Source of the DNA: Brachyspira murdochii
GTDB lineage: Bacteria > Spirochaetota > JAAYUW01
Reading direction: 5' to 3'
Assembly (NCBI GenBank): GCA_020722965.1
Contig: DYJT01000012.1
Location: forward strand, 21,439-55,204
Length of the DNA: 33,766 nt
Below, piece after piece: positions 1 through 33,766 of this stretch (position 1 is its first letter; each line of letters opens with the position of its first letter). The notes under the pieces are model-generated. The model worked only from the letters and a program-made list of their open reading frames with translations. It was not told the DNA's origin and made no database searches. A program made the position numbers and the translations under genes.

Positions 1-44
1 TGAGTATCTTACATAGAAATTTATTTAAACAGTATTTTATTTAT

Positions 45-821
45 TTACTGTAAATAAAAATGGTTAGAAAATTCATTTATGAATCTTTCCAGAGATAAGA
101 TATAATCTTTTAAAAATGGGATCTTTTTCCACTTAAATTTATTATCAAATTCCTTGAGTCTTTTATCCATTGAATAAGCAAGTGTTTCAGTCTTTCTATA
201 TTCATTATTATCCCCAACAACAAACAAGGCTTTTGATAATAACCAATAAGAGATAGCTTCTTTATACATAAAAGATCTAGAAAATAAGAAGAAGTTTACA
301 CTTTTGTCATAAATCCCGGAAAAGAAATAATAATATCCTATTCTAAAATATGCTTTAGAGTACATAGTTTGTTTAACTGGTAAAAAAGGAATTAATCTAT
401 AATATGATTGAGAAAGATATTCTGAATATTTATCACTTTGTATCATTGCAAATAGAGTATCTAAGAAACTTCTATAATTCTTCTGAAAAAAGTATAATTC
501 TGAAATTTCATCGTAAACAAGAACTACCATTTCCTTAATTTGAAACTTTTCCTTGAATTCTAGAGCTTTATTAAAATAGAATAAAGATATATTATATATT
601 TTCTGAATTTTATATATTTTACCTAGATAATAATAAACTTCTGGATAATCTGGTTTTAATTGAAGTGCTTTCTGATAATATTCTATTGCTTTTGCATAAT
701 CTTTAAGGTAAAAAAATCTATCACCAAGTATTTTATACTCCCAGTATTGTTGGGCAGAGATTAAAAATATAGATATTGTTATCAATAGAAAAGATAAAAT
801 CAGATTTTTAAATTTAGTCAT
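45..821 (-). CDS. Exported TPR-repeat protein
   Basis: A 258-residue protein with a typical signal peptide: basic start, hydrophobic core at about residues 6-22, then an Ala-Gln junction near residue 24. After it come at least two tetratricopeptide repeats (about residues 27-94), with the usual spacing of Tyr, Gly, Ala and Pro in segments such as DYAKAIEYYQKALQLKPDYP. The remainder is aromatic-rich and helical, and probably holds diverged repeats. TPR proteins are protein-interaction scaffolds; the signal peptide places this one in the periplasm or outer envelope. It lies downstream of the LysM protein gene on the same strand, with a gap of about 110 bases. Its Shine-Dalgarno is weak. The partner and specific role cannot be named. 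Confidence 0.8.
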   Translation of the reverse strand: MTKFKNLILSFLLITISIFLISAQQYWEYKILGDRFFYLKDYAKAIEYYQKALQLKPDYPEVYYYLGKIYKIQKIYNISLFYFNKALEFKEKFQIKEMVVLVYDEISELYFFQKNYRSFLDTLFAMIQSDKYSEYLSQSYYRLIPFLPVKQTMYSKAYFRIGYYYFFSGIYDKSVNFFLFSRSFMYKEAISYWLLSKALFVVGDNNEYRKTETLAYSMDKRLKEFDNKFKWKKIPFLKDYILSLERFINEFSNHFYLQ

Positions 822-850
822 ATTCTATAAATATTCTTTATTTTATTCTT

Positions 851-874
851 TAATTAATTTTATAATTAATTTTA
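851..874. repeat. Perfect 12-base tandem duplication
   Basis: The unit TAATTAATTTTA occurs twice in immediate succession (851-862 and 863-874), in the gap between the LysM and TPR genes, just upstream of the TPR gene. In DNA this AT-rich such a duplication may be replication slippage with no function. Confidence 0.6.
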
Positions 875-930
875 TTTTTTACTTAAAAATCTCCGACATA
901 TAGACATAGAATAATTTAATAGTTTATTTT

Positions 931-1713
931 TTAAATATTAAAATAACAGAAATCTCTATAGATCAATTGATTTTCATTGCTCTTTGATAAATAAACCAGC
1001 ATATTTAAATAATTGCTAAAATTATTGTTATTATAACTAGTCTTGTTTTTCAAGGCATTCTCGAGTATTTTTTCCGTTTTTTCCTTTGGTAGGATAAAAT
1101 TTTTGACTATTTTTAATTTATTGCCTGCAATAATTAAATCCGGGTTATCTAATGCATTTAATACATACAATGTATGAGCAGATGTATTAAATTTCATTGC
1201 AATTTTCCAGAGTGTATCCCCCCATATTATTTTATATGAAGCGATCTCAATTCCCTCGAATTCTTTTAATAATAAAGAGTGATAACTTTTTATGTTTTTA
1301 GAAGTGATAATTTTGCCGTCTATACCAATTTTTTTTTCAGATGGTGTGATCTTAGGTGTTGGTGTCGCTTCTTTTTCTGGTATAGCGGCAATTTGTTCTG
1401 TTTTAGTGGATAGATTTTGCTGAACTTCAGTTTGTTTTGGACTTTCTGTAACAGTCGGTTCTGTTGTTACAGTAGTTGAAGTTTCGCCATTTCCTACTTC
1501 ATAATAAGCGAAATCAAGCTGTTTCGCAGATTTTCTGACATCCATAGATGTTATAGTAAATTTGTTACTAATAAGTACAGAAAACAATAGGAGCAAGATT
1601 AAAAAGAATATTAAGATAATTGTTAGAAGTGTCTGTTTTCTGTGTTTGGAAGATTCTTCGATAAATTGTTGTTTTGTTTCAGGGATCTTTGATTTGGTCG
1701 TATAGGTAGACAT
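931..1713 (-). CDS. Membrane-anchored LysM-domain protein
   Basis: A 260-residue protein with a basic cytoplasmic N-terminus (about 26 residues), one transmembrane helix (about 27-49), a Thr/Pro/Glu-rich linker (about 75-125) and one LysM domain at about 160-203 (YKIIWGDTLWKIAMKFNT..., ending AGNKLKIV). LysM domains bind N-acetylglucosamine polymers such as peptidoglycan. The topology therefore suggests an inner-membrane protein reaching into the wall across a flexible spacer. The tail after LysM is Lys/Asn-rich and has no recognisable domain, and no catalytic domain is present. The start is supported by a strong Shine-Dalgarno (AAAGGAG) about 8 bases ahead of the ATG. It precedes the TPR gene and has a 550-base gene-free region in front of it. 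Confidence 0.85.
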   Translation of the reverse strand: MSTYTTKSKIPETKQQFIEESSKHRKQTLLTIILIFFLILLLLFSVLISNKFTITSMDVRKSAKQLDFAYYEVGNGETSTTVTTEPTVTESPKQTEVQQNLSTKTEQIAAIPEKEATPTPKITPSEKKIGIDGKIITSKNIKSYHSLLLKEFEGIEIASYKIIWGDTLWKIAMKFNTSAHTLYVLNALDNPDLIIAGNKLKIVKNFILPKEKTEKILENALKNKTSYNNNNFSNYLNMLVYLSKSNENQLIYRDFCYFNI

Positions 1714-2264
1714 AATAAACTCCTTTTACATAATAAATTTATTCCTATATAAGAAAATTCGAACCATTCTAATAATTAATAAAAGAATTTTCATTGACAA
1801 AATATTTAGGAATTAAAATTTATTCAACATATTAAGTGATGATTTTCAATTGTCTTTATTTTTATACTAAAAATTGATTTTATCCGATTAATTGTATAAA
1901 TAATTATAACTATTAATGAAGATATTAGGATTTTAATATTAAATTGCTGCTATTTAATTGTTATTGTTTTTTATAACTTATGTATATAAATTACTCATCA
2001 AAAATTATTTCAATATATTTTGTTTTTTAATAATTAATAGTTATAAAAAAATGCAACCTACCCTATTAAAATGTTATAATAAATTATACAATTGATGACT
2101 AAAGAGATATAAAAATTTAAATTAAATTAGATTAAAAAAGCAGATAGAAAAATTAGATAAAAAAAAGATTAATAAAATTTGTTTACAACAATAGATTAAA
2201 AGTTGATTATGGATTACAAGAATATATTTTAAGATAGTTTAAGATTATGATTAAATTTATTTAT
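1714..2264. other. Gene-free AT-rich gap with a distant inverted repeat
   Basis: No open frame with coding character or a good ribosome-binding site is visible on either strand. The gap lies downstream of alr and upstream of the LysM gene, both on the minus strand. A perfect 14-base inverted repeat is present: TTATAACTATTAAT at 1904-1917 and its complement at 2033-2046, with 115 bases between. The right half (about 2100-2250) is a low-complexity purine-rich stretch with many GATTAA/AGATAA-like words on the plus strand. No GC-rich terminator hairpin follows alr. I see no tRNA-like cloverleaf. Confidence 0.5.
1772..1800 (-). promoter_or_regulatory. Candidate sigma-70 promoter for the LysM gene
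   Basis: On the minus strand TTGTCA (1795-1800) is followed after 17 bases by AATTAT (1772-1777). These match the -35 and -10 consensus at 5/6 and 4/6 positions. Transcription would begin near 1765, about 50 bases before the LysM start codon. Such AT-rich sequence gives many chance -10 boxes, so the -35 match and spacing carry the call. Confidence 0.35.
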
Positions 2265-3398
2265 CTATTTATCGATATAATACCTTCTTACCCTCTTACT
2301 AATCCAACATGTTACTTCATATGGAATGGTTGAAAGTTCTTTTGCTACATCACTTGCAGTTAGCTTCTCAAAATCAAAAAATGAAACTTCCGTACCTATA
2401 TCATAAAAATCGTTTTTTAAATATATCATGGTCTGGTCCATACAGACTCTACCAGCTATTTTATAGAATTTTCCATTTATTAATACATTATGTTGATTCG
2501 AAAGTTTCCTATTCAACCCATCGGCGTAACCTATTGGTACTGTTGCAATATAACAATCATCAGGAGCCTTAAAAGTACCACCATAGGAAATAGGAGTTCC
2601 CTTTTTTACTCTTTTTATAAAAGCTATTTCAGATCTAAATTTCATTGAAGGAAATAGTTTTATAGATTCTGATGTTTCATTTGATGGATAGTACCCATAA
2701 ATCATGACTCCTGGTCTTACCATATTAAAATAACTAGATGGTAAATCCAATATTGCGCCAGAATTTGCCATATGATATATAGGGATTACTATTCCCAGTT
2801 TTTCAATCTCATTTTTAAATTTTGAAAACAACTCTATTTGCATCATGGAAAAAGATTTATCTTTTTCATCTGATTTCGGAAAATGTGTAAATGCTCCTTC
2901 AAGCTGTAAATAATCTGAAGAAGCAGCTTTTTTAGCGATTTCAATCGCTTCTTCGACAGAAGCGCCAATTCTTCCCATACCAGTATCTAATTTAATATGA
3001 ATTTTAGTATTAAAATTATTTTTTTTACAGCAAGAAATAGTCTGCTCAAGAGTCTTTAAAGAAACTACTGTAATAGTTAGATTATTTTTTATAGCCTTAT
3101 ATAACTGATCCTCAAAAGTTACACCAAAAAGTAATATCGGTAATTTTATTCCATTTTGTCTTAATTCTATCCCTTCTTCTACTGTTGCAACTCCAAGATA
3201 ATCTGCAAGCCTTTCTCTTTCAAACATTTTAGATATTTCAACGGCTCCGTGACCATAACCATCTGCCTTAACTGCAGGACAAATCTTCACATTGCTACCA
3301 ACTTTTTGTTTAATCCCAAGTATATTTTTTCTAATAGCATTCAAATTAATAATCGCAGCAGTTTTTCTCTCTGTGTCAAAGATATTGATATTTTCCAT
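2265..3398 (-). CDS. alr: Alanine racemase
   Basis: This PLP enzyme interconverts L- and D-alanine, supplying D-alanine for peptidoglycan. The PLP-binding lysine sits in AVKADGYGHG (Lys44), in the N-terminal TIM barrel. The second catalytic base, tyrosine, is in ISYGGTF (about residue 272) in the C-terminal beta domain. RPGVMIYGY and GRVCMDQTM are further family motifs. Length (377 residues) is normal. The start is set by a GGGAGAG Shine-Dalgarno about 9 bases before the ATG. It lies 17 bases behind the YigZ/IMPACT gene on the same strand and is probably co-transcribed with sua5-yigZ. Confidence 0.97.
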   Translation of the reverse strand: MENINIFDTERKTAAIINLNAIRKNILGIKQKVGSNVKICPAVKADGYGHGAVEISKMFERERLADYLGVATVEEGIELRQNGIKLPILLFGVTFEDQLYKAIKNNLTITVVSLKTLEQTISCCKKNNFNTKIHIKLDTGMGRIGASVEEAIEIAKKAASSDYLQLEGAFTHFPKSDEKDKSFSMMQIELFSKFKNEIEKLGIVIPIYHMANSGAILDLPSSYFNMVRPGVMIYGYYPSNETSESIKLFPSMKFRSEIAFIKRVKKGTPISYGGTFKAPDDCYIATVPIGYADGLNRKLSNQHNVLINGKFYKIAGRVCMDQTMIYLKNDFYDIGTEVSFFDFEKLTASDVAKELSTIPYEVTCWISKRVRRYYIDK

Positions 3399-3415
3399 TA
3401 TAAACTCTCCCTTTT

Positions 3416-4024
3416 TTATTTTTTCTCTAATTTAAATATATTTGAAAGGTTTAAAGCTATTTTTTCGCTTGTTTGTATTTCAAAAAACGCTGATTGCTGG
3501 TTATTTTCAAAAATATATTCATTTTTCAATACCCTTATCTTATCATTTAAGTTATTTGATTTAATATAATCGTACCAGATATGTTCTTTATCAATAGGGA
3601 TATAGATTTTACAGATAATACTTGTTTGATATTCTATTGTCCTGGCTTTGGAAATTGCATCTAATAAAACCTGTGAATATGCTTTTTGTAAACCAGAAGT
3701 TCCGAGCTTTATTCCCCCAAAATATCTTATTACAATGACTCCTATTTGGATTAAATATTTTTGTTGCAAAATATATAACAAAGGCCAACCAGCGGTCTTG
3801 GCTGGTTCTCTATCATCTGAAAAATGCTCTTTAATTTGATTATTTTCTATTTTAATTCTGTAAGCAGGGACAATATGGGTCGCATCATAAAAATTTTTTT
3901 TTGCTTTTTTAATTCTCTCGCTAAAATATGTAATACTGTCGCATGGAAAGATAAAACAGATAAATCGTGATTTTTGAACTATAATTTCACAGCTATATTC
4001 TTCTTCAATTGTCAAATAATCCAT
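3416..4024 (-). CDS. YigZ/IMPACT (UPF0029) family protein
   Basis: A 202-residue protein with the IMPACT N-terminal domain signature: KSRFICF near residue 18, ATHIVPAYRI, FSDDREPAKTAGWP and VIRYFGGIKLGTSGLQKAY. The remainder is the small C-terminal domain usual in bacterial YigZ proteins. The family is widespread and its biochemistry is uncertain; a translation- or ribosome-related role is suggested by eukaryotic IMPACT. Its start overlaps the end of the Sua5 gene by 13 bases, so the two are probably translationally coupled. Both families have translation links, which makes the pairing reasonable. Confidence 0.9.
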   Translation of the reverse strand: MDYLTIEEEYSCEIIVQKSRFICFIFPCDSITYFSERIKKAKKNFYDATHIVPAYRIKIENNQIKEHFSDDREPAKTAGWPLLYILQQKYLIQIGVIVIRYFGGIKLGTSGLQKAYSQVLLDAISKARTIEYQTSIICKIYIPIDKEHIWYDYIKSNNLNDKIRVLKNEYIFENNQQSAFFEIQTSEKIALNLSNIFKLEKK

Positions 4025-5136
4025 ATTTCTTCTGCAGCCTTGATTAATCTATTTATAATAGCTAAATTTATACCGGAATGTTTTAAGCATGGTTCGATGA
4101 TTATATAATTTATCTTTTTCTTGTCCGCATCTCGAAATATTGAATAAATCCTTCTAGCAAAATCGTATGGATCTTTAAAAATCAACTCCTCAGTAATATC
4201 AATAATATTTGTTTTTAATTCAATCTTTTGTTTTTGACTCAAAAAGATAAATTTATTATTTTTGAAAAATTCATCAGGCAATTCTGATATCTTTATTATT
4301 TTATTTGAGAAGATTCTTTTTAACTCGAAAAATCCTTCATTATCTTCAAATTCATTCTTATTAAAAATGAGAACTACTTTTGCATCCGGTTTATAATGAG
4401 TATATTTCATACCAGGTGATCTCGGATTTTCCTGAAGAGGTACCTTTTTTAGATAGACAATATCCGGGAATTCTGGCAATAGATCTTCTAAAGTTATAAA
4501 ACCAGGTCTTAGTATAGTGGGAATATCTGATGTTAAATCAACTACTGTAGATTCTATTCCATAAACAGATTCACCCCCATTTAGTATATATTTTATCTTC
4601 CCATTGAAATCCATTAAAACATCTTCTGCTTTTGTACAGGAAGGTTTGCCAGAAATATTTGCAGAAGGTGCTGCAATCGGAAGATTAGAAAGTTTAATAA
4701 ATATTTGGGCAACCTTATTATCCGGAAATCTTATTGCAACTGTGCGTAAATTTCCTAGTGTTATAAATGGGATCTCTTTCAAATTAGCAGGAAATATAAA
4801 AGATACTGGCCCAGGCCAGAAATTGATGGCTTTATTTAATCTTTGTAAAATTAAATCACCAATTTCATCCTTTTTTATATCTATAAGTTTTTCAATATGG
4901 TCAATTGAAGCGATATGAACGATTAATGGATTATCAGAAGGTCTTCCCTTAATTTCAAATATCTTTTGAACAGCGTATTTTGATAATGCATTTGCTCCTA
5001 GGCCATAAACTGTTTCGGTGGGAAAAGCGACAACACCATCTTGCTTAATTTCTTCTGATGCTTTATAAATTAGATTCTCTATTTCAGTTTGAGTTAAAAG
5101 AGAAAAATTACTTATATCAATAATATTTGTTATCAT
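4012..5136 (-). CDS. Threonylcarbamoyl-AMP synthase, Sua5 type
   Basis: Makes threonylcarbamoyl-AMP from threonine, bicarbonate and ATP, the first step of t6A37 formation on ANN-decoding tRNAs. The YrdC/Sua5 catalytic domain covers about residues 15-215: VAFPTETVYGLGANA, KGRPSDNPLIVH, PAAPSAN-type motif (IAAPSANISGKPS), and ESTVVDLT with ILRPG. SPGMKYTHYKPDAKV (about 240-255) is the linker typical of two-domain Sua5, followed by a C-terminal Sua5 domain to residue 374. That domain separates it from short YrdC (TsaC). The Shine-Dalgarno is weak (AAAAG next to the ATG), but the protein N-terminus fits the family. Partners TsaB, TsaD and TsaE are not in the window. Confidence 0.94.
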   Translation of the reverse strand: MITNIIDISNFSLLTQTEIENLIYKASEEIKQDGVVAFPTETVYGLGANALSKYAVQKIFEIKGRPSDNPLIVHIASIDHIEKLIDIKKDEIGDLILQRLNKAINFWPGPVSFIFPANLKEIPFITLGNLRTVAIRFPDNKVAQIFIKLSNLPIAAPSANISGKPSCTKAEDVLMDFNGKIKYILNGGESVYGIESTVVDLTSDIPTILRPGFITLEDLLPEFPDIVYLKKVPLQENPRSPGMKYTHYKPDAKVVLIFNKNEFEDNEGFFELKRIFSNKIIKISELPDEFFKNNKFIFLSQKQKIELKTNIIDITEELIFKDPYDFARRIYSIFRDADKKKINYIIIEPCLKHSGINLAIINRLIKAAEEIWII

Positions 5137-5218
5137 CTTTTAAATTTATCAATTTTTTATATTTTTATATTTTTGTATATCAATAAAATCTTTCTATTAT
5201 TTTATAACATAAATATAT

Positions 5219-5872
5219 TTATAAATTGTTATACAAATTCATAATTTTCGCTAATCTATCTGTATAAAAAAGTTTAACAGAATTTTCGTAACTCATAATA
5301 ACCTTATTGGTAAAAAGACGCTTATATTTCGGGTATCTAACTCTTAAATCAATAAACCTTTGTTTAATATTAACAATATCAAAATGTAATACATGTTTAT
5401 CGGCTATATTTATTATAAAAGGGATCAAAGATAATCTTTTAAAAATAAAAGAATCTATTAGATGATTTTTACAACTATATGCCTCTAAAACCCTATTCTC
5501 TTTTAATAATATTTCATAACCTATTTCTGCATGAGATTTATTTGTCAAGTTTTTTATTTCAAAAGTTTTACCTATATCATGAAGTAAAGCTGAACTGATA
5601 ATAAACGATAATAATTTATTTAAATCATTGTTGTATAAGTATTGATTTAATGTTTTATAATAAAAATTATTTTTTTTTAAGTTTAACAAAAAATATAAAG
5701 ATAATATTGCCACTATTTTACTGTGAGATCGAATATTTGGTAGCATTTCATATTTTTCCCAAAGATCATTGTTTTTATCGAGCTGAATATTAAAGGCAAT
5801 ATACAGTGGTTCTTTATTATCTTCAAATAATTTGTTAAATAAAAACTCTATTTTAGTAAGGATGTTATCCAT
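5219..5872 (-). CDS. HD-domain protein, putative phosphohydrolase
   Basis: A 217-residue protein with HD-superfamily metal-binding pattern: His50 (RSHSKI), His98-Asp99 in ALLHDIGKTFEI, the downstream SHAEIGYEIL helix, and a late aspartate in IADKH (about 157). HD proteins hydrolyse phosphate esters, often nucleotides or phospholipid intermediates; the substrate cannot be told from sequence. The helical Asn/Lys-rich remainder shows no second domain. The start codon lies within the 3' end of the TraB-family gene (25-base overlap). A GGAATCCC sequence stands just before the ATG, so translation is probably coupled to the TraB-family gene. Confidence 0.82.
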   Translation of the reverse strand: MDNILTKIEFLFNKLFEDNKEPLYIAFNIQLDKNNDLWEKYEMLPNIRSHSKIVAILSLYFLLNLKKNNFYYKTLNQYLYNNDLNKLLSFIISSALLHDIGKTFEIKNLTNKSHAEIGYEILLKENRVLEAYSCKNHLIDSFIFKRLSLIPFIINIADKHVLHFDIVNIKQRFIDLRVRYPKYKRLFTNKVIMSYENSVKLFYTDRLAKIMNLYNNL

Positions 5873-7014
5873 GGGATTCCAATAAATGTTCCAATTGATG
5901 CGCCTATAGAAGTAGCAAAAAATACGACAAGTGCATGTAAAATCCTATTTTTAAAATAGCCTTTAAATTTTGTGATATCCTGTGTAAGATTTTCAAAATC
6001 GACCACCCTCGGTTTTTTAAATGTAGCTTCGATAATAGCCAGGAACATCCCAGCACCGATTGTTGGATTTAATGTAGTTACTGGGGCTACTACCCATGAA
6101 GCAATTATAGTAAAAGGATGAGATAACACAATTATAGATGATACAAAGCAACTAAAACCAGATATCAAAATCCAATATTTTAACATAGATAATACAACTT
6201 TAGGCCCTTTAACAAAAAAACCCAGGGCAAATAAAGCTACAATAGCTATGGTTATAATCCATCCTATCAGGTTATTCTTATTTTTCTTTATGGGTACCTG
6301 TTCTATATTTTTATCATATTCAAAGCCATTTTCTATCTTATTTACAATACCATTTAAATGCCCTTTACCAACAACTGCTATTATTGTATTACCATCTGTG
6401 TTTAATATTTTGTTAGCTATATATTCATCTCTTTCATCGATAAGAACCCTTTTTACCTTTGGAAGCTCTTTTGCAAACTCATTCATCATCGTAGAAAGGA
6501 GATCTCCATCTTCCATTATTTTGTCAAGTTCTGACTGATCTATCTTTTCTTTTGAAAAAATAGATTCTATTAATAGCTCAATAATCTTAATTTTATCATT
6601 AAATTTAGAAAGAGACCATGCTCTTTTTAGTGTAACATTTATATCTCTATCTGATAAAACAAGATCAATCCCTTTTTCTTTTGCAATGTTAATTGCTTCT
6701 ATCATCTCCGCACCAGGGGCACTTCCAAAATCCAATCCAATTCTTTTTTGGAAAGATGATAAGATCATCGTTGCAAGAAGTAAAAACCCCTTACCTTCTT
6801 TTATCACTTTAATTATATCAAGATTTTCCCATCTGTTTTTATCGTTTAACGATGCGTATCTTGATTCGCATAATTCTACAGCTACTTTATCTGGTTTAAA
6901 CAAATCTATTGCATCCCTCACCTGTTGAACACTTTCTTTTGAAACATGAGCTGTTCCAATCAATATTATCCTTTTACCATTTTTTTCTATAATTCTTTGA
7001 ATATTTTCATTCAT
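5848..7014 (-). CDS. TraB/PrgY-family membrane protein
   Basis: A 388-residue protein of the TraB family (TIKI/EreA-like fold). The N-terminal soluble domain (about 1-235) holds the two GxxH motifs, LIGTAHVS (about 19-26) and GKGHLNGI (about 215-222), and the conserved VAVELCESRY. At least four hydrophobic helices follow in the C-terminal part (from about 248). PrgY/TraB homologues reduce pheromone activity in enterococci, and relatives include putative metalloproteases. The substrate of the chromosomal spirochaete and archaeal versions is not known to me. The C-terminus overlaps the HD gene. AAGGAT about 11 bases before the ATG supports the chosen start. Confidence 0.9.
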   Translation of the reverse strand: MNENIQRIIEKNGKRIILIGTAHVSKESVQQVRDAIDLFKPDKVAVELCESRYASLNDKNRWENLDIIKVIKEGKGFLLLATMILSSFQKRIGLDFGSAPGAEMIEAINIAKEKGIDLVLSDRDINVTLKRAWSLSKFNDKIKIIELLIESIFSKEKIDQSELDKIMEDGDLLSTMMNEFAKELPKVKRVLIDERDEYIANKILNTDGNTIIAVVGKGHLNGIVNKIENGFEYDKNIEQVPIKKNKNNLIGWIITIAIVALFALGFFVKGPKVVLSMLKYWILISGFSCFVSSIIVLSHPFTIIASWVVAPVTTLNPTIGAGMFLAIIEATFKKPRVVDFENLTQDITKFKGYFKNRILHALVVFFATSIGASIGTFIGIPWITSLLK

Positions 7015-7061
7015 ATTTTTATATATCCTTTTTATATTATTAAACTGATATATTTTTAGTA

Positions 7062-8201
7062 TTAATAGCTTTCCTCTTTTGATTGCAAATAATTATTTAA
7101 AAAATTATTTTTAAAATTCTCAAAATTATCTTCTAATATCGATTGCCTTACATCATCCATAAGTTTTTTCAAAAATGCTAAGTTATGTATGGAAATCAAG
7201 GTCATGGCAGTAATCTCTTTAGCTCTAAAAAGGTGCCTGATATAAGATTTTGTAAAATTTCGGCACGCATAACAATTACAATCTGAATCGAGGGGTTCTT
7301 CAGAAAATTTATAACTTAGATTTTTAATACTTTTCATACCTGATTTAGTAAAAAATGATCCATTTCTTCCGGCTCTTGTCGGAAAAATACAGTCAAACAT
7401 ATCGATACCTCTAGAAATCCCCTCGAGTAAATCTTCTGGTTTCCCTACACCCATTAAATATCTTGGCTTATCTTCAGGTAATATAGAATTTACTATTTCT
7501 ATCATATGATTCATTGTCTCTTTATCTTCACCCACAGATAACCCACCTATAGAATATCCAGGTAAGTCAAGCTCTGCTGTGTATGAAGCAGATATTCTTC
7601 TCAAATCTTCAAATTTGTTACCTTGAACAATGCCAAATAAGAGATTATCTTTTTCACCTTTATTTTCAAGCCATCTGTTTTTAGATCTTTTTAACCATTG
7701 CAAAGTTCTATCCATTGCTTTTTTGGCTATGTTGTATTCAATAGGAATTGGTGTACATTCATCGAGTGGCATCATAATATCAGATCCTAGATTCATTTCA
7801 AAATCGATTACAAATTCTGGAGAAAAAAAATGTTTTGAACCATCTACAATAGAAGAAAATATTACTCCATCATCGTTTATTTTCCTGAATTCAGATAATG
7901 AAAAAACTTGAAAACCACCAGAATCCGTAAGAATATTTCTATCCCAATTAATAAAATTATGTAATCCATTGAAATGTCTTATTATCTCCTGACCTGGTCG
8001 CAGATAAAGATGGTAAGTGTTTCCCAACACAAGATTAAAACCTATCTCTTTTATCTGCTGCCAGGTACAAGCCTTTATAGTTCCAGTTGTCCCAACAGGC
8101 ATAAAAACAGGAGTCTGGATTACACCATGAGACAAAGTTAGTCTAGCAGCTCTTGCATTACTCCTACTCGAATTTTTTTCAATGATAAATTCTCCTACCA
8201 C
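7062..8201 (-). CDS. tgt: tRNA-guanine transglycosylase (queuine/preQ1)
   Basis: Exchanges G34 for preQ1 in tRNAs with GUN anticodons. Motifs in order: HGVIQTPVFMPVGTTG near the N-terminus, LTDSGGFQVFSL (catalytic Asp, about residue 92), GGLSVGE, and FDCIFPTRAGRNG (nucleophile region, about 275). The structural zinc site is CNCYAC followed by a His about 26 residues on. Length (379) is normal. The start is GTG: it gives a family-typical N-terminus and has AGGGG five bases upstream. The zinc-ribbon protein gene ends only 15 bases upstream, suggesting one transcript. The queuosine biosynthesis genes are not in this window. Confidence 0.97.
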   Translation of the reverse strand: MVGEFIIEKNSSRSNARAARLTLSHGVIQTPVFMPVGTTGTIKACTWQQIKEIGFNLVLGNTYHLYLRPGQEIIRHFNGLHNFINWDRNILTDSGGFQVFSLSEFRKINDDGVIFSSIVDGSKHFFSPEFVIDFEMNLGSDIMMPLDECTPIPIEYNIAKKAMDRTLQWLKRSKNRWLENKGEKDNLLFGIVQGNKFEDLRRISASYTAELDLPGYSIGGLSVGEDKETMNHMIEIVNSILPEDKPRYLMGVGKPEDLLEGISRGIDMFDCIFPTRAGRNGSFFTKSGMKSIKNLSYKFSEEPLDSDCNCYACRNFTKSYIRHLFRAKEITAMTLISIHNLAFLKKLMDDVRQSILEDNFENFKNNFLNNYLQSKEESY

Positions 8202-8216
8202 ACCAACCCCTGAAAA

Positions 8217-8720
8217 TTAGTATTGATCAATTGGTAAATAATTCATGCTAAATTTTTCAAATTTAGGCTTTGTGAACTTTATTCTTTTGATTATCATCAG
8301 TTTCTTTTCACTTTTTATTTCTTTAACTTCTCCAAAAGTTCCTGCTCCCAAATATATTACCTTATTCTTAGGATCAGGAGATAATAAAATTTTAGCTTCT
8401 TCTAAGGCACAGTCAAAACAATAATATTCTTTTTTTTCATCATTAAAAAATATGCTTAGTTCATCATTGATTATTTTGTTACATCTTGAGCATTTTATAC
8501 TTGAATTGCTTTGATTTTTATCATTGACATTTATTTTGGCTTTAAAATGTTTTTTGTGATATTCTAATCTATTTTTTGTCTGTTGTCTTTTAAAATCTAT
8601 TTTATGTTTTACATGTTTTACTTGATTTACCTTTATACTCTCGGAATTTTGAAAGATTTCATTTTTTATTTCCTGTTTGGGGATATATTTATAAATTTTA
8701 TCACTATTTAGTCTTTTCAT
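8217..8720 (-). CDS. Small basic zinc-ribbon protein of unknown function
   Basis: A 167-residue protein. The first 70 residues are Lys/His/Asn/Gln-rich and probably disordered, and could bind nucleic acid. Next is a four-cysteine zinc ribbon with Cys77-x2-Cys80 and Cys101-x2-Cys104 around a short beta hairpin. The tail contains GAGTFGEV (126-133), which superficially resembles a kinase glycine-rich loop, but no kinase domain follows. It sits between gatB (9 bases) and tgt (15 bases) with an AAGGAT Shine-Dalgarno, so it is in a translation-related operon. I do not recognise a named family; a conserved spirochaete hypothetical is likely. Confidence 0.75.
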   Translation of the reverse strand: MKRLNSDKIYKYIPKQEIKNEIFQNSESIKVNQVKHVKHKIDFKRQQTKNRLEYHKKHFKAKINVNDKNQSNSSIKCSRCNKIINDELSIFFNDEKKEYYCFDCALEEAKILLSPDPKNKVIYLGAGTFGEVKEIKSEKKLMIIKRIKFTKPKFEKFSMNYLPIDQY

Positions 8721-8729
8721 AATTAATCC

Positions 8730-10160
8730 TTATCGTAAATTATCGAGTTTTTGTTTTAGTAATAATTTAACTTTATCAATATTACCAGTTCCCTTAAGTT
8801 CTTTCATAACCTGGCCTACGAGGAACATAAAAACACTCTCCTTTCCATTTAAAAATTTCTTAACCGCATCATCCTTTTGCTGTGTTAAGATTTTATCGAT
8901 CACAGGTAAAATAGAATCATCATCCGACACTATTTTTGAATTCTCTATAAATTGATCAATATCTAATTTCTTTTCTATTATTTCATTTACATTGTCTTTA
9001 AAAGCCTTTTCAGAAATCTTGTTTTCGCATATTAAATTGATAATTTTGCCTAATTCTTCTGGCTTTAAATTAATTTGATCTATTGTGATTTGCTTTTGAT
9101 TTATATAAGCGAATAATTCAGTAACAATAATATTGGCAGTCTTCAAAGGTTGTTGCGAAACTTTACATGTATTCTCAAAATATTCTGCAATCTTATACTC
9201 AGAAGTGAGCAAATCCGCTAAATAAAAGTTTAATCCATAATCATTAATAAATCTTTGAAGTAATTCTTCAGGCTTTTCTTTTATATTTGCTCTTATTTCT
9301 TCTATTTCTTTTTCAGTAATCTCAACATCTGGTATATCTGGTTCCCTAAAATATCTATAATCTGCCGCTAATTCTTTTGTTCGCATCACTTCAGTTTTAT
9401 TTGTTTCGGTATTGAATAATCTTGTTTCAGTAATGATATCGATATTTTTATCTAATAATTCCGTTTGCCTTTTGATTTCATATTCAATAGATCTTTTAAT
9501 TGCATTGAATGAATTTAAATTTTTGATTTCTACCTTATAAGATAGTTTAGCATTTGGTTTATTTACAGATACATTTATATCACATCTCATTGAACCAGAT
9601 TCTAAAGAACAATCAGAAATATTTAAAAACTCTAAATTTCTCTTAAGCATCTTAAGGTAACTGATAGCTTCATTAGGATTTTCTATTTGTGGCATTGAAA
9701 CTATTTCAACCAGTGGAATACCGGCTCTGTTATAATCGATAAAGGTAATTTTGTTTTCAAAATCGTGAAGCATTTTTGCGGTATCTTCTTCCATATGTAT
9801 TCGTTCAATGCCTATTCTTTTTGCTTTACCTGATTCATCAAATATAGTTAAATAACCATCTTTACCTATCGGAGTTTCATATTGTGTAATCTGATATCCT
9901 TTTGGAAGATCGGGATAAAAATAATTTTTTCTGTCAAAATGAAAGATATTATTTATTTTACAATTAAATGATATTGCTGCCAGTAATGCCTTGTAAACCA
10001 TTTCTTTGTTTAAAGATGGTAAGGTTCCTGGTTCGCCTATACATATTGGACAAATCTGGCTATTTGGCTCTATTGAAAAGGAATTTGGGCAACCACAAAA
10101 GGCTTTTGTTTTTGTTTTTAATTGAATATGAACTTCTATTCCAATAATAGTCTTGTACAT
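8730..10160 (-). CDS. gatB: Asp-tRNA(Asn)/Glu-tRNA(Gln) amidotransferase subunit B
   Basis: The tRNA-binding kinase-like subunit of GatCAB, which activates misacylated Glu-tRNA(Gln) or Asp-tRNA(Asn) for amidation. The N-terminal GIEVHIQLKTKTKAFCGCPN, with a zinc site of CGC and CPIC, is diagnostic. RKNYFYPDLPKGYQITQYE, RIHMEEDTAKM, DYNRAGIPLVEIV and SMRCDINVSV follow. The YqeY-like tail (about 330-476) closes the protein. Length (476) is normal. An AAGGAAG Shine-Dalgarno precedes the ATG. gatA and gatC are not nearby, so the subunits are dispersed in this genome. Confidence 0.98.
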   Translation of the reverse strand: MYKTIIGIEVHIQLKTKTKAFCGCPNSFSIEPNSQICPICIGEPGTLPSLNKEMVYKALLAAISFNCKINNIFHFDRKNYFYPDLPKGYQITQYETPIGKDGYLTIFDESGKAKRIGIERIHMEEDTAKMLHDFENKITFIDYNRAGIPLVEIVSMPQIENPNEAISYLKMLKRNLEFLNISDCSLESGSMRCDINVSVNKPNAKLSYKVEIKNLNSFNAIKRSIEYEIKRQTELLDKNIDIITETRLFNTETNKTEVMRTKELAADYRYFREPDIPDVEITEKEIEEIRANIKEKPEELLQRFINDYGLNFYLADLLTSEYKIAEYFENTCKVSQQPLKTANIIVTELFAYINQKQITIDQINLKPEELGKIINLICENKISEKAFKDNVNEIIEKKLDIDQFIENSKIVSDDDSILPVIDKILTQQKDDAVKKFLNGKESVFMFLVGQVMKELKGTGNIDKVKLLLKQKLDNLR

Positions 10161-10176
10161 TTTTCTTCCTTAAAAC

Positions 10177-10983
10177 TTATGAAAGCATTCTTTTAAAATT
10201 ATTTTTAGCAAATTCTATTAATTCTTCTTTAGTCCTGAATCCTTTTAAATGAAAAAGAGAAAATAAGGCTATCTCGGCTTTCAAAACATTTAGTACTATT
10301 TTGTTTGCATCTTCAAACTTTTTGTTTTTAATATAGATGAATTTTGTGTTAATAAAATCAAAGTTTTCATTTATCTTCTCTATTAAATGACTGGCTGATT
10401 TCGGAGTTATTTTCCCACCAATAGATATTTTTGAATCTGGAAAGTTTGATTTAATAAGTTTAATAATAGTTACAATAGTATTATCAACAGAAGGATCATT
10501 GACATTTACCTTCATCGAACCAGAAAGATCCGATCTGCCAATTGTAAATGATTTAAAATTTTTTAAAAGATCCAACACCTTCGGTAAATTATCCACAATA
10601 GTTATAGTTTCGATATTTAAGGAAAGAATTGGTTCATAATCCTTAAACTTTGAATTTTGCAAATTATCCAGAAAATTTTCGATTGCATATCTAGATTCTG
10701 CCATAGGTAGAGTTATAATGTCTACTTTGTTTTTTAATGCTGTCCTAATATCATTTTTGGCACCACAACCACCTATTTTAAATCTTAACTTTTTGACAAA
10801 ATTTGTTTTTACAAATTCCAGCTCTTCAAAAGAATTATCTTCTACTTCTGAACCTAATTTAATTGAATCGCACCAATCTTCATGAATTATATCATTAAAG
10901 TAGTCAAATATTTGCTGGTAATTGGTCTTTTTTTCTATAATATTATTAATATCTTCTAATGTTTCAAAATTACAATGGTGCAT
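10177..10983 (-). CDS. HpcH/HpaI aldolase-like TIM-barrel protein
   Basis: A 268-residue protein that looks like the HpcH/HpaI aldolase/citrate-lyase superfamily. The evidence is KIGGCGAKNDIRTAL, followed by VDIITLPMAES (substrate/metal-binding region), SLNIET, and FTIGRSDLSGSM. Relatives of this subfamily occur in surface-sugar gene clusters, including nonulosonic-acid clusters, but their reaction is poorly defined. Class II HpcH enzymes use a metal-bound Glu/Asp pair; Glu in the LPMAES segment and Asp in GRSDLS are candidates. The start lies inside the mutS2 3' end (28-base overlap) behind a near-perfect Shine-Dalgarno (AAGGAGGTG at 10988-10996). Fold is fairly sure; substrate is unknown. 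Confidence 0.68.
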   Translation of the reverse strand: MHHCNFETLEDINNIIEKKTNYQQIFDYFNDIIHEDWCDSIKLGSEVEDNSFEELEFVKTNFVKKLRFKIGGCGAKNDIRTALKNKVDIITLPMAESRYAIENFLDNLQNSKFKDYEPILSLNIETITIVDNLPKVLDLLKNFKSFTIGRSDLSGSMKVNVNDPSVDNTIVTIIKLIKSNFPDSKISIGGKITPKSASHLIEKINENFDFINTKFIYIKNKKFEDANKIVLNVLKAEIALFSLFHLKGFRTKEELIEFAKNNFKRMLS

Positions 10984-13283
10984 CCGGCACCTCCTTCAGA
11001 TAAGTCTGCATAATGAAAATTTTTAACAACTTTCTTTTGTTCTTTTAAATATTCATGCACAAAACTGGATAATTTTCCAGTCCCTTTCCCATGAATTATG
11101 TAAATTTTCTGATACTGTGAATTTATTATTTCACTAAAATATGCATTTAAATCTAATCTGGCTTCTTCTATTGTTTTACCTCTAATATCTATTGTTGAAG
11201 ATAAATTTTTAGATGGAACATAGAATGAATAATTAATCTCTTGTTGCTTATCCTTTTCTTTTTTTATTAGTTTTGTTAAAGGAACTTCAAAAATAAACGA
11301 TTCAACCTGAATTTTGGCTTTATCTCCATCAATCTGTAATATTTTCCCTTTTTTACCAAAAATCCCTGTATCAACAGTATCACCAATTTTAAAATTATCT
11401 ATTTCTTTTATATCTTTATCTTCTTCAGAAATTTCATATTTTTTTAAATCTTTAATTATTTCTTCTTTCCCCTTTTCAATTTCATTAATGACTTTTTTAG
11501 AATATTCTTTAGAATACCCTTCTTTTTTTAAACGATAAATTTCTTCTTCTACCATTTTTTTAATATCATTAATTTTATCATTGGTCTGTAAAATAATCTG
11601 CTTTTCAATTTCGATAGCAGTTTTTTGATATTTCTTCTTCAGCAATTCAACTTCTTCTTCTTTTTTTAAAAGATAATTTTGTTTTTCATTTAATTCATTT
11701 ATCAGATTTCGATATTTTAATACTAATTTTGAAATCTCTTTTGAAACAGAAGCACTATCTTTATCTTCATTAGCTAAATTCTTAGCCCTTTCAATTATAA
11801 AGGATGGAATACCTAATCTTTGAGCAATTTCGAATGCATAAGAATAGCCTGGTACATCAGTTACTAAAATAAATTTTGGTAACATATTTTCTTCATCAAA
11901 ACACATCGAAGTAATTATGGTAAATTCATTATCCAATGCGAATTTTTTAACTTTATCAAAGTGAGAAGTAATAATTCCAAAAGATTTTTTATCTATAAGG
12001 TATTGAATTATCGAAATTGCCAAAGCCTCTCCTTCCACAGGAGAAGTAGATGTACCCAGTTCATCTATTAGTATCAAAGTTCTGGAAGATGCATTTTCAA
12101 TTATATTTTTAAGCTCTAAAATATGTGAAGAAAATGTCGAAAGCGAATTTTCGATTGATTGAAGATCCCCTATATCTATCAATATATCATCCATTATCGG
12201 TAAAGTAGAACCAGCAGAAGTCGGCGTAAAAAAACCAGCTTGAAAAAGTAATTGTATAAGACCAACGGCTTTGAGGGTAACGGATTTTCCTCCAGTATTT
12301 GGGCCTGTAATTACGACAAATTGTTTTTCTTTGCCAAACTCAAGATTGTTTTTAACAGGGTTATCAAGCAAAGGATGATAAAATTGATTTAACTTAAATA
12401 TATACTCTTCATTAACATCAATTTTATTATAACCTTTTTCAAAGGCTAAACTTGCTTTTGCATTTATAAAATCAAGTTCTTCTATTACTGAAATAAAATT
12501 TACGATTTTGCCGATATGATTCAAGTAAATCTGAGTGACATCAAATAAAATCTTACCAATTTCAAGCTCCTGCTCTGCCTTTAATTGATAGATAACATTA
12601 TTGATTTCTACAATTTCTATAGGTTCTATTAAAATAGTCTTACCCGAATCTGAAAGACCGAAAACAATCCCATTTACATTGTTTTTTTTATTTATTTTAA
12701 CAGGTAAAAGAAACTTATCATCTTTCAATATATAGTTTTCAGAAACCAGAAATTCTCTATATTTACCTGCTATACTTGAAGTTATATCGATAAAATCCTG
12801 TTGAGCCTTTTTTAATTTTTTCCTTATCGAAAAAAGTTCTTTCGTTGCGTTATCTGATATTAAACCATCTTCACCAAATATATTTGTTATCGATTTTACG
12901 ACAGGAGTAAAGTCATAATCAATAACGAATCTTTTTGAAAAAATTTCTGATTTTAGTTTCTTTATTGAATCTATTAATATATTTGATTTCCTTAAAAAAA
13001 CAAAAACATTGTAAGCAGATTCAACATTTAATGTAAGTCCTTTTTTAATTATTTCTATCTGCTGCCTAATATCGGGTATACCTGATAGAGGGAAAAAATT
13101 CCCGTCTCTGACATAAGTTACAACTTCTTCCAAAAGATTTAATTCTTCTTCAAGACTTTTTTTCTCAAAATAAAATTCTATCTTCTGAAATTTTTCCTTA
13201 CCATAAGAAGTTTTGCAATAATTCAAATATCTGTTTATAATTGAACTAAATTCAAGTTTGCTAATTGATTTATTATTTATCAT
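10956..13283 (-). CDS. mutS2: MutS2 ATPase with C-terminal Smr domain
   Basis: A 775-residue MutS2 protein. The N-terminal core/lever region (about 1-300) lacks the mismatch-recognition domain of MutS1. The ATPase has Walker A GPNTGGKS (about 325) and Walker B with signature DELGTSTSPVEGEAL. Next comes a long charged coiled coil (about 500-620), then a KOW-like patch (FKIGDTVDTGIFGKKGKILQI), and finally an Smr endonuclease domain (about 700-775) with DIRGKT and HGKGTGKL. Known roles are suppression of homologous recombination and, in Bacillus, rescue of collided ribosomes by Smr-dependent action. Only a weak purine-rich ribosome-binding site precedes the ATG. Confidence 0.97.
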   Translation of the reverse strand: MINNKSISKLEFSSIINRYLNYCKTSYGKEKFQKIEFYFEKKSLEEELNLLEEVVTYVRDGNFFPLSGIPDIRQQIEIIKKGLTLNVESAYNVFVFLRKSNILIDSIKKLKSEIFSKRFVIDYDFTPVVKSITNIFGEDGLISDNATKELFSIRKKLKKAQQDFIDITSSIAGKYREFLVSENYILKDDKFLLPVKINKKNNVNGIVFGLSDSGKTILIEPIEIVEINNVIYQLKAEQELEIGKILFDVTQIYLNHIGKIVNFISVIEELDFINAKASLAFEKGYNKIDVNEEYIFKLNQFYHPLLDNPVKNNLEFGKEKQFVVITGPNTGGKSVTLKAVGLIQLLFQAGFFTPTSAGSTLPIMDDILIDIGDLQSIENSLSTFSSHILELKNIIENASSRTLILIDELGTSTSPVEGEALAISIIQYLIDKKSFGIITSHFDKVKKFALDNEFTIITSMCFDEENMLPKFILVTDVPGYSYAFEIAQRLGIPSFIIERAKNLANEDKDSASVSKEISKLVLKYRNLINELNEKQNYLLKKEEEVELLKKKYQKTAIEIEKQIILQTNDKINDIKKMVEEEIYRLKKEGYSKEYSKKVINEIEKGKEEIIKDLKKYEISEEDKDIKEIDNFKIGDTVDTGIFGKKGKILQIDGDKAKIQVESFIFEVPLTKLIKKEKDKQQEINYSFYVPSKNLSSTIDIRGKTIEEARLDLNAYFSEIINSQYQKIYIIHGKGTGKLSSFVHEYLKEQKKVVKNFHYADLSEGGAGCTIVILKH

Positions 13284-13340
13284 TTCGATTCTTTTTGAAT
13301 ATAAAATTAATCATATATATTTATACTATAACTATTTTTT

Positions 13341-13844
13341 CTATTTTAATTTCAAAAAATTACCGATTATCTTTAATCCATTTAAATATTTTGAGTAAAA
13401 TTTATATAAAAACGAAGATTCGATCATTTTATTCAAAGCTATAAAATCAATATTTTTTATTAAAAAATCATAGATAATCAATATTAAAATACTAAAAAGA
13501 GCACCTAAAATAACACCAAGTATAAACCCCAAAATTTTATCGATCGATTCAAAATTTGATCTATCAAGTTCATTGTTAAGTAATCTTTTTATGGGGTTTG
13601 TAAGCAAAATTAATAAAATATAAAAAGCCAAAAATGTAATAATTACAGATAATATTTTAGAAATATTTACACCAAAACCTTTTGATATTATAAAATCTGT
13701 CACATATGGAGAGAGTACAAGAGTTAGTAAAATTGAAAGTATCAATATTAATATTCCAATAATTTCCTGTACAAAACCTTTAAGTAAAGATTTAATGCCG
13801 AATACTACAATAATTATTATCAGAAAATAATCAAAATAATTCAC
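13341..13844 (-). CDS. CvpA-family membrane protein
   Basis: A 167-residue protein with four predicted transmembrane helices and the CvpA-family N-terminus (YFDYFLIIIIVVFGIKSLLKGF, then EIIGI). CvpA was named for colicin V production in E. coli; the family has been linked to envelope homeostasis but its molecular role is open. The start is GTG with AAGGA nine bases upstream. It lies 10 bases after ftsY, so the two are probably co-transcribed. mutS2 follows after 57 bases, and cvpA-mutS2 adjacency is common in bacteria, which supports the call. Confidence 0.88.
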   Translation of the reverse strand: MNYFDYFLIIIIVVFGIKSLLKGFVQEIIGILILILSILLTLVLSPYVTDFIISKGFGVNISKILSVIITFLAFYILLILLTNPIKRLLNNELDRSNFESIDKILGFILGVILGALFSILILIIYDFLIKNIDFIALNKMIESSFLYKFYSKYLNGLKIIGNFLKLK

Positions 13845-13854
13845 TTTTGTTTCC

Positions 13855-14703
13855 TTATATTTTATTTATTAAAGTTTCGGTAAAAGATCTATCTGAAGCA
13901 TCTAAATAATTTTCTATCTTTTCTCCAAAAGAGGCGAAAGAGATTGGTATCTTTAATAAATTGCAAATTGAAAAAATTGCACCACCTTTAGCAGTGGAAT
14001 CCAATTTTGTTACCCCAAAGCTATCTATATTGATTATTTTATTAAAAATCTCGGCCTGGTTAAAGGAATTTTTCCCAAGGTTAGCATCAAGAACCAGAAT
14101 TGAATTATAGCTAATCTTTTCTTGATTTTGAGTTTTTTTCTTTTCTATTACTTTAACTATCTTATTAAGCTGTTGCATTAATTCATCTTTATTCTGTAAT
14201 CTACCAGCCGTATCGATAATCAATAGATTAAATATTAAATCTGAATTAATTGCCTTATCGATAGAATCATAGACCACAGACGCTGGATCTGATCCTTGAT
14301 TCTGTTTTACAATTTCTATTTTTAATCTTTCTGACCAATGCTCCAATTGTTCTATAGCGGCAGCTCTAAAAGTATCTGCTGCAGCTAATATAGGATTGAA
14401 TCCCTTATTTTTATAAAAATAAGCTATCTTAGAAATAGCAGTTGTTTTACCAACTCCATTGACTCCTGTTATGATTAAGATATTTAATTTGTCTTTATAG
14501 AAAGATAATGGTTTTACAATCAAAAATTCGTTTAATATTTCTCTTAATTTGTTTACTCTCTCATCTTTGTTATATTTTTTAAGTTTTTCAATTATACTGG
14601 TTGTCAAATTATAATCAAAATCCGAAAGAAGAAGATTTTTCTCAAAAGCAGCAAGATCGTCACTTTTAATAAACAAATCTTTTAACTTAGAAAATAAATT
14701 CAC
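13855..14703 (-). CDS. ftsY: Signal recognition particle receptor FtsY
   Basis: GTPase that receives ribosome-SRP complexes at the inner membrane. The helical N domain covers about residues 1-65. The G domain has the P-loop GVNGVGKTT (about 79-87), ADTFRAAAIEQL, DTAGR (with LQNKDELM), TKLDSTAKGG and the closing FGEKIENYLDASDRSF. At 282 residues it is close to a bare NG core and lacks the long acidic A domain of E. coli FtsY. FtsY rather than Ffh is indicated by the absence of an M domain. The start is GTG (spacing about 5 bases from GAGGG). It lies downstream of the flaA terminator, so its promoter must lie in 14704-14760 or be reached by readthrough. Confidence 0.96.
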   Translation of the reverse strand: MNLFSKLKDLFIKSDDLAAFEKNLLLSDFDYNLTTSIIEKLKKYNKDERVNKLREILNEFLIVKPLSFYKDKLNILIITGVNGVGKTTAISKIAYFYKNKGFNPILAAADTFRAAAIEQLEHWSERLKIEIVKQNQGSDPASVVYDSIDKAINSDLIFNLLIIDTAGRLQNKDELMQQLNKIVKVIEKKKTQNQEKISYNSILVLDANLGKNSFNQAEIFNKIINIDSFGVTKLDSTAKGGAIFSICNLLKIPISFASFGEKIENYLDASDRSFTETLINKI

Positions 14704-14760
14704 AAATCCCTCAAATGTAATAATATATAGATTAAAAATATATTAGATTATTATTTTTTC

Positions 14761-14791
14761 AATAAAAAAAAGCCGGGAAATCCCGGCTTTT
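14761..14791 (-). terminator. Strong rho-independent terminator of flaA
   Basis: A 10-base-pair stem (14768-14777 with 14782-14791; core GCCGGG/CCCGGC) closes a four-base loop and is followed on the minus strand by seven T residues. It begins about 11 bases after the flaA stop codon. It is the most GC-rich hairpin I saw in the window, as expected for a highly expressed structural gene. Confidence 0.95.
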
Positions 14792-14802
14792 GATTGAAAA
14801 AC

Positions 14803-15765
14803 TTATTGCTGTGTTTGTTGTTGCTGTTCTGAAGCAGATTCGGTAGCCATCTTCTGCTGTTCTTCCCATCTTAACAATTGAATAATACCTACTCTAGCGG
14901 CTTCAGCTCTTTTTTTAGCTTCTCTTCTATCTGAAAGAATATGCCATACTGCTTCATCATCAATTTCTTGTTCCATTTTAAGGATAGCAAGGTCATAAAT
15001 CATTTCAATAGATTTGATATAAACTACGAAATCTCCACCAATTTGATCACCATGCCTATAAATAATGAAGGAATCTAATTTTACATATGGTTCTTCAACA
15101 GGATATAGTGGATATTTTTTAAGCATTCTCTTTCTAACATCAGCTATGTAATTAGGATTATCTATGGTGATAGTAATAAAACCTGTAAAATCAAGATATC
15201 CAACGAAGAAATCTATTAATTCATCATTTTGGTTTTTTAATCTTATTGTGAGAGAATGAGGGAAATTTAATCCCCTAACGGTGATCATGATGTTTTTAAT
15301 TGCGCCAACATTTCTAAGAACACCTTTACCAATGTACTTATTACCTATTGAGTCATTAGCATCAGACTGTTCATATGAAGGAATTTCATAGGGAGGTATT
15401 ATCTTAGCCCAAGAATTATATTTTTCCGTTGGGAAATGAATTCTTGCACCTAAAACAGTTTGACCAGCATATTGACCTCTATCTACCTTCACGGTTTTAA
15501 CAAAAGATAGAGAGATGTTTTCAATAGTCCTAGAAGAAGGAGATAGTACTACTTCCCAGTTCTTTGGTTCTAGACTTATTAAAAGATTCTTTCTTTCTTC
15601 TTCTGTTTTTACAGATTGAAAAACATTTGGTCCAGCTATTTTAACGATATCTAATTCGGTGTTGTCTAGGCTGTTAAAATCGATTAGAATATTTCTTTCT
15701 GCAAGAACAGGAGTTGCAAAGATTAAAATCAGGAATATTGAAAAAATTAAATTCCATCGTTTCAT
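14803..15765 (-). CDS. flaA: Flagellar filament outer-sheath protein FlaA
   Basis: FlaA coats the FlaB core of spirochaete periplasmic flagella and affects filament stiffness and helical shape. The protein has 320 residues. It begins with a signal peptide of about 22 residues (hydrophobic core, ending PVLA), consistent with Sec export to the periplasm; FlaA, unlike FlaB, is exported this way. The body has family features such as GPNVFQS, NWEVVLSPSSRTIENI, GARIHFPTEKYNSWAKI, PPYEIP, VGAIKNIMITVRGLN and the late YDLAILKMEQE. The C-terminal 20 residues are Gln/Ser/Glu-rich. An AAAGGAG Shine-Dalgarno stands eight bases before the ATG. A FliA-type promoter and a strong terminator flank it, indicating a monocistronic, highly expressed gene. 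Confidence 0.95.
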   Translation of the reverse strand: MKRWNLIFSIFLILIFATPVLAERNILIDFNSLDNTELDIVKIAGPNVFQSVKTEEERKNLLISLEPKNWEVVLSPSSRTIENISLSFVKTVKVDRGQYAGQTVLGARIHFPTEKYNSWAKIIPPYEIPSYEQSDANDSIGNKYIGKGVLRNVGAIKNIMITVRGLNFPHSLTIRLKNQNDELIDFFVGYLDFTGFITITIDNPNYIADVRKRMLKKYPLYPVEEPYVKLDSFIIYRHGDQIGGDFVVYIKSIEMIYDLAILKMEQEIDDEAVWHILSDRREAKKRAEAARVGIIQLLRWEEQQKMATESASEQQQQTQQ

Positions 15766-15791
15766 TTTCAGCTCCTTTTTGTTTAGTCTTA

Positions 15792-15819
15792 ATATCGGAA
15801 ATCCTCTCCCTAAAAATTA
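15792..15819 (-). promoter_or_regulatory. Candidate sigma-28 (FliA) promoter of flaA
   Basis: On the minus strand TAATTTTT (15812-15819) and TCCGATAT (15792-15799), 12 bases apart, each match the FliA consensus (TAAAGTTT and GCCGATAA, usual spacer 11) at 6 of 8 positions, including the CCGATA core. Transcription would start about 20 bases before the flaA ATG, leaving just enough room for the AAAGGAG ribosome-binding site. Distance, orientation and the CCGATA core in very AT-rich DNA make this credible. Confidence 0.6.
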
Positions 15820-15896
15820 AGCATTTTTGTACATATTATTTATAATTCATTAATTATTTTTTTCAAATATTTTTAACTATTTATCATTTCTTTTTT

Positions 15897-16367
15897 TTAT
15901 TCAATAGGATAAGAATAAACTTTAATTCTTTGGTAAATGTAAAACTCAAGAGTTTTAATATCCTTAAATTGTCTTGTTTTTTTTAAGGATAAAAATGTCG
16001 CTTTTGAAAATTTATATTTGAGATTATCAGGGAATGCCATAAAAATCAAACTTGATTCCTCGGATAAAATTATCTTACAAATTCCACTTAAAAAATAAAC
16101 ATTATCTATTTCAATTCTATTATAGATATCTTTTTTAAATTTTTTTAAATTAATTGGTCCTGCAAAATAATGTCTTACCAACTGGATATCACTTATTTTT
16201 TCAGGTATTACCTGTTTTTCTGATTTTACATCATAATCTGAGGTAAGATAGTAAAAGGTTGTCGTATTTAATAAAAGAAATTTGAATAATAAAGATAATA
16301 GAAAAAGAGACAATACTATAAATATAATTGATAGAATTAACTTATTGTACCTTTTTAAATCCTTCAC
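15897..16367 (-). CDS. Small membrane-anchored protein of unknown function
   Basis: A 156-residue protein with a short basic N-terminus, one transmembrane helix (about 10-34) and a soluble, probably periplasmic domain of about 120 residues rich in Lys, Phe, Ile and Ser. I do not recognise a family. The start is GTG, decided by an AAGGAG Shine-Dalgarno (16378-16383) ten bases upstream. Its 5' end overlaps the amidase gene by 26 bases, so it is probably coupled to the amidase and may be a partner in the wall or the envelope. It is the last gene before the separate flaA unit. Confidence 0.7.
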   Translation of the reverse strand: MKDLKRYNKLILSIIFIVLSLFLLSLLFKFLLLNTTTFYYLTSDYDVKSEKQVIPEKISDIQLVRHYFAGPINLKKFKKDIYNRIEIDNVYFLSGICKIILSEESSLIFMAFPDNLKYKFSKATFLSLKKTRQFKDIKTLEFYIYQRIKVYSYPIE

Positions 16368-17643
16368 TAATTGTATACTCCTTTATAAATTTTTCTATCC
16401 CTTTACTCAAGGCTAAAGCAAGAGAATCAATAAATGAATCGGAATTCATGATTTTTACATCATTAGGATTTGTTATATATCCCATCTCTACTAAAATAGC
16501 CGGCATTTCTGAATAAGCAAGAACATAAAATGGCGCACCTTTGTAAAATATTGCAGGTATTTGCTTAATACCTTCTTTAATAGACTCAAAACAAAAATTG
16601 GCTAGTTTTGAAGATTCATAAATTAACTGCTCGTTTAATAATCTATTAATAATTATGCTTAATACTGACTCACCTACCTCCTTATTCTCATATTTTACAA
16701 GGTCTTTTATCTTCTCATCGATAACATCATAATCAAGATAATATACTTCAATACCACTTTTTTTACTAGAATATGGATTTGCATTCGCATGAATCGAAAT
16801 GAAAATACCTGTTTTAGTTTCTGTAAGATATTTATTAGCAAATTTTACTCTATTTTCCAATGTGACTTTCACATCTTTATCTCTCGTAAGATATATTTGT
16901 AGAAAAGGGAATTTTTTTTCGAGAACCTTTTTTATGCCTAAAACAGCTTTAAGTGTTAAATCTTTTTCATATAAATTCCCTTTAACTGCACCTGGATCAT
17001 CGCCCCCGTGACCTGCATCTAGAATAATAAATGAGATTACCTTGAAATCGACCATTTTAGCTTGAGCGTAAGAATAATATGCATTGATATCCTTTTGAAC
17101 CTGTGTAGAATCATCATCTTCTTCTTGATCTTCAATTTCTATCTCTTCTTTCTGATGAGTTTTATCCTCCTGCTTTGTTTCCTCTTCTTTTGTATCATTT
17201 TTTGTATCATTTTGTAAATCATTTTTATTATTTTTTTCCAGGTTATCCTTGTATTGATTGTACCAGAATTCATAAATAGATAGATTTTTTATAGGTATAA
17301 AAAAACTTTTATAAAAAGAAAAAACTAGCTGTTCAGGAACTATAAGTTTTTGATTTATTACCACAAGTTTTTTTGTCAAATTTACTATTGTATATTTATA
17401 TATACATAAACCAGAACTATCTACTAAAATTTGCTCATCATTATTGTTATTGGTAAAAATATAAAGATCCTGAATATGGTCATAATATATACTTACTCCG
17501 AAATCATTTAGTAAAGTTGTTTGATAAAAAGTTAATTCTGTTGATGCAATAAGCTTATTACCATTTGTAAAAATTAAAATTAGCACAATAAAGAACAAAA
17601 GGATTGAAAAAAATTTATCATATTTTAATCGCATAAATCTCAC
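16342..17643 (-). CDS. N-acetylmuramoyl-L-alanine amidase (Amidase_3)
   Basis: A zinc amidase that cleaves the MurNAc-L-Ala bond of peptidoglycan. All zinc/catalytic motifs are present: DAGHGGDDPGAVKG (His), YEKDLTL (Glu), SIHANAN (His) and LVEMGYITN (catalytic Glu). The N-terminus has a basic start and hydrophobic helix (signal peptide or anchor), then a domain of about 110 residues that I do not recognise. A very acidic low-complexity linker (about residues 140-190, NDTK repeats, EEDDD) joins it to the catalytic domain. I chose GTG at 17643 because GGAG lies six bases upstream. A TTG at 17655 or ATG at 17634 are alternatives. It overlaps the genes on both sides, suggesting coupling in the glycan-like block. 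Confidence 0.93.
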   Translation of the reverse strand: MRFMRLKYDKFFSILLFFIVLILIFTNGNKLIASTELTFYQTTLLNDFGVSIYYDHIQDLYIFTNNNNDEQILVDSSGLCIYKYTIVNLTKKLVVINQKLIVPEQLVFSFYKSFFIPIKNLSIYEFWYNQYKDNLEKNNKNDLQNDTKNDTKEEETKQEDKTHQKEEIEIEDQEEDDDSTQVQKDINAYYSYAQAKMVDFKVISFIILDAGHGGDDPGAVKGNLYEKDLTLKAVLGIKKVLEKKFPFLQIYLTRDKDVKVTLENRVKFANKYLTETKTGIFISIHANANPYSSKKSGIEVYYLDYDVIDEKIKDLVKYENKEVGESVLSIIINRLLNEQLIYESSKLANFCFESIKEGIKQIPAIFYKGAPFYVLAYSEMPAILVEMGYITNPNDVKIMNSDSFIDSLALALSKGIEKFIKEYTISEGFKKVQ

Positions 17644-19423
17644 AAATATCTCCAAATTTTATAATTTTACAAATTTTTAAATATAATTTTTTACCTATAA
17701 TTCTTGAAATTAAAGGATGAGCACTTGAAAATCTTTCAAAATATATATTTGGCACTACTATTTTATAGACTTTAAATCCATTTTTTTCAAGAAGCTTTTT
17801 TAATGAGTTAGGATTAAAATCATAGAAATGGTCTTTTGGCCTTGAATTAAAATACAGGTTTCTATTTTTCTTAAACTTAAACATAGGGCCAAAAGAAGAT
17901 GGAAAACTTAGACATAATAATCCATCTTTTCTTAATAAATTATAAGCATTTTTAATCTCGTTTTTTATATCATGAAGATGTTCAAAACAAAACCAATATG
18001 AAATAAGATCAAAAAGCTGGTAATTTTTGCTTTCTTTCAATTCCTCAAAATTTGAGTAAACCTGGTAATTTTTATTTTTACAAAATTCTTTTGCATAAGA
18101 ATTTGATTCTATAACATAACCTTCCATTTTTTTATTTAACTTTTCAAGTTCATCTTTTAAATCATCGAGAAAAAAGCCGAGGGCTCCTCCAAAATCTATT
18201 GCTCGAATTGTATTTTCATTTCTATTCATAATCATAATCTTTGGAATTATTTTTGACAATCTATTGAAATTTAGTTTTTTTATATTATCTCTATCTTCTA
18301 AATAAGTCTTCCCATATACTCTTTTATATTCTTCAAAATAATAACTTTTCCCTGAGTCCTCATTCATCTTTTCAAAATTTAAAATTTCTTTTACGATTGT
18401 ATGGCAGGATTTGCAATAAAAAAGATGGAAATTTTTTTCTGACCAAACTATTTTTAATTTTTCTTTATTACATATTGGGCAAATTGATTCAATTTCTCTT
18501 TTATCAATTGTTTCCGATAAAAATTTGATTAGATTTTCAACAAGATCATTAATTAATTCAGAATCCATAATTTTTAAGTCAAATTTATAGGTAAAATTAT
18601 TTTCAGATAATAGAGAATTTAATAAATCATCCTCTGCAATTTTACCATTTTTTGAAAAATGAATCTTGCCAAAATAATTATTTGAGAGTCTTTCATGGTA
18701 TTTAGTTGGAGAAACGATAAAAACTTGCTTTTTTAGTTTAATTGATTCAAAGAGAAAAAGACCAAAATGCGTAATTATATTTTTGGAATTAATAACTATA
18801 TTTTTAAAATCATTACTGCCCGATTTAATAATATCAAAATTCGCAAAAACAGTTTTTACCTTATTAGAATTTACCTTATCAAAAATATTAGAAGGCAACA
18901 CAAATAGTATTCGTTTATCATTTAACGATTTCACTTTATTTTCATTGATAACTCTGTTAAAAAATTTTGCTATTTTGCTACAATAATTGAATGGATCCAA
19001 CTGACCAAAATTTACCAAAATATCGTAAGTTACAGGATTTGATTTTCCCTTTAAATCATTTAAATAATCTTCAATTATTAAATAAGATAAAGATTTTATA
19101 TTCCCGAAATTTTCAAGTGATGGTAAAGAATTCCAGTAAAACCTGTAACCTTTATAAAAATTAGGTATATAATAATCATCAAAAGTTATTAAGGGTTTAT
19201 TACCAATAAATTTATCGATTTTATGATTTGAATCTCTAGAATCTTTAATTATAATGTCATATTGGTTTAAAGAAAGATTTAAGATATCTGATTTTCGCTC
19301 TATAGAAATTAAATCTGTTTTATATCCTAAACTATTTATAATTTTTTGCAATAATCGTTGTCTTACAAGATGACCCGATCCGAAATATTTTCCAAATCCT
19401 GCAATCTGAATTATTTTAATCAT
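17618..19423 (-). CDS. PseG-like / zinc-ribbon / methyltransferase fusion
   Basis: A 601-residue protein with three parts. Residues 1-300 resemble the GT-B-fold PseG (UDP-sugar hydrolase) group: GSGHLVRQRLL near the start, ITFDDYY, VNFGQLDPFNYC and HFGLFLFESIKL. Residues about 312-345 form a zinc ribbon (CPIC about 315-318, CKSC about 337-340). The rest is a class I SAM-dependent methyltransferase, with AIDFGGALGFFLDDL (glycine-rich SAM loop about 410) and FCFEHLHDI. Zinc ribbon plus methyltransferase is common in deoxysugar C-methyltransferases. PseG removes UDP during pseudaminic acid synthesis, so hydrolysis or glycosyl transfer on a nucleotide sugar is likely, followed by methylation. Neighbours: SpsF-like (24 bases upstream) and the amidase (overlap). 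Confidence 0.78.
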   Translation of the reverse strand: MIKIIQIAGFGKYFGSGHLVRQRLLQKIINSLGYKTDLISIERKSDILNLSLNQYDIIIKDSRDSNHKIDKFIGNKPLITFDDYYIPNFYKGYRFYWNSLPSLENFGNIKSLSYLIIEDYLNDLKGKSNPVTYDILVNFGQLDPFNYCSKIAKFFNRVINENKVKSLNDKRILFVLPSNIFDKVNSNKVKTVFANFDIIKSGSNDFKNIVINSKNIITHFGLFLFESIKLKKQVFIVSPTKYHERLSNNYFGKIHFSKNGKIAEDDLLNSLLSENNFTYKFDLKIMDSELINDLVENLIKFLSETIDKREIESICPICNKEKLKIVWSEKNFHLFYCKSCHTIVKEILNFEKMNEDSGKSYYFEEYKRVYGKTYLEDRDNIKKLNFNRLSKIIPKIMIMNRNENTIRAIDFGGALGFFLDDLKDELEKLNKKMEGYVIESNSYAKEFCKNKNYQVYSNFEELKESKNYQLFDLISYWFCFEHLHDIKNEIKNAYNLLRKDGLLCLSFPSSFGPMFKFKKNRNLYFNSRPKDHFYDFNPNSLKKLLEKNGFKVYKIVVPNIYFERFSSAHPLISRIIGKKLYLKICKIIKFGDICEIYAIKI

Positions 19424-19447
19424 TTTAAATTCAAATTTTAATTTTAA

Positions 19448-20209
19448 TTATTCTTTATAGTTTTTCTGAATAATATCTTTATTAAATTCGAGTAAAGTTT
19501 TGTTTTTTAAATAAATTTTTTCTATTTCTGGTAAATCGATCAAATAAGCAGGCTTATGTTTATTTATATAACTATTAACTATGTTTTGAGCGACAATATA
19601 ATCTTTTTCAGTATCAATAGTCAATCTTAAATTTAATATACTTGAATATCTATTAAAAGGTTTTCTTAATATATTAAATTTATTCTCATTTTCATATATG
19701 TAAGGTGTTACATGCTCAAAATGATATTTTTTATTTGCATTTTTATAATCATCCCAAAAAGCTTCATTTTTAATAATTTCAGTTTGAACCCCTAATGGTA
19801 GATTTGTTCTTACAAAATAATCTGGAAGTCTTTGATTCAAAAAAGAAAGTCTATTTAATATTTTAATATTATTTTTTAATACCGATAAAGATGTAAAAGG
19901 ATTGTCTGAAGTCACTCTTATTAAATAATCTGATTGATAATCTGTAAAAATCTTTGCAAACCTTGCAAGCACATTTTCTTCTTCACCACTTTCCAGAATA
20001 AATCCATTTTCTAAATAATTTATAAAAATTTGTTCTTCCGAATATGGAACTGCTACAATAAAATAATCTATAAAATCTTTAAGTGTTAGAAGTCTTTTTT
20101 GTAAAAAAAGTACAATTTCATATTTATCTAATTTTTTTATTACTTTTTGAAAAAGTCGTGTGGATTTTAATCTTGCCTGTAAAATTAGGGTGAATTTCAA
20201 TTTTTTCAT
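19448..20209 (-). CDS. SpsF/NeuA-type cytidylyltransferase
   Basis: A 253-residue nucleotidyltransferase of the acylneuraminate cytidylyltransferase-like/SpsF group (named for Bacillus spore coat polysaccharide). The N-terminal nucleotide-binding loop is LILQARLKSTRLFQKVIKKL. It is followed by VAVPYS and by RVTSDNPFTS, the metal-binding motif equivalent to the usual D-x-P. Members activate sugars, mostly as CMP derivatives; the sugar is not determinable. GEEENVLARF is another family motif. It lies 9 bases after the radical SAM gene and 24 bases before the PseG fusion. No strong Shine-Dalgarno precedes the ATG. Pairing with PseG-like and radical SAM genes argues for a modified nonulosonate-like sugar. 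Confidence 0.85.
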   Translation of the reverse strand: MKKLKFTLILQARLKSTRLFQKVIKKLDKYEIVLFLQKRLLTLKDFIDYFIVAVPYSEEQIFINYLENGFILESGEEENVLARFAKIFTDYQSDYLIRVTSDNPFTSLSVLKNNIKILNRLSFLNQRLPDYFVRTNLPLGVQTEIIKNEAFWDDYKNANKKYHFEHVTPYIYENENKFNILRKPFNRYSSILNLRLTIDTEKDYIVAQNIVNSYINKHKPAYLIDLPEIEKIYLKNKTLLEFNKDIIQKNYKE

Positions 20210-20218
20210 TTATTTTAA

Positions 20219-21766
20219 TTAAAAGAAATAGGTGTAAAATTCATTACAATTTTTACACAATTCAGGATAATTGTTAATACAATGATCAAAATAATATTTT
20301 TTCATTTTATCTATGATTTGATTAAGTGGACTTTCCAAATTAATATTTAATATCTCTCCATTATAATCAGAATAGCATAAGGAAATTTTCCCATCCGAGA
20401 GAATAAATAAATCTCTTCTTAAATGATAACATGGGAATCTTTCAACTGGAGTCAAATCAGCAACCTCTAAATTTGGTAAATTTTTTGAGTATGAATTAAA
20501 TTTTCTGAAGATAATATTTTTCTCAAAATTTTTGAAATAATTATAAAATTCTTCTAATTCCTCATCATTTTGAGGGATTCGTAAATATGAAATAAACATG
20601 TTTTCAGGATATTTCTCTAATAAGTTAAATAAGATTTTCAATAAAAGAGATAATATCATTTTTTTACCAAGTTTTTTATATGTCTCTTCTTTTATAGCAT
20701 CTAAACTGACAACAATATTGATATTTTTTGGATATATAAATTTATCAAAAATATCTTCTGTTAAAAATGAACCATTTGTTTCGATATAAACCTTATTGTT
20801 TTTAGAAAGAAAGTTAATTATTTCAAAAAACTCGGGGTGCATAAAAGGCTCGCCAAAACCACCTATTATGAAAATGGCATCTATAAAATACAATTTGTTG
20901 CTACTAATGAAATTAAAAAGCAATTCTTTATTGATAAATCTCGTTTCTCGTTTCAATCCTCTTGGGTAAAGGCAATGAATGCATGAAAAGTTACAACTGC
21001 TGGATATTTCAATTATATATGTTTTTGGTATAGTATATAAATTTTTTTTATCTTGGAGTAACTTTTGTATATCTTCCCATTTGATATCTACTTTCGCCTC
21101 TTTAATAAAAGAAAAATCTATAAGGTTTTCAATATTTAACTCAGTATTATTTATTATCTTATTGATAATCGGTAATGAAGAATAATTTGAAATAGATAAA
21201 GAGATTCTATATGGAAGGTAATAATCAAATCCTTCGATTAAATCAATATCAAAAACGCTGACATTTCTTAAAAGTATATCGAACAACACATTTTGGTGAT
21301 AAAAATCATTTTCGGTAGACAGCTTAATCAATTCATTAATTATAGAATTTTTAAAAACCTCGGCAACGATCCCTTCTGGAAAATTTTCGCCATAATAGTA
21401 ATCTACTAAATATTTTTCAGCATCATTTAAAACAAATTCATTTTTATCTATTGAAAAAAAAGGATAGGAACTCGATAGCAAAATTGTGTAATTTCTTAAA
21501 TTAAATCCTTTTTTATCTATCAGTTTTAAATATTCTTCTAATAAAGATTTTATATTTTTATCATAAAAAATAATATCAGAATTTTGAAAAAATGATAAAG
21601 CATATTCTTTATATTTATCATTTAGTGCACAGACCAAATTTAAGTTTAATTTATGAATAAAATAATCTACCTTCCTTTGAAAAAATGAAAAATATTCTTT
21701 AAGTACATCTTCATTATAAATTTCAAATATTGAATCCTCAAAAATCAAAAGTAAATTATTATTCAT
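20219..21766 (-). CDS. Spiro-SPASM-like radical SAM protein
   Basis: A 515-residue radical SAM protein. The 4Fe-4S motif is Cys258-x3-Cys262-x2-Cys265 (SSCNFSCIHC), followed by GGFGEPFMHP (about 302-311), the equivalent of the GGEP motif. The C-terminus has SPASM-like cysteines (FPCYHL, ISLCYSD, Cys496, Cys504, Cys507), expected to bind an auxiliary cluster. Residues 1-230 form a separate domain with weak resemblance to sugar nucleotidyltransferases and match my memory of the spirochaete-specific 'spiro-SPASM' family. SPASM enzymes mostly modify peptides or proteins, some act on sugars. It heads a tight run with the SpsF-like and PseG-like genes. AAGG lies eight bases before the ATG, within a small hairpin. 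Confidence 0.86.
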   Translation of the reverse strand: MNNNLLLIFEDSIFEIYNEDVLKEYFSFFQRKVDYFIHKLNLNLVCALNDKYKEYALSFFQNSDIIFYDKNIKSLLEEYLKLIDKKGFNLRNYTILLSSSYPFFSIDKNEFVLNDAEKYLVDYYYGENFPEGIVAEVFKNSIINELIKLSTENDFYHQNVLFDILLRNVSVFDIDLIEGFDYYLPYRISLSISNYSSLPIINKIINNTELNIENLIDFSFIKEAKVDIKWEDIQKLLQDKKNLYTIPKTYIIEISSSCNFSCIHCLYPRGLKRETRFINKELLFNFISSNKLYFIDAIFIIGGFGEPFMHPEFFEIINFLSKNNKVYIETNGSFLTEDIFDKFIYPKNINIVVSLDAIKEETYKKLGKKMILSLLLKILFNLLEKYPENMFISYLRIPQNDEELEEFYNYFKNFEKNIIFRKFNSYSKNLPNLEVADLTPVERFPCYHLRRDLFILSDGKISLCYSDYNGEILNINLESPLNQIIDKMKKYYFDHCINNYPELCKNCNEFYTYFF

Positions 21767-21786
21767 CTTTTAACCTTAATTAAAAG
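21767..21786 (-). promoter_or_regulatory. Small hairpin holding the radical SAM ribosome-binding site
   Basis: CTTTTAA (21767-21773) and TTAAAAG (21780-21786) pair perfectly around a six-base loop. The AAGG ribosome-binding sequence of the radical SAM gene (21774-21777 on the other strand) lies in the loop. The stem is AT-rich and weak, so any effect on translation would be modest. Confidence 0.3.
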
Positions 21787-21807
21787 TCAAGCCATAAAAA
21801 ATTGAAA

Positions 21808-22497
21808 TTATCTTACCCTGAAAGTTACTTCTTTTATATCATCACTTCCAAAAGATAAGATATCTTCTTTATTTATCGGCGCAACGCCTTCACATGTACC
21901 GGTAAGTATGATATCACCTGTAACCAAGGTGAAGTGCCTGGATATGTACGATAATAATTTTGGAATCGAAAAAATCATCAAGGAGGAATCTGATTGTTGA
22001 ACAATTGAAGAGTTTTTCTTAAGGTAAAATGTTTTTTTAAGAAGTTCTTCCATATTTTTGAATGGATAAATTGGGGAAATAGGGCAACTAGTATCAAAAC
22101 CCTTTGAAATAAGCCAAGGGGCTCCATTTTTTTTAGCCTCTGATTGTAAATCTCTGCATGTTAAATCAAGAGCAATGGCATATCCACCTATTATATCTTT
22201 CACCCTGTCTTCAGCAACATTTTTACAAACAGATGAAATATATATTGCTATTTCAACTTCGTGATGAACAAGATTTGAAAAATCCGGGAAAATGATATCT
22301 TCCCCTTCTTCGATTATAGATGTTGGAGGTTTTGAAAATATCAATGGTTTACCTATATTAATCGAATTCAACTCTTCAATATGTTTTACATAGTTTTGAC
22401 CAACGCAATATATTGTTGAAACTGGTAATAACCTGCCATCTATGGCATGGATAGTTTTCTTTAAAAATGCTTTTGGATCAATATCAAAAAATTTCAT
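21808..22497 (-). CDS. Fumarylacetoacetate-hydrolase-family enzyme
   Basis: A 229-residue single-domain FAH-family protein. It shows CVGQNYVKHIEEL near the N-terminus, PLIFSKPPTSI, the metal-binding LVHHEVEIAIYI (two Glu) and ALDLTCRDLQ (Asp), then WLISKGFDTSCPISP and VTGDIILTGTCEGVAPI. Family members are metal-dependent hydrolases or decarboxylases of beta-diketo acids, including acylpyruvases (YcgM/FAHD1-like, close in length) and isomerases/decarboxylases of catechol pathways. The substrate is undetermined; acylpyruvase or oxaloacetate decarboxylase is reasonable from size alone. AGGAT precedes the ATG. The gap to the radical SAM gene is 41 bases, so it may share a transcript without sharing a pathway. 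Confidence 0.9.
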   Translation of the reverse strand: MKFFDIDPKAFLKKTIHAIDGRLLPVSTIYCVGQNYVKHIEELNSINIGKPLIFSKPPTSIIEEGEDIIFPDFSNLVHHEVEIAIYISSVCKNVAEDRVKDIIGGYAIALDLTCRDLQSEAKKNGAPWLISKGFDTSCPISPIYPFKNMEELLKKTFYLKKNSSIVQQSDSSLMIFSIPKLLSYISRHFTLVTGDIILTGTCEGVAPINKEDILSFGSDDIKEVTFRVR

Positions 22498-22568
22498 TTT
22501 AATTTATCCTATAATTTTAATATCATTTTAATAATTTTTTGATTTAATTCTTTACATAAATTTTATAT

Positions 22569-23699
22569 TTATATCATTTTTAAAAATGCTCTTCTTCTTT
22601 TATGCTGTCTTGCTTCAAAGTATTTCCAGTGCCCCTGTACTTTTTCATTTACCTCAAGTTCAGGATTTGATTCTGCTGAGATTATACCTGCTTTTATAGC
22701 AGATTTTGTGAGCTCAGTCATCATCAATGCATCTACACCTTTTGCCTGATATTCAGGAAGAACGGCTCCCAAAAGCAAATCTAGATATATTGGTTTTAGT
22801 AAGGCTTTTAATAGATGAACAAATCCGAAGGGAAGCAATCTCCCTTTAGCCTTTTGAAGAGCTCTATTTAATGATGGTATTGCTATGACCATTCCTACAA
22901 TTCTATCCTGTTGATTAAATATTAGTTTTATAAATTTAGGTGATAGAAAAGAAAAGTATGATTTTATATAATACTGTATCTGATTTTCGGTTAATTCTGT
23001 AACTCCATATAGATCTTTGTAGGTTTTTTCAATAACTTCAAATACTTCTCTTCCATATTCTTTGACTAATTTATTTACATTCTTTATTTCTTTTACATGA
23101 AGTTTGAATCTTTCCATAACAATTCTGGATAGTTTGTCTGCTTTTTCAGGGATTTGTTTTGGTACTTTTATTTCGAATTCGACCCAATCTGCATCCTTTT
23201 TTAAACCAAGTTTTTCATAGTGATCAATATAATAAGGATAATTATACAAAGTTGCCATAGTATTAAGTTCTTCAAATCCTTCAATCAATAAACCTTCATA
23301 ATCAAGATCTGAGAAACCCAAAGGTCCATTTAATCCAACCATTCCTTTTTCTTTCGCCCAATAGGTAACCTTTTCAAATAGACTATGCGAAACATCAAAA
23401 TCATCTATAAAGTCAAACCAACCGAATCTAGCAAATTTATTACCCCATTTTTCAATATATTTTTTTTGAATTATTCCAGCAATTCTTCCTACCATTTTAT
23501 TTTCAATCCATGCAGTATAATAAACTGCTTCGCATACTTCAAAAGCTGGATTTTTATCTTTTCTAAGGGTATTCATTTCATCAAAAAATAATGGAGGAAC
23601 CCAATATTTATTGTCTTTATAAAGATCAAATTCAAATTGAACAAATTGTTTTAATTCTTTTAAATTAGTAACTTCTCTAATTTCAATGTTTTTTGTCAT
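22569..23699 (-). CDS. GNAT-fold acetyltransferase-like protein
   Basis: A 376-residue protein of a conserved GNAT-like family also found in Bacteroidetes and other anaerobes. Recognisable conserved parts are WVPPLFFDE with NPAFE (residues about 33-55), GRIAGIIQ (beta strands of the first GNAT-like half), FGWFDFIDD, GLNGPLGFSDLDYEG, and YNYPYYIDHYEKLG. The second half ends with GAVLPEYQAKGVDALM, which resembles the acyl-CoA pyrophosphate-binding loop of GNAT enzymes. The acceptor substrate is unknown. An AGGAGC Shine-Dalgarno supports the ATG start. It follows pheT after 40 bases and precedes the FAH-family gene after 71 bases, all on the minus strand. Confidence 0.8.
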   Translation of the reverse strand: MTKNIEIREVTNLKELKQFVQFEFDLYKDNKYWVPPLFFDEMNTLRKDKNPAFEVCEAVYYTAWIENKMVGRIAGIIQKKYIEKWGNKFARFGWFDFIDDFDVSHSLFEKVTYWAKEKGMVGLNGPLGFSDLDYEGLLIEGFEELNTMATLYNYPYYIDHYEKLGLKKDADWVEFEIKVPKQIPEKADKLSRIVMERFKLHVKEIKNVNKLVKEYGREVFEVIEKTYKDLYGVTELTENQIQYYIKSYFSFLSPKFIKLIFNQQDRIVGMVIAIPSLNRALQKAKGRLLPFGFVHLLKALLKPIYLDLLLGAVLPEYQAKGVDALMMTELTKSAIKAGIISAESNPELEVNEKVQGHWKYFEARQHKRRRAFLKMI

Positions 23700-23739
23700 T
23701 TATAGCTCCTGGTTTTATTCTATTTAGCAATCTTTACAT

Positions 23740-26112
23740 TTATTTTCTTAATTCATAACCCCTATTTTCTAATGTTTCCACAACCTTTTTAATTATTCTC
23801 TGTTCATCATCTGAATTTAAAGTTTTTTCAAAAGAGTTTAAGGTAATGTTAAATGCAAGTGATTTTTTGCCTTCACCTATATTTTTACCTTGATAAATAT
23901 CAAAAAGTTCAACTTTTCTGATATTTTTATCTATATTTTTAATAATGTCTATAATCTCTTTAACATGTAATTTATCAGGGACAACAAAAGCAAGATCAAA
24001 GCTTATATCTGGAAACTTTGATATTTGACTAAATTTCTTGATTTCTCCTTTTAATTTTATAAATGTTTCAAGATAAGAGGTAAAAACAGAGACTCTTTTT
24101 TTAATATCAAACTCTTTTATTATATCGGGGTGAATTTCACCAAAAATTCCAATCTGCTTATCCTCACAAAAAATAATACCACTTTTATATGGATGCAGAT
24201 ATGAAGGGATATTTTCGGTTTTTATACTAATGTTTTCAATATTAAATAAATCGCATAATGACAAAATTACATCTCGGGCATCTAAAACAGCCAAATCATA
24301 ATTATCGTAAATAAGAGCTCCTGCTATTTCAACTGGTTCCTCTAATGCTCCATCATCATTTTGGAAAAATACATGCTCTACCTCATAAATCCTGAATTCA
24401 TTAAAATACTTAAGATTTGTGGAAACATTTTTTAAGATATTTGGCAATAATGTTTTAGTCAAAAATGGTCTTTCTATATCTAATGGATTTTTAATTTTAA
24501 TTAAGGGTGAACCAAAACCAAAAATAGAATTTAATTTTTCAGTAGTAAAAGGATAATTTAATACCTCACTAAACCCAAGATTATTTGAAAGAAATTCTTT
24601 TACCTGACGCTTATAAAGAGGTAATTCAATTTGAGGGGCAATATTAAGTTCTATTTCTGGAGCCTTTGGGATAATATAATCATAACCATAAATTCTTCCT
24701 ACTTCTTCAACTATATCTTCAGGTATTTTCACATCTTTTGTTGATCTAAAAGTTGGAACGGTAATACTTAATATACCACTCTCATTTGAAACATCAAACT
24801 CTAGATTTTTCAATATTTCTATAACTTTATCATCAGGGATATCTACTCCTAATCTCTTACTAATCAAATCTATTGGCATTATTATTTTACTCTTTTTTGG
24901 GGGTTTATCTGAAATAATGTTTTTCCCGATTAATTTAATATTGGGGTCATTAGATTCGAGAATTTGTGCAAATTTATAGATACTCAGTTCAACCAAAGAT
25001 GGATCTAAAGATTTTTCAAATCTGTTTGAAGCTTCTGTTCTAATCCCTGCTATTAATGAGCTTTTTCTGATAAGTGCTGGATTAAAGTTAGCAACTTCAA
25101 GAAGGATTTCTTGAGTATCATCATCAATTTCGCTATTAGCTAAACCCATAACTCCAGCAATAGCTATTGGATTATTTTTATAATCGCAAATAAGCAGATT
25201 TTCACTATTTAACTCTCTTTCTGCCTGATCGAGAGTTACTACTTTTTCGTTGTTTTCTGCTCTTCTAATCTTAATAACTGTCTTTTTTATCTTATTTAAA
25301 TCAAATGCATGGCAGGGTTGACCTATGTCAAACATTATATAATTTGTCAGATCAACTAGAAGTGAAATTGGCCTTTGGTTAACCTTCAAAAGTCTTCTTT
25401 TAATCCATGCAGGAGTTTCTTTTTTTGTTATATTTTTTATATGAAGTATCCCGTAGGATGGAGTATCTTCGAATGATTCGATTTCTATTTCTAATTCTTT
25501 GGTATCTGGTATATTTATTCTTTTGGGGCTCAAATATGGTTTTAAAGGTTTATTTAATATAGCGGCAATTTCCCTTGCAATTCCATAATGCCCCCATAAA
25601 TCAGGTCTATGAGTAATACTCGGGTTATCAATGAAAAAGATAACATCCTTTAAATTTAATACTTCAGAAATAGGTACTCCGACAGGAGTGTTTTTGTCTA
25701 AAATATAAATGCCGCTATGATCATTGTCGATTTTTAACTCATAAGATGAGCAAAACATTCCTTCAGAACTAATTCCCTTAAAATCAACATTTTGAATCTC
25801 TTTTTGGTTTATAGGAATTATAGCACCTTCTAATGCTAAGGGGACAATTGCTCCCTCAAAAATATTTTGAGCACCAGTAACTATTGAAAAATCATCTTTT
25901 CCATCCGTACATTTAGCGACTAATAATTTATCCATTTTTGGATGTCTTGTTATATTGGTAATTTTTGCTGTTACTATGGATTTATAGAGATCTTGCTCAA
26001 AAATGACCTGATCTATCATTACAACTTTTTTTGTAAAAATACTTGCGAATTCTAAGGGGTCTTTTACCTCAAAATCAACATATTCTTGTAACCAATTTAG
26101 CGAAACATACAT
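23740..26112 (-). CDS. pheT: Phenylalanine-tRNA ligase beta subunit
   Basis: The beta subunit of the (alpha-beta)2 PheRS tetramer, carrying tRNA-binding and editing functions. Domains in order: an EMAP/tRNA-binding domain (about 40-150; VTAKITNITRHPKMDKLLVAKC), the B3/4 editing domain (about 210-375; LVDLTNYIMFDIGQPCHAFD), the B5 domain (about 400-470), a catalytic-like core (about 490-680), and the ferredoxin-fold anticodon-binding domain at the end (about 700-790; KFPDISFDLAFVV). Length (790) is normal. An AAGGAA Shine-Dalgarno precedes the ATG. It lies about 60 bases after pheS. Confidence 0.98.
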   Translation of the reverse strand: MYVSLNWLQEYVDFEVKDPLEFASIFTKKVVMIDQVIFEQDLYKSIVTAKITNITRHPKMDKLLVAKCTDGKDDFSIVTGAQNIFEGAIVPLALEGAIIPINQKEIQNVDFKGISSEGMFCSSYELKIDNDHSGIYILDKNTPVGVPISEVLNLKDVIFFIDNPSITHRPDLWGHYGIAREIAAILNKPLKPYLSPKRINIPDTKELEIEIESFEDTPSYGILHIKNITKKETPAWIKRRLLKVNQRPISLLVDLTNYIMFDIGQPCHAFDLNKIKKTVIKIRRAENNEKVVTLDQAERELNSENLLICDYKNNPIAIAGVMGLANSEIDDDTQEILLEVANFNPALIRKSSLIAGIRTEASNRFEKSLDPSLVELSIYKFAQILESNDPNIKLIGKNIISDKPPKKSKIIMPIDLISKRLGVDIPDDKVIEILKNLEFDVSNESGILSITVPTFRSTKDVKIPEDIVEEVGRIYGYDYIIPKAPEIELNIAPQIELPLYKRQVKEFLSNNLGFSEVLNYPFTTEKLNSIFGFGSPLIKIKNPLDIERPFLTKTLLPNILKNVSTNLKYFNEFRIYEVEHVFFQNDDGALEEPVEIAGALIYDNYDLAVLDARDVILSLCDLFNIENISIKTENIPSYLHPYKSGIIFCEDKQIGIFGEIHPDIIKEFDIKKRVSVFTSYLETFIKLKGEIKKFSQISKFPDISFDLAFVVPDKLHVKEIIDIIKNIDKNIRKVELFDIYQGKNIGEGKKSLAFNITLNSFEKTLNSDDEQRIIKKVVETLENRGYELRK

Positions 26113-26174
26113 AATTTTTCCTTGAATCTATATTTATTTTAAATTTCTTTTTATTAATAATTAACAATAAAAAA

Positions 26175-27221
26175 TTAAAATTGATAAAAAAACCTTAAAT
26201 CCCCTGACTCAAACCAGCGAATATCATCAATACCAAGCTTCATCATTATCAATCTATTTAAACCTAAACCGAAAGCAAAGGCGGAGTATTTCTCGGGATT
26301 TACACCTCCTTCTTTTAAAACTTCCGGATGACTTAAACCGCAACCTACAAATTCAACCCACCCTGAATGTTTACAAACAGGGCATCCTTTGCCATGACAG
26401 ATTAAGCATTCAAAATCTAGTTCAAATCCTGGTTCGACAAATGGGAAATATCCCGGTCTTAATCTAACCTTTACATCTGTTTCAAAAAGCTTAGAAAGCA
26501 TAATTTTCATAAAATAAATTAAATTTGCCACGGAGATATCTTTATCTATCATCAATCCTTCGATCTGATAAAATGTATTTTCATGTGAAGCATCTGTCGA
26601 TTCATTCCTGAATACTCTCCCTGGTGCGATTAATTTAAGGGGAACATCGAGTTTTTGCATCATTCGTATTTCGATTGGTGAAGTATGCGTTCTTAATAAT
26701 AAACCATTTGTCATCCAGAAAGTATCCTGGACATCTCTTGCGGGGTGATTTTCTGGTATATTTAATGCCGTAAAATTATAGTACTCATTTTCTAGTTGAG
26801 GACCATCTGCTAATGTAAAACCCAATGATAAAAATATATCCTGGATCTGATGCATAAACGAAGATATTGGGGAGATATGTCCTTTGAATAATGGTCTATT
26901 TTTGATAAAATTTGAAGGGAGAGTGACATCTATCCATTCATTTTTTAATATCTTCTCTTGCTCTTCTTTTATAAAATTATTCTCATATTCATCAAGCTTT
27001 TCTTCTATAGTATGTTCCAGATTTTGAATCAATTGACCGGCAATTTTTTTCCCCTCTAAAGTTAAATCTTTTAACATCTTGTAGGCTTCAGAAATTTCAC
27101 CTTTTTTACCTAAATATTGAATTTTAATTTTGGAAAGTTCTTCTTTTGATTTAACATCATTTAAAGCCAAAAGGGCTGATTTTGAAATTTGATCGATTTT
27201 TAATTTCAATTTCTCTAACAT
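26175..27221 (-). CDS. pheS: Phenylalanine-tRNA ligase alpha subunit
   Basis: The catalytic alpha subunit, charging tRNA(Phe) with phenylalanine. The N-terminal coiled-coil (about 1-90) is followed by the class II core: HPARDVQDTFW, LLRTHTSPIEIRMM, APGRVFRNESTDASHENTFYQIEG (motif 2) and AFAFGLGLNRLIMMKLGIDDIRWF (motif 3). Between them lies a four-cysteine knuckle, CLICHGKGCPVC, just before GWVEFVGCGLSHPEVL. Such a knuckle occurs in some bacterial PheS proteins and probably binds zinc. Length (348) is normal. The ATG has GGAT about eight bases upstream. No T-box or leader-peptide attenuator is visible in the short upstream gap. Confidence 0.98.
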   Translation of the reverse strand: MLEKLKLKIDQISKSALLALNDVKSKEELSKIKIQYLGKKGEISEAYKMLKDLTLEGKKIAGQLIQNLEHTIEEKLDEYENNFIKEEQEKILKNEWIDVTLPSNFIKNRPLFKGHISPISSFMHQIQDIFLSLGFTLADGPQLENEYYNFTALNIPENHPARDVQDTFWMTNGLLLRTHTSPIEIRMMQKLDVPLKLIAPGRVFRNESTDASHENTFYQIEGLMIDKDISVANLIYFMKIMLSKLFETDVKVRLRPGYFPFVEPGFELDFECLICHGKGCPVCKHSGWVEFVGCGLSHPEVLKEGGVNPEKYSAFAFGLGLNRLIMMKLGIDDIRWFESGDLRFFYQF

Positions 27222-27345
27222 TTAAAGTATCCAATGAAAATATTTTTACTAAATTAGTATAAAAAAAATTATTTGCAATTATTAAATAATAGTCGATAAA
27301 TTGATTACAGAAAAAAAATATTTTATTAAGATAATATCGCATAAT
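27222..27345. promoter_or_regulatory. Divergent promoter region of pheS and an exported protein
   Basis: The strands diverge here: pheST to the left, the exported hypothetical to the right. For the plus direction TTGCAA (27273-27278) and TAAATT (27297-27302) are 18 bases apart and would place a start near 27309. For the minus direction a TATACT (27256-27261) is a candidate -10 with no good -35. With AT content this high, neither assignment is firm. Confidence 0.35.
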
Positions 27346-28065
27346 ATGTTAAAAAATATTATTATATTGGGAAAAACAATAATCATAATATTTGTCTTTA
27401 TTTTACTGGTTAACATAAACCTATACGCTCAAAATTTAAAAATTAAATATTTTGAAGTTTGGAATAAATATACTCTTTTACAATTCTACAATGAAATCCC
27501 TAAAGATTCCCTCAATAATTATAAATATTATTATAAAGTTACATTTGATTCAAAAGATAGAATTTTAAAATTCGAATATTTTATCAATGGTGTAGTTGAA
27601 TTTGCAGGAGAAGTAGCTATCTTTTCCGATAGTTTTGTTACACTTACATTAAAAAAATTAGAGACACAATTAATGGCGACTCAACCAGTTCTTGTTGCTT
27701 ACGCTATGTACGAGTTAACCTTAAAAAACAACCAAATAGTATCATATATTTTATATAAAGCTTCCCCAAATCTTGAAAAACCAATCAAAATTGGTGAGGC
27801 ACGATTTTCATATCAGCAAGATCTGATTATAGTTGAAAACATTTTTAATAACAAAGTAATAATGAAAATAGAGATAAAATGTGATGATAAAAATCTTATA
27901 GAAATGAATTTTTTCAACGAAAAAAACTTATTAGTAGAACAAAGGTTATTTAAAAATAATAAATTAGAAAAAAGAATTGTGTACAAATATGATTCCAATG
28001 GGAAACTAATACAAATCATTACCTATGATTCTGCTGGGCAGATTATTTCTGTTGAAGATAAATAA
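27346..28065 (+). CDS. Exported hypothetical protein with YD-like repeat tail
   Basis: About 239 residues from the chosen ATG at 27346. An upstream TTG at 27301 is possible, but the ATG gives a better signal peptide: a short basic start, hydrophobic core and NLYAQ cleavage region. The mature protein is beta-rich and Lys/Asn-rich. Near its end, short units such as RIVYKYDSNGKLIQI, TYDSAGQIISVE, and earlier VTFDSKDRILKFEYF, recall the Y/F-x(D/N)-G-x-(I/L) pattern of YD-like or MORN-type repeats. I do not recognise a named family. It is probably periplasmic or outer-membrane associated. Stop codons are doubled (TAATAA), and the aminotransferase gene follows after 54 bases on the same strand. Confidence 0.65.
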   Translation: MLKNIIILGKTIIIIFVFILLVNINLYAQNLKIKYFEVWNKYTLLQFYNEIPKDSLNNYKYYYKVTFDSKDRILKFEYFINGVVEFAGEVAIFSDSFVTLTLKKLETQLMATQPVLVAYAMYELTLKNNQIVSYILYKASPNLEKPIKIGEARFSYQQDLIIVENIFNNKVIMKIEIKCDDKNLIEMNFFNEKNLLVEQRLFKNNKLEKRIVYKYDSNGKLIQIITYDSAGQIISVEDK

Positions 28066-28119
28066 TAAGATTCATTTTAATTAATAGTTAAAACAATTAA
28101 TCTTTAAAAGCAGGTTATT

Positions 28120-29331
28120 ATGCTAGAGAATTTCTTAACATACACCGCAAAATCCAAAAAATCTTTCGACAAAATAACGGCAATTTCATTTGAGGCAAAT
28201 GAATTTAAAAAAAATCATCCCGATAAACCGATAATAAACGGTACAATAGGGATGTATCTCGATGAAAATGAAAGTCAATACCTCTTCCCTGTTATCGAAG
28301 ATTTATCTTCTTCTTTTATCCTAAAAGATATTTCTGCGTATGGAGCATTATATCCAACAATAAATTTTTCAGAAGGGGTATTAAACTTATTAAATTTAAA
28401 TGGAGAATATAGAAAAGACTGCATAGTTTTCCCTACAGCAGGTGGATTAAATGCTCTACATCATTTTGTTCATAACTTTATCGATACAAATACATCTATT
28501 TTTTCATTTTCACCATATTGGGGACCATATGAAAATGTAATTGAAGAACTCGGTTTTAAAATAGAGAAAATCGAATTTAAAAAATACAAAGATTTCAAAA
28601 TAGATAGGCAATTGATTTTCAATTCAATTAACAAAACAGTAAAAGATAAAATAATTTTTATTATAAATTTGCCCTGTCAAAATCCTACCGGATTAACTCC
28701 TGATTTTCATGAAATTAATGAGATAAAAGATTCTATTTTAAATTTACAAAAAAAAGGTAAGCAAATTTTAATATTTTTTGACTTAGTATATATTCATTAT
28801 TCAAATTTATATATAAATGACTTATTCGAAATTTTTTCGGATTTGCCTTTTATCTTTAATTTTTCTTCATCAAAAACACTTTCACTATATGGCTTTAGGA
28901 CAGGTGCCATTTGCCTTTATTCAAAACTTAAGGAAGATCAAGAACTTTTTAAAGAGAAGATTGCATTTTCTGCTAGAGCTTCAACAGGTTCAATAAATAA
29001 TTTCGGATATAAATTAATTGAAAAATTTGCAGATAAATCTTTAGTAGAAAGATTAAAACCCAGTTGGGAAGAAGTTAAAAAAAATTTAAAATTAAGATCA
29101 GATAGATTTATAAAAATTCTACAAAGGTTTAATCTTGGTTTTTTCAGATATGATGAAGGATTTTTTATCTCATTTTTTTCTAAAAGGCATGATATAAAGA
29201 CATTCTACAGGTTATTAAAGGATAATGGGATCTTTTTCGTTCCACAAACTGACTCTATAAGGGTTGCTATATCTTCAATCCCCCTTTCCAAATTTGACGA
29301 ATTAGAAAAAAGATTTGAAAATTTAATTTAA
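28120..29331 (+). CDS. Class I/II pyridoxal-phosphate aminotransferase
   Basis: A 403-residue fold-type I PLP enzyme resembling aromatic/aspartate aminotransferases. Evidence: FPTAGGLNALHHF (PLP phosphate loop), SPYWGPYENV (aromatic stacking on PLP), NLPCQNPTGLTP (conserved Asn), FFDLVYIHYS (Asp binding the pyridine nitrogen; Tyr), FSSSKTLSLYGFRTG (Schiff-base Lys at about 252 and phosphate-binding Arg) and IRVAISSIP (C-terminal Arg that grips the substrate carboxylate). The amino donor cannot be determined; aspartate, tyrosine or phenylalanine are possible. AGCAGG precedes the ATG. It probably shares a transcript with the exported protein upstream, and a bidirectional terminator follows. Confidence 0.92.
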   Translation: MLENFLTYTAKSKKSFDKITAISFEANEFKKNHPDKPIINGTIGMYLDENESQYLFPVIEDLSSSFILKDISAYGALYPTINFSEGVLNLLNLNGEYRKDCIVFPTAGGLNALHHFVHNFIDTNTSIFSFSPYWGPYENVIEELGFKIEKIEFKKYKDFKIDRQLIFNSINKTVKDKIIFIINLPCQNPTGLTPDFHEINEIKDSILNLQKKGKQILIFFDLVYIHYSNLYINDLFEIFSDLPFIFNFSSSKTLSLYGFRTGAICLYSKLKEDQELFKEKIAFSARASTGSINNFGYKLIEKFADKSLVERLKPSWEEVKKNLKLRSDRFIKILQRFNLGFFRYDEGFFISFFSKRHDIKTFYRLLKDNGIFFVPQTDSIRVAISSIPLSKFDELEKRFENLI

Positions 29332-29340
29332 TTTAAAAAT

Positions 29341-29372
29341 AAAAAGAGCGTGATTTTACTCACACTCTTTTT
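29341..29372. terminator. Bidirectional rho-independent terminator
   Basis: AAAAAGAGCGTGA (29341-29353) and TCACACTCTTTTT (29360-29372) form a 13-position stem around a six-base loop. Read from the minus strand the only irregular pair is a G-U wobble; read from the plus strand it is a C-A mismatch. Poly-T follows in both directions. It lies between the convergent aminotransferase (ends 29331) and aconitase (ends 29424) and probably serves both, better for the latter. Confidence 0.85.
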
Positions 29373-29423
29373 CTAATTGAAGAATATTAACTAATTTACT
29401 ATTCTTTAATTTAAAATAAATCT

Positions 29424-31343
29424 TCATCTAACATAATTAAGTAAACCACCGGCTTTTAAGATATTTATAAATCTCCCCGCTGTATCTACTTTCAACTTAT
29501 ATGTTAAATTCTTCGTCTTATTTACTGCAGTAACAAAGCCAGTATCAAGTTCTCTTTTAATATCATTCATCTCAAGAATATCTCCCTGTTCTATTGTGTC
29601 ATAGTCCTTTGGGTCATTAAAAACAAGAGGTATTATACCAAAATTAATTAAATTTGCCTTATGAATTCTAGCAAATTTCTTGGCTATAACAGCTTTAATT
29701 CCAAGATACATAGGAGCTAAAGCAGCGTGTTCTCTTGAAGAACCCTGCCCATAATTTTCTCCACCAACAATAAAACCTATTCCCTCTGCTTTGGCTCGGT
29801 TATAGAATTCTGAATCTATTCTTTCAAAAACATGCTTTGAAATTTCTGGAACATTTGATCTTAAAGGTAAAATTTTTGCTCCAGCAGGCATAATATCATC
29901 TGTCGTAATATTATCACCGGTTTTAAGTAATACTTTAGCCTTTAATGAATCAGCAAGAGCAGTATTAGATGGACATGGTTTGATATTTGGTCCTCTAATT
30001 ATTTCAACTTTCTTTCTTTCTTCGTCGCTAAGTGGTTTTATTATTAAGTTTTCAGTCACTGTAAAACTTTCTGGAAGATCATAAAATTTAATATTTTTTG
30101 CCTTCCTAGGATCTGAAATCTTACCATTTATAGCTGAATATGCAGCTACTTCAGGAGAAACAAGATAAACCTCTGCATCATCTGTTCCAGATCTTCCTTT
30201 GAAATTTCTGTTGAATGTTCGAAGTGATCTACCGCCTGAATTTGGGGCAAATCCCATCCCTATACATGGTCCGCAGGCAGATTCAAGGATTCTAAATCCA
30301 GCATTTGAAATTTTCTCAAGAGCTCCTAGTTTTATTGCGTCGAGTATGACATTTTTAGATCCTGGAGCTAAAGCTGCTTCAACATTTTCTGCAACCGTTT
30401 TTCCTTCAACAATTGAAGCTACTGCAAGAATATCTTTCAAAGAAGAGTTTGTACATGAACCAATAGCTACCTGATCAATAGGCAAGCCCTCAATTTCACT
30501 AATTTTGACAACTTGATCAGGCATATGTGGTTTTGCAATCATTGGTTCAAGAGAAGATAAATCAATTTCGATGATTTCATCATAAGTAGCATCATCATCT
30601 GCAATCATCTGAATATAATCGGAAGCTCTATTTTGAGCAATTAAAAATTCTTTTGTTATTTCATCAGAAGGGAATATTGAACATGTTGCGCCAAGTTCTG
30701 CACCCATATTTGTAATAGTAGCTCTTTCTGGTACAGTAAGAGTTTTGACTGCTGGGCCGGTGTATTCAAATATCTTATTAACGCCACCTTTAACTGTTAA
30801 TCTTCTTAAGAGTTCAAGAATAATATCTTTGGCGCTTACGAAAGGTTGTAATTTACCGATAAGGTTGACTTTAACTATTGATGGCATTTCAAGATAAAAA
30901 GCTCCTCCAGCCATTGCAACTGCTACATCAAGACCCCCCGCTCCTATTGAAATCATTCCCATGCCACCGGCTGTTGGAGTATGAGAATCTGAACCTAGCA
31001 ATGTTTTCCCAGGTTTAGCAAATCTTTCAAGATGAACCTGATGACAGATTCCATTACCGGGTCTGGAAAAATGAATACCATATTTTTTTGCAACTGACAT
31101 TAAATATTTATGATCATCCGCATTCATAAAATCGGTTTGTAAAGTATTATGATCAATATAAGAAACAGAGAGTTCTGTTTTAATTTTATCTATTCCAATC
31201 GATTCAAATTGAAGGTAAGCCATGGTCCCTGTTGCATCTTGGGTGAGAGTTTGATCGATTTTTATTGCTATCTCTTTACCCTTTACCAGTTCTCCTTCAA
31301 CCAGGTGAGCTTTGAAAATTTTTCTTGTTAAAGATTCGCCCAT
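29424..31343 (-). CDS. Aconitate hydratase (aconitase)
   Basis: Interconverts citrate and isocitrate through a 4Fe-4S cluster. The three cluster cysteines are in IGSCTNSS and ACGPCIGMG. GSDSHTPTAGGMG and DQTLTQDATG are substrate/cluster-region motifs. The C-terminal swivel domain has GDNITTDDIMPAG and GGENYGQGSSREHAAL with its active-site Ser/Arg. The order of domains and the length (640 residues) fit the aconitase group with homoaconitase/isopropylmalate-dehydratase-like N-terminus. A longer frame to 31418 exists, but I chose the internal ATG at 31343: it has AGGGGG (31348-31353) a few bases upstream and MGESLTRKIFKAHLVEGE is a family-typical start. No other citrate-cycle gene is in the window. 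Confidence 0.95.
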   Translation of the reverse strand: MGESLTRKIFKAHLVEGELVKGKEIAIKIDQTLTQDATGTMAYLQFESIGIDKIKTELSVSYIDHNTLQTDFMNADDHKYLMSVAKKYGIHFSRPGNGICHQVHLERFAKPGKTLLGSDSHTPTAGGMGMISIGAGGLDVAVAMAGGAFYLEMPSIVKVNLIGKLQPFVSAKDIILELLRRLTVKGGVNKIFEYTGPAVKTLTVPERATITNMGAELGATCSIFPSDEITKEFLIAQNRASDYIQMIADDDATYDEIIEIDLSSLEPMIAKPHMPDQVVKISEIEGLPIDQVAIGSCTNSSLKDILAVASIVEGKTVAENVEAALAPGSKNVILDAIKLGALEKISNAGFRILESACGPCIGMGFAPNSGGRSLRTFNRNFKGRSGTDDAEVYLVSPEVAAYSAINGKISDPRKAKNIKFYDLPESFTVTENLIIKPLSDEERKKVEIIRGPNIKPCPSNTALADSLKAKVLLKTGDNITTDDIMPAGAKILPLRSNVPEISKHVFERIDSEFYNRAKAEGIGFIVGGENYGQGSSREHAALAPMYLGIKAVIAKKFARIHKANLINFGIIPLVFNDPKDYDTIEQGDILEMNDIKRELDTGFVTAVNKTKNLTYKLKVDTAGRFINILKAGGLLNYVR

Positions 31344-31394
31344 TATTCCCCCTAAATGTTTCGCATATCCTATTGATTTCATAAAAATTAAAAT

Positions 31395-31400
31395 TGTCAA
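31395..31400 (-). promoter_or_regulatory. Possible -35 box for aconitase
   Basis: A perfect TTGACA on the minus strand lies inside what would be the N-terminal extension of aconitase, about 52 bases before the chosen ATG. No convincing -10 follows at standard spacing (ATCAAT at 17 bases matches 3/6). It fits with the shorter start but does not prove it. Confidence 0.3.
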
Positions 31401-31489
31401 ATATATAAATAGGTTCAATTGAAGAATGCTATTGAAAATATTTAAAAATAAATCATAATTAGTTTAGTCATCGAAATAGGAAACTGGCT

Positions 31490-31810
31490 ATGGAAATTAA
31501 GATAACTCAACTAGAAGCCAAATTGATAAAAAAATGGTTTGAGCAGGAAACTGTTGGACATTTTGGGGATGGCGATTTTAAAATTGGAGAAGAACAATCT
31601 ATACTCGATAAAATTAAAATAGATCCAAAATCAAAAGAGGATTATGTATTATGTAGTTTTAATCTTACTGAACTCGAAATTTTAAATATCTGGTCATCTC
31701 GTTCTTTTGGCTTATACGAGGAGTCAGCCCTAAAAGAAAAGATTAAATTAGCTTTAGCACAAGAAAAAGAAAATTTTTTATCTAGATTAAAAGCGAGAAA
31801 TCAACTTTAA
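31490..31810 (+). CDS. Small hypothetical protein
   Basis: A 106-residue, highly charged and probably cytoplasmic protein: two amphipathic helical ends (residues 1-20 and about 75-106) around a central segment with GHFGDGDFKIGEEQSIL and a Trp-Ser-Ser-Arg stretch. No signal peptide, membrane helix or named domain is visible. An AGGAAA sequence lies about nine bases before the ATG, and codon use matches its neighbours, so it is likely real. It diverges from aconitase and is convergent with the SPFH gene. Confidence 0.65.
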   Translation: MEIKITQLEAKLIKKWFEQETVGHFGDGDFKIGEEQSILDKIKIDPKSKEDYVLCSFNLTELEILNIWSSRSFGLYEESALKEKIKLALAQEKENFLSRLKARNQL

Positions 31811-31835
31811 AATTTAATAAATTTCATATCAATTC

Positions 31836-31863
31836 TGATAATATATTTTTTGATAATATATTT
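31836..31863. repeat. Direct repeat in a convergent AT-rich gap
   Basis: TGATAATATATTT occurs at 31836-31848 and again at 31851-31863. The same 197-base gap (31811-32007) also has ACTGTATTATA at 31927-31937 and 32010-32020, the second copy touching the SPFH gene end. No GC-rich terminator is visible. The repeats may be chance or slippage in very AT-rich sequence. Confidence 0.45.
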
Positions 31864-32007
31864 CGAATTATTTTTGCATTATAATTTTTGTATTACATTT
31901 TTAATATCTTATTTTTTATATTTTATACTGTATTATATTTAGTTTTAGTAAATTATACTTTTGTGATAAATTATATCTTATATTGTAGCGTAATTAGTAT
32001 ATTATAT

Positions 32008-32868
32008 TTACTGTATTATACTTTGACTCTTTGATAAACTTAAAATAGTTGGCTGATTTGTTATAATTGTTTGAACACTTGGAGCTATTTTTTCAACATA
32101 GATATAATTAACAATAGATGGATATTGATTTATTACCTGCCCTATTATGCTTAAGGCTTCAGCATTTGCCTGAGCCGTTATTATCGTTGCTTTCTTTTGA
32201 GCTTCTGTAGATATTAAAAGCGCCTCTGCTTTTTGTTCCTCTATCTGTTTTTTCTCAATTGCCTCAACAAAATTATCTGAAAAAGATATTTTTCTTAAGA
32301 GAACAGAATCTATTATTATATAATAATTTTTAAGTAATTCTTTTAATCTTAAAAGCATCTGATTTTGTATTTCTAACCTTCCAGCCTCATTTTCGCCACT
32401 GGAAGAATAAATAGCTATTGCGCTATATCTTGATAATGTATTTCTTACTTCTGTTCTTAAATAGGGGATAATTATCTTATTTAAATATTCTGGACCTATA
32501 TCTTTATGCAATTTCCATAGGTTAGATTCATCAATTTTATATAAAATGGAAATATCTACTTTAACCTTTTGACCATCTTTAGTAAGCGCTTCTATCGACT
32601 TTTCTTGTGTGGCATCTTTTTTAATCTCTTCTCCTTCAGCTGTATATGATTGTATCTGTGTCTTGTATATATATACCTTTTCTATTCCTGGAATCACGAA
32701 ATTTAATCCAGTATGCAAGATCCTTTTTTCTATCCCTGTTATTATATTAAAGACCACACCAGCTTCTCCAGCTTGAAGGACTAACAATGGTTTTAAAAAT
32801 ACTATAAAGGTAACTAATAAGATTAAAATTATTAAGAATACCAAAAAAAACTTTACTTTTCCTTTCAC
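32008..32868 (-). CDS. SPFH/prohibitin-family membrane protein
   Basis: A 286-residue protein with an N-terminal transmembrane helix (about 7-28), then an SPFH/Band 7 domain (about 30-215: GEAGVVFNIITGIEKRILHTGLNFVIPGIEKVYIY, ALTKDGQKVKVDISILYKI). A helical EQKAEALLISTEAQKKATIITAQANAEA region (about 212-240) is typical of prohibitins. Prohibitins and HflK/HflC form large ring assemblies on membranes and modulate FtsH-type proteases. No FtsH or HflK gene is adjacent, so prohibitin-like is the safer name. The start is GTG with AAAGGAG six bases upstream. It converges on the small hypothetical and diverges from the repeat protein. Confidence 0.9.
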   Translation of the reverse strand: MKGKVKFFLVFLIILILLVTFIVFLKPLLVLQAGEAGVVFNIITGIEKRILHTGLNFVIPGIEKVYIYKTQIQSYTAEGEEIKKDATQEKSIEALTKDGQKVKVDISILYKIDESNLWKLHKDIGPEYLNKIIIPYLRTEVRNTLSRYSAIAIYSSSGENEAGRLEIQNQMLLRLKELLKNYYIIIDSVLLRKISFSDNFVEAIEKKQIEEQKAEALLISTEAQKKATIITAQANAEALSIIGQVINQYPSIVNYIYVEKIAPSVQTIITNQPTILSLSKSQSIIQ

Positions 32869-32979
32869 TTTAAACTCCTTTGCCTAAATATCATTTAATA
32901 TTAGTTTCGAAAATCTATAAATTAAAAATTACATGATTTACATATTTAATAACTAACCGAAAATTTACTGAGGCTTATT

Positions 32980-33699
32980 ATGACATTGAAGATAAAATTA
33001 ATATTAATAATATTTTTATTGCTTTTTGTATTTATCTTTGAAATCTATGGAATTGAAAAATTATGGGTAAAAGATTATTATGATCCATATAACCCTAAGA
33101 CAGAAGGCTCAATTCTCTCAAGGATAAAGAATGGTTGGTATCCTGCAGGTTTTGAATTTGATGGACTTGATTTTACGATGATCTGGATAAATAAAAATGT
33201 AAGCGATAAGCTTGATATACCTTTCAAAGTCACAATAGGAGATTTTGCTATTATAACTATACCTGATTCGGAGGAAGGTATAAACAAAATATTGCCAGAA
33301 AAACTCGGAACAAAATTTATCCCAATTGCAATTTCATATTATGCGGATGACTTGTTTATTTTTGCTATTCAATCTATTGAAAAAAGAACTCTTCAATCTT
33401 ATATTATTTCGCATTTTCATAAGACAGAAGAAAATGAAATAGCGGTAAATTTAAATAGTCTTTTGGAAAATGGTTATATACCTGTTGGTTTTTCTTATTA
33501 TCTTGATTATTATATTTTTCTATCTATTAAAATAAAAGAAGTTAAACCATCAAAAGATTTTTACTGGGGAATTGATTGGATTGCAAATCAAAAGATTAAT
33601 GTTGATAAATATTTTAACTCACTTTTTAAAAATAAATTTTATCCTTCTGATTATTCCGAAAGCACAGAGCTTCTTGGTGTACTTGTATTACATAGATAA
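32980..33699 (+). CDS. Exported protein with four tandem ~55-residue repeats
   Basis: A 239-residue protein with a signal peptide or anchor (hydrophobic 5-24). The mature part has four diverged repeats. Each repeat has a helix start (I/L-x-x-L/I), a Gly/Lys-aromatic-x-Pro turn and two beta strands ending in a hydrophobic run: about residues 45-70, 101-130, 158-183 and 212-237. The turn prolines are at 55, 115, 168 and 222, so the period is 53-60. NGWYPAGFEF and NGYIPVGFSYY are the clearest pair. The pattern recalls the bacterial tandem repeat domain 1 type of beta-rich repeat, but I cannot be sure. GAGG lies several bases before the ATG. Function unknown. Confidence 0.75.
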   Translation: MTLKIKLILIIFLLLFVFIFEIYGIEKLWVKDYYDPYNPKTEGSILSRIKNGWYPAGFEFDGLDFTMIWINKNVSDKLDIPFKVTIGDFAIITIPDSEEGINKILPEKLGTKFIPIAISYYADDLFIFAIQSIEKRTLQSYIISHFHKTEENEIAVNLNSLLENGYIPVGFSYYLDYYIFLSIKIKEVKPSKDFYWGIDWIANQKINVDKYFNSLFKNKFYPSDYSESTELLGVLVLHR

Positions 33700-33766
33700 T
33701 ATTGAAAAAATTATACTGAGTTAAGAAAAAAGTACAACTATTTAAGGTGTATTTCTTCTTGTAAAA

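Follow-up and report, generated by a model that had tools for sequence, protein, structure and literature searches.

The window (the whole 33,766-nucleotide stretch of DNA analysed) carries a block of five genes, all on the minus strand, joined by gaps of 9 and 24 bases and by overlaps of 38 and 26 bases; flaA is the next gene after the block, on the same strand and beyond a gap of 131 bases (Table 1). The sequence-only reading had described this arrangement and had called the products a spiro-SPASM-like protein, an SpsF-like enzyme, a PseG-like/methyltransferase fusion, an amidase and a small membrane protein; both the layout and the domain calls are confirmed, with the first protein (spiroSPASM) falling in TIGR04321.

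Table 1. Genes of the block and the adjoining flaA, in order of transcription
Feature	Position in window	Strand	Evidence
spiroSPASM (first gene in transcription order)	20219..21766	-	TIGR04321, 281.9 bits vs cut-off 250
SpsF-type cytidylyltransferase	19448..20209	-	PF02348 (CTP_transf_3), E 6e-20
PseG-like UDP-sugar hydrolase domain fused to zinc-ribbon SAM methyltransferase (PseG:MT)	17618..19423	-	PF13489 (Methyltransf_23), E 7e-16
N-acetylmuramoyl-L-alanine amidase (amidase_3)	16342..17655	-	PF01520, E 1e-41
Small membrane protein, divergent Germane (GerMN) domain	15897..16367	-	hhalign; same block position in relatives
FlaA, flagellar filament outer-layer (sheath) protein	14803..15765	-	PF04620, E 8e-57

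The SpsF-like gene scores 72.4 bits against PF02348 (cut-off 22.6) and has the QARLxSTR and DNP motifs, while its family profile matches a cytidylyltransferase structure (6oew, E 5e-42) along with many KdsB entries; the enzyme is predicted to activate a nonulosonate with CMP. By itself, the PseG domain of the window is a weak match to TIGR03590 (E 0.011; 15.4 bits, below the equivalog cut-off of 153.55). The same model is matched by 17 of 20 PseG:MT relatives (best E 9.7e-18), the family profile finds the PseG structure 3hbm at E 1.3e-8, and every one of the relatives (20/20) has the catalytic GxGHxxR. Judged by these profiles, the domain is homologous to PseG but lies outside the PseG equivalog. 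In profile comparison the methyltransferase part of the family matches the sugar methyltransferase TcaB9. The small membrane protein aligns with its Germane relatives (hhalign E 7.2e-5, prob 63), which themselves match PF10646 (Germane) at E 2e-7.

The spiroSPASM protein matches TIGR04321 over its full length (residues 9-515) and above the curated cut-off. Its N-terminal domain (about residues 1-210) has an SpsF/KdsB-like nucleotidyltransferase fold (hhalign against the SpsF profile: prob 97.6, E 4.5e-12), and its C-terminal part is a radical-SAM/SPASM domain with a SPASM match to PF13186. Foldseek relates the two halves of its AlphaFold2 model (pLDDT 84.7) to CMP-KDO synthetase and to BtrN, a radical SAM alcohol dehydrogenase, respectively. 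The window protein keeps the CX3CX2C cluster motif as CNFSCIHC. Among 66 members of the family, this motif is kept in 37 and gone in 29, with many and varied replacements, and all four SPASM cysteines are kept in 65. The motif-less members include all Brachyspira-like genomes in the set and two genomes that we take to be T. denticola (2,843,201 bp) and T. pallidum (1,139,633 bp); a MAG named 'Treponema denticola' (L229) was not accepted as that species, its spiroSPASM sharing only 36% identity with the protein from the putative T. denticola genome. Parsimony on the spiroSPASM tree requires at least 9 gains or losses of the motif, of which starred branches force 5. Loss rates were taken from this 66-member set and not from the 80 named loci introduced below, of which 76 have the motif in a collection biased to the intact query. 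Were spiroSPASM an obligate radical enzyme throughout the spirochaetes, using another cluster site wherever CX3CX2C is missing, the 37 intact members (the window's included) and the BtrN-like fold of the C-terminal half would be accounted for, but 29 losses with varied replacements and repeated changes of state make this quite unlikely. With the motif gone from so many members, radical chemistry cannot, on these alignments, be essential to the shared core role of the family.

Gene order was compared in two samples: regions around spiroSPASM at 60 spirochaete loci, and 80 named loci from a second collection, matched with an alignment of central spiroSPASM members. Such an alignment was needed, as a contig search with the window protein as single query gave no matches. 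More than half of the 60 loci, from many families, share the order rSAM–X–SpsF–PseG:MT–Y–amidase–Germane–flaA, in which rSAM is the spiroSPASM gene, and the remainder are contig edges, split blocks or loci with missing neighbours; the exact full order recurs in 41 of the 80 named loci. Chance does not explain an order that many families share, in tens of genomes and over most of the spirochaete phylum, and the genes are not scattered among relatives, the outcome that the sequence-only reading had said would count against it. The window, two genomes of the same genus and two further loci (L073, L075) have otherwise the same order with X and Y missing. Y, an ATP-grasp ligase whose C-terminal domain is of the L-amino-acid-ligase type, lies outside the block of the window, but is encoded elsewhere in the same genome (C3:23404). 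Fusions of Y to an FMN-dependent alpha-hydroxy-acid dehydrogenase (Y:FMN_dh) occur in many deep lineages, and one family (f18) encodes SpsF and PseG:MT as a single fused gene; both fusions link parts of the proposed pathway.

Several genomes break the block apart. In three genomes of family f34 (~1-2 Mb), for which we infer the label Borrelia-like, as we do the family names for f47 and f10, the flaA locus consists of X-amidase-Germane-flaA and has no rSAM, SpsF, PseG:MT or Y. The putative T. pallidum and T. denticola genomes have amidase-Germane-flaA located apart from rSAM-X-SpsF:PseG:MT, so that the amidase adjoins flaA in these two as well. Since X, the amidase and Germane stay with flaA in Borrelia-like genomes devoid of the pathway, they belong to modules separate from the sugar genes. 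X has no match to a Pfam family, and structure prediction (pLDDT 85) gives a model resembling polypeptide GalNAc-transferases, that is, a GT-A fold, which suggests a GT-A glycosyltransferase-like protein. X was not found in the genome of the window and is retained in both Borrelia-like and flagellin-less genomes; we therefore dropped it from the sugar module and rejected it as a dedicated flagellin transferase. We conclude that the block consists of three units: a sugar module (rSAM, SpsF, PseG:MT and Y), X, and amidase-Germane-flaA.

The sequence-only reading had correctly remarked that PseB, PseC, PseI and a dedicated glycosyltransferase are absent from the window; relatives of PseB, PseC, PseI and Maf are encoded elsewhere in the same genome. 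These comprise a PseC-like gene (C18:14748), a PseB/WbpM-like gene (C23:159357), two NeuB copies (PF03102), one of them alone at C38:34562, and three good Maf matches (PF01973), a fourth listed one being below cut-off. More widely, almost all genomes with the block have strong NeuB matches, the putative T. pallidum among them; NeuB is absent from three f34 genomes and from G339, and G140 and G214 have only weak matches. Maf-type transferases occur in 31/31 block-bearing genomes searched and were not found by the PF01973 search in f34, in genus g78 of f42 or in G339. PseB- and PseC-like genes form adjacent pairs in many genomes, again including the putative T. pallidum, but in none of the 42 genomes searched do they reach the equivalog cut-offs. 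The core group's NeuB copies make up one clade, apart from the copies of legionaminic clusters, and the lone copy in the window's genome is too divergent to place. This genome also carries a separate legionaminic-type cluster (L137), so a surface polysaccharide might be what its nonulosonate enzymes work towards.

In spirochaetes the flagella rotate within the periplasm. When 392 spirochaete genomes were searched for both spiroSPASM and flagellin (match at E below 1e-20), spiroSPASM was present in 298 of 342 flagellin-bearing genomes versus 0 of 50 flagellin-less ones (Fisher's test, p ~2e-37, with related genomes not being independent). The 44 flagellin-bearing genomes without it are all 36/36 members of f34 plus 8 further genomes, among them several with low completeness. 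Judged by family and genus codes, spiroSPASM and flagellin were lost jointly and separately at least three times: in f47, in g78 of f42 (both are present in its sister G274) and in G339 of f48 (both are present in its sisters G221 and G285). Across 79 representative genomes, the distribution of Y and PseG:MT mirrors that of spiroSPASM; G391 has spiroSPASM and flagellin with no Y or PseG:MT found (assembly completeness 89), and G155 breaks the pattern in part (completeness 80). Where sampled, Borrelia-like genomes are without Y, PseG:MT, NeuB, Maf and PseB/PseC-like genes. These genome-level surveys covered spiroSPASM, flagellin, Y, PseG:MT, NeuB, Maf, PseB/PseC and X, SpsF being seen via the loci. 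Presence in spirochaetes lacking flagella had been named beforehand as a result that would speak against a flagellar role, and the sugar module is absent from every flagellin-less genome examined. An old operon, whose genes were co-inherited without a shared function, could account for a conserved order, yet one in which modules come apart as in the Borrelia-like, putative T. pallidum and putative T. denticola genomes. NeuB, Maf and, in many genomes, Y are unlinked and nevertheless share the gain and loss pattern; operon inertia cannot explain such co-occurrence, and we regard this account as very improbable.

The glycan on T. denticola flagellin is reportedly a mono-acetylated Pse-type sugar with a 2-methoxy-4,5,6-trihydroxyhexanoyl group at N7 (a structure ascribed to Kurniyati, 2017), for which we compute a mass of 450.185 Da. 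To make and attach such an acyl group would call for an alpha-hydroxy-acid dehydrogenase, a methyltransferase and a ligase that forms amides, as predicted here for FMN_dh, PseG:MT and Y. T. denticola FlaB carries a glycan of 450.2 Da that is needed for filament assembly (PMC9481697). Leptospira FlaB shares the T. denticola glycosylation motifs VEVSQL and DRIAS, and Borrelia FlaB has other residues in place of the two serines (PMC7431986). For Leptospira, one report proposes that flagellin glycans hold the sheath to the core (PMC13144727). One flagellin of the window's genome (L241) reads VEVSQLVAEIDRIAS and has both site-motif serines; two others keep the DRIAS/DRVAS serine and have lost the first. 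All five Borrelia-like flagellins (5/5) have IEIEQL together with NRIAD, NRISD or NRVAD, both serines being missing; in the Borrelia-like genomes, loss of the pathway thus goes with loss of the FlaB sites. As acceptor, FlaA was rejected: the title of Wyss 1998, as given in PMC13144727, and PMC9481697 name flagellins and not the sheath protein as modified, and the site motif is located in FlaB.

Could the product instead be an envelope glycan, such as an outer-membrane glycolipid or a wall-linked polymer, with the proximity of flaA incidental? The amidase and X do belong to the block in relatives, X is present in Borrelia-like and flagellin-less genomes, and the window's genome has its separate legionaminic-type cluster. 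However, rSAM, PseG:MT and Y disappear with flagellin whereas X does not, the site serines disappear with the pathway in Borrelia-like flagellins, and the putative T. pallidum genome has the whole set, and T. pallidum is not known to have LPS. An envelope product is thus unlikely. We suggest that the sugar module very probably contributes to nonulosonate glycosylation of flagellin on periplasmic flagella, the flagellar target being supported by correlation. The sequence-only reading had pictured the block as making or attaching a methylated nonulosonate-like sugar for periplasmic flagella. Its sugar and its flagellar link are supported; a necessary radical step is not, given the motif losses, the amidase and small protein go with flaA where the pathway is lacking, and FlaA gives way to FlaB as target.

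From the homologies, gene order and patterns of loss we infer a route in which rSAM, SpsF and PseG:MT, with unlinked Y, NeuB and Maf, would place an O-methylated, N-acylated nonulosonate on FlaB. A UDP-linked amino sugar would come from PseB/SpsM-like and PseC/SpsC-like enzymes, whose genes lie elsewhere; on its free amine the ligase Y may put a polyhydroxy acyl group, replacing the usual acetylation by PseH/SpsD. The PseG-like domain would then take off UDP, NeuB would add three carbons, SpsF would add CMP, and Maf-type transferases would link the sugar to Ser/Thr of FlaB; the methyltransferase domain of PseG:MT may O-methylate the acyl part. In this scheme spiroSPASM would accompany the pathway throughout, its SpsF-like fold and its SPASM cysteines presumably mattering in every lineage, and a radical step, perhaps a BtrN-like oxidation of an alcohol, would occur only where the radical motif survives, as in the window. 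For the specific acyl-ligase and methylation chemistry, which we read from domain content, the chances seem to us even. Slightly more doubtful is a fuller proposal: the ATP-grasp ligase, often fused to FMN_dh, may replace the acetyltransferase and load an O-methylated C6 sugar-acid (e.g. from reduced, methylated 2-keto-3-deoxygluconate), and spiroSPASM may be an SpsF-like partner, formerly a radical alcohol dehydrogenase, that repeatedly turned into a non-radical SPASM-cluster protein.

Among the papers searched, none lays out the genes that build the spirochaete flagellin glycan. The candidates are now spiroSPASM, SpsF, PseG:MT, Y, the FMN dehydrogenase, NeuB, the PseB/PseC-like pair and Maf, and a role can be offered for TIGR04321, a family named only for where it is found. 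Loss of the pathway would also be a possible explanation of why Borrelia-like flagellins are without glycosylation sites, and the family itself provides a natural series of radical-SAM proteins that have no radical cluster motif and keep their auxiliary cysteines.

Among known systems, the legionaminic acid pathway of B. subtilis (SpsM, C, D, G, E and F; PMC7439481) likewise takes a UDP-linked route with a PseG-like SpsG, a NeuB-like SpsE and activation by SpsF. It serves the spore crust, however, has the acetyltransferase SpsD where we propose an ATP-grasp ligase for spirochaetes, and has no spiroSPASM, and the pathway as reported describes no methyltransferase step (PMC7439481). The sfmABCDE genes of Shewanella oneidensis, needed for motility, also include a PseI-like gene, a SAM methyltransferase and an ATP-grasp_4 ligase, and the flagellin there bears a 274 Da nonulosonate with a nitrogen-free O-methylated moiety (PMC3765264). 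That system differs in its TPP enzyme and reductase genes and its external flagella; spiroSPASM is not among the five genes, and no clear PseG, PseF or PseH orthologues are reported (PMC3765264). The Campylobacter Pse pathway (PseB, C, H, G, I and F) with Maf has the same order of steps, flagellin as its target and Maf-type transferases, whereas the spirochaete relatives of PseB, PseC and PseG lie below equivalog cut-offs, SpsF stands in for PseF and the ligase would stand in for PseH. Finally, TIGR04321, of which the window gene is a member, has so far been a subfamily name without a stated role; the family has repeatedly lost its radical motif and, on the comparisons made here, is probably tied to flagellin nonulosonate synthesis.

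In three putative Borrelia-like genomes (L264, L265 and L266) the block is reduced to X-amidase-Germane-flaA, and what is missing from it is exactly the set of genes proposed to make a flagellin nonulosonate, namely spiroSPASM (rSAM), SpsF, the PseG-like/methyltransferase fusion (PseG:MT) and the ATP-grasp ligase Y. At loci L116, L117 and L119 of relatives, an FMN-dependent alpha-hydroxy-acid dehydrogenase and the ATP-grasp ligase are joined in one fusion, and the putative T. pallidum genome encodes a short FMN_dh-like protein two genes downstream of SpsF:PseG:MT. The spiroSPASM of L229, from a public MAG labelled Treponema denticola, is only 36% identical to the copy in the putative T. denticola genome, and the label is doubtful.

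The placement of two genes directly upstream of spiroSPASM is confined to the window's genus; of these, the acetyltransferase-like one is also found near spiroSPASM at locus L071. Elsewhere, an apparent surface polysaccharide region of the window's genome holds another nonulosonate cluster, L137, which is of the legionaminic type.

Features of the window, its genome and related loci
Feature	Location	Remark
Fumarylacetoacetate-hydrolase-family gene and 376-aa acetyltransferase-like gene	window 21808-23699	just upstream of spiroSPASM
Epimerase/dehydratase, aminotransferase, acyltransferase, NeuB, NeuC-like hydrolase, CBS-nucleotidyltransferase, CMP transferase	G000:C23:145000-164500	L137; named by eye from sequence
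Short FMN_dh-like protein	L052, about 6.1 kb downstream of rSAM start	
X	L160:11463-12416 and relatives	spirochaete protein without Pfam family

X persists in both Borrelia-like and flagellin-less spirochaetes. It may be a protein or lipid O-glycosyltransferase, and its predicted fold resembles that of polypeptide GalNAc-transferases.
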